NCBI GenBank assembly: GCA_018822105.1
Contig: JAHJLB010000049.1
Span: 1 to 64,000 of the forward strand
DNA from: Pseudomonadota bacterium
GTDB lineage: Bacteria; Desulfobacterota; Desulfovibrionia; Desulfovibrionales; Desulfovibrionaceae
Direction: 5' to 3'
Length of the DNA stretch: 64,000 nt
In this document: in pieces, positions 1-64,000 of the stretch
How the letters are laid out: every line of letters starts with the position of its first letter
How positions within the stretch are numbered: the stretch's first letter is position 1
Program-made: the position numbers and the translations under genes
The notes under the pieces: model-generated
What the model was told of the DNA's origin: nothing
Databases searched by the model: none
Seen by the model: only the letters and a program-made list of their open reading frames with translations

Positions 1-1437
1 CGCCCGTTGCACAGCGCCGCCAGCACCCGTGGAGCCAGGATCGCCGCGACCGCTGCCCCCCACCGCTGCGATGGCGCCCACGAGCACCAGGAGCCCGACG
101 AAGACGCGCGCGGCGATGCGCAGCGCGCCTGCCAAGCGGTGTCCGCCGCCCTGGAAAATGACCCCGGCAACCCCCGCCTGCTTCAAATCGCCCTGGACCT
201 GGCCTGGCGCGCCGGCCGCGCCGCCTGGGCCGCGGAGCTGCTTGCGCGGCCCTGGGCCACGGAGGCCGAGCCCCTGCGGCGCTTCGCCCTGGGCAACGCG
301 CTGTTCCTGGCCGGGGACATGGAGCGCTCGAGCGAGGCCTATGCCCAGGCCCTGGCCGTCCTGCCGCTGCCTACCTGCGGCTGGCGTCTGGGCGAATGCC
401 TGCTGCGCCTGGGCCGGAGGCAGCAGGCCCTGGACCTCTGGCTGGCCGCATTCCGCGCGCGCCCCTGGAACGCCGGCCTGCTGCTGCGGGCCCACGACGC
501 GGCCCTGGGCCTGGACGAGGCCCGGCGTCCCCTGGACGGCCAGCTGGCCGTGCTGCTGTATACCTGGAACAAGGCCAGGCTGCTCGACGCGACCCTGGCC
601 GCGGTGCTGGGCTCGGAGCTTGGCGGGGCGCGCGTTTTCGTCCTGAACAACGGCTGCACGGACGGCACCGCCGAGGTCGTGTCCGCCTGGAGCGGGCGCG
701 CGGGCGAGGGGCGCCTGACCAGCATCGACCTGCCCGTGAACGTGGGCGCGCCAGCGGCCCGCAACTGGCTGGCCCGGCTGCCCGAGGTTGCGGCCTGCCG
801 CTACGCGGCCTATCTGGACGACGACGCCCTGCCTCCGCCGGACTGGATCTCCCGCCTGGGTGCCGCCGTGGAGGCCTACCCGCAGGCCGGGGTCTACGGC
901 TGCCGGGTGGTCGACGCGGACAACCCGGCCCGGGTCCAGAACGTCGACCTGCACCTGCGGCCCGGCTCCTGCGGCGGGCCTGGGCCGGAAAAGGCCGGCG
1001 GCGGGGTCGCCCTGTCCGACCTGCAACTGCTTGAGCCGGACTACGGCCAGTTCGGCTACCTGCGGCCCTGCGTCTCGGTGACGGGGTGCTGCCACTTGTT
1101 CCGCACCCGGATCCTGGCCGAGAGCGGCGGCTTCGACATCGCGCTTTCCCCGTCGCAGTTCGACGACCTGGAGCTCGATCTGCGGCTGAACCTCCGGGGC
1201 TGGCCCGCGGTGTACCAGGGGCATCTCCGCGTGGGCCACGCGCGGAGTTCAGGGGAGCAGGCCAGGCTGAGCGCCAGGGCCGCGGCCAACGCCTACGGGA
1301 ACCTGGCCAAGGTCGAGGGGCTGCACCCGCGCCGGGAGCTTAAGGACATAGCCCGGCAGGACCGCGCGCGGCTGGTGGAGGATCTCCGGCGCAAGGCCGG
1401 GGCCCTGGGCCCGGAGTGGGCGCCGGAGCCCCTTTAG
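1..1437 (+). CDS. Family 2 glycosyltransferase with helical N-terminal repeats (5' incomplete)
   Basis: The reading frame is open to the first base of the window, so the true start may lie outside; a TTG at 7 and a GTG near 139 are the only starts seen inside. Residues about 40-165 (counted from base 7) form TPR-like helical pairs. Residues about 180-400 are a GT-A fold of the GT2 type, with NNGCTDGT near 214, NVGAPAARN at 245-253 and a DDD metal/nucleotide-sugar motif at 271-273. It probably transfers a sugar to a cell-surface glycan or protein from the cytoplasmic side; donor and acceptor cannot be told. The gene ends 44 bp from the convergent larC. Confidence 0.75.
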   Translation, partial: RPLHSAASTRGARIAATAAPHRCDGAHEHQEPDEDARGDAQRACQAVSAALENDPGNPRLLQIALDLAWRAGRAAWAAELLARPWATEAEPLRRFALGNALFLAGDMERSSEAYAQALAVLPLPTCGWRLGECLLRLGRRQQALDLWLAAFRARPWNAGLLLRAHDAALGLDEARRPLDGQLAVLLYTWNKARLLDATLAAVLGSELGGARVFVLNNGCTDGTAEVVSAWSGRAGEGRLTSIDLPVNVGAPAARNWLARLPEVAACRYAAYLDDDALPPPDWISRLGAAVEAYPQAGVYGCRVVDADNPARVQNVDLHLRPGSCGGPGPEKAGGGVALSDLQLLEPDYGQFGYLRPCVSVTGCCHLFRTRILAESGGFDIALSPSQFDDLELDLRLNLRGWPAVYQGHLRVGHARSSGEQARLSARAAANAYGNLAKVEGLHPRRELKDIARQDRARLVEDLRRKAGALGPEWAPEPL

Positions 1438-1480
1438 CCGAGGCTGCGCGCCAAGGGGCAGGGGGCCTGCCCGTCGGCCG

Positions 1481-2293
1481 CTAGTGGGCATGGCCGTGGC
1501 CGTCCCCGTTTGCTTCCTCTTTGTGCCCATCCCGCTCGGCCACATCCCGCTCGGGGCCTTCCTCCTCGGGTCTGCCGTCCTCGATGAGGAACGCGCGCAG
1601 GAAGGTGGGATACGCCCCGGTGGAATAGGTGCCGGAGCCGTAGCCCACGGCCAGCACGCGGCCCAGGGGCAGCGGCCCGTACGAGGCGGCCAGGGTCTTG
1701 ACCAGGCAGAGGCCCGTGGGCGTGGCCAGCTCGCAGCCGGACTCCGTGGCGAAGGTGCGCATGCCCTTGGCCAGTTCGGCGCAGGCCGGGGCCGGCACCG
1801 GGAAGCGGCCGTGGGAGAATTCCACGAACCCGGAGCCCAGGTTCACGGCCGAGGCCGAGATGCTCTCCGCGCCGCTGGCTTCAACCAGCAGCATGGTCCC
1901 CAGCACATCCACCACGGTGTCCACCGCGCCCACCTCATGGAAATGGATGCGCTCCAGGGGCTCGTTGTGCACGCTGGCCTCGGCCAGGGCCAGGCGCGTC
2001 AAGGCCTCCAGGCCGCCCTCCTTGACCCGCTGGGGCAGGTCCGAGGCCCCGACGATGCGCGTCAGGTCGGAGAGGTGGCGCAGGGGCTGGGGGCTTTCCT
2101 CCAGCACCTCTACGCGCCGGGTGCGGATGCCCTGGACCATCTGCCCGGAAAAGCGCACGGACACGCCGGGCAGGCCCAGGGCCGCCACGGCCCCGGCCAG
2201 AAGCTCGGGGCCGCCCTCCAGCATGTCGGCCAGGGCGGCCAGGAGCATGTCGCCGGACACGCCCAGGGCGCATTCGAGGTAGAGCGTCTTCAC
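1481..2293 (-). CDS. larC: LarC-like nickel insertase lacking the C-terminal domain
   Basis: This is the N-terminal part of the DUF111/LarC family (start GVSGDMLLAAL; HFHEVGAVDTVVDV near 115-130; TPTGLCLVK near 190). LarC inserts nickel into the pincer nucleotide cofactor of lactate racemase in a CTP-dependent reaction. Full-length members are about 400 aa; this one stops at 270 aa with a tail rich in His, Asp and Glu (ending DGHGHAH) where the CTP-binding LarC2 region should begin. It starts with GTG, six bases after larB. No LarC2-like frame was found downstream, where the opposite-strand glycosyltransferase lies. The His-rich tail might hold Ni2+. Family assignment is firm; activity is uncertain. 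Confidence 0.85.
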   Translation of the reverse strand: MKTLYLECALGVSGDMLLAALADMLEGGPELLAGAVAALGLPGVSVRFSGQMVQGIRTRRVEVLEESPQPLRHLSDLTRIVGASDLPQRVKEGGLEALTRLALAEASVHNEPLERIHFHEVGAVDTVVDVLGTMLLVEASGAESISASAVNLGSGFVEFSHGRFPVPAPACAELAKGMRTFATESGCELATPTGLCLVKTLAASYGPLPLGRVLAVGYGSGTYSTGAYPTFLRAFLIEDGRPEEEGPERDVAERDGHKEEANGDGHGHAH

Positions 2294-2299
2294 GTCGGG

Positions 2300-3052
2300 T
2301 TATCCTTTGCCTGCGGCGTCGCACTGGGCGTTGATGACGTGGGCCATGTAGCCGGCCCCGAAGCCGTTGTCGATGTTCACCACGCTCACCCCCGGCGCGC
2401 AGGAGTTGAGCATGGTCAGAAGCGCGGCCAGGCCACCGAAGCTGGCGCCGTAGCCCACGCTGGTGGGCACGGCGATGACCGGCGCGGCCACGGCTCCGCC
2501 CACCACCGAGGGCAGCGCCCCATCCATGCCCGCCACGGCCACCACGGCGCGCGCGTCCAGAAAGTCGTCCAGCACCGAGAGGAAGCGGTGGATGCCAGCC
2601 ACCCCGCAGTCGAAATGGCGCGCCACGCGGCTGCCCAGGTGCTCGGCCGTGCGCGCGGCCTCCTCGGCCACGGGCAGGTCCGCGGTGCCGGCGCTGACCA
2701 CGATGACCTTGCCCACCAGCTCCACGGGTTCGCGCACCACGCTCAGGATGCGCGAAAGGGGATCGTATGCCGCCCCGGGCATGTGCCGCACGGCCTCGAA
2801 ATGCTCCGCCCCGGCGCGGGTGCCCAGCACGCGGCCGTTCTTCTCCGCCAGTACATGGTAGATGGCCGCCACATGCTCCGGGGTCTTGCCCTGGCAGAAG
2901 ACCACCTCCGGATGGCCCTTGCGCAGCAGGCGGTGGTGGTCCAGCCGGGCGAACCCTGCATCGGCGTAGCTCAAGCCCGTCAGGCGGCGTTTGATCTCTT
3001 CAGCCGTGATCCGCCCCTGGCGGAAGTCCTCAAGCAGTGCGTCCACGTTCAC
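2300..3052 (-). CDS. larB: LarB, pyridinium-3,5-biscarboxylate mononucleotide synthase
   Basis: LarB carboxylates nicotinic acid adenine dinucleotide at C5 and releases AMP, giving the precursor of the nickel-pincer cofactor. The C-terminal half resembles the PurE fold (VVSAGTADLPVAEEA near 120, GMDGALPSVVGG near 180, NIDNGFGAGYMA near the end). I chose the GTG at 3052 because it overlaps the larE stop (GTGA), has a GGGGGA ribosome site just upstream and gives a normal protein of 250 aa starting VNVDALLEDF; an upstream in-frame ATG at 3118 lies inside larE. Translationally coupled to larE. Confidence 0.93.
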   Translation of the reverse strand: MNVDALLEDFRQGRITAEEIKRRLTGLSYADAGFARLDHHRLLRKGHPEVVFCQGKTPEHVAAIYHVLAEKNGRVLGTRAGAEHFEAVRHMPGAAYDPLSRILSVVREPVELVGKVIVVSAGTADLPVAEEAARTAEHLGSRVARHFDCGVAGIHRFLSVLDDFLDARAVVAVAGMDGALPSVVGGAVAAPVIAVPTSVGYGASFGGLAALLTMLNSCAPGVSVVNIDNGFGAGYMAHVINAQCDAAGKG

Positions 3053-3867
3053 GTGCGTTCCCCCAAGGAAAAGTGTCTGAAGCCGAAGAATCTCGCCCGT
3101 TCCTCCAGCCGCGCGCACAGGCTCTGGGCCAGCAGGAGCTGGCCGGGGCGCACCAGCAGCCGCACGGCGTCTTGCCCGAGAGCCTGGCCACCGTTCTTGC
3201 AGGGCACCAGCCGGGCGCGCAGGTCCACAAGCCCAAGCTCCCGCGCCACGCGCTCCATGCCCTCGATGGCCGTAAGGCGCTTGTAGGACAGCTCATGGCC
3301 CTCCGGCACCCGCGTGGCCAGGCAGGAGTTGGAGGGGTCGTCCGCGTTGGGCAGGCCGATGGCCCGCGCCAGCTCGCGCACCCCGGCCTTGTCGATGCAG
3401 CAGGCGGCCAGGGGCGAATGCGCCCCGAACTCGGCCACGGCCCGGCGGCCCGGCCGCGCCGGATCGTCGTCGGCGTTGGTGCCCTCGGCCAGGGCCGCGG
3501 CAGGCCGCCCCGCAGCGCCGAAATGCTCCGCCGCCCCCTGGCGCACGGCCTCCAGCACCCGGCCCTTGCACAGGTAGCAGCGCTGGGCCGTGTTGGCGCG
3601 CACGGCCTCCTCGGCCAGGATGGAGATGCCGCGCACGAGCACCCGCGCCCCTGCCTCGCGCCCAAGAAAGGCGCCCAGCCGCTCGGCGCGCTCCCGCTCA
3701 TGGCCGCAGACGAACTCTGAACGCACGTTCACGCCCACCGCTCCTTCGCCCAGGGCCGTGGCCGCGGCCCAAAGGGCCAGGGAGCTGTCCACCCCGCCGG
3801 AAAAGGCCACGGCCGTGGGGCCGAGGGCGCGGAAGGTGTCGAGAAGTCGTGTCAGCCGTGGATCCAT
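3049..3867 (-). CDS. larE: LarE, sulfur transferase of nickel-pincer cofactor synthesis
   Basis: A PP-loop ATP pyrophosphatase (SGGVDSS at 23-29) that adenylylates the pyridinium dicarboxylate nucleotide and delivers sulfur to make the bis-thiocarboxylate. Two modes are known: sacrificial LarE with one reactive Cys, and [4Fe-4S] LarE with three Cys. Here Cys97 and Cys100 (RCYLCK) plus Cys182 (PSNSCLATR) give three candidates, consistent with the cluster-bearing, catalytic type expected of an anaerobe. Length 272 aa is typical. First gene of larE-larB-larC; larA is not in the window. Confidence 0.92.
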   Translation of the reverse strand: MDPRLTRLLDTFRALGPTAVAFSGGVDSSLALWAAATALGEGAVGVNVRSEFVCGHERERAERLGAFLGREAGARVLVRGISILAEEAVRANTAQRCYLCKGRVLEAVRQGAAEHFGAAGRPAAALAEGTNADDDPARPGRRAVAEFGAHSPLAACCIDKAGVRELARAIGLPNADDPSNSCLATRVPEGHELSYKRLTAIEGMERVARELGLVDLRARLVPCKNGGQALGQDAVRLLVRPGQLLLAQSLCARLEERARFFGFRHFSLGERT

Positions 3868-3898
3868 GTTCGTCCTGTGCCCAGCGCTCCCCAGGGGC

Positions 3899-4047
3899 TC
3901 CGCCCCCTGGACCCCGCCGGGGGGAAATGATTCCCCCCGGGCCCCCTCATCTGCCCGCTTCGCTTATTGCGGCGGGGACCGCCGCAGCAAGCGAAGCCCG
4001 ATGGGGAGTCCAGAGGGCCTCAGGCCCTTTGGCCGCCGGAGGCGGTA
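3899..4047. repeat. GC-rich palindromic extragenic element, copy 1
   Basis: This gene-free stretch between larE and the MATE gene holds a palindrome around 3919-3942 (CCGGGGGGAAATG then ATTCCCCCCGG). Next comes an imperfect hairpin at about 3953-3999 with arms CGCTTCGCTT and AAGCGAAGCG. Last is a small stem GGGCC-TCA-GGCCC at 4015-4027 followed by GGCCGCCGGAGGC at 4031-4043. The last module and the GGGGGGAATC core recur near 21144-21340, and the last module also at 50223-50252. It may act as a terminator or as a 3' stabiliser for the minus-strand MATE transcript. Confidence 0.65.
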
Positions 4048-4072
4048 ACCATCGCCACGCCTGCGGCCGCTG

Positions 4073-5518
4073 TCAAGGACAAGTGCCGCCAGCGGGCCCC
4101 GGCGCCTCCTCGATGACCTTGATCCTGCGCCAGTGGCCGCCCCGGAAGCGCAGGGCGAAGGCGCACGCCAGCGCGGCGATGTAGGCCGTGAGGCAGAGCC
4201 AGGGGGCGTGGATGCCGCCGGTGCCGGACTCGACCAGGGCCCAGGCGGGCAGGATGAGCACCCCGACGCTGGCCGCCAGCATGGTCAGCATGACGAAGCG
4301 CGTGTCGCCCGCGCCCTTCAGCGCGCCGAAGTAGACGATGGAGACCCCGTCGATGAGGCTGTAGAGGGCCACGTAGCGCAGGAGCACCACGCCCATGCGG
4401 CGGATGTCGGCGAAGGCCGGGTCGCCGGGGAGCGTGGCCAGGCCGGGGGCGGTTTCGAAGAGGTCGAGCAGCGGTCCGGGCAGCAGCACGAACACGAGCC
4501 CCACCATCCACATCCAGCCCAGGGACAGCCTGAGGATGTTGCCCGTGGCGCGCTGGGCGATGTCCGGGCGCTTCTGGCCCTGGCTGCGGCCCACCAGGAT
4601 GCTGGCGGCGATGGACAGGCCGATGACCGGCAGATAGGTCAGCGAATTGATGGAGAAGGCGATGTTGGTGGCGGACAGCTCGACCATGCCCAGCCGGCCC
4701 ACCAGAAGTGAAAACCCGGTGAGGGCCAGGATGTCGAGGAAGAACTGCACCCCCGCCGGAAGGCCGATGCGCAGCAGCCGCAGGAGCATCTCCGGTTCCG
4801 GGCGGGGCAGCGCGGCGATCCTGTGGCGCAGCCTGGCCTCGGGCGAGAGCAGGATCAGGGCGAAGAAGAACAGGCAGATGATGGCGCTGCCGGCCACCGT
4901 GGCCAGGGCCGCGCCGTGGATGCCCAGCTCCGGCGCGCCCCATTTGCCGAAGATGAGCGCGTAGTCCAGGGGGATGTTCAGGGCCGCCCCGGCCAGGTTC
5001 ACCAGCATCACCGGCACGGTCCGCTCCAGGCCGGAGAAGTACGACGAGAGCGCCGTGGAGAGGACCATGAAGCCCCCGCCCAGGGTGAGGACGAAGAAGT
5101 AGTCGGCCTCCAGGGCGCGCACCTGCGCGGGGTGCCCGGCCCAGGCGAAGATGGGCCCGCCCAGGAAGGCCAGGCCGGCCAGGATGGCGGCGGCGGCCAG
5201 GCTGAACCACACGCCCTGCCACAGCGCCGGGCCCACGCGCTCCGGACGGCAGGCCCCGGCGTACTGGGCCACCAGCACGCTGACGCAGCTGGCCACGCCC
5301 ATGAAGAAGCCGATGAACAGAAAGGAGGCGATGCCTGCGGGCACGGAGGCGGCGATCTCGGACGCGCTGTGCCGGCCCAGGAACACGCGGTCCGTGAACT
5401 GCATGAGGGTGTAGCTGCCCATGCTGACCATGAGCGGCGCGCCGATGGCCAGGGCCTCGCGGTAGCCGCCGGGGCCCTGCCAGCGGTCGGGCCACTTGCT
5501 GGACTGCGCACCGGCCAT
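4073..5518 (-). CDS. MATE family multidrug/Na+ antiporter
   Basis: An integral inner-membrane protein of about 480 residues with some twelve hydrophobic segments arranged as two MatE repeats. Family signatures include a first helix with MVSMGSYTLMQFTDRVFLG and LKGAGDTRF in the second half. It should export cationic drugs or metabolites in exchange for Na+ or H+; the substrate is unknown. ATG 5518 is used here. A GTG at 5527 that overlaps the stop of the upstream flavoprotein (GTGA) and has GGCGG just before it is an equally good start, and implies coupling with that gene. Confidence 0.88.
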   Translation of the reverse strand: MAGAQSSKWPDRWQGPGGYREALAIGAPLMVSMGSYTLMQFTDRVFLGRHSASEIAASVPAGIASFLFIGFFMGVASCVSVLVAQYAGACRPERVGPALWQGVWFSLAAAAILAGLAFLGGPIFAWAGHPAQVRALEADYFFVLTLGGGFMVLSTALSSYFSGLERTVPVMLVNLAGAALNIPLDYALIFGKWGAPELGIHGAALATVAGSAIICLFFFALILLSPEARLRHRIAALPRPEPEMLLRLLRIGLPAGVQFFLDILALTGFSLLVGRLGMVELSATNIAFSINSLTYLPVIGLSIAASILVGRSQGQKRPDIAQRATGNILRLSLGWMWMVGLVFVLLPGPLLDLFETAPGLATLPGDPAFADIRRMGVVLLRYVALYSLIDGVSIVYFGALKGAGDTRFVMLTMLAASVGVLILPAWALVESGTGGIHAPWLCLTAYIAALACAFALRFRGGHWRRIKVIEEAPGPAGGTCP

Positions 5519-5523
5519 GGCGC

Positions 5524-6765
5524 TCACACCGCCTGCCCGGCGGCGAAGCCAGAGGCCCAAGCCCATTGCAGGTTGTAGCCGCCCAGCTCCCCGGCCACGT
5601 CCAGGGCCTCGCCGATGGCGAAGAGGCCGGCCAGGGCGCGGCACTCAAAGGTCTTAGGCGAGAATTGCGCCGTGTCCAGGCCGCCGCTGGCGGCCTCGGC
5701 CCGGAGCATGCCCGCGGTGCCGGAGGGGGTGACGCGCCAGGCGTGCACAACCTCGGCCAGGGCCTGCATCTGGGCCTTGGACAGCTCGGCGCATTTGCGG
5801 TTCGCGCTTGCCGCGATGTCCGGCGGCAATGCCGCCAGGAGCGCCTCGGCCAGGCGGCGCGGCAAAAGCCCCGCCAAAAGGGTGCGGGCAAGGGTCCTGC
5901 CCCGGGCCGGGTCGCGCAAAAGCTGGCGCAGGTCCGCGTCGGGGGCCAGGTCGATGCTCAGGGCCTGGCCCTTGCGCCAGTGCGAGGAGATCTGCAGGGC
6001 CGCCGGGCCGGAAAGCCCCTGGTGCGTGAACAGCAAGCCGTCGGTGCAGGCCCTGCCCAGGCAGGACACCGTGGCGTTGAGCCCGATGCCCGAGAGCTCG
6101 CGGCATAGGGCAAGCATGGCCCCGGTGCAGGTGAAGGGCGTGAGGGCCGGGCGCGAGGGCAGGTGCGCCAGCCCCAGGCTTCCGGCCAGCCGGGCGCCGG
6201 TGTCCGTGCCGCCCAGGGCGGGCCAGGCCGGGCTGCCCAGGGCCAGCACCACGCGCGGGGCCATGAGCGGGCCGCGGTCGGTGCCGACGCGGAAGCCGCC
6301 CTCCACCGGGGTGACGGACTCCACGCGGTGGTTCAGCAGGAACCGGGCCCCGGCCCTGCGGCAGGCGGTCTCCAGGGCGTCGGTGAGGGGCGTGGCCCCC
6401 TGGTCGCAGAACATGCGGCCAAAGTCCTCCTCGTGGGCGGAGAGGCCGAGGCTGGCCAGCAGGGCCAGGAAGTGGCGCGGGGAGAAGCGTTTCAGGGCCT
6501 GGGCCGTGAAGCGCGGGTTGGCCGAGAGGTAGTGCGCCGGGGCGGCGTTCAGGTTGGTGCAGTTGCACCGGCCCCCGCCCGAGGCGCGCAGCTTGCGGGC
6601 CGTGATCTCCGAGGCGTCGGCCAGGGCCACGCGGCGGCCCCGGCGGGCCGCTGTGAGGGCGCAGAGGAGCCCGGCCGGGCCGGCGCCCAGGATGAGGACG
6701 TCGGGCTGGGACAGGATCGGGTCGTGGCCCGCTTGGGCCGTAGATTTTTGGGGGCGTTGCGTCAT
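5524..6765 (-). CDS. BaiN/HI0933-family NAD(P)/FAD-dependent oxidoreductase
   Basis: A flavoprotein of the HI0933/YhiN/BaiN family. The dinucleotide-binding motif LGAGPAGLL lies near residue 26, the family signature SGGGRCNCTN near 62-71, and the C-terminal ELGGYNLQWAWASGFAAG closes the FAD site. BaiN members reduce steroid enones in gut bacteria, but the physiological role of most homologues is unknown, so no substrate is proposed. ATG 6765 (MTQRPQKS) was chosen because the longer frame adds only a low-complexity leader and because family members begin close to the Rossmann strand. Coupled to the downstream MATE gene. Confidence 0.85.
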   Translation of the reverse strand: MTQRPQKSTAQAGHDPILSQPDVLILGAGPAGLLCALTAARRGRRVALADASEITARKLRASGGGRCNCTNLNAAPAHYLSANPRFTAQALKRFSPRHFLALLASLGLSAHEEDFGRMFCDQGATPLTDALETACRRAGARFLLNHRVESVTPVEGGFRVGTDRGPLMAPRVVLALGSPAWPALGGTDTGARLAGSLGLAHLPSRPALTPFTCTGAMLALCRELSGIGLNATVSCLGRACTDGLLFTHQGLSGPAALQISSHWRKGQALSIDLAPDADLRQLLRDPARGRTLARTLLAGLLPRRLAEALLAALPPDIAASANRKCAELSKAQMQALAEVVHAWRVTPSGTAGMLRAEAASGGLDTAQFSPKTFECRALAGLFAIGEALDVAGELGGYNLQWAWASGFAAGQAV

Positions 6766-6909
6766 GTCAGGAATTGTAGGGGATGGCCCGGCGGAAGACA
6801 AGGCGGCACAGGGGCCGGTCCAGTGGGCAGCCCCCCTTTTCAACCGGTGCGGACTGTGCTAGGCACACCGCTGAAGCGCGTCTCAAAAAATCTTCAAGAG
6901 GGGTGGGTC

Positions 6910-6996
6910 ATGGATTTCTTCTTGTTCTTCGCCGGTTTGTTCAGCGTCATCGCGGCCCTTTTGGTCATCAAGACGACGAGCCCCAACGCGCACTAG
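6910..6996 (+). CDS. 28-residue single-span membrane microprotein (NuoJ N-terminus-like)
   Basis: An ATG preceded by AGAGGGG opens a 28-codon frame beginning MDFFLFFAGLFSVIAALLV and ending KTTSPNAH. It is almost entirely one transmembrane helix with a short polar tail. The pattern of aromatic start, GL..VIAAL.VI and a T.SP.AH end resembles the first helix of NADH-quinone oxidoreductase subunit J, but nothing NuoJ-like follows. A strong intrinsic terminator at 7074-7095 closes the unit, so it looks like a small expressed gene rather than a random open frame. Function unknown. Confidence 0.55.
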   Translation: MDFFLFFAGLFSVIAALLVIKTTSPNAH

Positions 6997-7073
6997 GCCG
7001 GAAGCCTGCCGCCGTGCGCCCAGTTGGGCAGCCTTGCCGGCCCTTCGGGGCTGGCGGGGTGTCCTGTTTTTCC

Positions 7074-7095
7074 GGCCCGCCCTGGCGGGCCTTTT
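7074..7095 (+). terminator. Intrinsic terminator after the microprotein
   Basis: Perfect 8-bp stem GGCCCGCC-CT-GGCGGGCC followed by TTTTC. It terminates the plus-strand microprotein transcript; the convergent SGNH gene ends at its edge. Confidence 0.8.
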
Positions 7096-8279
7096 CATTG
7101 GGGCTGCGGAGCCTTCGGCGCGCCGGGGGCCGTCCAGCCCCGCCGGCGCAGCTCCGCGGCCACGGCGCGGGCGGCCAGGGCGTGGGCGTAGGCGTTCCAG
7201 TGGCCGTCCGACTGGAAGGAAAAGCCGCGGCCATGCTGGCGGAAGTCCGCAGCGAACAGCGGGTGCAGGTCCAGGAAGGGGATGTCCAGCTCTCCGGCCA
7301 CCTGCCCGGCCAGGCGGTTCAGGCGCAGCGCGCCCGCAGCGTAGTCCAGGGCCTGCGGCGAGCCGCTCTCGATGGGCGCGCGCACCCCGTCCATGACCAG
7401 CAGCAGCCTGGCTCCGGCCTGGGCGGCCTCGGCCTTCAGCCGCCCGAAGAGATAGGCCGCGGCGCGGCGGTCCAGGGGCTCGCGTCCGGCCAGATCGCTG
7501 ATGTCGATGTTGGCCTGGTGCTGGGGCTCCGGCCCCCGGGGCAGAAGGATGCCGCGCAGGGTCTCGAAGCGCACCTGCCGCCCGTAGGCCAGGTAGCGCC
7601 AGGTGGCGCTGTGGGTGCGGATGCGCGAGAGAAGGCCCTGGCTGTAGGGCAGGGGCGGGATCTCCTCCACCGAGCCGTCCTGGCCCAGGCGCAGCCGCAG
7701 GAAGCTTTTGGTGTACAGGCCCGGCGCCTCGCGCCAGGATTCGTCGAAATCGTTGTGCACCAGGAGCAGCACCAGCACGTCCGGCCTGGCCGGCAGGGCC
7801 GCGCGGCGGGAGATGTGCAGGTACTGCGAGAGCGGCGCGCCGCTTACGCCGTAGCGAAAGACCTCCACCCCGCCGGGCAGGCCGGCCAGCTCCCGCTCCA
7901 GGTCCTCGGCCAGGCTGGCGTCCGGCGGCGTCTGCAGGGCCTCCACATAGGAGTCGCCGACCACGGCGATGCGCAGCCTCGCGGAGCGTTGGGCCGGATA
8001 GTCCGTGCGGGCCGAGTTCCAGCCCTGGGCGTTGATGCTGAAGGGCGCGCGCACGCCCTCCGGGGCGCTGCCCAGGGCAAAGGGCGCGCTCCAGTAGATG
8101 CCGCGCTGTCCCGGCCTGTGGCGCAGCACCCCGTCGATGAAGGCGGGCTCGGGGATGTCCGGGGCCGGAAGCACGAAGCGGAAGCACAGCTCCGCCGCCA
8201 GCAAAAGCAGGAGCAGGCTGGCGGGCACCAGGAGCAGGCTCGCCAGCAGGTTGGGCATTCTGGAAGCAGGTCGCGGCAT
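7095..8279 (-). CDS. Membrane-anchored SGNH/GDSL-like hydrolase
   Basis: 394 aa. A hydrophobic helix at about 10-36 anchors the protein, putting the catalytic domain in the periplasm. Block I of the SGNH fold is VVGDSYVEA with the nucleophile candidate Ser110; block V near the C-terminus is SDGHWN with Asp358 and His360. Such enzymes move or remove acyl (often acetyl) groups on glycans or lipids. A role in acetylation of the alginate-like polymer encoded at 13.7-19.4 kb is possible but only guessed, since the genes are unlinked. ATG 8279 was chosen over upstream starts because it begins just before the anchor; ATG 8258 is an alternative. Confidence 0.75.
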   Translation of the reverse strand: MPRPASRMPNLLASLLLVPASLLLLLLAAELCFRFVLPAPDIPEPAFIDGVLRHRPGQRGIYWSAPFALGSAPEGVRAPFSINAQGWNSARTDYPAQRSARLRIAVVGDSYVEALQTPPDASLAEDLERELAGLPGGVEVFRYGVSGAPLSQYLHISRRAALPARPDVLVLLLVHNDFDESWREAPGLYTKSFLRLRLGQDGSVEEIPPLPYSQGLLSRIRTHSATWRYLAYGRQVRFETLRGILLPRGPEPQHQANIDISDLAGREPLDRRAAAYLFGRLKAEAAQAGARLLLVMDGVRAPIESGSPQALDYAAGALRLNRLAGQVAGELDIPFLDLHPLFAADFRQHGRGFSFQSDGHWNAYAHALAARAVAAELRRRGWTAPGAPKAPQPQ

Positions 8280-8403
8280 GTGTGGCCTTTGGGCGCCGCG
8301 GGCGCTTGCGCTCCCGGCCGGCCTCCCTGTACATGGGGTGTGCGGAGAGCTGTCTATACGAAAGACCAGGGCCGCAGGCAAGGCCTGCGCCGCGGAGGTG
8401 TAC

Positions 8404-9165
8404 ATGCGCATTGTGTCCTGGAACGTCAACGGCTACCGCGCCGTGCTCCAGAAGGGCTTTGTGGACTGGCTGTCCGCCTGCGGGGCGGATGTGGTCATGC
8501 TGCAGGAGACCAAGGTGGAGCCGGAGCAGCTCTCCGGGGAGGAGCTAAACCCCGCGGGCTACGTCGGGCTGTGGAACTGGTCCAAGGGCAGGAAGGGCTA
8601 TTCCGGCACGGCCTGCTTCTTCAAGGCCGAGCCCCTGGCCCATGCCTTCGGCCTGGTGGACCCGCGCTACCGGGGCGAGGGGCGGGTCATCCACCTGGAG
8701 TACCCGGACTTCCACCTGTTCAACGTCTACTTCCCCAACGGCCAGAAGGACGAGGAGCGCCTGGGCTACAAGCTCGGCTTCTACGACGCCTTCCTGGCCC
8801 AGGCCCAGGAGCTGCGCAAGGCCAAGCCCGTGGTGGTGGGCGGGGACTTCAACACCGCGCACACCGAGATCGACCTGAAGAACCCCAAGGCCAACGAGAA
8901 GACCTCGGGCTTCCTGCCCGTGGAGCGCGCCTGGCTCGACACCTTCGTCGGGCACGGCTTTGTGGACACCTTCCGCATGTTCGAGCCCGGCCCGGGGCAT
9001 TATTCGTGGTGGAGCTACCGCTACAGCGCCCGCAAGAACAACGCCGGGTGGCGCATCGACTACTTTTTCGTGTCCGCTGAGTTGAGGCACCGGGTCCGGG
9101 CCGCCTGGATCGAGCCGGCGGTGCAGGGCTCGGACCATTGCCCCGTGGGCGTGGAGATCGTCTAG
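8404..9165 (+). CDS. xth: Exodeoxyribonuclease III
   Basis: An AP endonuclease/3'-5' exonuclease of the ExoIII family, 253 aa as usual. Metal and catalytic motifs are in place: WNVNG at 6-10, LQETK with Glu35, GGDFNTAH near 145 and the closing GSDHCPVG with its catalytic Asp-His pair. It cuts DNA at abasic sites in base excision repair. ATG 8404 is preceded by GGAGGTGTAC. The frame continues upstream, but that part overlaps the divergent SGNH gene and has no family similarity. Confidence 0.95.
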   Translation: MRIVSWNVNGYRAVLQKGFVDWLSACGADVVMLQETKVEPEQLSGEELNPAGYVGLWNWSKGRKGYSGTACFFKAEPLAHAFGLVDPRYRGEGRVIHLEYPDFHLFNVYFPNGQKDEERLGYKLGFYDAFLAQAQELRKAKPVVVGGDFNTAHTEIDLKNPKANEKTSGFLPVERAWLDTFVGHGFVDTFRMFEPGPGHYSWWSYRYSARKNNAGWRIDYFFVSAELRHRVRAAWIEPAVQGSDHCPVGVEIV

Positions 9166-9174
9166 GCCAGCGCC

Positions 9175-9591
9175 CTAGGCCCCGGCGGCCTGGGCCTGCT
9201 GGCGCAGGAATTCGCCGAGCTTCTGGTCCGTGCCCATGATGTGCGCGTAGACCCATTTCGACACGAAGTCCACGAACCCGCGCATGTCCACCTGCTGCCC
9301 GGAGCTGAAGGCCTGCAGGAACTCCAGGGCCTTGTTGGTGCAGTCCATGTGCTCGCTCATGTGCTGGTCGTAATGGACGTAGGCGTCCATGTCCATGAGG
9401 TCCTCCTCGGTGGCGAAGTGGTCCACCGTGTAGTCGCACAGCCGGCGCAGCGCCGCCCCGACGGCCTCCTGCTCATAGCCCTTGTCCACGGCCTCGGCCA
9501 CATCGTTGACCAGAACCAGAAGGCGCTTGTGCTGGGTGTCGATGACCTCGTGCCCGATGGACATCTCGTCGCTCCAGGTGGCGTGTTGCAT
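9175..9591 (-). CDS. Bacteriohemerythrin
   Basis: 138 aa. All expected di-iron ligands are seen: His21 (DTQH), His58 and Glu62 (DHFATEE), His77 and His81 (HMSEH), His117 and Asp122 (HIMGTD). It binds O2 reversibly at a non-heme di-iron site and in anaerobes serves O2 sensing, storage or delivery. The gene starts 22 bp after the cyclase stop on the same strand, so the two are probably co-transcribed, which suggests an oxygen-related signal unit (inference). Confidence 0.95.
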   Translation of the reverse strand: MQHATWSDEMSIGHEVIDTQHKRLLVLVNDVAEAVDKGYEQEAVGAALRRLCDYTVDHFATEEDLMDMDAYVHYDQHMSEHMDCTNKALEFLQAFSSGQQVDMRGFVDFVSKWVYAHIMGTDQKLGEFLRQQAQAAGA

Positions 9592-9613
9592 GGTCTTCTC
9601 CTGTTGTTTCGCG

Positions 9614-11776
9614 TTATTTTTCCTGGAAGCGCTGGATGGCCTTCCAGTCCTTGCCCTGTTTGTTCTCCAGCAGGCGCTTGGTGCGCGTCTGGTACATCGC
9701 GGTCAGGTGGTCCTGGGGCATGAGGCCGACCAGGGTCGTGAACTCCGCCAGGGCCCTGTCCCACTGGGCCGTGCGGTACAGGGTGATGGCCCGCTCCCAG
9801 CGTGAGCAGAAGCCCAGCTTGGCCCGTGGCGCCGCGATCTCCGGGTAGGGGCTTTGCGGCATGGCGCCGAGCAGTTCGAAGACCGCCATGGGCGCCGTGG
9901 CCCCCTTGGGCACCACCACGTCCACGGAGCGGAACAGGAAGTTCGCCTTGGCCCGCTCCCGCACCTCGCGGCTGACCAGGATGCTCGTGGAGTAGAACTT
10001 GTTCAGGCCTTCCAGCCTGCTGGCCAGGTTCACGTTGGCGCCCAGGGCCGTGTAGTCCATGCGGTCCGCGGAGCCGATGTTGCCCACCACCGCGGCCCCG
10101 GTGTGCACGCCGATCCGCGTGCGGAGCTGGGGCAGCCCGGAGCCCAGGCGCCTGGCGTTCAGCTCCTCGGAGGCCTTGGACAGGCGCAGGGCGGCGACGC
10201 AGGCCTTCTCCACGTGGTCTTCGGAGAAGAAGGGCGCGTTCCAGAAGGCCATCACCGCGTCGCCGATGAACTTGTCGATGGTGCCGCCGCATTCCAGAAT
10301 GGCCTGGCCGACCACCTGGAAATACTCCGACATCGCCAGCATGAGCTCTTCAGGGGCGAGGTTCTCGGACAGGGGCGTGAAGTCCTCCACATCGGTGAAC
10401 AAGAGGGTCAGCTCGCGGCGCTCTCCGCCCAGCATGGGGTCCACCCCGGTGTCCACGAACTGCTTGACCAGGGCGCTGGGCAGATAGCGGCTGAAGGACT
10501 TGAGGGCGCTGCGCATGCTGAAGACGGCGCTGCCCAGGCGCTGCATTTCCTTGATGTGCGAAGACATCAGTATGGAGGAGTCCAGGTCCAGGGTGCGGAT
10601 GCGGTCGGCCTCCTCGGCCAGGGCGTGCAGCTTTTTGGAGAAGCGCCCGGCGCACACCGCCAGCAGCGGGACAGCCACCAGCATGAGCCCCAGGGCGAAG
10701 AGCAGGCTGCGGGTGCGGGTGCGGGCCATGGGGCCGGTGAAGTCCTCCGCGCGGGAGATGACGGCCGCGAAGTCGCGTCCGCTTCCCAGCTCTTCCATGG
10801 GCTGCACCTGGAACATGTAGTCCACGCCGGCGACCCGCAGGTGCCGCGTGGGGATGGGGAGCCTCCCGCTGTCCACGAAGGCGCGGTAGCAGGCCAGGGC
10901 CGCGGGGTCGCCCAGGGTCTCCATGGTGGTGCGCTCCACGGTGGCGGGGCCGTCCAGCGATTGGGTCTTCCTGTAGAGTCTGGCGGGGTCGGGATGCCCG
11001 ATGAGCAGGCCGTCCCGGTCAAAGAGGAGCAGTTGCCCGGAGGGGCCGACCTTGGCCTCGGCCAGGAATTGCGACAGGGAATTCAACGTGAGGTCCATGC
11101 CGAAGACCACGGGGCTTTGCGCCTGGACCCGGCTGGAGACCGTGAGGCCCAGTTCCTGGGTGCTGCTGAAGACGTACAGGCTGGTCCGCTGCGGCCCTTC
11201 GGCCTGCATGGAGGACTTGAACCAGGGGCGCGCGCGCGGGTCGTAGGTGGCCGGCTGGGGAGGGGTCGTGCCGAGGACCTTCTGTTCCCGGCTGAAGAAA
11301 CTCCAGCGTTCGAGGCGGCTGGTCTCCCCGCCGCCGCGCCTGCTCTCTGCGTCTATGCGCCGCAGGGCGAAGCGCGTCCCCGCCGGGGCCTTGAGCTTCG
11401 CGGTCATTTGCGGCCGGTTGATGAGGGAGATGGCCTGGAAGAAGCCTCCGTCGCCATAGCCGAAGTAGAGCGAATATATCTGCGGGTTGTTTTCCAGGGC
11501 ATCCAGAAAGATCGGCAGCAGGGGGTGGTTGAAGCCCTTTGGGGCCGTGCCCGCTCCGGGCAGCAGGGGCACCTGGTCCACGTAATGGTTGAAGGGCTGG
11601 GCCAGCAGCCTGATGCGCAGCTGGACGCTGTTCCCGGCCTGGGCGATGAGCTCCGAGGCGGTCTCCAGGGCCGCGTCCGTGCTCCTGAAGTAGTTGTAGG
11701 TGGCCAGGGAGGCCGTGAGCACAAGGCCAAAGCCGATGGCGAAGGAGATGATGGCCGTGCGGAGGGAGAGGCGCAT
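9614..11776 (-). CDS. Membrane-bound class III adenylate/guanylate cyclase with Cache sensor
   Basis: 720 aa. First membrane helix about 8-28, a large periplasmic Cache-type sensor domain about 35-345 (contains DPRARPWF near 179), second helix about 357-376, a linker about 380-450 and a class III cyclase domain about 450-640. The metal-binding aspartates are Asp462 (FTDVEDFT) and Asp506 (FIGDAV). Lys502 and Asp574/Thr576 sit at the purine-recognition positions, and Asn583 and Arg587 (NVNLASR) at the transition-state positions, which favours adenylate cyclase. A helical C-terminal tail follows. It should make cAMP in response to a periplasmic ligand. Followed by bacteriohemerythrin. Confidence 0.9.
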   Translation of the reverse strand: MRLSLRTAIISFAIGFGLVLTASLATYNYFRSTDAALETASELIAQAGNSVQLRIRLLAQPFNHYVDQVPLLPGAGTAPKGFNHPLLPIFLDALENNPQIYSLYFGYGDGGFFQAISLINRPQMTAKLKAPAGTRFALRRIDAESRRGGGETSRLERWSFFSREQKVLGTTPPQPATYDPRARPWFKSSMQAEGPQRTSLYVFSSTQELGLTVSSRVQAQSPVVFGMDLTLNSLSQFLAEAKVGPSGQLLLFDRDGLLIGHPDPARLYRKTQSLDGPATVERTTMETLGDPAALACYRAFVDSGRLPIPTRHLRVAGVDYMFQVQPMEELGSGRDFAAVISRAEDFTGPMARTRTRSLLFALGLMLVAVPLLAVCAGRFSKKLHALAEEADRIRTLDLDSSILMSSHIKEMQRLGSAVFSMRSALKSFSRYLPSALVKQFVDTGVDPMLGGERRELTLLFTDVEDFTPLSENLAPEELMLAMSEYFQVVGQAILECGGTIDKFIGDAVMAFWNAPFFSEDHVEKACVAALRLSKASEELNARRLGSGLPQLRTRIGVHTGAAVVGNIGSADRMDYTALGANVNLASRLEGLNKFYSTSILVSREVRERAKANFLFRSVDVVVPKGATAPMAVFELLGAMPQSPYPEIAAPRAKLGFCSRWERAITLYRTAQWDRALAEFTTLVGLMPQDHLTAMYQTRTKRLLENKQGKDWKAIQRFQEK

Positions 11777-11832
11777 GTGGTGGTCGGCTCCTGTCGATGG
11801 CTTGCCGGTTGGGAACAGCAGGAAACGAGCGA

Positions 11833-11862
11833 CCTATAGCACCGCAGCGGAAATATTTGCAA
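11833..11862 (-). promoter_or_regulatory. Candidate sigma-70 promoter for the cyclase gene
   Basis: Read on the minus strand: TTGCAA, an 18-base spacer and TATAGG, about 50 bases before the cyclase ATG. Both boxes are one or two bases from consensus. Confidence 0.5.
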
Positions 11863-11948
11863 GGGGAAGGTGAATTATCAAGAATGGTTCCCAATCAGCT
11901 CGGCGGAGGTGGAGGTGGCGGGCGCACGGCCCGCGTCGTCTAGATGCG

Positions 11949-12170
11949 TCAGGCCCCGCGCTGGAAGCCGATCTCGATGGCGTCGCCGCGCTTGATGACC
12001 GGGATGCGCCGAACCCCGCCCGTGAGTTCTAGCATCTCGCTGAGGAGCTGCGGGTCGGACAGGACGTCCACGAACACGGCCCCGGGCAGGGCCTCGCGGG
12101 CGCGCCTGGTGTGCGGACAGCCGTCCTTGCCGTAGATCAGGACCGTCCCGGTCCGGGTCTTTCCGTCCAT
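11949..12170 (-). CDS. Small glutaredoxin-like protein
   Basis: 73 aa with the thioredoxin-fold plan of a short glutaredoxin: VLIYGKDGCPHTRRA (redox Cys18 in a CPHT motif, second Cys missing) and RIPVIKRGD (the cis-Pro loop). It resembles the one-Cys UXX-star family, in which the first position is often selenocysteine; here it is an ordinary Cys codon. A role in disulfide or glutathione-type thiol exchange is likely but the partner is unknown. ATG lies 4 bases after the EF-hand gene stop, so the two form an operon. Confidence 0.75.
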   Translation of the reverse strand: MDGKTRTGTVLIYGKDGCPHTRRAREALPGAVFVDVLSDPQLLSEMLELTGGVRRIPVIKRGDAIEIGFQRGA

Positions 12171-12174
12171 GCCC

Positions 12175-12783
12175 CTAGATGGTCTTGAGCAGGCTCGAAG
12201 TCAAGTCGGCTATGGCGCGGCTGGAGGCGTTGCTCTTGTACAGGGTCTTGTAGCTCTCCTCCCTGGCCCGGATGCCCGCCTGGACCTCCTTCTGGTCGAG
12301 CCGGCCGTTGTTGTCCTGGTCCAGCCTGGCGAAGGCCGCCTCGGACAGGGCGGACTCCTGGCGGCTCAGGCCGCCGTCCTTGTCCGCGTCGTTGTCCTTG
12401 ACGAACCTCTCGGCGGCGATGGCGGAATACTTGCCCGCGTCCTGGTCCGCAGCGGACGCAAGCAGGGTCGAGGCGACGTCCGTTTTGCCGCGCTCGGCCT
12501 TCTTGTTCTTGTAGTAGGCCTCGATGGCGGCGTCCTGGCCCTTGAGGGCGGCCTGCATCTCCTTCAGGTCGATCTTGCCGTTCCTGTCCGCATCGAGCTT
12601 TGCATAGGCCTCCTGGGACAGGGTGACCTCGTCCTGGGAGAGCGTGCCGTCCCTGTTCTTGTCGTTGTCCTTGAGATATTTGGCGGCGGCCAGATTGGAG
12701 TAGGTGCCCTCGGGCAGGCCGGTGGCGGCCTGGTCGTTGGCGTACAGGAACTGCAGGTTGGCCAGCTTGGGATTGACGCGCAA
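12175..12783 (-). CDS. Four EF-hand calcium-binding protein
   Basis: 202 aa with four canonical 12-residue calcium loops in two pairs: DNDKNRDGTLSQ, DADRNGKIDLKE, DNDADKDGGLSR and DQDNNGRLDQKE. Each has Asp at positions 1, 3 and 5 (or Asn) and Gly at 6. There is no signal peptide or membrane helix, so it is predicted to be cytoplasmic unless exported by another route. The start is TTG 12783, six or seven bases after GGAGG. Partner proteins are unknown. The alginate-type operon 1 kb away makes a calcium link tempting but unproven. Confidence 0.88.
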   Translation of the reverse strand: MRVNPKLANLQFLYANDQAATGLPEGTYSNLAAAKYLKDNDKNRDGTLSQDEVTLSQEAYAKLDADRNGKIDLKEMQAALKGQDAAIEAYYKNKKAERGKTDVASTLLASAADQDAGKYSAIAAERFVKDNDADKDGGLSRQESALSEAAFARLDQDNNGRLDQKEVQAGIRAREESYKTLYKSNASSRAIADLTSSLLKTI

Positions 12784-12919
12784 AAATTTCCCTCCTTGGG
12801 TTCAACCCGCGAACATGCAGAATCCGGTCCAGGGACAAGGGGCCGGCGGTGCTTGCCTCCGCCTGCGCGCCGGGCTAAACAAGGGAATCTTGCAAACCTC
12901 AAACGCTGCGGAGTCTGAA

Positions 12920-13666
12920 ATGAAACGAGCAATGACCCTGGCTCTCGTGCTTTCCTGTTGCGCCACCCCGGCCCTGGCCGGCTGGGCCGATGTGCTGGAC
13001 AAGGTGCAGTCCAATCTCCCGGCGGCCTCCGCCGGCGCGGCCCCGGGCGTGGCCGGCAATCTTTCCGACGCGGACTACGGCAAGGGGCTCAAGGATGCGT
13101 TGGCCCAGGGCGTCAAGAAGGCCGTGACCTCCCTGGGCGCCACCGACGGGTATTTCGGCAACGAGGCCGTGAAGATCCTGCTGCCGGAGCAGCTGCAGAA
13201 GCTGGAGACCCCGCTGCGCCTGGCCGGGCAGGGCAAGCTCGTGGACGACCTGATGCTGGCCATGAACCGCGCGGCGGAAAAGGCCGTGCCCCAGGCGGCA
13301 AACATCCTGGGCGACGCCGTGCGCGCCATGTCCGTGCAGGACGCCCACGGCATCCTCACCGGCCCGCAGGACGCCGCCACCCAGTATTTCCGCAAGACCA
13401 GCGGGGCGAAGATCGGCGAGATGATGCAGCCCATCATCGTCAAGTCCATGGACAGCGTGGGCGTGGCCAAGGCCTACAACAGGCTCACGGCCAACCCCAT
13501 CGCGGCGTCCGTGGCCCAGTCCTACGGGCTGGACCTGAACAGCTACGTGGGCGCCAAGGCCCAGGACGGCCTGTTCACCCTCATCGCCAAGGAGGAGCAG
13601 AACATCCGCGCCAATCCGGCGGCGCGCACCACGGACATGCTGCGCAAGGTCTTCGGGGCAAAGTAG
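12920..13666 (+). CDS. DUF4197 secreted protein
   Basis: 248 aa. The N-terminus MKRAMTLALVLSCCATPALA is a signal peptide with an AXA site before Gly21, so the protein is periplasmic or lipid-associated. The rest is a helical DUF4197 domain (DYGKGLKDALAQGVKKAV near 55-70; YFRKTSGAKI near 155; AYNRLTANP near 185). The family is widespread but has no established function. ATG 12920 is the only start that precedes a signal peptide. Divergent from the EF-hand gene and convergent with algD. Confidence 0.82.
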   Translation: MKRAMTLALVLSCCATPALAGWADVLDKVQSNLPAASAGAAPGVAGNLSDADYGKGLKDALAQGVKKAVTSLGATDGYFGNEAVKILLPEQLQKLETPLRLAGQGKLVDDLMLAMNRAAEKAVPQAANILGDAVRAMSVQDAHGILTGPQDAATQYFRKTSGAKIGEMMQPIIVKSMDSVGVAKAYNRLTANPIAASVAQSYGLDLNSYVGAKAQDGLFTLIAKEEQNIRANPAARTTDMLRKVFGAK

Positions 13667-13679
13667 GGGAAAATGAAGC

Positions 13680-13703
13680 GGCCCGCGCCTTCGCGCGGGC
13701 CGC
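13680..13703. terminator. Hairpin between convergent DUF4197 and algD genes
   Basis: A GC-rich inverted repeat (GCGGCCCGCGC, then GCGCGGGCCGC) lies 14 bases past the DUF4197 stop and 25 bases from the algD stop. There is no clear T run on either strand, so it may only protect 3' ends. Confidence 0.5.
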
Positions 13704-13727
13704 CGCAGGGGTCTGGCGGGTTGCCGG

Positions 13728-15032
13728 CTACCAGTACAGGCCGATGACGGGGATGTTCACGCCCTCGAGATCCAGCCGGCCGTTCAGGTCCATGATGCTG
13801 TGGCCCTCGCGCCAGGGCAGGTCGCGCCAGGCGAATTCCGGGAACGTGCGCGAGATGACGATGGTGTCGCTTTCGCCGATGACCTTTGGGGCGTCGTCGG
13901 AGAGCATCTTGCGCAGGTCGGGGAGGTACTGCAGGGCGTAGGCCATGTGGCTGCCGCTGTAGGCCACGGCGCAGATGGCCGGGTCGTAGATGCCGATCTT
14001 CACGCCGGCGCGGTCCAGCATGGCGCCCAGGATGACCAGGGGCGAGTCGCGCAGGTCGTCGGTGCGTTCCTTGAAGGCCAGGCCGAAGAGGCCCACGGAC
14101 TTGGTCCTGCTGGCCAGGATGCGGTCGGCGACGCCACGGATCTGGTTCAGGTTGGAGTCCTCCACGCTGGCCAGCATGGGCACCTTGATGCCCATGCGGC
14201 GGCCGAAGGTGTTCATGGCCGAGAGGTCCTTGCCCAGGCAGGAGCCGCCATAGGCGAAGCCGGGCCGCAGGTACACGGGGGAGATGTTCAGCTTGGTGTC
14301 CAGGCAGAAGATGTCCATGGCCTTGCGGGGGTCCACGCCCATGCCCTTGCACAGCGAGCCGATCTCGTTGGCGAAGGTCACCTTCACGGCGTGGAAGCAG
14401 TTGTCCGCGTACTTGGCCACCGCCGCCGTCAGGGGGTCGGTGAACACGATGGGGGCGTCGAAGCCTGGATACAGCCCCTCGCAGAAATGCCTGCCCTGGT
14501 CTCCGGTGCAGCCGAAGACGATCTTGGCCGGGTGGAAGAAGTCCTCGATGGCGCTGCCCTCGCGCAAAAACTCCGGGTGCACCACGTAGCCCGGCGACTG
14601 CCGGCCCGCCAGGCGCTTCTCCAGCTTGTTGATGATGTCCTGATGCACCACGGGCAGCGCGGTGGAGCGCACCAGCATGGGCACCATGCGGCCGGTGGCC
14701 AGGCGCATGTCCGCGATCTGCAGGGCCACGATCTCCAGCACGCGCTGGTCCACAAAGCCGTCCGCCGCGGGCGGGGTGCCCACGCACAGGAGGCAGGCGT
14801 CGGCCCCGTCAAAGGCCTCCTGGGCGTCGGTGGTGGCGCTGATGCGCCCCTTGCCCCGGTGCTTGAGCAGGAGTTCCGGCAGGCCCGGTTCGACCATGGG
14901 GCTCTTGCCCGCGTTGATGAGCTCCACCTTGCCCGGATTGGGGTCCGTGCCGACCATCTCGTGGCCCATCTCCGCCAGGCAGGCCATGGTGGTGCTGCCT
15001 ACATAACCAAGTCCGAATACTGCGATTCTCAT
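13728..15032 (-). CDS. algD: GDP-mannose 6-dehydrogenase (AlgD-like)
   Basis: 434 aa, the length of Pseudomonas AlgD. An N-terminal NAD Rossmann motif (FGLGYVGSTTMACLAE, 6-21), a middle helix and a C-terminal sugar-binding domain are in order. The catalytic loop FAYGGSCLGKD carries the active-site Cys, and VTFANEI and FKERTDDLRDSPLV match the AlgD/UDP-glucose dehydrogenase superfamily. It would oxidise GDP-mannose to GDP-mannuronate, the monomer for alginate. UDP-glucose dehydrogenase is the alternative by sequence alone; the alg8 and alg44 neighbours favour GDP-mannose. Last gene of the operon. Confidence 0.85.
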   Translation of the reverse strand: MRIAVFGLGYVGSTTMACLAEMGHEMVGTDPNPGKVELINAGKSPMVEPGLPELLLKHRGKGRISATTDAQEAFDGADACLLCVGTPPAADGFVDQRVLEIVALQIADMRLATGRMVPMLVRSTALPVVHQDIINKLEKRLAGRQSPGYVVHPEFLREGSAIEDFFHPAKIVFGCTGDQGRHFCEGLYPGFDAPIVFTDPLTAAVAKYADNCFHAVKVTFANEIGSLCKGMGVDPRKAMDIFCLDTKLNISPVYLRPGFAYGGSCLGKDLSAMNTFGRRMGIKVPMLASVEDSNLNQIRGVADRILASRTKSVGLFGLAFKERTDDLRDSPLVILGAMLDRAGVKIGIYDPAICAVAYSGSHMAYALQYLPDLRKMLSDDAPKVIGESDTIVISRTFPEFAWRDLPWREGHSIMDLNGRLDLEGVNIPVIGLYW

Positions 15033-15077
15033 GGGCCTATCCTGTGTGGTTCAGGTTCGTTGACGGCGCCGATGGCT

Positions 15078-16643
15078 TCAGGAAGCGGTGAAGCCCAGGA
15101 TGCTCAGAACTGTGCCGAACGGGGGCGGGCGCAGGACGCCGATGTAGATCAGCAATACAAATAGGAATGTTGCAACATATAATATGGTCAGGTAGAGGGC
15201 AATGGAATTCTTGACGACCCACTTCACGCCCTCGGCCGGGGAGTAACGCTGGTCCTGGCGGTTGGCCCAACGTTGGTTGGGCAGCCGGAAGAGCAGGTAC
15301 ACCTTGGTGAAGGCGTTCACCATCTGGTTGGCGTACAAAGCGAAGGGGTAGCTCATTTCGATGCGGCGGTCATGGTACCAGATGAGGCTGGCCAGGAACA
15401 GGCGCGTGAGCATGACCCAGAGCAGGTACGAGGTCCAGTAGGACCTGCTGACGATGAAGCCCGCGCTGATCATGGCCAGGGGGGCGGCCAGGGAGGTCCA
15501 CATGGCGATCCTCTGGTCCACGATGCACCACCAGATGAAGAAGCCCACGCGTCGGGGGCCCAGGGCGATGGCCCGGGCGCCGTTTCTGAGCATGTTGCCG
15601 CTCCAGCGCAGCAGGTTCTGGATCATGCGCCCGTACATGTCCTCCTGGCGGATGGTGTCCACGGTCCAGCACAGGGCGTCGGGCACGTAGAGCATCTCCG
15701 CGCGGTCCTTCAAAAGGGCGTACCAGGTGCTCTTGTCGTCGCCGGAGAGGAAGCGGAAGCGGCCCCACAGCCAGTGGTCCAGGCAGTCGGCCTCGATGAG
15801 GCGGATGAACTTGACGTCCGTGACCTTCTTGGCGCGGAAGATGGACAAGCGGCCGGTGAGGGTGAGCACCCTGCCCGCCAGGGCGTGGGACTGCATGACC
15901 ATGTGCCGCTGGCCGAAGCGCAGGTCGAACCAGCGCCGCAAAAATCTCGGGCCGTAGAGGATGGGCTGCTCGTCCGTGGTCATGGCGTGCATGTTCGGGT
16001 TCAGGGCCAGCAGGGGCAGGCAGCGCTGCAGGCAGCCGGGGGCCAGGATGGTGTCGCCGTCGATGAACATGATGGGGGTGTTGCTGCCGATCTTCTGGCG
16101 TGAGATGGCCCGCAGGGCCAGGCCGATGGCGATGCGCTTGCCGGGCTGGTTCTGGCGCACGAAGACGACCTCGACGTTCATGCCCCTGGCGAAGCGCTTG
16201 ACGCTTTCCTGGATGATCTTCTCGTCGGCCGTGGTGCCGGAGCCCACGAAGATGCGCGTGGGCACGCCGACCCGCTGGGCCTCGTGGATGATGGACAGGA
16301 TGACCTTCTCGGTGATGACGCGCTGCTCGTAGAAGGTGGTCATCATGAACACGAGCTCTTCGGGGCGCCAGCCGTTGTTCCAGAGGAGGTCGGCCTTGAT
16401 GCGCAGCCTGGGGAAGACGTACTTGCCGTAGACGATGGCGCGCACGAAGTGGGTCAGCCACCAGACATAGCGCCAGATGCCCAGGTAGGCCATGACCAGG
16501 ATCCACTGCCCCCGGTCCGCGTCCCAGATGTTGTTGTCCAGCGTCAGGAAGCCGACGACCATGACGCCGAAGTACAGGAGGAGCTTGAACAGCTCTCCTG
16601 CCTTCCAGCGGAAGGGCCCCTGGTGCGGTGTTACCGGCGCCAT
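15078..16643 (-). CDS. alg8: Alg8-like membrane glycosyltransferase (mannuronan polymerase)
   Basis: 521 aa. Two or more N-terminal membrane helices (about 20-70), a cytoplasmic GT2 domain and four or so C-terminal helices. Key motifs are MFIDGD (the DXD motif), a later acidic pair LSGDDKSTW and QNLLRWSGNMLRN, the Q(R/Q)xRW-type acceptor site. In Pseudomonas, Alg8 polymerises GDP-mannuronate and moves the chain across the inner membrane together with Alg44. ATG 16643 overlaps the end of the alg44 fusion gene by 13 bases, which couples polymerase and copolymerase. Confidence 0.88.
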   Translation of the reverse strand: MAPVTPHQGPFRWKAGELFKLLLYFGVMVVGFLTLDNNIWDADRGQWILVMAYLGIWRYVWWLTHFVRAIVYGKYVFPRLRIKADLLWNNGWRPEELVFMMTTFYEQRVITEKVILSIIHEAQRVGVPTRIFVGSGTTADEKIIQESVKRFARGMNVEVVFVRQNQPGKRIAIGLALRAISRQKIGSNTPIMFIDGDTILAPGCLQRCLPLLALNPNMHAMTTDEQPILYGPRFLRRWFDLRFGQRHMVMQSHALAGRVLTLTGRLSIFRAKKVTDVKFIRLIEADCLDHWLWGRFRFLSGDDKSTWYALLKDRAEMLYVPDALCWTVDTIRQEDMYGRMIQNLLRWSGNMLRNGARAIALGPRRVGFFIWWCIVDQRIAMWTSLAAPLAMISAGFIVSRSYWTSYLLWVMLTRLFLASLIWYHDRRIEMSYPFALYANQMVNAFTKVYLLFRLPNQRWANRQDQRYSPAEGVKWVVKNSIALYLTILYVATFLFVLLIYIGVLRPPPFGTVLSILGFTAS

Positions 16644-19435
16644 ACCTGCTGCCGGACGAGGAAGAACAGGTTCATGGGGGAGGCCTCAGCCTTGAGCAGG
16701 GCGGTCATGGCCGGGTTCTGCTCCGGTCCGTTCAGGGTCTGGTAGGCCAGCAGGGAGCGCACGGCCTTCTCCGTGTCAAAGGCGCCGCCCTTCTTGGCGT
16801 ACTCGAAGCCGGCCTTGCCGCGCTTCTCGTCGATGGCCGCGGTGGACTTGGCGAATTCGTAGTGGGTGTCGCCCTTGGCGATCTTGTCGCGCAGGAACTC
16901 ATAGGCCTTGTTCACAGGCTCCTTGCAGCAGCCGGTGATGAGCGCGATCTCCATCCAGGGCTCCAGGTCGTAGGCCTGGTAGTGCAGGGCGTTGCGCTCC
17001 TTGTGGTCCAGGGTCTCGCCCGTGGCCGCGTCGATGTTGGCCTTGAGGTGGGCCTGGACCTCGGCCTGGACCTTGTCGTAGGTGGCCTGGTCGCCCAGGG
17101 CGCGCGCCAGAAGCAGGAGCATCTTGATCTGGTGGGTGCGGTGGTTGTTGTACTGGGTCTTCTCGCCGTACTTCCAGGCCAGCTTGGCGTCGCGCATCTG
17201 GGCGAACCAGCCCAGCACCGCCGTGCGGTCCGGCTCGCTCATCTCGCAGCGCACAAGGTCATAGGCGTAGACCAGCTTGTCCAGGCGCGTTTCGTCGATG
17301 GGGTGCCCGGTGGGCTTGTTGGTCTTGGCCCAGCCCCGCAGGATGGCCGTGGCCTTGTCCAGGTACTTGCGCTCGCCCAGGACGCGGAAGCCCAGGGCCA
17401 GGTTGGCCGCGTTGTCGGCATCCTGGAAGGCCCGGCGCGAGGCGATGAGCTCCGGCGAGTCCTTGTCCGTCTGCCCGGCGCTGGCCAGGGTGCGCACCGG
17501 GGCGACGCCGTACTTCATGGCCTTCTCCGCCGCGGCGGCGAGCTGGGCGCGGACGGGCTCGGCCAGGGCCTCGGCCTTGATCTGCGTGGAGAAGCGGCCC
17601 GGCCAGAGCAGGGACTGGCCGTCCTTGCAGGCCTCGTTGGCCACGGGCCACACGGTGGGGCCCAGGCTGGACTGGCCTGCGGGCTGGCTGGGGGCGGGCT
17701 GGCCGGAGATGGGCACGGTGACCATGGTGCCGGCCTCGGTCCGCTTTTCGGTGGGACCCTGCATGCGCACAACCTCCCTGAATTCGTAGGTCATGGCCTG
17801 GTTGGCCGCCTTGGCCTCCTCTTCCTTGGAGGCCGTGGAGCGGAAGAAGTTGAACAGGGCCGCCAGCACCCGGTTGGACGGATTGCGGGAGAAGTTCACG
17901 GTGCACGGTGTGCCGGTGACGATGTCCTTGACCTCGACGTTCTTGCCGTCCTTGACGAAGAACAGGGTGGCCACGGCCGTGCGGTCCACGGTGGTGCGCC
18001 AGCGGTAGCGGCTGTCGGTCTCGTCGACGAAGCCGCGGGTGCGCTCGATCTGGATGACGCGGGCCTCGCGCTCGATGTTCAGGGAGGGGATGTAGACCTT
18101 GCACAGGGAGCCCAGGCGCACCTGAGTGGACTCGGCCTGGGTCAGGAAGACCTCGATGTAGCGGCTGTCGTCGCGCTCCAGCACGGCCAGGTTGTCGCCG
18201 CGGTCCACGGTGTTGCCGGGGGTCTTGAGCACGCGCACCACGTGTCCGTCAAAGGGCGCGCGGATGATGAGCAGGTCGGCCCCTCCTCCTCCTCCTCCTC
18301 CTCCCAGGCCTCTTTCCAGCTCGTCCACGCTCCTGCGGGCGGCCTCGATCTCGCCGTTCAGTCCGTAGCCGCGGCCCTCGATGCGGTCGCCGGAGAAGAA
18401 CAGTCCGGAGCGGTTCAGGCCGCTTACGGCCACATGGGCGATGCGCAGGTCGTTCTTGGCCACGGCCAGCTCGTTCTCAAGCTTTTCCACGAGCTGCTGC
18501 TCGGCCTCGAGCTCGGACTTGCTGATGGCGCCCTGGGCCTCCAGGGCCTTGCGGCGCGCCAGGTCGTTCTTGGCCAGGGCCAAGTCCTGGGTGACGGCCG
18601 CCACGCGGTCCGTGGCGCTGTTCAGGCGCGAGTCGCCGACCTTGCTGTAGATGCCCCGGGCGGCAAAATCCGCACCACGCTGGGCCAACAGGGCGTTCAG
18701 GCGGAAGCGGGCCGTGTTCAGGGCGACCATGACGCCGGAGTTGCCGACGTTGCCGGAGCCGTCAAGGCTGTTGAGCTTGATGACCGGCATGCCGGTCTTG
18801 ACGCTGCGGTCCACGGGGATGATGAGCTTCTCGAAGATGCCCGACACCGGCGCCACCAGGGGCTCGGTGGGGGCCACCACAACCCCGGCCTCCACTTCGA
18901 TGCGCATGAAGTTGGAGTAGAGGGTGATGCAGATGTAGAGCAAAATGCCACCGCCCACCAGCAGGTACATGAGCAAAATGAGCAGGCGCTTCAGGTTGCG
19001 GCGCAGGGGCGGGGTGTTGGCCTCCTCGATGAGGTCCATGTCCACCGGGGTGACGGGCATGTCCACCCGCCGGATGGCGTCCTGGAAGGAGGCCATTTCG
19101 CCCCCGAGAAGCCCCTCGCTGAAATACTTCAGCAGCTCGAGGTTCTCTTCGGTGATGTTCTCGAACTGCACCGCCAGCATGCCGTCGCCGTCGCGCGGGG
19201 TGCGCACCGCCTTGGAGGACTGGTTGAAGCTGATGTGGAAGCCCCGGAAGTCGATGAGCAGCTTCGGGTTGAATATCTCGTCCTTCTTCAGGGAGCCATC
19301 ATAGCCGTCCAGGCGGAATCCGCCCATGCTCCAGTCCGCGGCCTTGTACAGCTTGCCGTCGATCTCCACATGAATGGGCACGGACAGGCGGTAATGGAGC
19401 CGCTGACTCGGTGTTTCTCTCGTGACTTCTGGCAT
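16631..19435 (-). CDS. Alg44-AlgL fusion: PilZ c-di-GMP receptor, membrane fusion domain and alginate lyase
   Basis: 934 aa, against 389 aa for Alg44 and about 370 for AlgL. Order: cytoplasmic PilZ domain 10-110 with c-di-GMP residues R12xxxR16 and D34xSxxG39; membrane helix 150-172; periplasmic biotinyl-lipoyl/coiled-coil membrane-fusion region 180-530 broken by eight glycines at 378-385; a Pro/Gln-rich linker 570-595; alginate lyase (PL5 type) 600-925. The lyase part has YNNHRTHQIK with His765, and RNALHYQAYDLEPW with Arg814, His818 and Tyr819, matching the AlgL active site. c-di-GMP binding should switch on Alg8, and the tethered lyase would edit or clear periplasmic polymer. An AGGTGGGA ribosome site precedes ATG 19435. 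Confidence 0.9.
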   Translation of the reverse strand: MPEVTRETPSQRLHYRLSVPIHVEIDGKLYKAADWSMGGFRLDGYDGSLKKDEIFNPKLLIDFRGFHISFNQSSKAVRTPRDGDGMLAVQFENITEENLELLKYFSEGLLGGEMASFQDAIRRVDMPVTPVDMDLIEEANTPPLRRNLKRLLILLMYLLVGGGILLYICITLYSNFMRIEVEAGVVVAPTEPLVAPVSGIFEKLIIPVDRSVKTGMPVIKLNSLDGSGNVGNSGVMVALNTARFRLNALLAQRGADFAARGIYSKVGDSRLNSATDRVAAVTQDLALAKNDLARRKALEAQGAISKSELEAEQQLVEKLENELAVAKNDLRIAHVAVSGLNRSGLFFSGDRIEGRGYGLNGEIEAARRSVDELERGLGGGGGGGGADLLIIRAPFDGHVVRVLKTPGNTVDRGDNLAVLERDDSRYIEVFLTQAESTQVRLGSLCKVYIPSLNIEREARVIQIERTRGFVDETDSRYRWRTTVDRTAVATLFFVKDGKNVEVKDIVTGTPCTVNFSRNPSNRVLAALFNFFRSTASKEEEAKAANQAMTYEFREVVRMQGPTEKRTEAGTMVTVPISGQPAPSQPAGQSSLGPTVWPVANEACKDGQSLLWPGRFSTQIKAEALAEPVRAQLAAAAEKAMKYGVAPVRTLASAGQTDKDSPELIASRRAFQDADNAANLALGFRVLGERKYLDKATAILRGWAKTNKPTGHPIDETRLDKLVYAYDLVRCEMSEPDRTAVLGWFAQMRDAKLAWKYGEKTQYNNHRTHQIKMLLLLARALGDQATYDKVQAEVQAHLKANIDAATGETLDHKERNALHYQAYDLEPWMEIALITGCCKEPVNKAYEFLRDKIAKGDTHYEFAKSTAAIDEKRGKAGFEYAKKGGAFDTEKAVRSLLAYQTLNGPEQNPAMTALLKAEASPMNLFFLVRQQVWRR
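18282..18304 (-). repeat. In-frame GGA trinucleotide run encoding polyglycine
   Basis: About seven tandem CCT units on the plus strand read as GGA glycine codons on the coding strand. They lie at the tip of the coiled-coil hairpin of the Alg44 part (residues 378-385). Slippage would change the number of glycines without shifting the frame. Confidence 0.85.
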
Positions 19436-19513
19436 TTGCTTCCCACCTCTCTAAGCTTCGGACCGTGTCGGGCCAGTGTTTCGGCCCGCTGGAGTTCCAT
19501 TCGGACGGCCTTT

Positions 19514-19530
19514 TGCAACAAGCGTGCCGG
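19514..19530 (-). promoter_or_regulatory. Candidate sigma-54 promoter of the alginate-type operon
   Basis: Read on the minus strand the site is CCGGCACGCTTGTTGCA. It matches the -24/-12 consensus TGGCACG-N4-TTGCA at all but the first base, with exact GG-N10-GC spacing. The start point would be near 19503, about 68 bases before the alg44L ATG. A short inverted repeat GGAAT-AAT-ATTCC at 19529-19541 lies directly upstream. An enhancer-binding protein is required; it is not identified. Confidence 0.8.
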
Positions 19531-19745
19531 AATAATATTCCGTGTCGCAGGCACTTGCTCATGATCCCCCTGCGTTGCCTAGGCAAAATCAAGGCAAAGT
19601 TTATGGGCCTGTTGCTACCTTATCGGCACGGTCCAAAGAATCATTAGTACGACTGATGCATTTTCCGAAAGGCATAAGGCCAGGGCGTTTTGTGCAAATT
19701 AACGCATGGTTGGCCGGGCCTGTCAAGGCGTTGCGGCAAAAAGCC

Positions 19746-19774
19746 TTGACCGCCGGGGCCTGCCTGGCTATAGG
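19746..19774 (+). promoter_or_regulatory. Sigma-70 promoter of the riboswitch-BenE unit
   Basis: TTGACC at 19746-19751, a 17-base spacer and TATAGG at 19769-19774. The predicted start point near 19781 lies just before the first paired base of the ZTP riboswitch. Confidence 0.75.
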
Positions 19775-19786
19775 CCCTGATTGCAA

Positions 19787-19862
19787 TCGCCCTGCGTGAC
19801 TGGCGAAACGTGGAAGAAACCACGAGGAAGCGCAGGGTGCCCCCTGCCGCTCGCCTGGGCTG
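19787..19862 (+). promoter_or_regulatory. ZTP (pfl) riboswitch
   Basis: The first stem P1 pairs CCCTGCG (19790-19796) with CGCAGGG (19831-19837). Inside it are the conserved TGACTGGCG, a hairpin CGTGG-AAGAAA-CCACG and AGGAAGCG. The 3' subdomain ends with CCGCTCGCCTGGGC. These elements in this order are the hallmark of the pfl motif, which binds ZTP/ZMP and reports low 10-formyl-tetrahydrofolate. No T-tract terminator follows. A stem CCCTCCC/CGGGAGG downstream could mask a GGAGG ribosome site near 19921, so control may be translational (inference). Confidence 0.88.
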
Positions 19863-19930
19863 CATCCCCCTTGCGCGGGATGTACCACCGACACCCTCCC
19901 ATGTCCCGGGAGGCGCTTTCGGAGGCGTTC

Positions 19931-21133
19931 ATGCGGCCAATCAGCCAAACCACCACCGCAACCCTGCTGGACCTGCGCCGGGACTTCTCCCTGTCCGCCG
20001 CAGTGGCCGGGCTCGTCGCCGTCATGGTCTCCTATGGCGGGCCGGCGGCCATCATCTTCCAGGCCTCGGCCAAGGCCGGCCTGACCCCCGGACAGCTCTC
20101 CAGCTGGATCTGGGCCATCTCCATCGGCTCCGGCCTGGCAGGCCTGGTCTTGAGCCTCGCCTACCGCGCGCCGGTCATCGTGGCCTGGTCCACGCCCGGC
20201 GCCGCGCTTCTGGCCGCGGGCTGGGCGGCCTATCCCTACCCGCAGGCCGTCGGGGCCTTTGTGCTGGCCGGCGCGGCCATCACCCTGTTCGGGGCCACGG
20301 GGCTCTTCTCCGCGCTCATGGAGCGCATCCCGCGCGCCGTTGTGGCGGCCATGCTGGCGGGAATTCTGTTCCGCTTCGGGGTGGAGGTGTTCACCGCGCT
20401 CTCCGGCGCGCCCATGCTCGTGGCACCCATGCTGGCCTGCTACCTGGCCGTGAAGCGCCTCAGCCCGCGCTACGCCATCCTGGCGACCCTCCTGGCCGGG
20501 CTGGCCGCCTCCGCGGCCCTGGGCCTGCTGCATCTGGGCGCGGTCAGCGCGGCCCTGGCCCGGCCCGAGCTGACCAGGCCGGACTTCCGCCTGGGCGCGC
20601 TCATGGGCCTGGGGGTGCCGCTGTTCCTGGTGACCATGACCGGCCAGAACGCCACGGGCCTCGGCGTGCTGCGCACCGCAGGCTACAAGACCCCCGGCGG
20701 ACCGCTGGTGGCGGCCACGGGCGCCCTGTCCACGCTCCTGGCCCCCTTCGGGGCCCACGGCATCAACCTGGCGGCCATCACGGCGGCCATCTGCACCGGG
20801 GCCGAGGCCCACGCCGATCCCGACCGGCGTTACGTGGCCGGGGTCGTCTGCGGGCTGGCCTACCTGGTGGTGGGAGTCTTCGGGGCCACGCTGGTGGGCG
20901 TCTTCGCCGCGCTGCCCGCCCCCCTGGTGGCGGTCATCGCCGGCCTGGCCCTGTTCGGGGCGCTCATGGCCGGGCTGACCCAGGCCATGGACGACGAGCC
21001 GCGGCGCGAGGCCGCGCTGGTGACCTTCCTCGTCACCGTGTCCGGCGTCACGCTGTGGGGCGTGGGTTCGGCCTTCTGGGGACTGGTGGGCGGCGTGTTG
21101 GCCAATGCCGCCCTGACCGCGCGCAGGGGGTAG
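19931..21133 (+). CDS. BenE-family benzoate/H+ symporter-like transporter under ZTP control
   Basis: 400 aa with about twelve hydrophobic segments across the whole length, in the inner membrane. Family marks are VMVSYGGPAAIIFQA near 31-45, TPGAALLAAGW near 88-98 and MTGQNATGLGVLR near 238. BenE proteins import benzoate with protons. The upstream ZTP riboswitch ties expression to folate or purine one-carbon stress, so the real cargo may be a folate or purine precursor; p-aminobenzoate is an attractive guess. ATG 19931 was chosen for the GGAGG seven bases before it; ATG 19901 is possible. Confidence 0.82.
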   Translation: MRPISQTTTATLLDLRRDFSLSAAVAGLVAVMVSYGGPAAIIFQASAKAGLTPGQLSSWIWAISIGSGLAGLVLSLAYRAPVIVAWSTPGAALLAAGWAAYPYPQAVGAFVLAGAAITLFGATGLFSALMERIPRAVVAAMLAGILFRFGVEVFTALSGAPMLVAPMLACYLAVKRLSPRYAILATLLAGLAASAALGLLHLGAVSAALARPELTRPDFRLGALMGLGVPLFLVTMTGQNATGLGVLRTAGYKTPGGPLVAATGALSTLLAPFGAHGINLAAITAAICTGAEAHADPDRRYVAGVVCGLAYLVVGVFGATLVGVFAALPAPLVAVIAGLALFGALMAGLTQAMDDEPRREAALVTFLVTVSGVTLWGVGSAFWGLVGGVLANAALTARRG

Positions 21134-21143
21134 GACAGGGCAG

Positions 21144-21340
21144 GCCTCCGGCGGCCGGGGGGCTTGAAGCCCCCCCGGGCCCCCCCATTGGCTTGCGGGG
21201 CTGCTGTTCCGGCGCTTTGCGCCGGAACAGCAGCCCCGCAAGCATGAGGTGTCGGGATGGGGCGCAGCGGTGTTCCCCACCCCTTGAAATCGGATGGGGG
21301 GGGCGGGGGGAATCGTTTCCTTCGGCGGACCCCCTGGGGA
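21144..21340. repeat. GC-rich palindromic extragenic element, copy 2, with a 24-bp perfect hairpin
   Basis: The spacer after benE contains, on the minus strand, a GGGGGCTTCAAGCCCCC stem with CGGCCGCCGGAGGC (21144-21177). A perfect inverted repeat of 24-base arms (21192-21215 and 21219-21242) with a TTT loop follows. Then comes a segment near 21290-21340 with a run of G, GGGGGGAATC and CGGCGG that is shared with the reverse complement of the 3899-4047 element. There is no T run, so simple termination is not obvious. Confidence 0.7.
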
Positions 21341-21358
21341 ATACTGGCCGGGCGCGGG

Positions 21359-21604
21359 CTAGTAGGGCATGGAGCGGCCGTTGGGCGGGGCGATCTCCTC
21401 CCAGTCGGCGATGGAGGCCAGCTCCTGGGGCACGAACTCCCAGCGTTCGCCTTCGCGCAGGGCATCCTCCGGGTTGTCGTCGTGGATGACGCGGTCCAGG
21501 GCCTCGGCCGCGGTGCCGAGGTCGGCCTCGACCATGGCCATGATGGTCTCGGGGTGGCGTTCGCCTTCGGCGGTGACGCGGTAGACGAGATAGAGCGTGC
21601 GCAT
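21359..21604 (-). CDS. Conserved-looking small hypothetical protein
   Basis: 81 aa starting MRTLYLVYRVTAEGERHPET; no domain recognised. It has an acidic, mixed alpha/beta character and no membrane helix. ATG 21604 is preceded by GGAGG four bases upstream, which is better than the longer frame from 21634. It stands alone between the extragenic element and the divergent phosphoesterase gene. Confidence 0.6.
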   Translation of the reverse strand: MRTLYLVYRVTAEGERHPETIMAMVEADLGTAAEALDRVIHDDNPEDALREGERWEFVPQELASIADWEEIAPPNGRSMPY

Positions 21605-21768
21605 ATGGCCTCCAGGGTGCTTGCCGCGCATCATGCCCCAGAACTGCCCCGGGCGTAAAGGGCCTGCAGCGCCGGGCTTGACGCCGGCCGCCCGGCCCTT
21701 CTAGTGTGCCGCAACATGCTTGGCCGTGCCCGCGCCGGGCGTGCTGCGTCAACTTCTGGAGCCCGCCC

Positions 21769-22905
21769 ATGCGTTTCTACCTCGTCTTCACGCTCATCTT
21801 CATGCTCATGCTCCTGGTGCTGCTGGCCCAGGTCCGCCGCCAGGCCGGGCTTTCGCGCCGCACCTACGTCCTGACCCTGCTGGGCGGCCTGGGCGTGAGC
21901 CTGTTTCTGGCCTCCACCCGCTTCATGCCCGAATCCTGGCCCATGGCCCTGGCCCGGCCCGCCTGGTGGATCGGCTACGGCGCCTTCGGGCTGGTGGCCT
22001 ACGCCTTTCTGTACCAGGTCCTGCTCTTCTGCGCCGAGATGGTGTCGCGCCTGGCGCTGCCGCGCCTGGCCCCGGCCCTGCGTTCGCTTTGGGCCATGCA
22101 GGCGGTGTTCATCCTGGCCGCCGGCACTGTGGGCTGGGGCCTATATGAGGTGGGCGACCTGCGCGTCGTCTCCCGGCAGGTGACCTCGGCCAAGGTATCG
22201 CAGCGCATGCGCGTGGTGGCCCTGAGCGACCTGCACCTGGGGGCGCTGACCCTGGACTCCCGGCTGGAGGCCCTGGTGCGCCTGGTCAAGGCCCAGAACC
22301 CGGACCTCGTGCTCCTGGTGGGCGACATCGTCAACGACCATCCGGAGGCCCTGGAGCCGCAGGCGAACATGCTGCGGGCCATGCGCCCGCGCCTGGGCAT
22401 GTTCGGCGTCTTCGGCAACCACGAGCGTTACGGGGGCGACGCCAGAAGCGCACAGGTCTTCCACTGGGCCGGGGCGGAGCTTCTGCGCGGACGCGCCGTG
22501 TACCTGCCGGGGGCCGGGGTGCAGCTTCTGGGCGTGGACGACCCCGGCCGCTCGGGCAACAGCGTGGCCGAGATCGCCCGGGGCATCCGCGCCCTGGCGC
22601 CGATCCTCGACCCCGCCAGCTTCCACATCCTCATGAACCACCGCCCCCTGGCCTGGCGCGAGGCGGCAAAGCCCCTGGGCATCGAGGTCATGCTCTCCGG
22701 CCATACCCACCGGGGGCAGCTGTTTCCCTTCTACCTGGTGGTGCACATGTTCAACGAGTTCATGGGCGGCTGGTACGAGGAGGACGGGCAGCTCCTGGGC
22801 GTGAGCGCGGGTGCGGGCTTCTGGGGGCCGCCCATGCGCGTCCTGGCCCCGCCGGACATCCTGGTGCTGGACGTGCTGCCGGCCGCCCCGGCGCAGAATC
22901 CGTGA
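21769..22905 (+). CDS. Membrane-anchored metallophosphoesterase
   Basis: 378 aa. Four hydrophobic segments in the first 130 residues are followed by a calcineurin-like phosphoesterase domain with the complete metal signature: SDLHLG, GDIVND, GNHE and SGHTHRGQ. Family members (YkuE/YaeI type) act on phospholipids or related phosphodiesters. The active site most likely faces the periplasm. ATG 21769 (MRFYLVFTLIF) begins the first helix. The downstream kinase starts 71 bp later and may be read separately. Confidence 0.9.
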   Translation: MRFYLVFTLIFMLMLLVLLAQVRRQAGLSRRTYVLTLLGGLGVSLFLASTRFMPESWPMALARPAWWIGYGAFGLVAYAFLYQVLLFCAEMVSRLALPRLAPALRSLWAMQAVFILAAGTVGWGLYEVGDLRVVSRQVTSAKVSQRMRVVALSDLHLGALTLDSRLEALVRLVKAQNPDLVLLVGDIVNDHPEALEPQANMLRAMRPRLGMFGVFGNHERYGGDARSAQVFHWAGAELLRGRAVYLPGAGVQLLGVDDPGRSGNSVAEIARGIRALAPILDPASFHILMNHRPLAWREAAKPLGIEVMLSGHTHRGQLFPFYLVVHMFNEFMGGWYEEDGQLLGVSAGAGFWGPPMRVLAPPDILVLDVLPAAPAQNP

Positions 22906-22976
22906 CCCCGGGCATGGACCCTGGCCGCGTTCTCGGGTAAGCCTGGAGCAACGGCCCAATCCCCGCGAGGAGCCCT

Positions 22977-24413
22977 GTGGACAAACCCCATCCCCGACGT
23001 CTCGGCATCACCGCCAAGCTGCTGCTCTGGTGCCTGGGCCTGGTGACCATCTTCTACGCCACCACCAGCGTGCTCTTCCTGCGCATCCAGAACCTGGTGG
23101 AGGTCTCCAGCGCCATCGTCAACGTCAACTACGACATCGACAAGTCCGCCCAGCGCATGATCCAGCAGCTCCTGGCCATGGAGGAGAACCGCAAGAGCTT
23201 CGAGATATTGCAGAAAGATGTGTACATGGAGCAGTTCCTGGCGGAGCTGCAGGACTTCGGCACAGAGCTCACCAGCGTGCTGGGGCGCCACCCGGAGTAC
23301 CGGGAGGCCTGGACCGAGCTGACGAGCGATTACACCATCGTGCTTTCGCGCAGCGGCAACCCCGAGGTCAGCTCCCTGCCGGACAAGACCATCAGCCGGT
23401 GGCTGGACATCCTTTCCGCGGCGCGCCAGACCAACCAGGAGGAGATGGAGGCCCGGCTGAACGAGCTGGCGGCCAAGAGCCAGGCCGCCGAGCGCCTGGG
23501 CTTCGTCGGGCTGGTGGCCAGCATCACCATCGGCGTTCTGGGAAGCCTGTTCATCGCCTACCGCCTGAACCTCTCCCTTGCGGAGATCCGCCGGGGCATC
23601 CGCGAACTGGGCCGGGGCGAACCCGCCAGGCCCGTGCGCGTCAGCTCCAAGGACGAGCTGGGCGACCTGGCCCAGGCCTTCAACAACATGACCGCCAGGC
23701 TCACGGAGGAGGAGAGCATGCGCCAGGACTTCATCGCCATGCTCTCCCACGAGATACGCACCCCGCTGACCAGCATCCGCGAGTCCGTGGACCTGGTGGC
23801 CGACGGGGTGTTCGGCCAGCTCAACGAGAAGCAGCGGCACTTCCTGGACATCTCCCGGCAGGAGGCCTTGCGCCTGACCAACCTGCTGGAGCGCTTCATG
23901 CAGGTCTCCAGCCTGGAGGCCCAGCGCCTGCGCCTGGTCACCGCGCCCCTGGACGCCGCCGCCCTGGCGCGCGACGCCGTGGACCGCATGCAGTCCATGG
24001 CCCTGGCCAAGAACATCACCCTCAAGACCGAGCTGCCGGACGAGTTCGTCTTTGTGGAGGCCGACCAGGAGCATGTGTCCCAGGTCTTGGTCAACCTCAT
24101 GGGCAACGCCGTGAAGTTCTCGCCCCCGGATTCCCTGGTGCGCCTGAGCGTGACCCCGGAGCCCGCGGGCGACTGGGTGATCTTCTGCGTGGTGGACGAG
24201 GGGCCGGGCATCTCCGCGGAGGAGCAGCAGCGCATCTTTCTCAAGTACTACCGCGAGCCCTCTGTGCGCGGCAGCGTTGCGGGCCTGGGCCTGGGCCTGT
24301 CCATCGCCAAGGGCATCGTGGAGGCCCACGGCGGGACCATGTGGCTGAACAGCGCGGTGGGCTGCGGATCGAGCTTTTGCTTTTCCCTTCCCAAGCCGCG
24401 GGCGATGGTATAG
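22977..24413 (+). CDS. Sensor histidine kinase (QseE/GlrK-like)
   Basis: 478 aa. Helix 1 about 13-34, a helical periplasmic domain about 35-174, helix 2 about 175-196, HAMP about 197-245. HisKA has phospho-acceptor His258 ([12 protein letters not shown]) and HATPase_c has VNLMGNAVKFSPP, DEGPGIS and GLGLGLSIAKGIVEAHGG. It phosphorylates the regulator two genes downstream (inference from operon order). The start is GTG 22977 after GAGGAG. The gene order kinase, lipoprotein, sigma-54 regulator is the same as enterobacterial qseE-qseG-qseF. Confidence 0.9.
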   Translation: MDKPHPRRLGITAKLLLWCLGLVTIFYATTSVLFLRIQNLVEVSSAIVNVNYDIDKSAQRMIQQLLAMEENRKSFEILQKDVYMEQFLAELQDFGTELTSVLGRHPEYREAWTELTSDYTIVLSRSGNPEVSSLPDKTISRWLDILSAARQTNQEEMEARLNELAAKSQAAERLGFVGLVASITIGVLGSLFIAYRLNLSLAEIRRGIRELGRGEPARPVRVSSKDELGDLAQAFNNMTARLTEEESMRQDFIAMLSHEIRTPLTSIRESVDLVADGVFGQLNEKQRHFLDISRQEALRLTNLLERFMQVSSLEAQRLRLVTAPLDAAALARDAVDRMQSMALAKNITLKTELPDEFVFVEADQEHVSQVLVNLMGNAVKFSPPDSLVRLSVTPEPAGDWVIFCVVDEGPGISAEEQQRIFLKYYREPSVRGSVAGLGLGLSIAKGIVEAHGGTMWLNSAVGCGSSFCFSLPKPRAMV

Positions 24414-24416
24414 AAA

Positions 24417-25052
24417 ATGGGCATGACGCCGCGCCGTGCATTCTTCCGGGAACGGGCCCGCCCCGCGGGGCTGGCCCTTGTGCTTATGCTCTCCCTGGGC
24501 CTGGGGGGCTGCGCCCTCTTCGGCCCGCGCCCCGGCGAGGGCCAGCAGTTCCAGGATCCGCGCTCGGCCTACGTCCTGGCCGTGGACTCCTATCTGTCCG
24601 GGCAGTACGAGAAGGCCGCCAGCATCTTCCAGCGCCTTTCCGGCAATGCCTCGGACCCGCTGCTGGCGCGCAAGGCCTATTTCGGCCTGGCCTGCGCCAG
24701 GCTGGCCACGGCCAAGACCCCGGAGGATCTGCGCGCGGGGCTGGCCATCTGGAACACCTGGGTGCAGATGACGCCCGAGGGGCTGCCTTCCGAGGATCCG
24801 CGCCTCATCACGCCGCTTTTGCCCCGGCTGGCAGCCTCGCACAGCCTGAGCAGCCCGGCCATGCTCTCGGAGGCGGAGATCGACCGCGAGCTTGCGCGCT
24901 CCCAGCGCCTGGCCGGGTGCCAGGAGGAGAGCGGCAAGACCAGGGAGCTGTTGCGCAAGAAGACGGCCGAGGCCGAAGCCCTGCGCAGCCAGCTCAACGC
25001 CATGGAGCGCCTGCACCAGGAGCTCAGCCAGAAGAAGAAGGGCCTGGAGTAG
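24417..25052 (+). CDS. TPR-like lipoprotein of the kinase operon (QseG-like position)
   Basis: 211 aa. The lipobox LGLGGC places the lipidated cysteine at Cys32. The mature part is helical, with a TPR-like stretch near 50-105 and a coiled coil at the C-terminus (about 165-211). The gene lies 3 bases after the kinase and 13 before the regulator, so it belongs to the operon. In enterobacteria QseG in this position binds the kinase and modulates it; the same role is inferred here from position, not from sequence identity. Confidence 0.75.
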   Translation: MGMTPRRAFFRERARPAGLALVLMLSLGLGGCALFGPRPGEGQQFQDPRSAYVLAVDSYLSGQYEKAASIFQRLSGNASDPLLARKAYFGLACARLATAKTPEDLRAGLAIWNTWVQMTPEGLPSEDPRLITPLLPRLAASHSLSSPAMLSEAEIDRELARSQRLAGCQEESGKTRELLRKKTAEAEALRSQLNAMERLHQELSQKKKGLE

Positions 25053-25065
25053 CCGGCGGAAGCCT

Positions 25066-26493
25066 ATGGAACATGCCAAACCCACAGCCTCCTCGGCGCA
25101 GCACGCCACCATCCTCATGGTGGACGACGACAGGAACATCCTGCAGGTGCTGGAGGCCCGCCTGGCCTCGGCCAAATACAAGACCCTCACCGCCAGCAGC
25201 GCCGAGGAGGCCGTCGAGCTTCTGGCCAGGCATCCGGTGGATCTGGTGCTCTCCGACGTCAAGATGCCCGGCATGGGCGGGGTGGGCCTGCTGCGCGAGG
25301 TGCTGGCCCAGTGGCCCACGGTGCCGGTGATCCTGCTCACCGCCTACGGCAGCATCCCCGACGCCGTGAGCACCATCCGCTCCGGCGCGGCCGACTATCT
25401 GACCAAGCCCTTTGACGGGCAACAGCTTCTGGGGAAGATCGCCGCCCTGCTGGGGAGCCGGGACCAGAAGCCCGGGTCCTGCAAGGGCAAGGGCGTGAGC
25501 GAGGTGCTCTGGGGCGGCAAGAGCCCGGTCATGCGCGACTTCTACGCCCTCATGGAGCGCGTGGCGCCCACGGACGTGGCCGTGCTCATCCTGGGCGAAT
25601 CCGGCACGGGCAAGGAGCTCATCGCGCGCATCCTGCACGACATGAGTCCCCGGGCCAAGGGCCCCTTCGTCATCGTGGACTGCGGCTCCACCCAGCCGAC
25701 CCTGCTGGAGAGCGAGCTCTTCGGCCACGTGAAGGGCTCCTTCACCCACGCCGTGCGCGACAAGAAGGGGCTCATGGAGGACGCCGACGGCGGCACCCTG
25801 GTCCTGGACGAGATCGGCAACATCAGCCCGGAGATGCAGACGCGCCTCCTGCGCTTCCTGCAGGAACGCACCATCCGCCGCGTGGGCGACAACCGGGCCA
25901 TCCCGGTGAACTGCCGGGTCATCGCCGCCACCAACGCCGACCTCCCGGCCCTGGTGAAAAGGGGCGAGTTCCGCGAGGACCTCTATTTCCGGCTCAAGGT
26001 GGTGACCCTGAAGGTGCCCCCCCTGCGCGACCGCAAGGAGGACATCCCGCTTTTGACCGAGCGCTTTCTGGAGACCTTCAGCCAGGCCCAGGGCAGGCCC
26101 CGGATCAGCGCCTCGGCCGAGACCCTGCGCCTGCTCATGGCCCATGACTGGGCCGGCAACGTGCGCGAGCTGAAGCACGCCCTGGAGGGCGGGGTGGTCT
26201 TCTGCCGGGGGCAGGTGCTGGAACCCAGGGACATCCAGTTGGAGCAGGCCCCGGGCCAGGCCCCGGGTCAGGCCGTCGCCGTGCCCGCGCCCGTCCAGGC
26301 CGAGGCCGCCGCCCCGCAGGCCGAGTCGCTCTCCCTGGATGACAACGAGCACCAGGCCATCATCCGCGCCCTGGAGCGCACGGCCTGGGTCAAGAAGACC
26401 GCGGCGGACCTGCTCGGCATCAGCCGGCGGGCCATCCACTACAAGATCAAGAAGTACAACATCCACATCCCCGGCAAGGGGCAGGACGAATAG
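25066..26493 (+). CDS. Sigma-54-type response regulator with altered GAFTGA loop (QseF/GlrR-like)
   Basis: 475 aa: receiver domain 14-130 with phospho-acceptor Asp64; AAA+ domain 145-395 with Walker A GESGTGKE (177-184) and Walker B TLVLDEIG; a Fis-type helix-turn-helix at the C-terminus (KKTAADLLGISRRAIHYKIK). The sigma-54 contact loop reads GSFTHA (224-229) instead of GAFTGA; Thr is kept but the second Gly is His, which is rare. A repeated GQAPGQA-type linker precedes the HTH. It probably activates or modulates sigma-54 promoters in response to the kinase at 22977; direct targets are unknown. Confidence 0.88.
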   Translation: MEHAKPTASSAQHATILMVDDDRNILQVLEARLASAKYKTLTASSAEEAVELLARHPVDLVLSDVKMPGMGGVGLLREVLAQWPTVPVILLTAYGSIPDAVSTIRSGAADYLTKPFDGQQLLGKIAALLGSRDQKPGSCKGKGVSEVLWGGKSPVMRDFYALMERVAPTDVAVLILGESGTGKELIARILHDMSPRAKGPFVIVDCGSTQPTLLESELFGHVKGSFTHAVRDKKGLMEDADGGTLVLDEIGNISPEMQTRLLRFLQERTIRRVGDNRAIPVNCRVIAATNADLPALVKRGEFREDLYFRLKVVTLKVPPLRDRKEDIPLLTERFLETFSQAQGRPRISASAETLRLLMAHDWAGNVRELKHALEGGVVFCRGQVLEPRDIQLEQAPGQAPGQAVAVPAPVQAEAAAPQAESLSLDDNEHQAIIRALERTAWVKKTAADLLGISRRAIHYKIKKYNIHIPGKGQDE

Positions 26494-26511
26494 CGGCCCG
26501 GCCGCGCGCTC

Positions 26512-27942
26512 CTAGTCCTCGGCCTTGAGGCTCGCCCCGAGCACCGGGCGCAGCACCGGCATGCTCCCCGGCAGCACGGCCTCGAAGTAATCCAAGGCCT
26601 CGGGCAGCACGTCGAACATCCTGGCATTGCAGATCCAGGCCACGATGGCCGCCTCCTGTATCTCGCGCGGGGCTTCGGCCACGCTGTTCAGAACCCGGGT
26701 CAGGCGCTCCATGTGGTTGCCGGACAGGGGCAGGGCGGCCTGGTTGGCCGGCCTGGCCTGGGCGCTGTGGGCCAGCAGCACGTGGGTGGGCCAGGGCGCG
26801 TAGGGGCCGGGGCCGTCATGGCGGTGCGCGTCGGCGTAGGCGTTCAGGGGGTCGGCAAAGACCTTGGCCTGGCCGGGGATGTAGAAGGTGGCGGACATGC
26901 CCAGGGGCACGCTCAGCACCTCCGTGTTCCGGCCCGACTCCCGTGCGGCCGCGAACCAGTCGGACAGGAAGATCTGGGTGTTGCTGGGCAGCACCAGGCT
27001 CTTTGGGAAATCCCAGAACATCTGCGATTCCTCGGCCCGGCAGTGGTTCAGCAGGAGCCCCTGCGGGGACAGCAGGCCGAAGAGCTCGCGCGCCGAGCCC
27101 AGCTGGTCCTGGGCGTAGGGCAGGGCGTTGGTGGAGACGATGAGGTCCACGCCGCCCTTGGGAAAGTCCAGCGGGCGGGAGAAGTCCACGGCGCAGAAGC
27201 GCAGGTTGGGCAGGCCAAAGGCCTGGCTGGCCACGGCGATGGCCTCGGCGCTGGCGTCCAGGCCCACCACCTTGGCCTGCGGGTAGCGCTCGGCCAGGGT
27301 CCGGGCTATCTGCCCCAGGCCGCAGCCCAGGTCCAGGATGAGCCGGGGCTCCTTGGGCCCCAGCCGGGCCAGGGGCTCGTCGAAGACGCCCACCAGATCC
27401 GCGGTGTTGGAGATGCCGACCTCGTGCCAGCGCTCCTCCGGCAGCTCAAGCAGGCGCTCCACGTTCTTGGCCCAGATGGGCTGGTTGAAGTTCTTGGAGC
27501 TCTTGCGGAAGGTGAAGGGCGTGTCGGTCGGCTGCGGCTCCTGGGGCAGGGGGCCGCGCAGGCTGGCGTAGGGCGCCACGCGCAGAAGGGGCCGCCCGCC
27601 GTCCTCGATCCTGGCCGTCAGGGCCTGGGCCACAAGGCGCCCCAGGTCTTCCCCGTTGCCTCCCAGCACCAGCCAGTCCGGGCCGGAGAGTTCGTGCGGG
27701 GCCCGCTGCGGGGGCTCGAAGTTGAAGCCGTCCGTGCGCACGAAGGGATAGGCCAGGGGCGTGCGCACGTGCTCGGCCGAGCCGTGCATGGTGATGAAAA
27801 GGCAGCGCAGGGCCGCCAGGGGCAGGCAGGGCACCGGCTTGTCGCGCAGGATCTCGGCCCGGCCCTTGGCCGCGTCTTCCAGGAAGGGATAGAGCCTGGC
27901 CGCATGGGCGGCGGGGATGAACAGGACGAGTTCTGAATCCAT
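26512..27942 (-). CDS. Class I SAM-dependent methyltransferase with extra N-terminal domain
   Basis: 476 aa. The central Rossmann methyltransferase fold has motif I ILDLGCGLGQIA near 203 and motif II VVGLDAS, followed by VDLIVSTNALPY. About 170 residues precede it and 150 follow, neither recognised. A methyl acceptor cannot be assigned. It converges with the sigma-54 regulator (18 bp between stops) and diverges from the chemoreceptor gene. Confidence 0.7.
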   Translation of the reverse strand: MDSELVLFIPAAHAARLYPFLEDAAKGRAEILRDKPVPCLPLAALRCLFITMHGSAEHVRTPLAYPFVRTDGFNFEPPQRAPHELSGPDWLVLGGNGEDLGRLVAQALTARIEDGGRPLLRVAPYASLRGPLPQEPQPTDTPFTFRKSSKNFNQPIWAKNVERLLELPEERWHEVGISNTADLVGVFDEPLARLGPKEPRLILDLGCGLGQIARTLAERYPQAKVVGLDASAEAIAVASQAFGLPNLRFCAVDFSRPLDFPKGGVDLIVSTNALPYAQDQLGSARELFGLLSPQGLLLNHCRAEESQMFWDFPKSLVLPSNTQIFLSDWFAAARESGRNTEVLSVPLGMSATFYIPGQAKVFADPLNAYADAHRHDGPGPYAPWPTHVLLAHSAQARPANQAALPLSGNHMERLTRVLNSVAEAPREIQEAAIVAWICNARMFDVLPEALDYFEAVLPGSMPVLRPVLGASLKAED

Positions 27943-28039
27943 GAAGTGCTCCGGTGGTGTGGGCCTGGGTGTTCGGTCTGCAATGGATTGCCGGGCCTGC
28001 GGCTGTCAAGGGCGGCCAGGAAAAATCTGTTCCTTTTCC

Positions 28040-28067
28040 TAAGGTTTTCGTGTAGCTATTCCGATAT
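28040..28067 (+). promoter_or_regulatory. Candidate sigma-28 (FliA) promoter of the chemoreceptor
   Basis: TAAGGTTT at 28040 and TCCGATAT at 28060-28067 resemble the flagellar consensus TAAAGTTT and GCCGATAA, with one base more than the usual spacer. The leader to the chemoreceptor ATG would be about 137 bases and contains GC-rich hairpins. Confidence 0.5.
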
Positions 28068-28210
28068 GAACGGGAATGCAATTGGCCCCGCGGTCCGCGG
28101 CTTGCGCCGCGGCGGGGGCTGGTTACTTTCCTGCCCGATGTCCCGGCAGGAGAGACCGGCAGAGAACGCCCCGCCCAGAATCGCCCCGTCTTCCCTGTGA
28201 GGAGATCGCA

Positions 28211-30238
28211 ATGAAAATGACCTTGCTGAAGAAAATACTCGGGCTGATTTTTCTGGCCGTCATGCTCGTGGGCGGGGGGAACTATCTCTCCAGCCGCTAT
28301 TTCTTGAACAACACCCTGGATGTGCAGAACGCCAAGGAGGTCGCCATCCGGGCCGACCTGGTGACCGCGCAGTTCGAGGAGCTGAAGAAGTCCCTGACCG
28401 CTAACGGCTTCCACATGGCCGGCAACCCCCTGGTGGTCAGCAAGATCGCCGAGGGGGACAGCGCCTGGCTGCAGGCCTATGCCAAGCGGATCATGGCCGA
28501 GACGGGGCTTGAGTCCATCACCATCTCCGACGCCACGGGCAAGTGCCTCGCGCGCGGGCACTCCGACAAGGTCGGCGACAGCGTGGCGGGCCAGGTCAAC
28601 GTCCAGAAGGCCCTCAAGGGCAAGGTGTCCGTGGGCGTGGAACAGGGCACGGTGGTCAAGTTCTCCCTGCGCGCGGGCATCCCTGTGGAACGCGGCGACA
28701 CGGTCATCGGCGTCATCACCCCCGGCTTCACCCTCTCCAGCGACTCCTTCGTGGACAAGATCAAGAAGAACCTGACCCTGGAGTGCACCATCTTCCAGGG
28801 CGACACGCGCGTCTCCACCACCATCGTCAAGGACGGCCAGCGCGCCGTGGGCACCAGGATGGACAACCCCAAGGTGCTGGAGGAGGTGCTGCAGAAGGGC
28901 CGGCGCTTCATCGGCCACAACAAGATCCTGGGCGTGGACTACAACACGGCCTACTGGCCCATCATCGACGTGAACAACCAGGTGGCGGGCATGTTCTTCA
29001 TCGGCCAGAGCCGCGCGTTCATCGAGCACGTGCTCTCCGAGACCAACCTGACCACCTTGTTCTCCACCATCCTGGTGGGGCTGCTCATGCTCGTGGTCGG
29101 GTACTTTTTCTCCAGGGCACTGGTGCGGCCCATCCTGCAGACCATCGACTTCGCCAACCATCTGGCCCAGGGCAATCTGGACAACGAGCTCAATGTGACC
29201 TCCGACGACGAGACGCACATCCTGGCCGAGTCCCTGCGCGTCATGGCCACGAACCTGAAGGCCAAGATCAGGGAGGCTGAGACCAGCTGCCTTGAGGCCG
29301 ACAAGAAGGCCAAGGAGGCCGAGCACGCCACCCAGGCGGCCCTTGAGGCCAAGCTCCAGGCCGAGTCGGCCAAGCGCGAAGGAATGCTCGACGCCGCAGG
29401 CAAGCTGGAGGAGATCGTGGAGCGCATCACCTCCTCCTCCGAGGAGCTCTCGGCCCAGGTGGAGGTCATGAGCCGCGGCATGGACCTGCAGCGCGACCGC
29501 GTGGGCGAGACCGCCTCCGCCATGGAGCAGATGAACGACTCGGTGATCTCCGTGGCGCGCCAGGCCGGCGAGGTGGCCGAATCGGCCAACACCGCCAAGA
29601 CCAAGGCCGCCGGCGGGGCCGATGTGGTGCGCCGCGCCCAGCAGGCCATCGGCCATGTGGACAGCATCTCCCTGCACCTCAAGGAGAACATGCAGCAGCT
29701 GGGCAAGCAGGCCGAGGCCATCGGCCAGGTGATGAACGTCATCAACGACATCGCCGACCAGACCAACCTGCTGGCCCTGAACGCCGCCATCGAGGCCGCC
29801 AGAGCCGGCGACGCCGGGCGCGGCTTTGCCGTGGTGGCCGACGAGGTGCGCAAGCTGGCCGAGAAGACCATGGGCGCCACCAAGGAGGTGGGCGAGAACA
29901 TCCGCGCCATCCAGGAGTCCAGCCGCAGGAACATCGAGAGCATGGACAAGGCCACCCAGGCCATCAGCGAGGCCACCAGCCATTCCAACGAGTCGGCCAA
30001 AGCCCTGGACGAGATCGTGGTCATCTCCAAGAGCAACGCCCAGCAGGTGCAGGTCATCGCCGGCGCCGCGGACGAGCAGTCCGGGGTTTCGGAGAAGATC
30101 AGCGCGGCCATCGAGGAAGTCAACCGCGTGGCTTCGGAGACCGCCGAGGGCATGGCCCAGTCCGTCATGGCCATCGGCGAGGTGGCGCGCATGTCCGCCC
30201 AGCTCCGCAGCATCATCGGGGAGCTCAAGTCGTCCTAG
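28211..30238 (+). CDS. Methyl-accepting chemotaxis protein
   Basis: 675 aa. Helix 1 about 10-28, a single-Cache-type periplasmic sensor about 30-280, helix 2 about 288-310, HAMP about 312-365, a helical region, and the cytoplasmic signalling domain. The signalling tip [19 protein letters not shown] and [15 protein letters not shown] is intact, so it should couple to CheA/CheW. Glu/Gln-rich methylation helices flank the tip. No CheR/CheB-binding pentapeptide is present (it ends GELKSS). ATG 28211 follows GAGGAG. The ligand is unknown. Confidence 0.95.
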
Positions 30239-30265
30239 CCCCGTCTGTTTGCCGTCAGGAAGCGG

Positions 30266-30295
30266 GGGGAGGCCTTTGGGCCTCCCCTTTTTTTT
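30266..30295 (+). terminator. Intrinsic terminator of the chemoreceptor gene
   Basis: A GGGGAGGCC-TTTG-GGCCTCCCC stem followed by eight T residues, 28 bases after the stop codon. The rest of the spacer up to 30538 shows no further feature. Confidence 0.9.
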
Positions 30296-30538
30296 GCCCT
30301 GCGCGGCGCGGGGACCGGGCCATGCCGGCCCCAATCCGGGCCAGGCCTCCCGCCGCCCCGGCACGCCTGGGGCTCCCGCTGGGACGGCCGGCGCCATGAA
30401 CGCAAGGACGCCAGCGGCCCCCTTCCACCTGCCTGCAACGAGGCCGCCCCCTTGCGCCGCCTGGCGGAGGTGCAGGCCGCTGGCCCCTTCGCGCCAGGTG
30501 CTTAGGCGTCTCCAGGCTGCCGGCCCTGGGGCCAAAGA

Positions 30539-30570
30539 AAAGGGGGGAGGCCTTGCCGGCCTCCCCCCTG
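30539..30570 (-). terminator. Intrinsic terminator of the ppiD-like gene
   Basis: On the minus strand, GGGGGAGGCC-GGCAA-GGCCTCCCCC is followed by CTTTT, 22 bases beyond the ppiD-like stop. Confidence 0.8.
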
Positions 30571-30592
30571 GGGATTGCGTCGCCTAGCGGCT

Positions 30593-32503
30593 CTAGTTCA
30601 GCAGGTCCTGGCGGACGATCTCGATCTTGCTGCTCTTGCGCAGGTTGGTCAGCAGGGCGTTGAACAGCTCCTGGCTGAAGGCCTGCGCGCCCTGGCTGGT
30701 CCAGAGGCGCTTCTCCTTCTCCCAGGTCTCCTCGGGCGCGGGGATGCGTTCGGCCAGGCGGGCCAGGGCCACGCCGGCCGGCATGTCGTAGGGACGGGCC
30801 AGCCAGTTCTTGTCGGCAGCGGCGAAGATGTCCGCAAGCAGCTGCGGGTTGCCGCCGGTCTGGGCCACCGCGGCCTGGCGGTCCATGGGCGGGGTGGTCT
30901 TGAACCCGGCCCTGACCTGGGCCAGGGTCTGTGCCTGGGTCTCGGGGTTCTGCAGTCCAGCCAGGACCTTCTGAGCCTTTTCCAGGGCCAGCTTGCGGGA
31001 CTCCTGGGCCTTGACCTCGGCCAGAACCTTGTCCCTGACCTTGTCCAGGGGCAGAATGGCCTCGGGCGTGCCCTCGATCTTCTCCGCCAACAGGTAGCCG
31101 CGCGCGGGCTCCATGGCCAGGGGGGTCTTGGCGCCGCTGCCCGGCGCCAGGGCGAACAGGGTCTCCACGGCCTCCTTCTTGAGCCCGAAGAGCCGCTGCA
31201 CCTCCTGCTGGTCCATCATCTCGCTCTTGCGCACGGTGAGCCCCAGATCCTGGGCGATCTTGTCCAGCTTCACGCCGGCGGCGATCTGGTCCATGCTCTG
31301 GTCCAGGATGTCGTTGATCTTTTCAGAGGCCTTCTCTTCGGCCAGGCGCTTCTTGAGGTCGTTCTTGACCTCCGCGAACTCCACCTTGCCCGCCGGGCGC
31401 GCGCCCTCGAGCTTGATCAGGTGCCAGCCGAACTGGGTGCGCACGGGCTCGCTGACCTGGCCGGGCTTCAGGGCCATGGCCGCGTCCTCAAAGGGCTTGA
31501 CCATGGCGCCCTGGGCGAACCAGGGCAGCTCGCCGCCCTGGGGTGCGCTGCCGGGGTCCTGGGAGTGCTTCTTGGCCAGGGCCTCAAAGGCGGCGCCCTT
31601 CTTCAGCTGGGCCTGGATGTCCCGGACCTGGGCCAGGGCCTTGTCCACGGCCTCCTTGGGCGCGGAGGCCGGCACCAGAAGCAGGATGTGCCGGGCGCGC
31701 AGCTGGGCCGGGTGCTTGAAGCTCTCGGCGTTGGCCTCGTAGTGCTTTTTGACCTCCTCCTCGCTCACGGCGATGGTGGAGGCCACGTCGGCCACGGTGA
31801 TGGGCAGGTAGACCAGGCGGATGCGCGCGGGGTCCTTGTACTTGTCCTTGGTGGTCTCGTAGAGTTCGCTCAGCTGCTGGTCCGTGGGCTTCACCTGGGC
31901 TTCGAAGTCCTTGGCCGTGAAGAGCACATAGTCCATGCGCACGCTCTCGCGCCCCCATTGGAACAGGCCCTTGGCCTCGGGCTCGGAGAGCAGGGCGGAG
32001 ATGGTGGTGAAGCCCTGGAGCTTCTGCAGTATCTGGTTGCTCTTGAACTCGGCCTCGAAGTGCAGGGGGTTGGACTGGTTCTGGCTCAGGGCGTTTTTGT
32101 AGATGGCCGGGTCAAAGACGTTCTGGGCGTTCTGGAAGGCCGGGATGCGGCTGATGACGGCGCGCAGCTCGGCCGGGGACACGGTGATGCCCATCTTGGC
32201 GGCGGCGGCGAGCATGAGCCTGGTGTTCACCAGCTGGACCAGGATGGACTGCTTGAACTGCGGGTTGTTCAATTCCTCGGCGGAAAGGCCCGGATTCTGG
32301 CGGCGCATGGCCGTGATGGCGTCCTCGTAGGACTTCTGGAACTCGCGGGCGCTGATGGGCTCGCCGGCGACGTAGGCCACCACGGGCTCCTTCTTGTCGC
32401 TGAAGTTGCCCGTGCCGAAGGCGAAGACAAAGACCACGATGATGATGCCGAAGGCGATCTTGATGCCCCAGCTTCCGGCGTTCTGGCGTAACCTTTCGAG
32501 CAT
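30593..32503 (-). CDS. ppiD: PpiD/SurA-type periplasmic peptidyl-prolyl isomerase chaperone
   Basis: 636 aa, near the 623 aa of E. coli PpiD. One N-terminal membrane anchor (about 14-32) is followed by a SurA-N-like chaperone region and a parvulin domain at about 250-370 (RARHILLLV, GGELPWFAQGAMVKPFEDAA, TQFGWHLIKLE). The C-terminal region is the helical second chaperone part. It sits at the Sec translocon exit in model bacteria and helps outer-membrane and periplasmic proteins fold. Transcribed after the aconitase gene (32 bp gap). Confidence 0.9.
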   Translation of the reverse strand: MLERLRQNAGSWGIKIAFGIIIVVFVFAFGTGNFSDKKEPVVAYVAGEPISAREFQKSYEDAITAMRRQNPGLSAEELNNPQFKQSILVQLVNTRLMLAAAAKMGITVSPAELRAVISRIPAFQNAQNVFDPAIYKNALSQNQSNPLHFEAEFKSNQILQKLQGFTTISALLSEPEAKGLFQWGRESVRMDYVLFTAKDFEAQVKPTDQQLSELYETTKDKYKDPARIRLVYLPITVADVASTIAVSEEEVKKHYEANAESFKHPAQLRARHILLLVPASAPKEAVDKALAQVRDIQAQLKKGAAFEALAKKHSQDPGSAPQGGELPWFAQGAMVKPFEDAAMALKPGQVSEPVRTQFGWHLIKLEGARPAGKVEFAEVKNDLKKRLAEEKASEKINDILDQSMDQIAAGVKLDKIAQDLGLTVRKSEMMDQQEVQRLFGLKKEAVETLFALAPGSGAKTPLAMEPARGYLLAEKIEGTPEAILPLDKVRDKVLAEVKAQESRKLALEKAQKVLAGLQNPETQAQTLAQVRAGFKTTPPMDRQAAVAQTGGNPQLLADIFAAADKNWLARPYDMPAGVALARLAERIPAPEETWEKEKRLWTSQGAQAFSQELFNALLTNLRKSSKIEIVRQDLLN

Positions 32504-32535
32504 GCTCTCTCCGATTTTCTTGAGATTCTGGGTGT

Positions 32536-34464
32536 CTAGCTCTTCGGTGCGCGAACGGTGTTCAGCAGTCCGCCCGATTGGATAATCTCCAGCTCCTGGG
32601 CAGTCAAATCATTTGTCGCCTGGACCCTGGCGGAGCCGTCCACCAGGATGTCCACGGGACGGCCCGGCCGGATGTCCCCGGTGATGATCTCCAGGGTCGC
32701 GCCCTGGGCCAGGGTCTCGTAGTCGTCCTTGCTGGCCAGGATGAGCGGCAGGATGCCGAAGTTCACCAGGTTGGCGCGGTGGATGCGGGCCAGGGACTTG
32801 ACGATGACGGCCTTGACCCCCAGGTGGCGCGGGGCCAGCGCCGCGTGCTCGCGGCTGGAGCCCTGGCCGTAGTTCTCCCCGCCCAGGATGAACCCGCCGC
32901 CCTCGGCGCGGATGCGGCCCACGAACTCCGGGTCAACCTTGGTGAACACGTGCTCGGAGATGGCCGGGATGTTCGAGCGCAGGGCCATGATGGCCGCGCC
33001 CGCGGGCATGATGTGGTCGGTGGTGATGTTGTCGCCCACCTTGAGCACGATGCGGCCCGAAAGCTTCTCCGGCAGCCCGGCGAAGCGCTCCAGGGCCGCG
33101 ATGTTCGGCCCGCGCAGGACCTCCACCTCGGACCCGTTTTCCGGAGGGAACACGAAGAGCTGGCGGATGCTCGGGGCCTTCTTGGGCAGCTCGGCCTTGA
33201 CCGGCGGGGTGCCCCAGGTGGCGGGGTCGGTGAACTTGCCGTTCAGGGCGGCCTGGGCCGCGGTGAGGGGGCTCACCAGATAGACCTGGGCGTCCTGGGT
33301 GCCGCTGCGGCCCTCGAAGTTGCGGTTGAAGGTGCGCGCGCAGACGCCCTTGGACACCGGCGAGCCGCCGATGCCGATGCAGGGGCCGCAGGCGCATTCC
33401 AGGATGCGCGCCCCGGCGTCCAGCAGCGGGTCGAGCAGCCCTTCCTTGGTCAGCAGCTTCAGGACCTGCTTGGAGCCCGGGGCGATGAGCAGGTCCGTGG
33501 CCGGGTTGATGCGCCTGCCCTGGAGCAGCTGCGCCGTGGCCTTGAGGTCGGTGTAGGAGGAGTTGGTGCAGGAGCCGATGGCCGCCTGGTCCACGGCCAT
33601 GCCGTCCAGGTCGCGGATCGGCACCATGCGGTCGGGCATGTGCGGGGCCGCGGCCAGGGGCTCGATGGCGCAGAGGTCGATGACCACCTCCTCGTCGTAG
33701 CTGGCCTTGAGGTCGGCGGCCAGGGCGACGAAGTCCTCGGGCCGGCCCATGCGCGAGAGGAATTTCTTGGTCTGGGCGTCGCTGGGGAAGATGCTCGTGG
33801 TGGCGCCGAGCTCGGCGCCCATGTTGGTGATGGTGGCCCGCTCGGGCACGGAGAGGGTGGCCACGCCTGGCCCGGAAAACTCCATGACCTTGCCCACGCC
33901 GCCCTTGACCGTGAGCAGGCCCAGCAGGTGCAGGATGACGTCCTTGGCGCTGGCCCAGCCGGTGAGCTTGCCGGTCAGCAGCACGCGCACCACCTTGGGC
34001 ATGGGCAGCATGTAGGGCATTCCGGCCATGGCCAGGGCCACGGACAGGCCGCCCGCGCCGATGGCCAGCGCGCCCACGCCGCCCGCGGTGGGGGTGTGGG
34101 AGTCCGAGCCGATCAAGGTCTTGCCGGGCCTGGCGAAGTTCTCCAGGTGCAGCTGGTGGCAGATGCCGGTGCCCGCGGGCGAGAAGACCATGCCGTACTT
34201 GGCGGCGATGGTGCGCAGGTAGCGGTGGTCGTCCGGGTTGCGGAAGCCGGTCTGGAGCGTGTTGTGGTCCACGTAGCTCACGGAAAGCTCGGTGCGCACG
34301 CGCGGGATGCCCATGGCCTCGAACTGCAGGCAGGCCATGGTGCCCGTGGCGTCCTGGGTCAGGGTCTGGTCGATCTTGAGGCCGATCTCCGTGCCGGGGA
34401 CCATCTTGCCGGAGACGAGGTGCTGCGCGATGATTTTCTGTGTCAGGTTGCGGGCCTTGGCCAT
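32536..34464 (-). CDS. Aconitate hydratase
   Basis: 642 aa, the compact bacterial/archaeal aconitase form. The [4Fe-4S] ligands are Cys299 (GSCTNS), Cys359 and Cys362 (CGPCIG). Substrate-loop motifs SDSHTPTAGG (120-128), a hinge region near 440-460 and the swivelling domain 4 motif YGQGSSREHAA are all present. It isomerises citrate to isocitrate, here for biosynthesis of 2-oxoglutarate and glutamate (inference for a sulfate-reducer-like host). Homoaconitase is the alternative, but no lysine or coenzyme B genes are near. Confidence 0.93.
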   Translation of the reverse strand: MAKARNLTQKIIAQHLVSGKMVPGTEIGLKIDQTLTQDATGTMACLQFEAMGIPRVRTELSVSYVDHNTLQTGFRNPDDHRYLRTIAAKYGMVFSPAGTGICHQLHLENFARPGKTLIGSDSHTPTAGGVGALAIGAGGLSVALAMAGMPYMLPMPKVVRVLLTGKLTGWASAKDVILHLLGLLTVKGGVGKVMEFSGPGVATLSVPERATITNMGAELGATTSIFPSDAQTKKFLSRMGRPEDFVALAADLKASYDEEVVIDLCAIEPLAAAPHMPDRMVPIRDLDGMAVDQAAIGSCTNSSYTDLKATAQLLQGRRINPATDLLIAPGSKQVLKLLTKEGLLDPLLDAGARILECACGPCIGIGGSPVSKGVCARTFNRNFEGRSGTQDAQVYLVSPLTAAQAALNGKFTDPATWGTPPVKAELPKKAPSIRQLFVFPPENGSEVEVLRGPNIAALERFAGLPEKLSGRIVLKVGDNITTDHIMPAGAAIMALRSNIPAISEHVFTKVDPEFVGRIRAEGGGFILGGENYGQGSSREHAALAPRHLGVKAVIVKSLARIHRANLVNFGILPLILASKDDYETLAQGATLEIITGDIRPGRPVDILVDGSARVQATNDLTAQELEIIQSGGLLNTVRAPKS

Positions 34465-34510
34465 GTGACGGTGCTCCTTGTGATTCCGTGTATTCTTTGT
34501 CCGGCCGGGT

Positions 34511-34804
34511 CTAGAACAGCAGGCCGCCGGAGTCTGGCGCTCCGGCGTTCTCCGTCCAGCCCAGGCGGGTGCGGTTGATCTTGTTCCGGCAAAAGGCGAT
34601 CTCCACCTCCAGGCGCAGCTTGTCGCGCTGGTTCAGGAAGATCTCCTGGGCATGAAAGATGCCTCTGGCCGGGTCCTCGGCCGCCATGAGCTCGCGCACC
34701 TTCCGCTCGCACTGTTCGCGTTCGGCGGTGAAGCGGGCGATTTCGGCCTCGCAGCTGGCGATGAGCTCAGACTCGGACGCGCTTAACTCTGGACTTTGCG
34801 GCAT
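34511..34804 (-). CDS. Small coiled-coil hypothetical protein
   Basis: 97 aa beginning MPQSPELSASESELIASCEA. Mostly charged, heptad-like helix (about 10-80) with two cysteines; no membrane helix or known domain. ATG 34804 lies inside the 3' end of the upstream EPSP-synthase-like gene (38-base overlap), so translation is probably coupled. It lies 46 bp before the aconitase gene on the same strand. Function unknown. Confidence 0.6.
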   Translation of the reverse strand: MPQSPELSASESELIASCEAEIARFTAEREQCERKVRELMAAEDPARGIFHAQEIFLNQRDKLRLEVEIAFCRNKINRTRLGWTENAGAPDSGGLLF

Positions 34805-36410
34805 TTTTCTCAGGTTCCTTGGGTGCGGAAGTCTGCTCGCGCACCAGGGGCAGGGCGTTGTAGACGGCCCAGAATCTGGGCCAGACAAAGGCCAGGCTGC
34901 CGGGGTTGTCGATGGCGATGCCCGGCCGCAGGAAGGAGAGCAGGGCCAGGGCAAGGGTGGTGTACGCATCCGGGCTGGTCCACACGCCCTCCCAGGCCTG
35001 CAGCGCGCCGGGCAGCACCACCAGGGCGTCCTCCTGGTCCTCGTAGCCGACGCCCAGGCGCTCCAGCAGGTCCAGGGCGTTGGTGCGCGCGGCCGCGTCC
35101 AGGGGCAGCAGCACGCGCCCGCCGCCGGCCTTGACGGCCAGGGTCAGGGCCAGGGGCAGGTACTCGGCCTGCCGCCCCATGCGCAAGGTCTGGGCCGGGG
35201 CCAGGGCTCCGCGCCCGGCCTGGACAGCGCCCAGCTCCTGGGCGACGGTGATGCCCAGGGCCGCGAAGTCCGTGCGCACGGCCTCCGGCAGGGTAACTTC
35301 TCCGCCCAGGCGCGCCGCGCCGCCCGCCAGGCTGGGCAAAACCAGCAGGTAGGCCACGAGTGCCGGGTCCAGCGGCAGGACAGGCGCCGCCAGCAGGCGC
35401 GGCCGACAGGCCGGGATGACATATTCGTTGTCCTGGCGCGTGGCGGCCACCTGGCAGAGGGCCAGGACGGACAGGGCCTCGTCCAGGGCCAGGGCCTGGG
35501 CTGCCGCGGCCGCGGGGTCGGCGCACAGGGCCAGGCGCAGGCCCTCGGGGTAGCTCCAGCCGGCCAGGGCCAGGGCCTGGGCAAACTGCGCCGGGGTCTC
35601 GGCGCTGAGCTCCACGCGTGGGGACATGCTCCCGCCGGACTCCAGGCGCGCGGGCAGCCCGCGGCTGCGGGGATTCATGGGCGCCAGGCGCGCGCCCAGC
35701 TGCAGCAGGACGGCGTCCAGGGAGCGCAGGTCCAGGAATTTGAGGCCCGGGCCGCCGGCGAACTTGGAGCGCCCGGCCTCGCGCAGGGCCAGGGCCAGCA
35801 GCGCATAGAGGGTGAAGGGCTCTTCCCCGGCGAAGACGAGCACGTCCTCGAAGCGCAGGGGGGAGTCCTCGGCCTTGCCCTGGGTGGCGGAGTTGGTCAG
35901 CTCGTCGGTGGTCCAGGACAGGTGCGCCCCGGCCTGGTTCAGGGCCTTGACCAGCTCCACCAGGGGGTCGTTCAGGACCACGCCGGAGAGGCGCATGGGC
36001 GCGCCGGTGGCTGCGGCGAGCACGGCCAGCATGCGCGTTCCGGCAAGGGAGCGCGGGCCGGGGATGTCGATGTCCGCAGGCTCGGAGCGCGGCACCAGGG
36101 CAAAGGGCTTGTCCGCGGCGCGGCGCAGCTCCTGGGGCTCCAGGCCGAAGGCGTTGAGCACGGGGAAGAGCTGGCGCGCCAGGCGCGGGTCCAGCTTCTG
36201 CTGGCGGGCGGCCTTGTCGAAGCCGGCCCAGAGCTGCTTCTCCAGGTCGCGGTCCAGGACTTGCCGCCCCTTGGCCGCGCGCTGCACGATGCGGCAGCGC
36301 CGGGCGATCATGGAGAGGAGCTTGGCGTCCAGGTCAAGGAGGTCCGCAAGGATGGAGGACCTGGGGCCGGACGCAGGGTCGCGGTCGAAAAGAATGGGGC
36401 TGTCGGTCAT
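34767..36410 (-). CDS. Chorismate mutase-like/EPSP synthase-like fusion with altered active-site motifs
   Basis: 547 aa. Residues about 16-88 look like a helical AroQ-type chorismate mutase domain (LLDLDAKLLSMIARRCRIV). Residues about 105-525 have the two-domain inside-out barrel plan of EPSP synthase (DIPGPRSLAGTRML near 115). However, the substrate Lys in the PGSKS motif is replaced (PGPRS, 117-121), and the usual GNAGTA and RxKES loops cannot be found. The family is the shikimate pathway enzyme joining shikimate-3-phosphate and PEP; this copy may be regulatory or act on another substrate. A basic tail ends SRVKRVRV. Confidence 0.7.
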   Translation of the reverse strand: MTDSPILFDRDPASGPRSSILADLLDLDAKLLSMIARRCRIVQRAAKGRQVLDRDLEKQLWAGFDKAARQQKLDPRLARQLFPVLNAFGLEPQELRRAADKPFALVPRSEPADIDIPGPRSLAGTRMLAVLAAATGAPMRLSGVVLNDPLVELVKALNQAGAHLSWTTDELTNSATQGKAEDSPLRFEDVLVFAGEEPFTLYALLALALREAGRSKFAGGPGLKFLDLRSLDAVLLQLGARLAPMNPRSRGLPARLESGGSMSPRVELSAETPAQFAQALALAGWSYPEGLRLALCADPAAAAAQALALDEALSVLALCQVAATRQDNEYVIPACRPRLLAAPVLPLDPALVAYLLVLPSLAGGAARLGGEVTLPEAVRTDFAALGITVAQELGAVQAGRGALAPAQTLRMGRQAEYLPLALTLAVKAGGGRVLLPLDAAARTNALDLLERLGVGYEDQEDALVVLPGALQAWEGVWTSPDAYTTLALALLSFLRPGIAIDNPGSLAFVWPRFWAVYNALPLVREQTSAPKEPEKNAAKSRVKRVRV

Positions 36411-36505
36411 GGAGTCTCTTTTTGGGTGTGGTGTAAAAGAGGTTCCTTAGCCGGAATTCGCCCGCCAGGCAAGTGCGAGTGCGGCGTCGACCGCGCACGG
36501 GCGGC

Positions 36506-36526
36506 GCTCCGAACAATGTTCGGAGC
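36506..36526. promoter_or_regulatory. Palindromic operator candidate upstream of livG
   Basis: A perfect palindrome of ten-base arms around one base: GCTCCGAACA-A-TGTTCGGAGC. It lies about 78 bases before the -35 box of the liv promoter. A second, imperfect inverted repeat (GGATTGTTGT / ACAACATCC) is at 36533-36557. Either could bind the regulator of branched-chain amino acid uptake. Confidence 0.6.
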
Positions 36527-36603
36527 AGCGGCGGATTGTTGTTGAAATACAACATCCGGCAAGGCCTGGAGGCATGCGCTGTACTTTTCCTCCAACTTCG
36601 AGC

Positions 36604-36633
36604 TTGATTTTGATCGCTGGCGTTCTGTATAGT
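36604..36633 (+). promoter_or_regulatory. Sigma-70 promoter of the liv operon
   Basis: TTGATT, an 18-base spacer and TATAGT. The predicted start point near 36640 is only about five bases before the livG ATG and no ribosome-binding site is visible, so the mRNA may be leaderless or nearly so. Confidence 0.6.
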
Positions 36634-36644
36634 CCACGCCACTT

Positions 36645-37400
36645 ATGGGAACCTTGGAACTCCTCGACATCAGTGTGCGCTTCGGCGGACTGCAGGCGCT
36701 CACGGACGTCTCCTTTTGCGTCCGCGAGGGGGACATCGTGGGCCTCATCGGCCCCAACGGCGCGGGCAAGACAACGGTCTTCAACGTCATTACCGGGGTC
36801 TACCAGACGAGCGCCGGGCAGGTGAGCTACGACGGCAGGCCGCTTAGGGACCTGCGGCCGCACAAGATACTGGCCCTCGGCGTGGCGCGCACCTTCCAGA
36901 ACATCCGGCTGTTCCAGAACATGACAGCCCTGGAGAACGTCATGGTGGCCCAGCACTGCCGCACCCGCCAGGGCGTGCTCGGGGCCATCCTGCGCAGCGG
37001 TTCCCAGAAGCGGGAAGAGGCGCGCATCCGCGAAAAGGCCATGCAGTCCCTGATCTTCATGGGGCTCTCCGACTTCGCCGGGGAGGTGGCCTCGAACATG
37101 GCCTACGGGCTGCAGCGCCGCCTGGAGATCGCCCGCGCCCTGGCCAGCGAGCCCAAGACCCTGCTGCTGGACGAGCCCGCCGCAGGCCTGAACCCGGCCG
37201 AGAGCCGGGAGCTCATGCATACCATTGGACGCATCAGCGACCTGGGGGTCAGCATTCTCATGGTGGAGCACGACATGAAGGTGGTCATGGGCATTTGCCG
37301 CCAGATCGTCGTACTGGATCACGGTGTTATGATCGCCGAGGGCAAGCCTGAAGCCATTCAGCGCGACCCCAGGGTGATTGAGGCGTATCTGGGTCAGTAA
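36645..37400 (+). CDS. livG: Branched-chain amino acid ABC transporter ATPase LivG
   Basis: 251 aa. Walker A GPNGAGKT near 36-43, Q-loop TFQNIRLF, an ABC signature in the form YGLQRRLEIARAL (instead of LSGGQ, as often in LivG), Walker B LLLDEPAAGLNP and the switch His in VEHDMKVV. It powers uptake together with LivF. It is the first gene of livG-livK-livH-livM-livF; having the ATPase gene first, directly behind the promoter, is less common than binding protein first. Confidence 0.95.
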   Translation: MGTLELLDISVRFGGLQALTDVSFCVREGDIVGLIGPNGAGKTTVFNVITGVYQTSAGQVSYDGRPLRDLRPHKILALGVARTFQNIRLFQNMTALENVMVAQHCRTRQGVLGAILRSGSQKREEARIREKAMQSLIFMGLSDFAGEVASNMAYGLQRRLEIARALASEPKTLLLDEPAAGLNPAESRELMHTIGRISDLGVSILMVEHDMKVVMGICRQIVVLDHGVMIAEGKPEAIQRDPRVIEAYLGQ

Positions 37401-37427
37401 CATATTCTACATCAGGGGGAAGATGAG

Positions 37428-38585
37428 ATGAAACGCGCGTTGTATTTCCTGTCCTTGCTGCTGCTCGTCTCGGTTGTGGCCACGGGCTGCGGCGAGAAGA
37501 AGGAAGAGAAGAAGGCCGCAGCCGTGGCCGGCATCAAGATCGGCAGCCTGGGCCCCTTGACCGGCCAGTACGCCGCCGACGGCAACGACATCAAGAACGG
37601 CGTCCTCGCCGCCATCGAGGTCATGAACCCCGAGATGGGCGCCCTCGGCCCCGTGGCCCTGCAGCCCGAGGACGACGCCTGCGATCCGCGCCAGGCTGTG
37701 GCCGCCGCCAACAAGCTCATCAGCGAAAAGGTCACCGCCGTCATCGGCGCCTACTGCTCCAGCGCCACAATCCCGGCCGCGGAGCCCCTCATGGCCGCCA
37801 AGATCTTCATGATCACCCCGGCCTCCACCAATGAGAAGGTCACCGAGAGCGGGCACAAGTTCATGTTCCGCACCTGCGGCCGCGACGACGACCAGAGCAA
37901 GGCCGCCGTGAAGTTCATGACCGACCACCTGAAGGCCAAGGGCGTCTACATCGTGGACGACAAGACCACCTATTCCCAGGGCCTGGCCGACAACGTCGAG
38001 AAGCTTTCCGCCAGCAGCGGGCTCAAGGTGCTGGGGCATGAGCACGTGAACCAGGGCGACAAGGACTTCTCCGCCGTGCTGACCAAGGTCAAGGCCGCCA
38101 AGCCGGACGTCTTCTACGTGAGCCTGCAGAATTCCGCCGCCGCCGCCCCCATGCTCATCCAGATCGCCCGCATGGGCATCAAGACCAAGATCCTGGCCCA
38201 GGACGCCGTGTACCACCCGCAGCTCATGGAGCTGGCCAAGAAGGACGCCGAGGGCGTGTACCTGACCTTCGGCTACACCGACAAGGAGACCCCGGCCTAC
38301 AAGAAGTTCGCCGAGACCTACAAGAAGTTCGGCGAGCCCGGCGCCTATTCCGCCTATGCCTACGATTCCGCCATCGCCTACCTGAAGGCCGTGAAGGCCG
38401 CAGGCTCCACCGACCCCGAAAAGGTCAAGGCCGAGCTCATGAAGCTGGACTTCGCCGGCGCCTCCAAGCAGATCAAATACAAGGAGAACGGCGATTCCGG
38501 CTCCAACTACGTGATCCAGGTGGTCAAGGACGGCAAGTTCGACAACTTCTGGAATCCCGAGAACGGCCAGCTCTACAAGCAATAG
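37428..38585 (+). CDS. livK: Branched-chain amino acid binding lipoprotein LivK
   Basis: 385 aa, periplasmic binding protein type 1 (Leu/Ile/Val-binding fold). The signal sequence ends VVATGCGEKK, a lipobox-like site giving lipidated Cys21, so the protein is membrane-tethered. GSLGPLTGQYAADGNDIKNG near 36-55 and AYDSAIAYLKAV near the end are typical. It captures the amino acid for LivHM. A TTCG-loop hairpin follows the gene. Whether the ligand is Leu/Ile/Val or another amino acid cannot be told. Confidence 0.93.
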   Translation: MKRALYFLSLLLLVSVVATGCGEKKEEKKAAAVAGIKIGSLGPLTGQYAADGNDIKNGVLAAIEVMNPEMGALGPVALQPEDDACDPRQAVAAANKLISEKVTAVIGAYCSSATIPAAEPLMAAKIFMITPASTNEKVTESGHKFMFRTCGRDDDQSKAAVKFMTDHLKAKGVYIVDDKTTYSQGLADNVEKLSASSGLKVLGHEHVNQGDKDFSAVLTKVKAAKPDVFYVSLQNSAAAAPMLIQIARMGIKTKILAQDAVYHPQLMELAKKDAEGVYLTFGYTDKETPAYKKFAETYKKFGEPGAYSAYAYDSAIAYLKAVKAAGSTDPEKVKAELMKLDFAGASKQIKYKENGDSGSNYVIQVVKDGKFDNFWNPENGQLYKQ

Positions 38586-38610
38586 TCCCGAGACACGCAT
38601 CAACGTACCG

Positions 38611-38634
38611 GCAGGGGCCCTTCGGGGCCCCTGC
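38611..38634 (+). terminator. Intercistronic hairpin between livK and livH
   Basis: A perfect 10-bp stem GCAGGGGCCC-TTCG-GGGCCCCTGC without a T run. It probably stabilises the livK part of the mRNA or partly terminates, giving more binding protein than permease. Confidence 0.7.
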
Positions 38635-38654
38635 TTCCAAAAGGCGCAGAGCAC

Positions 38655-39557
38655 GTGGAAGTCTTTCTCCAGCAGCTGGTCAACGGAATCACCCTGGGCG
38701 GGGTCTACGCCCTTGTGGCCCTTGGCTACACCATGGTCTACGGCATCATCCAGCTCATCAACTTCGCCCACGGCGAGATCTTCGCCGCCGGCGGCTACAT
38801 GGGGGTCATCCTCATCAGCTGGATGGTGGCCCAGGGCTACCCGCCCTTTGTCTGTCTGGGCGTGGCCCTGGCTCTGGCCATGGGCTACTGCGCGCTTCTG
38901 GCCATGGCCGTGGAGAAGCTGGTCTACAAGCCCCTGCGCTCCTCCTCCCGGCTGTCCGTGCTGCTCTCCGCCCTCGGCATGTCCATATTCCTGCAGAACG
39001 GCCTCATGCTCACCCAGGGCGTCTACGACCGCGCCTATCCCGGCGAGATGGTCCAGGGCGGCTTCGAGATCGGCGGGGCCATGGTGTCCTACATGCAGGT
39101 GGTCATCGTCGGCGTCACTGTGTTTCTCCTGGTGGCCCTGAACGGCCTGGTGTTCAGGACGCGCATCGGCAAGGCCATGCGCGCCACGGCCCAGGACAAG
39201 ACCATGAGCGCCCTGGTGGGCATCAACGCCAGCCGCATCATCAGCCTGACCTTCGCCATCGGCGCGGCCCTGGCCTGCGCGGCGGGCATCATGGTCGGCA
39301 TGTACTACGGCTCCGTGCGCTACGACATGGGCTTCGTGCTCGGGGTGAAGGCCTTTTCCGCGGCGGTGCTGGGCGGCATCGGCAACATCACCGGGGCCAT
39401 GCTGGGCGGGCTGGTCATCGGCATCATCGAAGTCTTCGCCGCAGGATACATCTCCAGCGAATACAAGGATGTGTTCGCCTTCATCATCCTCATCGCGGTG
39501 CTCTATTTCCGGCCCACCGGCATCATGGGAGAGAACGTTGACGACACCCGCGTCTAG
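38655..39557 (+). CDS. livH: Branched-chain amino acid ABC permease LivH
   Basis: 300 aa, about eight membrane helices. The N-terminus VFLQQLVNGITLGGVYALVA and the FAHGEIFAAGGYMG loop are characteristic of LivH. FSAAVLGGIGNITGAMLGG is the coupling-helix region. Start is GTG 38655. The last 20 bases overlap the start of livM. Confidence 0.95.
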   Translation: MEVFLQQLVNGITLGGVYALVALGYTMVYGIIQLINFAHGEIFAAGGYMGVILISWMVAQGYPPFVCLGVALALAMGYCALLAMAVEKLVYKPLRSSSRLSVLLSALGMSIFLQNGLMLTQGVYDRAYPGEMVQGGFEIGGAMVSYMQVVIVGVTVFLLVALNGLVFRTRIGKAMRATAQDKTMSALVGINASRIISLTFAIGAALACAAGIMVGMYYGSVRYDMGFVLGVKAFSAAVLGGIGNITGAMLGGLVIGIIEVFAAGYISSEYKDVFAFIILIAVLYFRPTGIMGENVDDTRV

Positions 39558-40752
39558 AAAACTCTGGCTCGGCTACGGCCTGGCCATGATCTGGCTGTTT
39601 GTGCTGCTGTGGCCGCTCATGGGCATCAAGCCCGAGGGCCTGGAGTTCGCCGAGAGCTTCGCGGTGTGGGCCAGGGTCGCCGCCGCCGCCGCCATCCTGC
39701 TGGCCTTCTGGCAGGCCAAGCAGCACGGGTTCCTCGACGCGGCGCTCCTTCCGGCCCAGGCCGCCTCCGCTCTCCTGGCCAGGGCCGCGGGCCGGGTGCC
39801 CACCTGGATCTGGCTGGCCCTGCTGGCGGCCGCCATGGTCGTCTTCCCCTTCCTCACCGAGCGCTATGCCCACGACGTGGCCATCAGCGTGCTGGTCTAC
39901 ATCTGCCTGGGCCTTGGCCTCAACGTGGTGGTGGGCCTGGCGGGCCTCCTGGACCTGGGGTACATCGCCTTCTACGGCGTCGGGGCCTACACCTACGCCC
40001 TGCTGTCCGTGCACTACGGCCTGTCGTTCTGGCTCTGCCTGCCCATCTCCGGGGCCTTCTCGGCCTTGGCCGGGTGCATCATCGGCTATCCCACCCTGCG
40101 CATGCGCGGGGACTACCTGGCCATCGTCACCCTGGGCTTCGGCGAGATCGTGCGCATCGTGCTGAACAACTGGATGAAGCTGACCAACGGCCCCAACGGC
40201 ATCCTGGGCATCAAGACCCCGGACGCCTACTGGTGGAAGGACGGCGCCTTCACGCACATCTGGCTCAGCAGCCTGGAGCAGCTCTATTTCGTCGTCCTGG
40301 GCTTGGCGGTGTCCACCGTGGTGGCCGTGTACCGGCTGAACCATTCGCGCATCGGCCGCGCCTTCGAGGCCGTGCGCGAGGACCAGACCGCGGCCGAGCT
40401 CATGGGCGTGAACACCCTGGGCATCAAGCTCCTGGCCTATGCCCTGGGCGCGGTGCTGGGCGGCCTGGCCGGGGCCTTTTTCGCCGCGCGCATGCGCTTC
40501 GTCAGCCCGGAGTCCTTCACCTTCATCGAGTCGGCCATGGTGCTGGCCATGGTGGTGCTGGGCGGCATGGGCTCCATCCCCGGCGTGGTGCTGGGCGCCC
40601 TGGCCCTGGTGGCCCTGCCCGAGGCCTTCCGCGGCTTCGAGCTCTACCGCATGTTCGTCTTCGGCGGGGTCATGGCCGTGATGATGCTCTTCAGGCCCAA
40701 GGGCCTGTGGCCGGCCAAGCGCATGGGCGCGCGCAGCGAGGAGAGGGACTAG
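39538..40752 (+). CDS. livM: Branched-chain amino acid ABC permease LivM
   Basis: 404 aa, about ten membrane helices. GLNVVVGLAGLLDLGYIAFYGVGAY near 140-165 and EDQTAAELMGVN in the coupling region are LivM signatures. I chose TTG 39538 because GGGAGAG lies just before it and it keeps a 20-base overlap with livH; ATG 39586 would cut into the first helix. Pairs with LivH to form the membrane channel. Confidence 0.92.
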   Translation: MTTPASRKLWLGYGLAMIWLFVLLWPLMGIKPEGLEFAESFAVWARVAAAAAILLAFWQAKQHGFLDAALLPAQAASALLARAAGRVPTWIWLALLAAAMVVFPFLTERYAHDVAISVLVYICLGLGLNVVVGLAGLLDLGYIAFYGVGAYTYALLSVHYGLSFWLCLPISGAFSALAGCIIGYPTLRMRGDYLAIVTLGFGEIVRIVLNNWMKLTNGPNGILGIKTPDAYWWKDGAFTHIWLSSLEQLYFVVLGLAVSTVVAVYRLNHSRIGRAFEAVREDQTAAELMGVNTLGIKLLAYALGAVLGGLAGAFFAARMRFVSPESFTFIESAMVLAMVVLGGMGSIPGVVLGALALVALPEAFRGFELYRMFVFGGVMAVMMLFRPKGLWPAKRMGARSEERD

Positions 40753-40754
40753 CC

Positions 40755-41474
40755 GTGGGCGCGCCGATCCTCGAGCTGAGGCACGTCTCCGCCGCCTATG
40801 GGCGCATCAAGGCCATCAAGGACATCTCCCTCGTGGTCCACCCCGGCGAGGTGGTCAGCATCATCGGCGCCAACGGGGCGGGCAAGAGCACCACGCTCAT
40901 GAGCATCTGCGGCGTGCTGCCCATATCCGGGGGCGAGGTCTACTATGACGGGCGGCGCATCGACGGCCTGGCCGCGGACCTTCTGCCCTCGCAGGGCTTG
41001 TGCCAGGTGCCCGAGGGCCGGCGCATCTTCCCGCGCCTCACGGTGGAGGAGAACCTGGACATGGGGGCCTTCTTCCGCCGCGACAAGGCGGCCATCGAGC
41101 ACGACAAGAACCGCGTGTTCCAGCTCTTCCCCATTCTCCTCGAGCGCCGCCGGCAGCACGGCGGCACCCTCTCCGGAGGCGAGCAGCAGATGCTGGCCAT
41201 GGGCCGCGCGCTCATGAGCCGGCCGCGCCTGCTCCTGCTGGACGAGCCCTCCCTGGGCCTGGCCCCGCTCATCGTGCAGCAGATCTTCCGCATCATCCGC
41301 GAGATCAACGAGGTGGACGGCGTCACCGTGGTGCTGGTGGAGCAGAACGCCAATCTGGCCCTGCAGGCCTCCACCCGGGGCTATGTGCTGGAGACCGGCA
41401 GCGTCATCCTGCAGGACGAGGCCAGGGCCCTTCTGGCCAACCCGGACATCCGCAAGGCCTACCTGGGCGAATGA
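40755..41474 (+). CDS. livF: Branched-chain amino acid ABC transporter ATPase LivF
   Basis: 239 aa. Walker A GANGAGKST, Q-loop region LCQVPEGRRIFPRLTVEENL, signature LSGGEQQMLAMGRAL, Walker B LLLLDEPSLGLAP and VEQN switch. It starts with GTG two bases after the livM stop. Last gene of the operon; a GC-rich degenerate palindrome follows it. Confidence 0.95.
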   Translation: MGAPILELRHVSAAYGRIKAIKDISLVVHPGEVVSIIGANGAGKSTTLMSICGVLPISGGEVYYDGRRIDGLAADLLPSQGLCQVPEGRRIFPRLTVEENLDMGAFFRRDKAAIEHDKNRVFQLFPILLERRRQHGGTLSGGEQQMLAMGRALMSRPRLLLLDEPSLGLAPLIVQQIFRIIREINEVDGVTVVLVEQNANLALQASTRGYVLETGSVILQDEARALLANPDIRKAYLGE

Positions 41475-41604
41475 TTTTCGGAGGGTTCTGGCGGCTTGAG
41501 CCCCCGGAGCCCAAAAGGTTCCGGGGGGTTGCTTGCTCTTCGGGCCGGAGTGCGCCGCAGGCTTTCGATGTTTCGCTTGCCCCTCGCGGTGCGGGTGGCG
41601 TAGG

Positions 41605-47181
<5,577 letters not shown>

Positions 47182-47305
47182 GGCCGGGCCGTCCGCCCGC
47201 GCGAGTTGCGGCGGGCCTTGGGAAGCCTCGGCTTTGCCCTGCGGCTAGCGGAGTGCGCAAAGGGCCGTCTGGAAAGCATTGTGGAGCGCCGCGGAGCGCC
47301 AAAGG

Positions 47306-47335
47306 TTGACGGTGGTTGAACCTTGGGCATATGCA
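47306..47335 (+). promoter_or_regulatory. Candidate sigma-70 promoter of the kinase/regulator pair
   Basis: TTGACG, an 18-base spacer and TATGCA, about 45 bases before the GTG start of the kinase. The -35 box is near consensus, the -10 box weak. Confidence 0.4.
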
Positions 47336-47380
47336 TGGTGGGCCGCAGGCCGCCAAGGCCCAGGTCCAAGAGGAGTCCCC

Positions 47381-48837
<1,457 letters not shown>

Positions 48838-48841
<4 letters not shown>

Positions 48842-50199
48842 GCGCGGGCCGCGTGCTCGTGGTGGACGACGAGCCCATCGCCCGCGAGAATCTTGTCCAC
48901 GTCCTGGTGCGCGCGGGCTACGAGGCCGAACACGTTGCCGACTCCCGCGCGGCCCTGGCCGAGCTGGACCGCGCGCGCTACGACCTGATGCTCACGGACC
49001 TGCGCCTGGGTGAGCAGAGCGAACTGGACGGCATCGGGCTCATGGAGCGCGCGCGCAAGCTGCACCCCGGCCTGGAGGTCGTGGTCATGACCGGCTACGC
49101 CACCGTGCCCGGAGCCGTCACGGCCATGAACCGCGGGGCCTACTCCTACCTCGCCAAGCCCCTGAACATCGACGAGGTGCGCGCCCTCTCGGCCAAGGCC
49201 GTGGAGTCCAGCCGCCTGCGCCGCGAGGTCCTCGACCTGCGCCAGCGCCTGAAGGACCGCGACGCCCCGCCCATGCTGGTGGGCAAGAGCCCGGCCATGG
49301 CCGCGCTGCTGAAAACCATCGGCCAGGTGGCGCCCACGGCCTCCACCGTGCTCCTCCTGGGCGAAACCGGCACCGGCAAGGAGCTGGCCGCCCGGGCCAT
49401 CCACCACGCCAGCCAGCGCGCGGACAAGCGCTTCCTGGGCGTGAACTGCGGGGCCTTCAGCGAGGAGCTGCTGGCCGGGGAGCTCTTCGGACACGAAAAA
49501 GGGGCCTATACCGGGGCCAGCGAGCGCAAGGCCGGGCTCTTCGAGGCCGCGCACGGCGGCACCCTGTTTCTGGACGAGGTGGGCGAGATGACGCCCTCCA
49601 TGCAGGTGCGCCTGCTGCGCGTGCTTCAGGAGCGCAAGATCCTGCGCGTGGGCGGCACCACCGATATCCCCGTGGACGTGCGCGTCATCGCCGCCACCAA
49701 CAAGGATCTGGCCGTGGAGACCGAGACCGGGGCCTTCCGCCTGGACCTCTACTACCGCCTGAACGTCATCACCCTGCGCCTGCCGGCCCTGGCCGAGCGG
49801 CGCGAGGACATCCCGCTTCTGGCCCGGCACTTCCTGCTCAAATACTCCGAGCTCCTGGGCCGCGAGGTGCGCGAGCTCTCCCCCGAGGTGCTGGACATCC
49901 TGGCCAGCTACCCCTTCCCCGGCAACATCCGCGAGCTGGAAAACCTCATGGAGCGCGCCGTGGTCCTGGCCGAGGGCGACACCGTGGAGGCCCGGCACCT
50001 GCCCCCGGACCTGCAGCTGGACCAGCCGCGCCTGCGCACCTCGCGCCACGGCGGCCTGCCCACCCTGGAGGAGAACGAGCGCCAGCACATCCTCTGGGTG
50101 CTGGAGCAGACCGGCAACAACAAGTCCCGCGCCGCCGAGATCCTCGGCATCGACCGCGCGTCCCTCTGGCGCAAGCTCAAGCGCGCCGGGCTCAACTAG
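48838..50199 (+). CDS. Sigma-54-dependent response regulator
   Basis: 453 aa. Receiver 4-125 with Asp54 (LMLTDLRLG), AAA+ 145-380 with Walker A GETGTGKE (175-182), an intact sigma-54 loop GAYTGA (222-227), Walker B GTLFLDEVGE, and a Fis-type HTH at the C-terminus (NNKSRAAEILGIDRASLWRKL). It is a competent NtrC-type activator. Candidate targets are the TGTTGC-N5-GCAACA palindromes 2.2 kb downstream (inference). GTG start overlaps the kinase stop. Convergent with receiver-lon. Confidence 0.92.
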
Positions 50200-50216
50200 G
50201 CGGAATATGCTCCGCA

Positions 50217-50252
50217 GGCCGTGGGGCCTCAGGCCCCCCGGCCGTCGGAGGC
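50217..50252. repeat. Palindromic extragenic element, copy 3 (terminator-like hairpin)
   Basis: Between two convergent stops: a hairpin GGCCG-T-GGGGCC-TCA-GGCCCC-C-CGGCC at 50217-50243 running into GGCCGTCGGAGGC, the same 3' module as at 4031-4043 and, inverted, at 21144. No T run follows. Confidence 0.65.
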
Positions 50253-50259
50253 TATTTCC

Positions 50260-52290
50260 CTAGCTCTTCGGCTCCAGCACCACGTCCACCAGCTCATTGG
50301 CCTCGGTGGCCAGCACGATCTTCAGCTGCGAGCGGATGTCTGCCTCCAGGGCCTCGGCCTCGGGCCTGTTGCCTGCGGGCAGGGCCACGGTGTGCACGCC
50401 GCCGCGCAGCGCGGCCAAAACCTTTTCGCGGATGCCGGCCACGGGCAGGAGCACGCCGCCCAGGGACATCTCGCCGGTGAGGGCCACGCCGGGCCTGGCC
50501 GGGCGTCCGGTCAAGAGCGAGAGCAGGGCCATGAGGATGGTCACCCCGGCCGAGGGCCCGTCCTTGGGGATGGCCCCGGCCGGGATGTGGATGTGCAGGT
50601 CCTGCTGGGCGAAGAAGTCCGGGTTGAGGCCGAAGGTCTCGGCGTTGCCGCGGATGTAGGAGAGCGCGGTCTGGGCGGACTCCTTGAGCACGGCGCCGAG
50701 GTTGCCGGTGAGCAGGAGCTGGCCGGTGCCGCGCATGCGCGCCGCCTCCACCAGGACGATCTCGCCGCCGGAATCGCTCCAGACCAGGCCGTTGACCACG
50801 CCGGGGCGCGACACGGGCCGGGCGGACTCGTGGGTGTGGCGGCGGGGCCCCAGCAGGCTCGTCACCAGCGCGGGGTCGACGAGGGTCGGGTAGCTGCCCT
50901 GGGCGTTGCCGGCGGATTCCGGCTTCATGGCCAGGCGCGCCATCTTGCGGCACACGCTGCCGATTTCGCGGTCCAGGTTGCGCACGCCGGCCTCGCGCGT
51001 GTAGTCGCTGATGATGGTGCGCACGGCCTCTGGCGCGAAGACGGGGTAGGGGTGCGTGAGGCCGTGCTCGGCGCACTGGCGCGGCACCATGTGCTTGAGG
51101 GCGATCTGCACCTTTTCGGGCTCGGTGTAGCCGGGGAAGTGCACCACCTCCAGGCGGTCCTGCAGGGGCGCGTCGAGGCGGGAGAGGTCGTTGGCCGTGG
51201 CGATGAACATGACCTGGGACAGGTCAAAGGGCACGTCCACGTAGAGGTCCATGAACGAGCGGTTCTGCTCGGGGTCCAGCACCTCCAGGAACACCGCGCC
51301 GGGGTCGCCCCGGAAGTCCTGGCCGACCTTGTCGATCTCGTCGAGCATGAGCACGGGGTTGTTCACGCCCAGGCGCCGGATGGCCTGGATGATCTTGCCC
51401 GGCATGGCCCCGACGTAGGTGCGGCGGTGCCCGCGCAGCTCGGCCTCGTCGCGCATCCCGGCCATGGACATGCGGTGGAACTTGCGGCCCAGGGCCTCTG
51501 CGATGGCCATGCCGATGGAGGTCTTGCCCGTGCCCGGGGGGCCGGTGAAGCAGAGCACCGGGCCGCGCGCCGGGGCCAGCTTGACCCGCTTGCCCAGCAC
51601 GTCGCGCACGCTCTCGCGCAGGTGGTCCAGGCTGATGGGCTTGGTCAGGTAGTGGGCCGCGCCGGTGCGCATGGCCTCCACGGCGGAAGTCACCGTGGCG
51701 AAGCCGGTGACGATGATGATCTGCGTGCTGGGCGACAGCCGCCCGGCCTCGGCCAAAAGGGTCATGCCGTCCATCTTGTCCATCTTGAGGTCGGTGACGA
51801 TGAGGTCGAAGCTCCAGGCGCGCACCAGCTCCAGGGCCTCCAGGCCGTTGGCGGCGGTGCGCACGGCGTAGCCCTCCTTTTTCAGCACGTGCTCCAGGTT
51901 GGTGCGGGCGATCTCCTCGTCGTCGACCACGAGGACGTGCGGCGGGGCGCTGGCGGCCAGGGTGCGCCCGGCCAGGTATTCCAGCAGGCGCTCCTTGACG
52001 TGGTCCAGGCCGAAGTGCCGGTCGCTCAAAATGCGCTCCACGCGCGGGAAGTCCAGGCAGTCCTCGGTGGCGCTGGTCCAGGGCAGGCTGCTCAGCCAGT
52101 CGATGTAGTTGAGCCCGATGGAGTATTCGGCCACGGAGGGGTCGGTCTTGTCCAGCCGGCCCATCTCCTTGGCCACGATGGCCGCCACGGATTCCGGCAG
52201 GGCGGCGCCCTTCACCTGCCCGCGCAGCTCGTCCAGCCCCTTGCCAGTGCTGGGCGCCTGTTCTTCCTCGGGTTTGCGAAAAAATATCAT
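50260..52290 (-). CDS. Lon-type ATP-dependent protease with an inserted receiver domain
   Basis: 676 aa. Residues 1-110 are the end of the Lon helical region (NYIDWLSSLPW, HFGLDHVKERLLEYLAGR), while the usual N-terminal substrate-binding LON domain is missing. Residues 116-235 are a complete receiver: Asp123/Asp124, phospho-acceptor Asp167, Thr195, Lys217. Then Lon AAA+ resumes (Walker A GPPGTGKT 250-257, Walker B VLMLDEID) and the Ser-Lys protease domain (KDGPSAG with Ser580; Lys623). It is predicted to be a cytoplasmic protease gated by phosphorylation. AGGAGGA precedes ATG 52290. The receiver closely resembles that of the regulator at 48838. Confidence 0.92.
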   Translation of the reverse strand: MIFFRKPEEEQAPSTGKGLDELRGQVKGAALPESVAAIVAKEMGRLDKTDPSVAEYSIGLNYIDWLSSLPWTSATEDCLDFPRVERILSDRHFGLDHVKERLLEYLAGRTLAASAPPHVLVVDDEEIARTNLEHVLKKEGYAVRTAANGLEALELVRAWSFDLIVTDLKMDKMDGMTLLAEAGRLSPSTQIIIVTGFATVTSAVEAMRTGAAHYLTKPISLDHLRESVRDVLGKRVKLAPARGPVLCFTGPPGTGKTSIGMAIAEALGRKFHRMSMAGMRDEAELRGHRRTYVGAMPGKIIQAIRRLGVNNPVLMLDEIDKVGQDFRGDPGAVFLEVLDPEQNRSFMDLYVDVPFDLSQVMFIATANDLSRLDAPLQDRLEVVHFPGYTEPEKVQIALKHMVPRQCAEHGLTHPYPVFAPEAVRTIISDYTREAGVRNLDREIGSVCRKMARLAMKPESAGNAQGSYPTLVDPALVTSLLGPRRHTHESARPVSRPGVVNGLVWSDSGGEIVLVEAARMRGTGQLLLTGNLGAVLKESAQTALSYIRGNAETFGLNPDFFAQQDLHIHIPAGAIPKDGPSAGVTILMALLSLLTGRPARPGVALTGEMSLGGVLLPVAGIREKVLAALRGGVHTVALPAGNRPEAEALEADIRSQLKIVLATEANELVDVVLEPKS

Positions 52291-52411
52291 CCGATGTCCT
52301 CCTGCGCCGTGAGACGGCGCCTGTTCGCGGCCATTCGTGCCCTGCTTACGCCCGCATTTCCCTTTGTGTCAAAGGCTGTTCCGGGCCCCTGTCTCCGTTG
52401 CTTCCGTCGCG

Positions 52412-52428
52412 TGTTGCAATAGGCAACA
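52412..52428. promoter_or_regulatory. Palindromic operator 1 (TGTTGC-N5-GCAACA)
   Basis: Perfect palindrome with spacer AATAG in the divergent region between receiver-lon and the small operon. It has the form of an enhancer-binding protein site. A half-site TGTTGC lies at 52443. Confidence 0.75.
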
Positions 52429-52501
52429 GTGGTTTGGAGAAGTGTTGCATATTGTATTGCCGTGTTATTCAAGGCGGTTGCCCATCACGGTAGTGGCTGA
52501 C

Positions 52502-52518
52502 TGTTGCGGCATGCAACA
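52502..52518. promoter_or_regulatory. Palindromic operator 2 (TGTTGC-N5-GCAACA)
   Basis: Second identical palindrome with spacer GGCAT, 90 bases (centre to centre) from operator 1 and about 85 bases before a candidate sigma-54 promoter, a normal upstream-activator distance. Confidence 0.75.
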
Positions 52519-52593
52519 CCCCACGGGCTCCGCCTTCCCTCTCCTGTAAGATTTTTATCTGTGATTCCAGAGGTTTGCCATTATCGTGCCCCA

Positions 52594-52609
52594 CGGTACA
52601 GCCCTTGAA
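52594..52609 (+). promoter_or_regulatory. Weak candidate sigma-54 promoter of the Usp/TauE operon
   Basis: CGGTACA-GCCC-TTGAA keeps GG and TTG at the right ten-base spacing but has GA in place of GC at -12. The predicted start near 52620 leaves room for the GAGGGG ribosome site of the next gene. The remainder of the 358-base gene-free stretch 52291-52648 shows only the two palindromes. Confidence 0.4.
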
Positions 52610-52648
52610 AGAAGCGGGCCAACTGCAACCTTAACCCGAGGGGTCGCC

Positions 52649-52825
52649 ATGAGCACTCTGCGAGACACCATCGAAACCACATTTGTCGCCGCTGCTTTTG
52701 CCGAAAGCAACCTGAAGCAAGAGGCCCTCTCCATCCAGGGCCGCACCGCGAAAGACCAGCCCAAGGCCGAGGCCGCCCGGCCGGACGCCAAGGCCCGCCG
52801 CCAGCGCCCCAGCCTCAAGGCCTAG
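52649..52825 (+). CDS. Small 58-residue hypothetical protein
   Basis: MSTLRDTIETTFVAAAFAE starts an amphipathic helix, followed by a charged Lys/Arg/Ala/Pro tail (ARRQRPSLKA). No membrane span or known domain. ATG 52649 follows GAGGGG and lies 22 bases before the next gene. First gene downstream of the twin operators. The helical start and basic tail could suit a small partner or a Lon substrate (guess). Confidence 0.6.
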   Translation: MSTLRDTIETTFVAAAFAESNLKQEALSIQGRTAKDQPKAEAARPDAKARRQRPSLKA

Positions 52826-52847
52826 CCGGCCTTTGCCGGGAGCAGCC

Positions 52848-53384
52848 ATGCGCAAGTCGACATCCAAAGTCCGCGAGAGCCTGTCCCTGGGCAGCAAGCC
52901 GGGAATCTCCCTGCAGCTGCGCGGCGGACTGCGCGAGGCCATGGAGACTTACGGCGAGGCCATCTCCATGGCCGAGTCCGGCGAGCTGGGCCTCGCCCGG
53001 GAGATCATGGGCGACTTCCACGCCGAGCACCGCAAGATCCTGGTGCTGGCGGAGGGAGACGGCGTGCCGGAGCCCATGGTCGCCTATGCGGTGAACCTGG
53101 CCGAGCGCCTGGGGTTTGACCTGGTGCTGCTGAGCGTGGGCCCGGCCTCCCGCAGCGGCTTGCGCTTCGAGGAGCGGACCCGCGCCGCCGGGCAGCCCCT
53201 GCTCGACGAGGCCGCCCGGCGCGGCGTGGCCTGCGCGCATCTTCTACGCCAGGGCCCCCGCGACGAGGTCCTGAACGCCGTGAGCGTGGAGCTCAGGCGG
53301 GTGGAGTTCGTCATCACCCGCAGGCCCGAGGCCGAAAGGCGGCATGCGGCGCTGACCGTTCCGGAGTTTTCGTTGAAATGCTGA
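52848..53384 (+). CDS. Universal-stress-protein-like nucleotide-binding fold protein
   Basis: 178 aa. Residues about 65-170 have the alternating beta/alpha layout of a UspA domain (KILVLAEGDG, VAYAVNLAERLGFDLVLLSVG), but the glycine-rich ATP loop GxxGS is not visible, so nucleotide binding is doubtful. The first 60 residues are a basic helix-rich extension. Start ATG 52848 after GGAG. Second gene of the operon leading to the TauE permease; may be a stress or regulatory partner of it. Confidence 0.6.
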   Translation: MRKSTSKVRESLSLGSKPGISLQLRGGLREAMETYGEAISMAESGELGLAREIMGDFHAEHRKILVLAEGDGVPEPMVAYAVNLAERLGFDLVLLSVGPASRSGLRFEERTRAAGQPLLDEAARRGVACAHLLRQGPRDEVLNAVSVELRRVEFVITRRPEAERRHAALTVPEFSLKC

Positions 53385-53463
53385 CGGTCCGTCCCCTGGG
53401 CGGCCTAATACACAGTCCTGATATGGCGGCGGAGCCGTCAAATACATACAGACGGAGGATCAA

Positions 53464-53760
53464 ATGGCTCATGAGATGACGAAGAAGCAGGCCGTGGTGC
53501 GGATGATCGGCTTTGGCGCGGCCAGCGCCGCCGTGTATGGCGCGATATTCTATTTCTCCAACCCCATCACCGAGATGTTCTCGCGCGGCGGGGTCTACGC
53601 CGCCATGCCCATCGCCACGGTGTTCCTGGTCTCCTACGTGCACGGAGGCTTTGCCTCCAACCTCTGGACGGCCCTCGGCATCAACGCCAGGCAGCCGGCC
53701 AAGACCCTGCAGCCCGCCGCAACCAAGCGCCCCGAAGTGCGCGCCACCCTGAACGCCTAA
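53464..53760 (+). CDS. Small two-helix membrane protein
   Basis: 98 aa. Two hydrophobic segments (about 13-33 and 43-60) joined by a short loop, with a soluble basic tail of about 30 residues. No family recognised. GGAGG precedes ATG 53464. It lies 28 bases before the permease gene, so it may be an accessory subunit of it. Confidence 0.7.
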   Translation: MAHEMTKKQAVVRMIGFGAASAAVYGAIFYFSNPITEMFSRGGVYAAMPIATVFLVSYVHGGFASNLWTALGINARQPAKTLQPAATKRPEVRATLNA

Positions 53761-53788
53761 TCAGCGCGCCAGCCGAAAGGAGACACCA

Positions 53789-54853
53789 ATGGACGTCGCA
53801 CTCGACACCCTGAAATTCATCGACCTGTCCACTTCCAGCATCATCTTCCTGTTCATCGTCGGCTTCATTGGCGGCCTGGTGAGCGGGTTCATCGGCTCCG
53901 GCGGGGCCTTTGTGCTCACCCCGGGCATGATGAGCCTGGGCGTCCCCGGCACCGTGGCCGTGGCCAGCAACATGTGCCACAAGTTCCCCAAGGCCCTGGT
54001 GGGCGCCATCAAGCGCTTCCGCTACGGCCAGGTGGACATCAAGCTCGGCCTGGTCATGGCCGTCAGCGCCGGCGTTGGCGTGCAGGTCGGCATCAAGCTC
54101 CAGCGGATGATCCTTGAAAAATGGGGCCAGTCCGGCTCCAACCTCTACGTGAGCCTGTCCTTTGTGGCCGTGCTGGTCCTGGTCGGCGGCTACGTCTTCT
54201 ACGACGCCATGACCGCCGACAAGGGCGGCAAGCCCAAGGCCGGCGCCACCCTGGCCCAGCGCCTGCAGAAGCTTGAGATCTGGCCCATGATGACCTTCAA
54301 GACCGCCGGGGTGCGCATCTCCATGTGGTTCACCATCCCCGTGGGCTTCGCCACCGGCATGCTGGCCGCCACCATCGCCGTGGGCGGCTTCGTGGGCGTG
54401 CCGGGCATGATCTACGTCATCGGCGCCAGCGGCCTCGTGGCCTCGGCCACGGAGCTGGTCATCGCCTTTGTCATGGGCCTGGGCGGCACCATCAACTGGG
54501 CCATGCACGGCATGGTCGACATCCGCCTCACCGTCATCATCCTGGCCGGGTCGCTCCTGGGCGTGCAGCTCGGCGCCATCGGAACCACCCTGGTCAAGGA
54601 ATCCATGATCAAGTTCGTCATGGGCTCCATCATGCTCATCGTGGCCATCTCCCGCGGCCTGGCCGTGCCCAAGTATCTGGCCGAGCTCGGCGTCATGGAC
54701 GTGGCCCCGGAGACCGTTGCCATCATGGACAAGGCCAGCTTCCTCATCATGTGCGCCGCCCTGACCTTCGGCGCGGTGATCATCCTGGGCAGCATGTACA
54801 AGGCCCGCAAGGCCAACGCCAAGCAGGACCGCGAGGCCTTCGGCCAGGCATAG
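53789..54853 (+). CDS. TauE/SafE-family permease
   Basis: 354 aa, about eight membrane helices. The N-terminal repeat FIGGLVSGFIGSGGAFVLTPGMM and the internal repeat FATGMLAATIAVGGFVGVPGMIY are the TauE/SafE double motif. Members export or import sulfite, sulfonates or other organic anions; the substrate is not defined here. A cytoplasmic loop of about 50 residues separates the two halves. AAGGAG precedes the ATG. Last gene of the operon, closed by a terminator. Confidence 0.88.
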   Translation: MDVALDTLKFIDLSTSSIIFLFIVGFIGGLVSGFIGSGGAFVLTPGMMSLGVPGTVAVASNMCHKFPKALVGAIKRFRYGQVDIKLGLVMAVSAGVGVQVGIKLQRMILEKWGQSGSNLYVSLSFVAVLVLVGGYVFYDAMTADKGGKPKAGATLAQRLQKLEIWPMMTFKTAGVRISMWFTIPVGFATGMLAATIAVGGFVGVPGMIYVIGASGLVASATELVIAFVMGLGGTINWAMHGMVDIRLTVIILAGSLLGVQLGAIGTTLVKESMIKFVMGSIMLIVAISRGLAVPKYLAELGVMDVAPETVAIMDKASFLIMCAALTFGAVIILGSMYKARKANAKQDREAFGQA

Positions 54854-54873
54854 CCAACCGCCATTCCCAGCCT

Positions 54874-54921
54874 CGGCCTGCGCTTCGCCCCTGACATGGG
54901 GTGGGGCGCAGGCCCTTTTTT
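54874..54921 (+). terminator. Intrinsic terminator of the permease operon
   Basis: A long GC-rich stem (GGCCTGCGC, then GCGCAGGCC with an inner GCCCC/GGGG pairing) followed by six T residues. Confidence 0.85.
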
Positions 54922-55322
54922 GTGTGGATTGGCGCGCGACAGCCTTACCGGGCTGCGGCCTCCCTGTGGACAGCACTGCCCTTTGCCCGCCAGGGCCGCC
55001 CATCCGCGGCCTCAGGCCTGAACGCGGACATCTGCCGGCTTGCTTTCGACAGGGCCTTCGCCCAGCGCCACCGAAAGCCTGGTGGCCGTCGGGCACAGGG
55101 TGCTGGCGTGGGCAGCGGCGAGGCCAGAATATTGCGTGCGCGGCGCACAGAGCGGACCGGGCCTTGCAGCCCCCGGTCCGCATTCTCAAGTTGGGTGATC
55201 CGAATTCTCAAATTGGCTGAGTGCTTACAATGAGTTGCGCGCGGGTTTACTCCGTGGGACAAATTTGTGGGGCGGAACGAAAAAAGGGTCCACGAGAATT
55301 CTCGTAAACCATTGATTTTCCA
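54922..55322. other. Gene-free stretch with repeats beside the tRNA remnant
   Basis: No gene is supported here. It holds a hairpin with ten-base arms GCGGACCGGG and CCCGGTCCGC (55152-55181). Two direct repeats ATTCTCAAGTTGG and ATTCTCAAATTGG lie 22 bases apart (55182 and 55204), and there is a perfect 14-base palindrome ACGAGAATTCTCGT (55292-55305). The base composition becomes more AT-rich towards the tRNA remnant. Such features are common at element ends. Confidence 0.55.
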
Positions 55323-55370
55323 GGTTGAGCTGGAGGGAATTGAGCCCACGGCCTCTTGAATGCCATTCAA
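55323..55370 (-). pseudogene. Decayed 3' part of tRNA-Ala(GGC): putative attachment site remnant
   Basis: On the minus strand it reads from the anticodon loop (TGAATGGCATTCAAG, anticodon GGC) through the variable loop (AGGCC), the T-arm GTGGG-CTCAATT-CCCTC and the acceptor strand CAGCTC, ending AACC. The D-arm and 5' acceptor strand are absent. The T-loop and 3' end carry substitutions. Integrases that use tRNA 3' ends leave such copies at the distal end of an island. The orientation puts the island to the right, with the intact tRNA beyond the window. Confidence 0.7.
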
Positions 55371-55416
55371 AAAGACAGCCCAATATGTCCTGAAATTGTT
55401 CGCATATTTTGTGCCC

Positions 55417-55471
55417 GCACTACAAAAATACGACCTTTTGGGGACATTTGTAGTGCAGATTTGTAGTGCAA
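55417..55471. repeat. Inverted and direct repeats next to the tRNA remnant
   Basis: GCACTACAAA (55417-55426) is inverted relative to TTTGTAGTGC (55447-55456), and a 13-base unit ATTTGTAGTGCAG/A is directly repeated at 55446-55458 and 55459-55471. Spacing and position suit recombinase arm-type sites or an operator; the protein is unknown. Confidence 0.6.
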
Positions 55472-55649
55472 ACCACCAGCAAACTGTTTGATAGAAGACC
55501 TCTTCCTCTGCCCATCCAGCGCGGCAGGGAGTGCTTCAAGCCGACCCAGCATTGCGCTGGACTATTCCTTAACCGGCATGACGTGGATGGCCTTGATGAG
55601 GCCATGACCTCGTCGTCCGGCTTGACTCCTCTGTCCGGCCAGACTAACA

Positions 55650-55815
55650 ATTCTCTTGTTCGGTGCCCGCAAGGGCGAAGAGGGAATCCCGTGAAATTCG
55701 GGAGCGGACCCGCCGCCGTGAGCCCCGCATAAAGTCGACCCCCGCGTGTGCCACTGGGAGGAATTCCGGGAAGGCCGGGGCCGACGGGGTGAGTCGGAAG
55801 ACCTGCCGGATATGA
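55650..55815 (+). promoter_or_regulatory. Cobalamin (adenosylcobalamin-type) riboswitch
   Basis: Conserved parts in order: a 5' segment with GGTGCCC and AGGGAATCCCGTG (55661-55693), GCCGCCGTGAGCCCC, the B12 box GCCACTG (55750-55756), the GGAATTCCGGGAAGGCC stem and GAGTCGGAAGACCTGCC (55791-55807). It binds a cobalamin and lowers expression when the vitamin is plentiful. A CCTGTCGG/CCGACAGG stem (55825-55856) and a terminator follow as expression platform. Confidence 0.93.
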
Positions 55816-55878
55816 CTTGTGTTTCCTGTCGGCAACGAGGGCTTTTGCCCGACAGGACTTGAAGGGGACGAATACGGG

Positions 55879-55916
55879 CATCCCTTTCCGCCTTGAGCGC
55901 GGGAAGGGATTTTTTT
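55879..55916 (+). terminator. Rho-independent terminator of the cobalamin riboswitch
   Basis: ATCCCTT and AAGGGAT arms, with inner GC pairs, followed by seven T residues, 40 bases before the cbiK ATG. Control is therefore likely by transcription attenuation. Confidence 0.88.
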
Positions 55917-55955
55917 ATTCTCCCCGCACCTGCCCCTCCGCATTGGAGGTCTTTC

Positions 55956-56849
55956 ATGCGCATCCCCACCTTTCCTTTGGTTCTTCGTCTCCTGCTGCTC
56001 GCCGTCCTGGCGTTGCCTCTGGCACTGCCCGATATGGCCCAGGCTGGGCACAAGGCTCCGGACAAGCGCGGCATCCTGCTCGTGGCCTTCGGCACCAGTG
56101 TGCCCGAGGCCGTCAGCGCCATCGACGCCCTGAAACAGCAGACAGAGGCCGCCTTCCCCGGCGTCCCCGTGCGCATGGCCTATTCGTCCAAGATCATCCG
56201 CGACAAGATTGCCGGGGAAGGAGTCACTAAAAAATCCCCAGCCCAGGCCCTGGCCGACATGGCCGCCGAGGGCTTCACTGAGGTCGCCGTGCAGTCCCTG
56301 CACGCCATCCCCGGCCGCGAGTATTCCGACATCAAGGCCACGGCCGAGGCCTTTCAGGCCATGCCCAAGGGGATTAGGAAGGTCACAGTGGGCCGCCCCC
56401 TGCTCTATTCCCACGAGGACATCGCCAAAGCCGCCGAGGCCATCCTGCTCTCCCTGCCCAAATACAAGAAGGGTGCGGCCGTGTTGCTCATGGGCCATGG
56501 CACGGACCACCCGGCCAACGCCGCCTACGCCGCCCTGCAACTGGCCCTGTGGAAGCATGACCAGAGCGTCTTCATCGCCACAGTGGAGGGCACTCCCGGC
56601 CTGGACGAGATCATCCCGGTGCTCAAGCGCCAGGGAGTGCGGGCAGCGCACCTCGTGCCCCTCATGAGCGTTGCTGGCGACCACGCCCTCAACGACATGG
56701 CTGGCAAGGACGATGATTCCTGGGCCTCCAAGCTCAAGACTGCGGGCATCGCCAGCACCCCCGTGCTGGTGGGCCTGGGCAGCCGCCCAGCCGTGGCAGG
56801 ACTGTGGATCGACCACCTGCGCGATGCGGTGAAGGAACTCGGAGAATAG
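55956..56849 (+). CDS. cbiK: Periplasmic sirohydrochlorin cobaltochelatase CbiK
   Basis: 297 aa. A signal peptide (LRLLLLAVLALPLALPDMAQA, given here as residues about 10-30) is followed by the CbiK chelatase fold: LLVAFGTSVPEAVSAID near 42, VQSLHAIPGREY with metal-binding His, LLMGHGTDHPAN with the second His, and VPLMSVAGDHALNDMAG near the C-terminus. The enzyme inserts Co2+ (or Fe2+) into sirohydrochlorin. A periplasmic version with heme binding is known in Desulfovibrio vulgaris, where a transport role was suggested. GGAGG precedes ATG 55956; control is by the B12 riboswitch. Confidence 0.93.
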   Translation: MRIPTFPLVLRLLLLAVLALPLALPDMAQAGHKAPDKRGILLVAFGTSVPEAVSAIDALKQQTEAAFPGVPVRMAYSSKIIRDKIAGEGVTKKSPAQALADMAAEGFTEVAVQSLHAIPGREYSDIKATAEAFQAMPKGIRKVTVGRPLLYSHEDIAKAAEAILLSLPKYKKGAAVLLMGHGTDHPANAAYAALQLALWKHDQSVFIATVEGTPGLDEIIPVLKRQGVRAAHLVPLMSVAGDHALNDMAGKDDDSWASKLKTAGIASTPVLVGLGSRPAVAGLWIDHLRDAVKELGE

Positions 56850-56996
56850 CCCGGACTTGGCAGAGGAAGGGCCAGCGCGCGCAAGGCCGCGCTGCCCTGC
56901 TTCTGCCTATGGCTGATCTGTCCGGAGCAGTGGCGCCCTGCGCCCTGGACGGCCCCACAGCCAATGTATTCCCGAAAGCATCCAAGGAGGACATCT

Positions 56997-57971
56997 ATGC
57001 TGCGGACATCCACATGGCCCAGCCCCCTGCCATCGGCGCGTCCCAAGCGCATCTGGCACCTGGCGCTGGCCCTCGTGCTGCTCTGTTCGTCTCAAGCTCG
57101 GGCGGATATCAGCGTCACCGACGACCAGGGCCAGACCATCGTCCTGGCACGCCCGGCTCAGCGCGTCATTGCGCTCTACGGCGCGCTCAACGAAATCCTG
57201 GACGGCCTGGGCCAGACCAGCCGCATCGTGGCGCGCGCCAATGCGGACGAAACGCCCGCGCGCATCACAAAGCTGCCGAGCATCGGCACGCACAGACGAC
57301 CGAACATCGAGGCCGTGCTGGCCCAGAAGCCCGACCTGGTGCTGCAAATGGCTGGCCGCAAGGAGACCTCCCAGTCTGTGGAAGCGCTCAAGAAACACGG
57401 GGTGCGCGTGGCCGTGTTCCGGGCGTCGAGCTTCACAGAGTTGTTCAGCATCATCCGCCGCGTGGGTGCGCTCACCGGAGCGGATGCCCAGGCCGAAGAC
57501 ATGGTGCGCGGTATGGAGACGCGGCTTGCGGCGCTGGATGCGAGGATAGCGAACACGGCGGAGCGCCCGCGTGTCTTCTTCGAGGTGCATTCGCCAAACA
57601 TGTATGGGGCCGGGCAATCAAGCGTCGTGGCGGAGATCATCAACCATGCAGGAGGCGTCAACTGCGTGGAAGAGCGCGTCCAGTTCGCGCACCTGAGCGA
57701 GGAGGAACTCATGCGGCTCAAGCCAGAGGCCTACCTCATCCAGCGCGGCCCCATGAACCGCTCCCCGCTACCGCTCACGGCACGCCCACGCCTGCGCACC
57801 CTGCCCGCCACCCAGAGCGGCCGGGCCTGGTTCGTGGACGAACTGAAGTACTCGCGTCCAGGCCCGCGCAACGTCGATGCAGCCGAGGAACTGGCCGGAC
57901 TGCTGCACCCGGAACTCGTAAACCAAGGCGTCAAGCCCCCCAAGGACTCCAAGCATAAGAACAAGAAATAA
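56997..57971 (+). CDS. Periplasmic corrinoid/iron-chelate binding protein (BtuF/FecB type)
   Basis: 324 aa. Signal peptide about 18-38 (ending QARA), then a class III periplasmic binding protein: VTDDQGQTIVLARPAQRVIALYG is split over the first strand, NIEAVLAQKPDLVLQM near 95-110, and GGVNCVEERVQFAHLSEEELMRLKPEAYLI in the second lobe. A Lys-rich tail closes it. ATG 56997 follows AAGGAGG. It probably shares the cbiK transcript and captures cobalamin, a precursor or heme for an ABC permease such as the FecCD gene at 63417. Confidence 0.85.
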   Translation: MLRTSTWPSPLPSARPKRIWHLALALVLLCSSQARADISVTDDQGQTIVLARPAQRVIALYGALNEILDGLGQTSRIVARANADETPARITKLPSIGTHRRPNIEAVLAQKPDLVLQMAGRKETSQSVEALKKHGVRVAVFRASSFTELFSIIRRVGALTGADAQAEDMVRGMETRLAALDARIANTAERPRVFFEVHSPNMYGAGQSSVVAEIINHAGGVNCVEERVQFAHLSEEELMRLKPEAYLIQRGPMNRSPLPLTARPRLRTLPATQSGRAWFVDELKYSRPGPRNVDAAEELAGLLHPELVNQGVKPPKDSKHKNKK

Positions 57972-58021
57972 TCCGCCGGGGCACCCGGCCTAGCATCGGC
58001 GATGGAGGTGGGCGGGTTGTT

Positions 58022-58468
58022 TTAGCGAACGTCCCTGTCCTTGTCCTCGCCCTTCTGTTCGTCGGTCGCCTTGGCCACGATGCCGAGCTTCTCGATGCCC
58101 ACGCTCTTGATCTCGCCCATGACCTTGACCACCACGCCGTAGGCCACGTTTTTGTCGGCGCGTAGGTACAGCTGCTTGTGCTGGCTGACCACCAGGTTCT
58201 GCAGGTGCTGGCGCAGGTCGTCGAAGGGTACGCCGTACTCGTCGAGGAAGATCGAGCCGTCCTTTTTGACCGAGAGCACCAGATGGTCGCTGCCAGCGGG
58301 CAGGGTGCGCACGCTGCGGGTCTTGGGCAGGTCCACGTCCACGCCCTGCGTCAGCATGGGCGCGGTGACCATGAAGATGATGAGCAGCACCAGCATCACG
58401 TCCACAAAGGGCGTGACGTTGATCTCGGCCATGTAGCCGCGAGAGCCTTTGCCAAGCGACATACCCAC
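58022..58468 (-). CDS. exbD: ExbD/TolR-family energy transducer
   Basis: 148 aa. One N-terminal membrane helix with the essential Asp: AEINVTPFVDVMLVLLIIFMV (Asp near 23), then a periplasmic ExbD domain and a charged tail. With ExbB it converts proton flow to TonB motion. GTG 58468 or ATG 58462 are possible starts. Lies 11 bases after exbB. Convergent with the binding protein gene. Confidence 0.92.
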   Translation of the reverse strand: MGMSLGKGSRGYMAEINVTPFVDVMLVLLIIFMVTAPMLTQGVDVDLPKTRSVRTLPAGSDHLVLSVKKDGSIFLDEYGVPFDDLRQHLQNLVVSQHKQLYLRADKNVAYGVVVKVMGEIKSVGIEKLGIVAKATDEQKGEDKDRDVR

Positions 58469-58479
58469 GGCGCGCCCGA

Positions 58480-59181
58480 CTAGCCCTTGGAGCCGGAGGT
58501 CCAGGAGACCTCGCGCTCCACGCGGTTCAGGAAGGCCCCGGCAAAGTTTACCAGCTCTGTCTCCACCTCGCCCAATAGGGCCAACAGATAGTTGTAGGCG
58601 ATGGTGGCCGGGATGGCGACGACAAGCCCAATGGCCGTGGTGACGAGCGCCTCAGAGATGCCGGGGGCCACGGTTGCCAGGGCTGCCGACTGCGACAGGC
58701 CGATGGAGTGGAAGGCGTGCATGATGCCCCAGACCGTGCCGAAGAGCCCGATGAAGGGCGCAGCGTTGGCGCAGGTGGCGAGAAAGGACAGGGAGTTTGA
58801 GAGGCGCTTCATCTCCCCGTTGACGCCCTGGCGCAGGACGCGCCGGAGGGTGTCCTTCACGAGCATGCGCTTGCGGTCGCGCTCGATGTCGGCCTTCTCC
58901 AGCTTGCGGAACTCGCCCACGGCGAGCAGGCCCACGCGCGACAGGGCGGTGTCGCCGTCGCGGCGGACGGCCTGCAAGCCTTCGGACAGGTCCTCCGCGT
59001 CGTTGAACAGGACGTAGCCCTGGGACACCTGGCGCCTGGTGCGCTTGTACAGGATGACCTTGTGGAAGATGATGGTCCAGCTCCACAGGGACATGAGCGC
59101 CAGCATGGCCAGCACTATCTGCACCCCCAGGGTGGCCCCGAGCATCATGCCTAGAAGACCGGTTTCAGGAATCATGCGCAT
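58480..59181 (-). CDS. exbB: ExbB/TolQ-family proton channel
   Basis: 233 aa with three membrane helices (about 12-35, 125-150, 165-190). CANAAPFIGLFGTVWGIMHAF and GISEALVTTAIGLVVAIPATIAYN are the MotA/TolQ/ExbB signatures (quoted to mark their place near 130 and 170). ATG 59181 was chosen because GGAG lies five bases before it; the longer frame needs a TTG inside that ribosome site. Operates with ExbD and the TonB at 59693. Confidence 0.92.
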   Translation of the reverse strand: MRMIPETGLLGMMLGATLGVQIVLAMLALMSLWSWTIIFHKVILYKRTRRQVSQGYVLFNDAEDLSEGLQAVRRDGDTALSRVGLLAVGEFRKLEKADIERDRKRMLVKDTLRRVLRQGVNGEMKRLSNSLSFLATCANAAPFIGLFGTVWGIMHAFHSIGLSQSAALATVAPGISEALVTTAIGLVVAIPATIAYNYLLALLGEVETELVNFAGAFLNRVEREVSWTSGSKG

Positions 59182-59193
59182 TGTCTCCAATGG

Positions 59194-59220
59194 CTGGCGG
59201 CGTTTGGAATACGCCGCCAG
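59194..59220 (-). terminator. Intercistronic hairpin upstream of exbB
   Basis: Perfect 10-bp stem CTGGCGGCGT / ACGCCGCCAG with a seven-base loop, just after the periplasmic protein gene and before the exbB ribosome site. No T run; probably an mRNA processing or stability element. Confidence 0.65.
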
Positions 59221-59232
59221 CTCCTTCGCTTG

Positions 59233-59643
59233 CTACAGCATGGCCTTGTGCGGGTGCTTCTTGTGCCACAGTGGAACGTAAACCCCAGTCTCCTTGAGCA
59301 GCTTCGCGCGCAGGGCGGCTTTCTCCTGCAAGAGCTTGCCGTCCAATTCGCCCAGGCTCCGGGTCAGTTCAGCCACGGCCTCGCCCGAGGCGCCCTTGGA
59401 CAGCTGCGCGTCCAACTCCGCTGCCTTGGCGTGGTAGTCCTTTTGGATGGGCTCTACGGCCTTCTGGTAGTCTTCGTAGAGCTTCTTGGCCACGGGCCGT
59501 TTCTCCGGCGGAATGCCGGGCAGCTCGTAGAACTTCCCGTGGACCGTATCGGGTTTCTTCGTTTCGGCGGCCACAGAAGGCGCGGCGGACACGGCGGCAA
59601 ACACTGCGAACAGGGCCAGGATCACTACAAAACGTGCGGTCAT
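59233..59643 (-). CDS. Small periplasmic helical protein (ZraP/CpxP-like)
   Basis: 136 aa. Signal peptide (VVILALFAVFAAVSAAPSVAA, residues about 5-25), then a helical, charged region with KRPVAKKLYEDYQKAVEPIQ and a His-rich end WHKKHPHKAML. The layout resembles periplasmic metal-sensing chaperones of the Spy/CpxP/ZraP group. Metal binding by the C-terminal histidines is plausible. GGAGG precedes ATG 59643. It lies between tonB and exbB, so a link to metal or chelate uptake is inferred. Confidence 0.7.
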   Translation of the reverse strand: MTARFVVILALFAVFAAVSAAPSVAAETKKPDTVHGKFYELPGIPPEKRPVAKKLYEDYQKAVEPIQKDYHAKAAELDAQLSKGASGEAVAELTRSLGELDGKLLQEKAALRAKLLKETGVYVPLWHKKHPHKAML

Positions 59644-59692
59644 GGGAGTTCCTCCAGGTTGAATGTTGTCGGGCAATATGATTCGTGATCCG

Positions 59693-60517
59693 TCATCGGT
59701 CCTCCAAGGCAAACCGCACCGGCAGGGTCATCCACACCCCCACGGGCGCGCCCTTGAACACGGCTGGCTCGAAACGCCATTTGCGGGCGGCCTCCACGGC
59801 GGCGTCCTCGAATATGCCGGACGGCTCGGCACGCTCCACATTGACCTCGCGCACGCCGCCTTCCACATCCACGAAGAGCCGCAGCAACACCTGCCCGGAG
59901 ATACCGCGCCGCCGTGCATCCATGGGGTAGACCGGCTTGATGCGCCGCGCCACCACAGGCATGCGATCCACGGCCACGCCGCCCTGGCCGGTGCCGCTGC
60001 CCGCAGATGTCCCCACGCCTTTTCCCTGGCCGCCTCCAGAGCCGCCGCCGGAGCCCTTTCCGGCCCCTTGGCCGCCGCTGCCCGTAATCGCTTCCGGCTG
60101 GCTCACGACGGATGCCGTGGCGGGTGCAGCCGTGGAGGTGGTGGGCTGCGGCGCGGCTGCCTTGGCCAGAAGATTCGGCACAGCCACGGACCGGGGTTTC
60201 GGGCAGGGGGCGGCTTGGGCCTTGGCGGAGGGAAGCGCCTGGGCCGGACAGCCGCCGCCTCCCTTGGGGCCAGGGATTTCCACGAACTCCACCTCCACCA
60301 GCGTGGGCGTGGCCGGAAGCGCCATTGTCATCCTCGTGGCGGTAAGCGCGCCGAAAACAACCACATGCGTGGCGAGAGACAGCCACAGGGCAATGTTGCG
60401 AACCCGTACGGTCTTGCCCTTCAGGCCGGGCAGGCACAGGCACGAAGGCTTACTGTAGACGGTGCCGCCCTCGGGCAGGGCGTGGGAGGCCGGGTGCAGG
60501 CACTCCAAGGAATCCAT
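59693..60517 (-). CDS. tonB: TonB energy transducer
   Basis: 274 aa. One membrane anchor about 38-60 (NIALWLSLATHVVVFGALTA), a Pro/Ala then Gly/Ser-rich spacer about 80-185 that includes a cysteine pair, and a TonB C-terminal domain about 190-274 (YPMDARRRGISGQVLLRLFV, KWRFEPAVFKG). It carries proton-motive energy from ExbBD to an outer-membrane receptor, none of which is in the window. ATG 60517 was chosen as the nearest start before the anchor. The glycine-rich spacer is unusual against the Pro-Glu/Pro-Lys spacer of E. coli TonB. Confidence 0.88.
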   Translation of the reverse strand: MDSLECLHPASHALPEGGTVYSKPSCLCLPGLKGKTVRVRNIALWLSLATHVVVFGALTATRMTMALPATPTLVEVEFVEIPGPKGGGGCPAQALPSAKAQAAPCPKPRSVAVPNLLAKAAAPQPTTSTAAPATASVVSQPEAITGSGGQGAGKGSGGGSGGGQGKGVGTSAGSGTGQGGVAVDRMPVVARRIKPVYPMDARRRGISGQVLLRLFVDVEGGVREVNVERAEPSGIFEDAAVEAARKWRFEPAVFKGAPVGVWMTLPVRFALEDR

Positions 60518-60537
60518 GGCGCATTCCTGACTCACGG

Positions 60538-61284
60538 CTAGTCCTTGGCCCTGGCCACACTCTTGACGGCAAAGACGAAGGCGAACGCGCCGACGGTCAA
60601 AAGGATCACAAGGGAGAGCGTGGGCAGCTCCGCGCCCGTGGCCGCCGCCCTGGCCGCGCGCGAGGCGTGGGTCAAGGGCAGCAGCAGAAGCAGCTCGCGG
60701 ACCACCACGGGCAGACGCTCCACCGGGAAGAACGTGCCGCCCAAGAAGGCCATGGGTGTGATGACGAAACTGGTGAGCAGGGCCTGGTCCGCGTGGGCCT
60801 TGATGTGCATGGCCAGCCCCACGGCCAGGGAGGCGAAGAAGAAGGCGTTGAGCATGAGCGCCAGCCAGAAGGCCGGGCCGAGGGTCAGGCGCACGCCGAA
60901 CACGAAACCCAGCCCCAGCACAGCCAGAACGCCCAGCAGGGCGCGCGTCATGCCCGCCAGCACTTCCCCCAGCACATAGCCGCCAGGGGCAACCGGCGCG
61001 GCCTGGATCTCCTCGAAAATACGCCAGTAGAACCGGGCCACGTTGATCTCCCCGGCGATGGCCCAGGCCTGGGTCATGCTGCTCATGGCCGCCAGGCCCG
61101 GCAGCAGGAAGCGCAGATAGTCCGCGCCCATGCCGCCGCCCCCCTGTCCCGTCGGGGCCATGGCCCAGCCGAAGGCCAGAATGTAGAGCAGCGGCGACAC
61201 GCACATGGTGCCGAGCGTCTTCCAGAATCTGCGGCGCAAGAGCAATGCCTCGCGGTAGTAGACCGCCTTCCAGCCCTGAATCAT
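60538..61284 (-). CDS. ABC-2 type exporter permease
   Basis: 248 aa, six predicted membrane helices of the ABC-2/NodJ type (WKTLGTMCVSPLLYILAFGWA near 21-41; FVITPMAFLGGTFFPVERLP near 172-191). It overlaps the ATPase stop by ATGA, so the two are one transporter. The cargo is unknown; linkage to tonB and exbBD suggests a metal chelate, heme or tetrapyrrole. Confidence 0.88.
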   Translation of the reverse strand: MIQGWKAVYYREALLLRRRFWKTLGTMCVSPLLYILAFGWAMAPTGQGGGGMGADYLRFLLPGLAAMSSMTQAWAIAGEINVARFYWRIFEEIQAAPVAPGGYVLGEVLAGMTRALLGVLAVLGLGFVFGVRLTLGPAFWLALMLNAFFFASLAVGLAMHIKAHADQALLTSFVITPMAFLGGTFFPVERLPVVVRELLLLLPLTHASRAARAAATGAELPTLSLVILLTVGAFAFVFAVKSVARAKD

Positions 61285-62132
61285 GCCGCCGCTCCATTGG
61301 CCAGCTTGCGGCCAGTTGTGGCGTGGAACACGTCCTCCAGATTCACTCGCCTGAGGGTGAAGCTGCCCGGCCCGGCAGCGCCAAAGTCCTGGGCCTCGGC
61401 TCGGTCGCGGAAGCAGGTGGTGCGCATGTCCGTGCCCTCCAGCATGTCCACGGCCCAGACGCCCTGCGCCTCCATGAGCTCCTGCGGCGTGCCCAGGGCC
61501 ACCACGCGGCCCTGATCCAGGAAGGCCACGCGGTCGGCCAGAAACTCGGCCTCTTCAATGTAATGGGTGGTGAGCAGGATGGTGGTGCCACCCTCGCGAA
61601 TGGCGCGGATCGCCGCCCAGAGCTTGCGCCGGATGGCCGGGTCCAGCCCCACGGTGGGTTCGTCCAGGAACAGGACGCGCGGGCCGTGCATCAGCGCCCG
61701 GGCCAGCATGACTCTGCGCCGGAGGCCGCCCGACAACTCACGCACCAGGCTCCGCGCGCGGTCGGCCAGTTCCAGACGCTCCAGGTTCTCGGCGGCGCGC
61801 GACCGGAGCTGGGGAGCGTCCATGCCGAAGAGTCGGCCGTGCACCTCCAGGTTCTCGGCCACGGTCAAATCCTGGTCCAGGTTGATGGTCTGGCCGCAGA
61901 CCCCGCACAGGGCCTTTACCCTTGCGGGTTCGCGAGTCACGTCCAGGCCGTCCACCAGGGCACGACCCGAGTCCGGCACGCTCAAGCCCGTCAAGATGCG
62001 CACGGTGGTGGTCTTTCCCGCGCCGTTGGGGCCGAGGTAGGCGAACAACTCCCCAGCCGAGACGTGCAGGTTCACGCCGCACAGGGCGTCCCGCTTGGCG
62101 TAACGTTTATGAAGATTTTCCAGCCGGATCAT
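61281..62132 (-). CDS. ABC-2 exporter ATPase (NodI/DrrA type)
   Basis: 283 aa. Walker A GPNGAGKTTT near 35, Q-loop CGQTINLDQDLT, signature LSGGLRRRVMLARAL, Walker B VLFLDEPTVGLDP, switch TTHYIEEAEFLADR, and a C-terminal extension of about 60 residues typical of DrrA-like exporters. First gene of the minus-strand operon; its promoter must lie in the AT-rich spacer 62133-62262 shared with the divergent binding-protein gene. Confidence 0.92.
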   Translation of the reverse strand: MIRLENLHKRYAKRDALCGVNLHVSAGELFAYLGPNGAGKTTTVRILTGLSVPDSGRALVDGLDVTREPARVKALCGVCGQTINLDQDLTVAENLEVHGRLFGMDAPQLRSRAAENLERLELADRARSLVRELSGGLRRRVMLARALMHGPRVLFLDEPTVGLDPAIRRKLWAAIRAIREGGTTILLTTHYIEEAEFLADRVAFLDQGRVVALGTPQELMEAQGVWAVDMLEGTDMRTTCFRDRAEAQDFGAAGPGSFTLRRVNLEDVFHATTGRKLANGAAA

Positions 62133-62262
62133 GGCTCCTCCGAATACTCATGTGCATCGATTGGCATTCCTAGCATATCAATTTTGTTTTCACAATCCTC
62201 TTGTGTAATTATTTTTAATTCCGTATACGGCAAGCCACACGAATTATAAAATGAGGTTCGGC

Positions 62263-63405
62263 ATGCAGTCTCAAAGCGCCTCTGGCACACCGAAATATCA
62301 TGATATTGCCCACTGGGCTGCCAGTGTACCAGCGCTCGGCAGGGTGCTGGCACAGCCTGCGGCCTTGTCCCAGCCCCGTGCCACGATCCTGGCCTTGTTT
62401 CTCGCGCTTGCGCTTCTGACCGGAGCCTGCGGCAAGGCCGAGCAGGGCCAGGCCGGGGCAACCGTGCCCGTCACCGACGCCACCGGGCGGGTCATCAATG
62501 TGCGCGTGAGTCCGAAGCGGGTCGTCACCCTGAACAAGAACGCCGCCGAGATCCTGCGCATGTTTGGCGTCACGGACCGCATCGTGGGCGTGTCTGACTG
62601 GATTCCAAAAAACCCGGACTACTGGCCCGAGCTGGTGGGCGCACGCAACGTGGGCAAATTCAACGACCCGGATGTGGAGGCCATCGCGGAGCTGAAGCCT
62701 GATCTGGTGCTCTGCTACCAGGGCTCGCCCGGCCCCGGCTTTGAGGACAAGATGGCTGCGGCGGGCATCCAGGTGCTGCGTCTGGAACTCTACCGCATCG
62801 GGGTGTTGCCGCGCGACGTGGAGGCCCTGGGCCGCATCTTTGGGCGCGAGGACAAGGCGAGAGAGTATCTGGACTGGCTGAAGGTCCGCATGGACGAGAT
62901 CGCCCGGCGCGTGGCTGCGGACCCGGAGCGCCCCAAGGTCTACCTGGAAGCCTACGCGGAGTTCGCGGCCTGCGGGTCCGGCTCGGGCATGCACGAGCGG
63001 CTGGTCTTCGCCGGGGGCCGCAACATCGGCGAGGTTATGCAGCCCAACGCCTCGCCCGTGTCGCCGGAATGGGTGCTGGAGCAGCAGCCCTGGGCCGTGG
63101 TCAAGATGTGCTCCCAGAACGGCTCCTATTCCCTGGACGGCCCCGGCGGCATGGTGGCCCAGCGCGAGGCCCTGCTTGCGCGCACCGGCTGGAACAAGAC
63201 CCCGGCGGGCAAGGCCGGACGCGTCTACCTCATGACTACTGACGTGACCAGCGGCGGGGCCAGCGTGGTGGGCATTGCGCACATCGCCAAGTGGCTGCAC
63301 CCCAAGACCTGCGCTGACCTTGACCCAATGGCTTGGCACCGCGAATACATCGAGCGCTTCCAGGGCCGTCCCTGGCGCGGCGTCTACGTGCACCCGGCGG
63401 AGTAA
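62263..63405 (+). CDS. Corrinoid/iron-chelate ABC transporter binding lipoprotein
   Basis: 380 aa. A long N-terminus leads to a hydrophobic segment and LLTGACGKAEQ, a slightly atypical lipobox. A class III binding protein follows: VTDATGRVINVRVSPKRVV, NDPDVEAIAELKPDLVLCY near 140, and GGRNIGEVMQP in the second lobe. ATG 62263 follows TGAGG; ATG 62251 is an alternative. It hands its ligand to the FecCD permease that begins 11 bases later. The ligand is likely a cobalamin, heme or siderophore. Second binding protein of the locus. Confidence 0.88.
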   Translation: MQSQSASGTPKYHDIAHWAASVPALGRVLAQPAALSQPRATILALFLALALLTGACGKAEQGQAGATVPVTDATGRVINVRVSPKRVVTLNKNAAEILRMFGVTDRIVGVSDWIPKNPDYWPELVGARNVGKFNDPDVEAIAELKPDLVLCYQGSPGPGFEDKMAAAGIQVLRLELYRIGVLPRDVEALGRIFGREDKAREYLDWLKVRMDEIARRVAADPERPKVYLEAYAEFAACGSGSGMHERLVFAGGRNIGEVMQPNASPVSPEWVLEQQPWAVVKMCSQNGSYSLDGPGGMVAQREALLARTGWNKTPAGKAGRVYLMTTDVTSGGASVVGIAHIAKWLHPKTCADLDPMAWHREYIERFQGRPWRGVYVHPAE

Positions 63406-63416
63406 CGGTGGAAGGA

Positions 63417-64000
63417 ATGCGGCAGATGGACGGCCTTGCGGCCTACGGGGCGCTCACGGGCAGGCGCGTGGTCTGGCTGGTTGGGCTTTCCGTGCTGCTC
63501 GGCCTCGTGGTGCTCGTGTCCCTGGCCCTGGGCAGCAGCGTGGCGGGCCTGCGCGACGTGCTGCGCACAGGCCTGGACGGCGTGATTTTCTGGGAGCTGC
63601 GCCTGCCGCGCGTCCTCATGGGTCTGCTCGTGGGCTCCGGCCTGGCCGTGGGCGGGGCCGTGACCCAGGCCGTGCTACGCAATCCGCTGGCTTCGCCCTT
63701 CACCCTTGGCGTGGCCTCGGGCGCGGGTTTTGGCGCGGCGCTGGGCATCGTACTCGTGTCTGCCACCGCCAAGTGGGCCGTGGCGGGCGGCGCCTTCACC
63801 TTCGCCCTGGTGACCGTCCTGTTCATCCTGGGCGTGGCGCGCATGAAGAGCGCGACCCCGGAGACCCTGGTGCTGGCGGGCGTGGCCATCATGTTCCTGT
63901 TCTCAGCCTGCACCTCGCTCGTGCAGTTCCTGGGCACGGAGCAGCAACTCCAGGCCATCGTGTTCTGGTCCTTTGGCAACCTGTCGCGCGCGGGCTGGGG
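63417..64000 (+). CDS. FecCD/BtuC-family ABC permease (3' cut by window end)
   Basis: The frame has no stop before the window end, so 194 codons are seen of about 340 expected. The FecCD layout is clear: a first helix (VVWLVGLSVLLGLVVLVSLAL), FWELRLPRVLMGLLVGSGLA (the R-L-P-R motif) and QAVLRNPLASPFTLGVASGAG. It forms the membrane channel for the binding protein just upstream. GTG 63408, ATG 63417 and ATG 63426 are possible starts. Confidence 0.92.
   Translation, partial: MRQMDGLAAYGALTGRRVVWLVGLSVLLGLVVLVSLALGSSVAGLRDVLRTGLDGVIFWELRLPRVLMGLLVGSGLAVGGAVTQAVLRNPLASPFTLGVASGAGFGAALGIVLVSATAKWAVAGGAFTFALVTVLFILGVARMKSATPETLVLAGVAIMFLFSACTSLVQFLGTEQQLQAIVFWSFGNLSRAGW

Follow-up and report, generated by a model that had tools for sequence, protein, structure and literature searches.

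We report that in the Desulfovibrionaceae the ZMP/ZTP (pfl) RNA, a known riboswitch, has a real, conserved and new target in a gene for a BenE-family transporter, and that two unrelated regulators tie this carrier to one-carbon status. The gene was found in a 64,000-nucleotide stretch of a Humidesulfovibrio genome, called the window below. The riboswitch tells us in what metabolic state this orphan carrier is wanted, and the presence of two unrelated regulators on one carrier clade points to one-carbon shortage and narrows the cargo of this BenE subfamily to a short, testable list. That this carrier has some role in one-carbon metabolism is probable. The best explanation as a whole, to which we give somewhat less than an even chance, is that ZTP-driven BenE is an importer called upon in one-carbon shortage, with p-aminobenzoate (PABA) as its most likely single cargo.

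The benE locus and its riboswitch

The features of the locus are as follows.

19746-19751, plus strand: -35 element TTGACC, read from the sequence
19769-19774, plus strand: -10 element TATAGG, after a 17-nt spacer, read from the sequence
19786-19867, plus strand: ZMP/ZTP riboswitch aptamer (pfl RNA, RF01750), cmscan, complete model
19802-19805 and 19852-19855, plus strand: pseudoknot strands GGCG and CGCC inside the aptamer, located with the fold
19921-19925, plus strand: Shine-Dalgarno (SD) sequence GGAGG, its first base 10 nt ahead of the ATG
19931-21133, plus strand: benE, a BenE-family, UraA-fold secondary transporter of 400 aa (PF03594, TIGR00843, AlphaFold2 model)
21191-21243, unstranded: perfect 25-bp inverted repeat with a 3-nt loop, directly downstream of benE

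The pfl motif had been called complete in the initial annotation, and the Infernal search confirms it: the match to RF01750 covers positions 1-86 of the 86 in the model and scores 67.3 bits, with the gathering threshold at 39 and an E-value of 9.7e-9 when both strands of the 64 kb and 4227 families are counted. It is the sole RF01750 match in the window's genome (G000), the whole of which was searched. The P3 hairpin and both pseudoknot strands are present and are kept in aligned relatives, and the leader presumably responds to the ligand of its class.

A good promoter had also been claimed ahead of the aptamer. TTGAC stands at the same place in all nine Humidesulfovibrio leaders that were aligned (the tenth, from G029, was dropped by the start-site pattern) and relatives keep roughly the TA only of the -10 element. 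The positions of TTGACC and TATAGG place the likely +1 near 19781, about 5-7 nt upstream of the aptamer. A consensus sigma-70 scan did not report this promoter, because it accepts only T as the final base of the -10 element.

The designation of the gene as a BenE-type transporter holds, with 454.2 bits to PF03594 and 401.2 bits to TIGR00843 (cut-off 203.4). Its span, however, had been given as 19787-21133, which is nearly the stop-to-stop reading frame (mechanical ORF 19781-21133); the start is the ATG at 19931, to which the SD points and which the homologues share. The gene is on its own, the next downstream ORF with relatives lying on the opposite strand. The downstream inverted repeat may mark the end of the transcription unit, a terminator role that we infer, since no T-run follows the repeat. 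Around benE in the window lie genes for a lyase/HlyD protein and a metallophosphatase as well as a small ORF; there are no ben/cat genes, and the identified neighbours include no pdx genes.

Two other regions of the window may be recorded here. The minus-strand genes at 13728-19435 encode a sugar-nucleotide dehydrogenase and a glycosyltransferase (both named by eye), together with a protein of 934 aa in which an HlyD and an alginate-lyase domain are combined; the group resembles an exopolysaccharide cluster of the alginate type in which parts have been fused. A cobalamin riboswitch (RF00174, 105 bits) at 55644-55824 stands ahead of an ORF within 55893-56849 that by eye resembles a periplasmic sirohydrochlorin cobaltochelatase, and ahead of a BtuF-like binding protein at 56964-57971.

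Expression platform

Between the aptamer and the start codon the following elements were located.

19862-19883, plus strand: hairpin H1, GCATCCC/GGGATGT, directly after P3 (MFE and constrained fold)
19888-19922, plus strand: hairpin H2, embracing the SD (fold)
19888-19891 and 19919-19922, plus strand: outer stem of H2, CCGA/TCGG, the TCGG running into the SD
19894-19899 and 19908-19913, plus strand: inner stem of H2, CCCTCC/GGGAGG (fold)
19923-19927, plus strand: AGGCG, overlapping the SD and complementary to CGCCT at 19852-19856 in the P3/pseudoknot loop

The window's switch looks translational: a hairpin embraces the SD, and no terminator-like site was found on the plus strand of 19786-19931. 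The BenE start, the SD and the SD hairpin are conserved in related leaders. In the ten leaders from Humidesulfovibrio, H2 has CCTCC/GGAGG or CTTCC/GGAAG as its inner stem and CCGA/TCGG as its outer stem, the latter being CCGG/CTGG in G110; these two-sided changes keep the pairing, and G153 departs from the pattern. The glyA leaders of the Desulfovibrionaceae have a related layout, with CCTTCC ahead of GGAGG and an H1-like hairpin visible at the same place; this shared layout suggests that benE received a glyA-type leader.

We propose that transcription from the sigma-70-type promoter would yield a leader that folds into the ZTP aptamer. In its ligand-free state the CGCCT of the P3 loop would pair with AGGCG and hold the SD; upon binding, CGCC would be drawn into the pseudoknot and the SD freed. 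A shortage of 10-formyl-tetrahydrofolate would cause ZMP/ZTP to accumulate and occupy the aptamer, the ribosome site of benE would be freed, and the UraA-fold carrier would import a small nutrient, anionic or aromatic, to relieve the one-carbon shortage. This would be a translational ON switch, whose direction we borrow from the riboswitch class. The complementarity of AGGCG to the P3 loop comes about because CG follows the SD in most leaders. In ViennaRNA folds the SD hairpin is paired both in the free leader and with the aptamer imposed, and the AGGCG-CGCCT exchange is not seen; because the hairpin persists, these computed folds do not recover the switching step, which counts against the proposal.

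Distribution of the ZTP-BenE pair

Further ZTP-BenE pairs, for which the initial annotation had proposed a search, do exist. Across 199 Desulfovibrionaceae genomes there are 53 ZTP sites in 52 genomes, one of which (G006) lies under the family cut-off. BenE follows 16 of these sites, SHMT/glyA 33 (32 in one blast cluster, of which one member was confirmed by NCBIfam, plus G051, also confirmed) and formate C-acetyltransferase one (G070); the remaining three are G027, the second site of G041, and G006. That second riboswitch of G041 (G041:C87:27241-27323) lies about 3.3 kb from the glyA one and has no SHMT ORF directly behind it. The pair occurs in ten of the 15 Humidesulfovibrio genomes, the other five having neither ZTP riboswitch nor BenE, and in six Nitratidesulfovibrio genomes. 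A third genus, Fundidesulfovibrio, has BenE without the ZTP link.

Beyond the family, a sample of 395 genomes of the phylum has ZTP riboswitches in 25 genomes, and none of the 38 sites read outside the Desulfovibrionaceae precedes BenE (the reading left out two below-cut-off sites, G544:C199 and G508:C5). For 71 BenE loci outside the Desulfovibrionaceae, the 600 nt ahead of the gene were searched with a loose pattern, which is not a covariance scan and which recovered 30 of 30 positives; it found no ZTP riboswitch there. No paper combining 'ZTP riboswitch', 'transporter' and 'benzoate' was returned by a literature search, nor any with 'ZTP riboswitch' and 'Desulfovibrio', and neither the ZTP-BenE pairing, the two-regulator clade nor the coupling ORF described below was met in the literature searched.

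The 38 sites precede monomeric isocitrate dehydrogenase (11), a glyoxylate-type aminotransferase (9), RnfC (8), fhs (2), SHMT (2) and six single genes including a Kup-like potassium carrier (L204); NCBIfam named one member each of the isocitrate dehydrogenase, aminotransferase and RnfC clusters as well as the Kup single, and the other names were given by eye. In other families of the phylum (L205-L241) ZTP targets such as isocitrate dehydrogenase, RnfC, the aminotransferase and the potassium carrier are thus far from purine/folate genes.

In all six Nitratidesulfovibrio genomes (L035, L039, L042, L043, L044 and L046) a switch-proximal SD and ATG open a reading frame of 74-94 codons that ends in ...RSAC-stop and whose stop overlaps the benE start (ATGnTGA). 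Its lengths are 225, 225, 252, 258, 285 and 285 nt, the frame being kept across indels, and its likely role is translational coupling to benE. A conserved functional leader peptide was rejected: nonsynonymous codon changes exceed synonymous ones in 15 of the 15 pairs of the six sequences, and since the changes are mostly nonsynonymous the peptide is not conserved.

One carrier clade tied to two regulators

In all six BenE-bearing Fundidesulfovibrio genomes benE is followed by an ArsR-type regulator with a methyltransferase domain and then by ahcY (616 bits). At 32-39 nt ahead of benE all six carry a near-perfect palindrome, ATATCAAcATATcTTGATAT or ATATCAAnATATnTTGATAT, which agrees with the published SahR form ATC-N10-GAT. 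PMC4239095 describes the SahR site as a palindrome of 20 bp whose common form is ATC-10 nt-GAT and assigns sahR, ahcY, metH, metH2, metF and metK to the core regulon; its main text does not contain the word 'benzoate'. A further genus (g32, one genome) has a sahR-like gene and ahcY directly upstream of BenE. No SahR-type palindrome accompanies the 16 ZTP-linked BenE genes, save one chance match in L031 that is the riboswitch hairpin itself, and no ATC-N10-GAT palindrome lies in the 400 nt upstream of the window's benE.

In a BenE tree of 108 tips the 16 ZTP-linked and the seven sahR/ahcY-linked proteins form one clade with a support of 0.998 and nothing else inside. The inner supports of this 23-member clade are 0.2-0.3, too low to fix the branching order of ZTP- and SahR-linked members. 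A profile built from the 16 ZTP-linked proteins found BenE at E <= 1e-60 in 35 of 348 genomes of the order, and the group above 600 bits is exactly the 23 clade members. Every sampled member of the clade is thus tied to a one-carbon signal, all 23 being linked to ZTP or to sahR/ahcY. The notion that the ZTP link alone marks a separate substrate subfamily was rejected, as the two kinds share one clade.

Six of the ten Humidesulfovibrio benE loci have a class IV aminotransferase gene directly upstream, preceded by metF-asd in five of the six, these being the five where the sequence reaches, an association that speaks for the one-carbon reading. The window is one of the four loci with another upstream gene.

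The carrier

The AlphaFold2 model of BenE (pLDDT 87.8) aligns with UraA (5xls) over 366 residues at a VIA-align Z of 27.8 and an rmsd of 3.8. The model has the UraA/SLC26-like fold including the TM3/TM10 half-helices, with short strands ahead of the helices at 84-88 and 279-282, and its top Foldseek match is prestin with salicylate. A search of PDB chains with the sequence gave no significant match, NCS2 included.

The clade keeps the BenE-family motifs WSTPG (TM3) and LAPFGxHG.NLAAITAAIC (TM10). Fixed in the clade are A39, A40, W98, T242, L244 and G245 (and N240); at these positions the two BenE from ben operons carry L, V, L, P, M/I and A (and F). These changes sit at TM1, TM3 and TM8, where GQNATGLG replaces the GQFLPG[MI]A of ben-operon BenE. 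N240 is not unique to the clade, being shared by YdcO and the SbnAB group. Following the fold, the fixed residues would line the pocket. Since a BenE of 49.5% identity lies in a benABCD-benK operon, and given the Foldseek match, an aromatic carboxylate is a natural cargo; a benzoate-like one is not to be assumed, because of the fixed changes at TM1, TM3 and TM8.

The fetched flanks of the 71 BenE loci outside the Desulfovibrionaceae contain a MocR/EhuR-like regulator in 51 cases and SHMT in 21, and further genes there are DAO, RidA, threonine-synthase-like and SbnA/SbnB. Loci L096-L159 are mostly from Pseudomonas, and L098 and L133-L165 from Streptomyces and relatives. On account of the regulators and SHMT, the nearest BenE outside the family point to PLP/amino-acid matters, which weighs against the explanation favoured here.

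Candidate cargoes

ZTP reports a lack of formyl-THF, and SAH rises with methyl-THF shortage. Because both rise when folate is short, one folate precursor would answer both signals, and for this reason PABA heads our ranking, ahead of other aromatic acids, vitamin B6, purines and donors resembling amino acids. Taken by itself, PABA is a possible cargo rather than a probable one, and import would be the direction of transport. PABA should be usable, since FolP (DHPS) is over cut-off in 14 of the 15 Humidesulfovibrio genomes. The initial annotation had suggested uptake of PABA, and this stays plausible: SahR/ahcY on the closest BenE relatives speak for it indirectly, but each of the 15 Humidesulfovibrio genomes encodes a PabB-like protein, whether or not it has BenE (in the window's genome at 327.9 bits, slightly below the 328.4 cut-off), no pab or fol gene was recognised beside BenE among the genes with identified neighbours, and pyridoxine has been predicted for other BenE. 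PABA auxotrophy as the reason for BenE is rejected on the ubiquity of the PabB-like protein. We know of no dedicated PABA importer, and the literature search showed none. A fuller proposal, which we regard as doubtful, is that the clade is a dedicated PABA importer on two alarms, the ZTP riboswitch and SAH via SahR, with the non-conserved coupling ORF of Nitratidesulfovibrio solely delivering ribosomes to benE. If PABA is the cargo, BenE would be a dedicated PABA importer and a nutrient-uptake arm of the response to ZTP, which has been seen as an alarmone (PMC7266159); should B6 or a purine prove right instead, the family that takes its name from benzoate would be re-annotated just as clearly.

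It is unlikely that BenE imports another aromatic acid (benzoate, a hydroxybenzoate or a methoxybenzoate), whether to be catabolised or to supply methyl groups to tetrahydrofolate. BenE does occur in ben/cat gene clusters, and a protein of the benzoate-CoA-ligase family (TIGR02262 over cut-off), adjoining a xanthine-oxidase-type molybdenum enzyme, is encoded by eight of the 15 Humidesulfovibrio genomes, seven of the ten with BenE and one of the five without. Yet the window's genome, which is 99.98% complete, has no such ligase above the cut-off of 375 bits, its best match scoring 278, which disfavours benzoate catabolism there, and catabolism would leave the ZTP and SahR control unexplained. 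A vitamin B6 vitamer, as cofactor precursor for SHMT and the transsulfuration enzymes, is distinctly unlikely, even though a B6 shortage would make SHMT fail and ZTP rise. PMC5320631 predicts BenE to be a pyridoxine transporter in PdxR regulons and, for MocR regulons, links it with GlyA, the BenE of plasmid pBYT1-1 lies with YggS and pdxK, and SHMT stands in the 21 flanks counted above. Against this, the pdxK-linked BenE has 46% identity and does not belong to the clade, de novo pdxJ is present in 13 of the 15 Humidesulfovibrio genomes, and pyridoxal kinase (TIGR00687) is over cut-off in none of the 15 (best 54 against 144.5 bits), so that imported pyridoxine would be without its usual salvage kinase, a ThiD-type substitute aside.

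We consider it improbable that BenE moves a purine base, exports AICA or its riboside from surplus ZMP or, in the SahR operon, handles adenine or adenosine released by AhcY. A purine-related cargo had been the alternative in the initial annotation. The fold is shared with UraA and UapA, ZTP is a signal that purine synthesis is blocked, adenosine is a product of AhcY, and proteins with a phosphoribosyltransferase domain occur in all 15 Humidesulfovibrio genomes, at a domain level that does not separate APRT from HPRT. But the lack of any PDB sequence match extends to NCS2, a purine importer does not answer SAH, and characterised BenE is described for benzoate, which counts against a purine. Least probable is an amino-acid-like one-carbon donor, serine or a relative, feeding SHMT: glyA is the commonest ZTP target in the Desulfovibrionaceae, and SHMT, threonine-synthase-like, RidA and SbnA/SbnB genes surround BenE elsewhere, but the TM3 and TM10 motifs of the BenE family are kept, and we know of no amino-acid transport by BenE, which tells against such a donor.

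As an observation in its own right, in the eight Humidesulfovibrio loci with the aryl-CoA ligase of TIGR02262 (L188-L195) its neighbours are a SpoIIE-type sensor and Mo/FeS/FAD subunits of the xanthine-dehydrogenase type, an uncharacterised aromatic or purine pathway.

Comparison with known systems

The window's riboswitch resembles others of the ZMP/ZTP class: its aptamer is complete, scores well over the gathering threshold and lies in the 5' leader of the target. That target is a BenE-family transporter, whereas in PMC2864571 the five commonest targets of pfl RNAs are purH, fhs, pfl, glyA and folD, and the platform looks translational, whereas terminators overlap many of the pfl RNAs described there. 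As to the regulon of SahR, the SAH-responsive ArsR-family regulator, it is the sister BenE of Fundidesulfovibrio that sit in a benE-sahR-ahcY string with its palindrome; the window's benE has no such site and a ZTP riboswitch in its place.

Among BenE proteins, the benzoate/H+ symporters of ben operons (for example L200, on a P. luteola plasmid) belong to the same family at 49.5% identity and share the TM3 and TM10 motifs, but the window's BenE differs from them in having no ben/cat neighbours, other residues at TM1, the end of TM3 and TM8, and ZTP control. E. coli YdcO (sutR-ydcO) shares the family at about 45% identity but adjoins an XRE-type regulator and falls in a separate clade. The BenE with MocR/PdxR regulators, the predicted pyridoxine transporters of PMC5320631, share with the window's both the family and a functional link between BenE and SHMT, but they lie outside the 23-member clade, and Humidesulfovibrio has no pyridoxal kinase over cut-off.

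Follow-up and report, generated by a model that had tools for sequence, protein, structure and literature searches.

A DVU3303-like response regulator with a predicted Lon protease output and a receiver placed inside its AAA+ module

In bacteria, response regulators are known to steer proteases by acting as separate adaptors. If a receiver were built into the Lon motor, proteolysis itself would become a direct output of two-component signalling. A candidate for such a protein is encoded by one open reading frame in a 64-kb stretch of DNA (contig JAHJLB010000049.1, positions 1 to 64,000; hereafter the window). The preliminary description of this DNA had proposed a Lon protease with a receiver spliced between the helical and AAA+ domains, lacking the N-terminal LON domain. 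It had suggested that a protease switched in this way would be a new kind of two-component output, and knew of no characterised example.

Domain layout and position of the receiver

The gene occupies positions 50260..52290 of the minus strand, opens with an ATG and encodes a 676-aa protein, RR-Lon, which we annotated from Pfam, NCBIfam and solved-structure homology as a response regulator with Lon protease output (DVU3303-like). Pfam placed Response_reg at residues 119-228 (2.6e-29), AAA at 246-383 (8e-23), Lon_lid at 408-457 and Lon_C at 472-672 (3.6e-68). The NCBIfam model TIGR00763 'lon' scored the whole protein at 646.1 bits against a curated cut-off of 608.05, and solved Lon chains (E down to 1e-151) aligned in two blocks, query residues 20-113 and 241-670, separated by a gap that corresponds to the receiver. 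Based on homology to solved Lons and the secondary structure of our model, residues 19-114 (51949..52236, minus strand) comprise the Lon three-helix segment and the HxGL helix (96-114) that opens the AAA+ module. The inserted receiver at residues 117-236 (51583..51942, minus strand; Pfam and residue conservation) is complete, with the acidic pair D123/D124, the phospho-acceptor D167, T195 and K217, the residues that define a response regulator. The AAA+ core and lid follow at residues 242-457 (50920..51567, minus strand; Pfam and member alignment), with Walker A at 250-257, the pore loop Y292/V293, Walker B D317/E318, sensor 1 N367, the Arg finger R379 and sensor 2 R437, while the protease domain with its Ser580/Lys623 dyad spans residues 472-672 (50275..50877, minus strand; Pfam and dyad conservation). 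The AAA+ motifs and the Ser-Lys dyad are intact, as in the Lon family, and D167, T195, K217, Ser580 and Lys623 were located precisely where the preliminary description had put them. The absence of the N-terminal LON domain was also borne out. Pfam returned no match to this substrate domain in RR-Lon, homology to solved Lons started at about residue 19, and the reading frame opened at the three-helix segment, whereas the two full-size Lons of the same genome have some 180 residues of open frame before it even where their loci are clipped. Since the LON N-domain is absent, RR-Lon is a Lon-family protease and not a standard LonA.

The position of the receiver had to be revised. Two landmarks, residues 108 and 245, are 136 residues apart in 51 of the 54 RR-Lons compared and 10 residues apart in canonical Lons. 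A structure model of the monomer, of adequate confidence and computed from a shallow 26-row alignment (mean pLDDT 81.7, pTM 0.64), predicted a continuous helix 96-114 followed by the receiver, from strand 118-122 to helix 221-236, and then by strand 245-249 leading to Walker A. The HxGL helix of Lon belongs to the AAA+ large subdomain. Because this helix is already within that subdomain, the receiver splits the AAA+ module itself and not the hinge before it. The model places the receiver inside AAA+, after the HxGL helix (96-114) and ahead of the beta-strand to Walker A (245-249), and together with the landmark spacing it displaces the hinge position, between the helical domain and AAA+, that had been proposed earlier. 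The Lon portion of the model matched chains of hexameric Lons, the best being 4ypl_F (LonA) with a TM-score of 0.87 by target length. At the level of the monomer, this suggests that the insertion leaves the subunit fold undisturbed.

Distribution, ancestry and known relatives

A profile built from 26 RR-Lon members was used to search the genomes of the class and a phylum-wide sample. The architecture was present in 107 of 297 class genomes (own genome counted), 104 of them with full or near-full length proteins and three with partial ones spanning the receiver, and in 48 of the 395 genomes of the phylum sample. The reading frames from both searches contained no internal stops. Because identical architectures recur in so many genomes of the class and of the phylum sample, RR-Lon is not an artefact, and the sequencing join error that the preliminary description had named as a refutation is set aside. 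Homologues with the same insertion, for which it had called, were likewise abundant and showed the near-invariant landmark spacing given above. A FastTree analysis of the Lon part alone separated 53 RR-Lon members, united in a single clade with local support of 99, from nine canonical Lons, and on these sequences RR-Lon is of single origin. With more than 100 genomes sharing the architecture, no internal stops and a single clade, an assembly or annotation artefact fusing a Lon and a response regulator retains a negligible probability.

The functional residues were strongly conserved among the 54 members. D167, K217, S580 and K623 were each found in 54/54 and T195 in 53/54, with one Ser; Walker A K256/T257, Walker B D317 and the Arg finger R379 were invariant, and the remaining ATPase residues differed in one sequence only, the pore-loop position 293 excepted. 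One locus, L158 (G019:C97:15200-26900; same gene as L032), carried Y292N, E318D, N367S and R437L (window numbering) and retained D167, S580 and K623; it is possibly a decaying or ATPase-impaired RR-Lon. Another region (G305:C11:21440-22729) gave an RR-Lon-like match (E 2e-225) in a 477-aa frame, starting past the receiver; it may be a truncated or receiver-less member.

Two canonical full-length Lons are encoded in the same genome by genes separate from RR-Lon. We rejected RR-Lon as a replacement of the housekeeping Lon, given that this genome and nearly all other carriers retain canonical Lons too. The loci L049-L052, at first appearance receiver-less short Lons, proved to be ordinary full-length Lons, and the viral contigs held canonical Lons or distant AAA+ proteins only. 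A search of Pseudomonadota at a strict threshold, run without a positive control, found RR-Lon in 0 of 398 genomes. This count is not evidence of absence, both because of the missing control and because passages of PMC3333781 report the pair in Thioalkalivibrio and Dechloromonas.

The claim that there was no characterised example of this kind did not survive comparison with the literature, since D. vulgaris DVU3303-3305 was described in published passages from 2011 (PMC3333781) and its cofitness in passages from 2023 (PMC10102598). In the former, Rajeev et al. named DVU3303-3305 of the Hildenborough strain, with the histidine kinase DVU3304 and the response regulator DVU3305, a possible three-component system, noted a lon protease in the response regulator DVU3303 and gave DVU3298-3302 as targets, among them proteins of UspA type and membrane proteins. 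They raised the possibility that DVU3303 depends on phosphorylation for its protease activity. PMC4641369 enters DVU3305 as a sigma54 activator of this target operon, which also encodes a putative anion transporter. According to the 2023 paper, the kinase, the DNA-binding response regulator and the Lon response regulator show pairwise cofitness above 0.9, and all three genes are detrimental when chlorate is present, a condition under which the target transporter DVU3299 is required. Because published passages describe the three genes as one operon, this cofitness could include polar effects. Our literature search found no paper on the enzymology of a receiver-Lon protein and no receiver-Lon fusions outside the Desulfovibrio papers. 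The kind is already known and the window holds a further member; relative to the published passages on D. vulgaris, the new elements are the insertion topology, the single origin, the receiver kinship and the promoter anatomy. They concern a family that is present in about one-tenth of the sampled phylum genomes and for which a model sulfate reducer has provided a genetic phenotype.

Kinase, partner regulator and divergent promoter

RR-Lon is convergent to a kinase/NtrC pair and divergent from a USP/98-aa/TauE operon, the genes of the pair and of the operon all lying on the plus strand. The pair consists of a sensor histidine kinase (47381..48841; HAMP, HisKA, HATPase_c) and an NtrC-family sigma54 activator (48838..50199) with a receiver, a Sigma54_activat domain carrying GAYTGA and a Fis-type HTH, which is the partner DNA-binding response regulator. 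The operon encodes a universal-stress-protein-like protein of 178 aa (52848..53384; weak Usp match, below the Pfam cut-off), an operon-conserved putative membrane protein of 98 aa with no Pfam family (53464..53760) and a TauE/SafE-family anion transporter (53789..54853), the counterpart of the D. vulgaris target transporter (PMC10102598). The preliminary description had recognised neither the partner regulator nor this divergent target operon as belonging to the system. Across the phylum, the kinase and the NtrC regulator were both near RR-Lon in 40 of 53 other loci, the USP-like gene in 41 and the transporter in 32, several of the exceptions being contig ends. Within the genus, 11 out of 11 genomes with the kinase have RR-Lon, G001 and G009 (99% complete) have neither RR-Lon nor a kinase orthologue, and in two incomplete genomes RR-Lon lies close to a contig end and the kinase is missing. 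Wherever the assemblies are complete, kinase and Lon occur jointly or not at all.

Other genes of the window flank this system. Directly upstream of the kinase, positions 41533-47181 (+) encode an 1882-aa hybrid kinase with extracellular solute-binding, many PAS, HisKA, HATPase and receiver domains. Positions 55956-60443 hold a CbiK-type cobaltochelatase gene, followed by genes for a putative periplasmic binding protein and putative ExbB/ExbD/TonB components, and look like a corrin or metal uptake cluster in which CbiK alone is Pfam-confirmed.

A receiver tree was computed over 119 columns, its unrelated receivers being 34 of the approximately 80 of this genome. The RR-Lon receivers (53/54) and those of the NtrC partners grouped apart from the 34 others with moderate support (84/80). 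The alpha1 region of receivers contributes most to kinase specificity. In this region, identity between RR-Lon and its own partner averaged 50%, and reached 62% in this genome, versus 18% with other receivers. The simplest history would be one receiver duplication and insertion into a Lon whose N-domain was already gone or disappeared at that stage. One locus, L181 (G338:C1:1864600-1882600), combines a Lon part of the RR-Lon clade with a receiver that branches among those of the NtrC partners; this receiver may be a later replacement or gene conversion. Synteny, co-occurrence and receiver kinship make the neighbouring 47381 kinase the likely phosphodonor, and we infer phosphotransfer from it to the RR-Lon receiver.

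The DNA between RR-Lon and the USP gene contains the only two perfect TGTTGCN5GCAACA palindromes of the 64-kb window, TGTTGCAATAGGCAACA (52412..52428), predicted as a probable site of the partner regulator, and TGTTGCGGCATGCAACA (52502..52518), the second predicted site of the pair. Beyond them, a sigma54-like -24/-12 element, CGGTACAGCCCTTGAA (52594..52609, plus strand), faces the USP operon. Across loci, the 38.5 kb of DNA upstream of RR-Lon contained 46 palindromes with at most one mismatch against 5 in 832 kb elsewhere, and 14 perfect ones against 0; close relatives and one duplicated locus are among the loci, so that these counts are not independent. In 45 of the 54 loci a pair, most often spaced by 86-92 bp, was followed towards the USP/transporter operon by a sigma54-like element, mostly 90-94 bp further. 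This element has 3 mismatches in the window and 0-2 in nearly all other loci; single sites are weak because up to 3 mismatches were allowed within a 100-bp zone, which does not apply to the near-constant spacing. The arrangement is consistent with a pair of enhancer sites used by the NtrC partner.

Possible control of RR-Lon and comparison with known systems

A receiver-controlled Lon is the best reading of RR-Lon. We consider it probable, as a whole, that RR-Lon is a response regulator with a proteolysis output, taking part in a kinase-driven split response and switched allosterically at the level of the ATPase or the hexamer. The adjacent membrane sensor kinase would phosphorylate D167 of the RR-Lon receiver as well as the receiver of the NtrC activator, and one stress signal would both drive transcription of the USP/TauE operon and switch a specialised Lon. 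The phosphorylated receiver, located beside the nucleotide site, would alter ATPase activity or ring/hexamer competence. Such an allosteric effect is the most likely one because linkers whose length does not vary anchor the receiver on either side. By analogy, the same-sign D. vulgaris phenotypes (passages of PMC10102598) would support a joint system. More tentatively, and with somewhat less than even confidence, we propose that the receiver belongs structurally to the ATPase core, that Asp phosphorylation directly gates ATP hydrolysis or ring assembly, that one kinase serves two sister receivers, and that the split between transcription and proteolysis arose once by receiver duplication and Lon insertion.

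The receiver could alternatively be a docking platform that, once phosphorylated, pairs with the sister receiver of NtrC (or with the kinase) and delivers the partner to the protease, resulting in negative feedback. Mixed receiver pairs are plausible because RR-Lon lacks the LON N-domain, which usually binds the substrate, and has a receiver closest to that of the partner. We nevertheless regard docking as unlikely, given that in D. vulgaris loss of the kinase, the activator or RR-Lon produces the same phenotype (cofitness >0.9, beneficial in chlorate; passages of PMC10102598). Destruction of the partner activator is disfavoured because, barring polarity, loss of an activator-degrading protease should have the reverse effect. 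The switch itself could also work the other way round, the unphosphorylated RR-Lon being active and the kinase signal turning the protease off. In the NtrC family, repression of the AAA+ module by the receiver can occur in either state, which is compatible with inhibition. Direct phosphorylation of Ser in a canonical Lon has this effect: in Xanthomonas citri, modification of Ser654 lowers proteolysis (PMC5784255). The same-direction genetics in the D. vulgaris passages fit a kinase and an RR-Lon acting together; inhibition is in our judgement improbable, and activation by phosphorylation would be the more likely direction. Lastly, the receiver could be a phosphate sink or timer attached to a constitutive Lon part without coupling. 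Its common descent with, or origin from, the receiver of the partner should make the two rivals for one kinase, but insertion into the ATPase core, invariant linkers (51/54) and conserved catalytic residues would be needless for a mere sink, and we give this very little weight.

A receiver-controlled RR-Lon would represent a compact case of domain insertion predicted to make a housekeeping AAA+ machine signal-gated. Compared by published description, the window resembles DVU3303-3305 in encoding together a histidine kinase, a sigma54-type response regulator and a Lon-output response regulator, and in a target operon that codes for UspA-type and membrane proteins and an anion transporter and has conserved putative regulator sites; the D. 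vulgaris genes are described as one operon, whereas here RR-Lon is convergent to the kinase/NtrC pair. With the canonical LonA proteins of E. coli, B. subtilis, M. taiwanensis and human LONP1, RR-Lon shares the three-helix segment, AAA+, lid and Ser-Lys protease domain, but it lacks the LON N-domain, and its AAA+ module is interrupted by a receiver of some 120 residues. NtrC-family regulators also combine a receiver and an AAA+ ATPase, and the RR-Lon receiver is nearest to that of the neighbouring NtrC protein; theirs is appended N-terminally and serves a transcription output, while that of RR-Lon is inserted, tethered at both ends and linked to a protease output. RssB and CpdR exert two-component control of regulated proteolysis and appear among the NCBIfam receiver matches of RR-Lon, yet they are separate adaptors for ClpXP, whereas the RR-Lon receiver is part of the protease itself. 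Finally, X. citri Lon has a phosphorylation switch on a Lon protease (PMC5784255), as predicted for RR-Lon, but there a Ser in the protease domain is phosphorylated, with neither a receiver nor a histidine kinase.

Follow-up and report, generated by a model that had tools for sequence, protein, structure and literature searches.

Paired palindromes between divergent lon and anion-exporter operons of Humidesulfovibrio as probable activator sites of the neighbouring NtrC-type regulator

Which protein reads a pair of identical palindromes placed between two divergent operons, and which of the operons would it serve? The window, i.e., the whole stretch of 64,000 nucleotides analyzed here, contains TGTTGC-N5-GCAACA twice as a perfect 17-mer, with 90 bp from one copy to the other, just as an earlier sequence-only reading of this DNA had reported. 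The predicted lon-proximal activator site lies at 52412-52428 (TGTTGCAATAGGCAACA) and the predicted permease-proximal one at 52502-52518 (TGTTGCGGCATGCAACA), both without strand assignment, and each is kept in all seven aligned genus members. The further half-site announced at 52443 is also there (TGTTGCA), in an element at 52443-52459 (TGTTGCATATTGTATTG, again without strand). Since its TGTTG is invariant in the alignment of the seven genus members and locus L126 has a full palindrome with one mismatch at the equivalent position, it is best read as a conserved, weakened (degenerate) third site.

The operons on either side are indeed divergent lon and permease operons. The minus strand carries a DVU3303-like RR-Lon fusion (50260-52290), in which a receiver domain precedes the AAA+ and protease domains of Lon (Pfam Response_reg 119-228, AAA and Lon_C). 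Its phospho-acceptor residues and Ser-Lys protease dyad are invariant in the eight aligned sequences, which is consistent with a protease tuned by phosphorylation. On the plus strand, the permease operon starts with an ORF of 58 aa (52649-52825), conserved in most of the family, followed by two conserved divergent neighbours of RR-Lon, a UspA-like protein (52848-53384; weak Usp match, E 0.00094, below the Pfam cut-off) and a DVU3299-like anion exporter of the TauE/SafE type (53789-54853; Pfam TauE, 2.8e-34). The plus strand also encodes a DVU3304-like membrane sensor histidine kinase (47411-48841, HAMP-HisKA-HATPase) and a DVU3305-like NtrC-type response regulator (48838-50199, with REC, Sigma54_activat and a Fis-type HTH), the proposed binder of the palindromes. 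This regulator has the hallmarks of a sigma54 enhancer-binding protein, namely, the interaction domain, a GAFTGA-like loop and the Fis-type HTH. The loop reads GAYTGA in the window and GSYTGA in close Humidesulfovibrio relatives; in the orthologs of L033-L038 and L065-L089 its start is replaced (SAFTGA, AAFTGA or EAFTGA), and such altered starts may change the contact with sigma54. Directly upstream of the kinase-regulator pair is a very large hybrid sensor kinase (41533-47181), with a solute-binding domain, many PAS domains, a kinase core and a receiver.

We surveyed 149 genomes of the family, found a full or near-full RR-Lon in 63 and compared the oriented regions around it. Gene order is strongly conserved, with the TauE and UspA-like genes divergent from RR-Lon in most loci, and the kinase and the NtrC-type regulator adjoin RR-Lon in either collinear or inverted order (63 loci). 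In the window the pair is inverted and convergent with RR-Lon. Two loci of the same genus (L036 and L037) keep the collinear order, and for that reason the arrangement in the window is, on sequence comparison, a rearrangement and not a different system. No palindromic site was found upstream of the kinase-regulator genes of the window and, as the pair is both convergent and site-less, autoregulation through the palindromes, as in D. vulgaris, would not be expected here. Of the 63 genomes that carry RR-Lon, 61 have a strong match to the regulator, versus 5 of the 86 that lack RR-Lon, these five matches being 48-53% identical and possibly paralogs. Two members of the genus that have no RR-Lon are missing the regulator, TauE and the site pair as well.

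The distribution of the motif follows RR-Lon closely. A scan of the 3.17-Mb genome, assigned to Humidesulfovibrio from its named close relatives, recovered exactly two copies of TGTTGC-N5-GCAACA, both at this locus, and no exact match to the reversed control pattern. In the 63 homologous loci, the looser YGTTGC-N5-GCAACR was found 57 times in the 28 kb upstream of RR-Lon versus once in 1.10 Mb of surrounding DNA, and the reversed control gave none and one match, respectively; the sites therefore far exceed chance, and the similar random frequency inside genes that would speak against a regulatory role was not seen. When the DNA upstream of RR-Lon was searched for all perfect 6-bp inverted repeats, with no motif assumed, GTTGC-N5-GCAAC came up repeatedly. 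Two is the usual number of sites upstream of RR-Lon, with a spacing that is typical of each genus: 89-91 bp in Humidesulfovibrio, 77-80 bp in several genera and 44-46 bp in others. The motif is also found upstream of RR-Lon in Syntrophobacterales and in Desulfobacca-like and Desulfomicrobium-like genomes, and in some members of the family the regulator is present but the sites are degenerate or none can be recognized. Six loci (L045, L047, L048, L052, L055 and L061) carry a hybrid GTTGC-N5-CGAAC and its mirror image upstream of RR-Lon, with the canonical arm outermost. Within the genome of the window, the looser pattern had three further matches beyond the site pair, and all were rejected as regulon members: one is in a probable coding frame, another (C24:35159) is isolated between genes and without support, and the one before a pilin gene is a sigma54 -12 element of which the left arm alone is conserved. 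This pilin gene, type IV pilin-like and on contig 33 of the same genome, is preceded by a canonical sigma54 promoter (L202:3396-3421, CGGCACGGATGTTGCT) whose -12 element resembles the site motif.

The sigma54 promoter expected next to such sites appears on the permease side. At 52594-52609 of the plus strand, CGGTACAGCCCTTGAA (GG-N10-GA, with GG at 52595) is the putative sigma54 promoter of the permease operon; it is a weak match to the consensus, and the assignment rests on conservation in the genus, as the GG and the TTGAAA (in which AA follows the GA) are invariant in seven aligned Humidesulfovibrio genomes. The permease-proximal site is 92 bp away from its putative -24 element. At the equivalent place in other genera, the sigma54 promoter scan detected TGGCACG-N4-TTGTT or TTGGT, and the nearer site is 91-95 bp from the -24 element in many genera, 67-69 bp in others and 109-113 bp in Halodesulfovibrio. 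Best sigma54 scores of at least 14 were obtained on the permease side of 26/63 loci and on the lon side of 4/63, versus about 1.6% of shuffles. The -12 core is GG-N10-GA in Humidesulfovibrio, GG-N10-GT or GG-N10-GG in most relatives and GC in Halodesulfovibrio, so that a search for GG-N10-GC misses most of these promoters. Hence, the overlap of the palindromes with GG-N10-GC promoters, proposed in the sequence-only reading as a check, was borne out only in part: a candidate sigma54 promoter is present on the permease side, but its core is GG-N10-GA and the lon side has none. Despite lacking the GC core, the window promoter is probably still functional with sigma54.

The scan detected no sigma54 promoter facing lon in the window. 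A TTGACA at 52367-52372 (minus strand), kept across the genus, is a possible sigma70 -35 element facing RR-Lon; a family-wide sigma70 promoter was rejected, given that this hexamer is conserved in Humidesulfovibrio only. The genus alignment also revealed a repeated element like ATTYCARNRTGTTR at 52465-52481 and 52562-52579, i.e., between the sites and before the sigma54 promoter. These repeats are possibly IHF sites; as a general feature, IHF-like sites between activator site and promoter were discarded as too weak (20 one-mismatch matches versus 9.8 expected).

In their form and position, in their conservation and in the constant distance that separates them from a sigma54 promoter, the palindromes fit upstream activator (enhancer) sites of the NtrC type, and they are predicted with high confidence to be targets for dimers of the regulator at 48838-50199, the candidate already named from sequence. 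Synteny, co-occurrence and the DVU3305 DAP-chip targets support this binder, and so does the covariation of site and recognition helix. In Halodesulfovibrio the site becomes TGCTGC-N5-GCAGCA and the helix LNRGS, versus IDR(A/V)S elsewhere. Regulators with a DRAS/DRVS helix go with an exact YGTTGC palindrome in 50/83 loci and with a YGCTGC one in a single locus, whereas the ten Halodesulfovibrio-type loci with an NRGS helix have no YGTTGC palindrome and eight YGCTGC ones, some loci being counted twice in these figures since they come from two collections. Loci combining the TGCTGC arm with LNRGS are L065-L073, L082, L181, L185 and L187. They belong to a single clade, and the covariation is thus probably one evolutionary event, although its direction is unambiguous. 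We see about an even chance that regulator and site switched specificity together, with a few helix residues setting the arm, and that the promoters, which systematically lack the GC at -12, are perhaps unusual for sigma54.

Could another protein, either a paralogous NtrC-type activator or a repressor, occupy these sites? Genus members encode several related activators (42-48% identity for the nearest), and a few g26 genomes have their ortholog of the regulator elsewhere than beside the site pair. We consider this unlikely: the altered site of Halodesulfovibrio is matched by a helix change in the 48838-type regulator itself, the regulator co-occurs with RR-Lon as described above, and both operons are DAP-chip targets of DVU3305 (PMC3333781). 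Even less probable is that, instead of being enhancers, the palindromes serve a dimeric repressor as its operator near the lon promoter. On the lon side the nearer site is indeed ~40 bp upstream of TTGACA, but this is too far upstream for simple occlusion, and both the constant distance to the sigma54 promoter opposite and the adjacent activator with its sigma54-interaction domain point the other way. It should be noted that the similar word upstream of the pilin gene proved to be a -12 element, and the TGTTGC words themselves might be seen as -12 elements of sigma54 promoters; this is almost certainly wrong, given that GG is absent 10 bases before the GC at every site on both strands and that both arms of the palindrome are conserved.

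With the regulator at 48838-50199 as the preferred binder, the partner kinase (47411-48841) would phosphorylate it, and the phosphorylated form would bind the two strong sites, with the weak third site at 52443 assisting. Once bound, it would oligomerize and loop to the RNA polymerase-sigma54 at about 52594-52609, activating the operon of the small ORF, the UspA-like protein and the TauE exporter. The palindromes probably modulate the divergent RR-Lon gene too, whose promoter would be of a non-sigma54 type, and RR-Lon would be a second receiver output, presumably a phosphorylation-tuned protease. In this scheme we infer binding, control by phosphorylation, the direction of lon regulation and the physiological signal. 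Coordinate control of both operons is suggested by the correlated expression published for the two D. vulgaris operons (PMC3333781).

In short, the palindromes are very probably docking sites of the neighbouring stress-response regulator, through which it would activate an anion exporter. A little-studied, experimentally mapped three-component stress system (kinase, activator and receiver-bearing Lon protease) is now described in another genus, with a binding site that is predicted with near certainty and a precisely predicted promoter. The novelty is modest, i.e., the non-GC -12 element, the inverted, site-less kinase-regulator genes and the specificity switch. Of the by-products, the change that site and helix have undergone naturally in Halodesulfovibrio is the most useful, and the natural variation over about 140 loci offers a test of which helix residues of NtrC-type regulators read which bases.

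Among known systems, the palindromic core is very similar to that of LuxO-type sites, TTGCA-N3-TGCAA, which belong to a quorum-sensing circuit; the likeness is a resemblance only, as the regulatory circuit is different. ZraR and NtrC are the closest solved structures to the regulator, and these enhancer-binding proteins share with it the domain order and the paired distant sites before a sigma54 promoter, but they have other site sequences and other target genes, and lack the linked RR-Lon protease. Much closer is the DVU3305 regulon of Desulfovibrio (Nitratidesulfovibrio) vulgaris Hildenborough, where DAP-chip gave as targets the regulator's own operon and DVU3302-3298, and the site is reported to be conserved among those relatives that carry RR-Lon (PMC3333781). 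A sigma54 promoter has been assigned to DVU3302-3298, and DVU3303-3305 are marked as having none (PMC4641369). Fitness data show cofitness above 0.9 for DVU3303-3305, i.e., joint action of the three signalling genes, and a role of the exporter DVU3299 under chlorate (PMC10102598). Both loci have a Lon protease with an internal receiver domain, a linked kinase and sigma54-dependent response regulator, a divergent operon with UspA-like and TauE-type anion-transporter genes, a sigma54 promoter on the exporter side only and a conserved motif between the divergent operons, matched here by position and conservation. Desulfovibrio sp. A2 (L184), a near relative, has CGTTGC-N5-GCAACG twice, with a spacing of 78 bp versus 90 in the window. 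The window differs in its inverted kinase-regulator pair without a site of its own, so that the regulator is not in the RR-Lon operon, in the GA of its -12 element and in its sigma54 loop (GAYTGA versus GAFSGA). The whole locus is the Humidesulfovibrio version of the DVU3303-3305/DVU3302-3298 system mapped in 2011.
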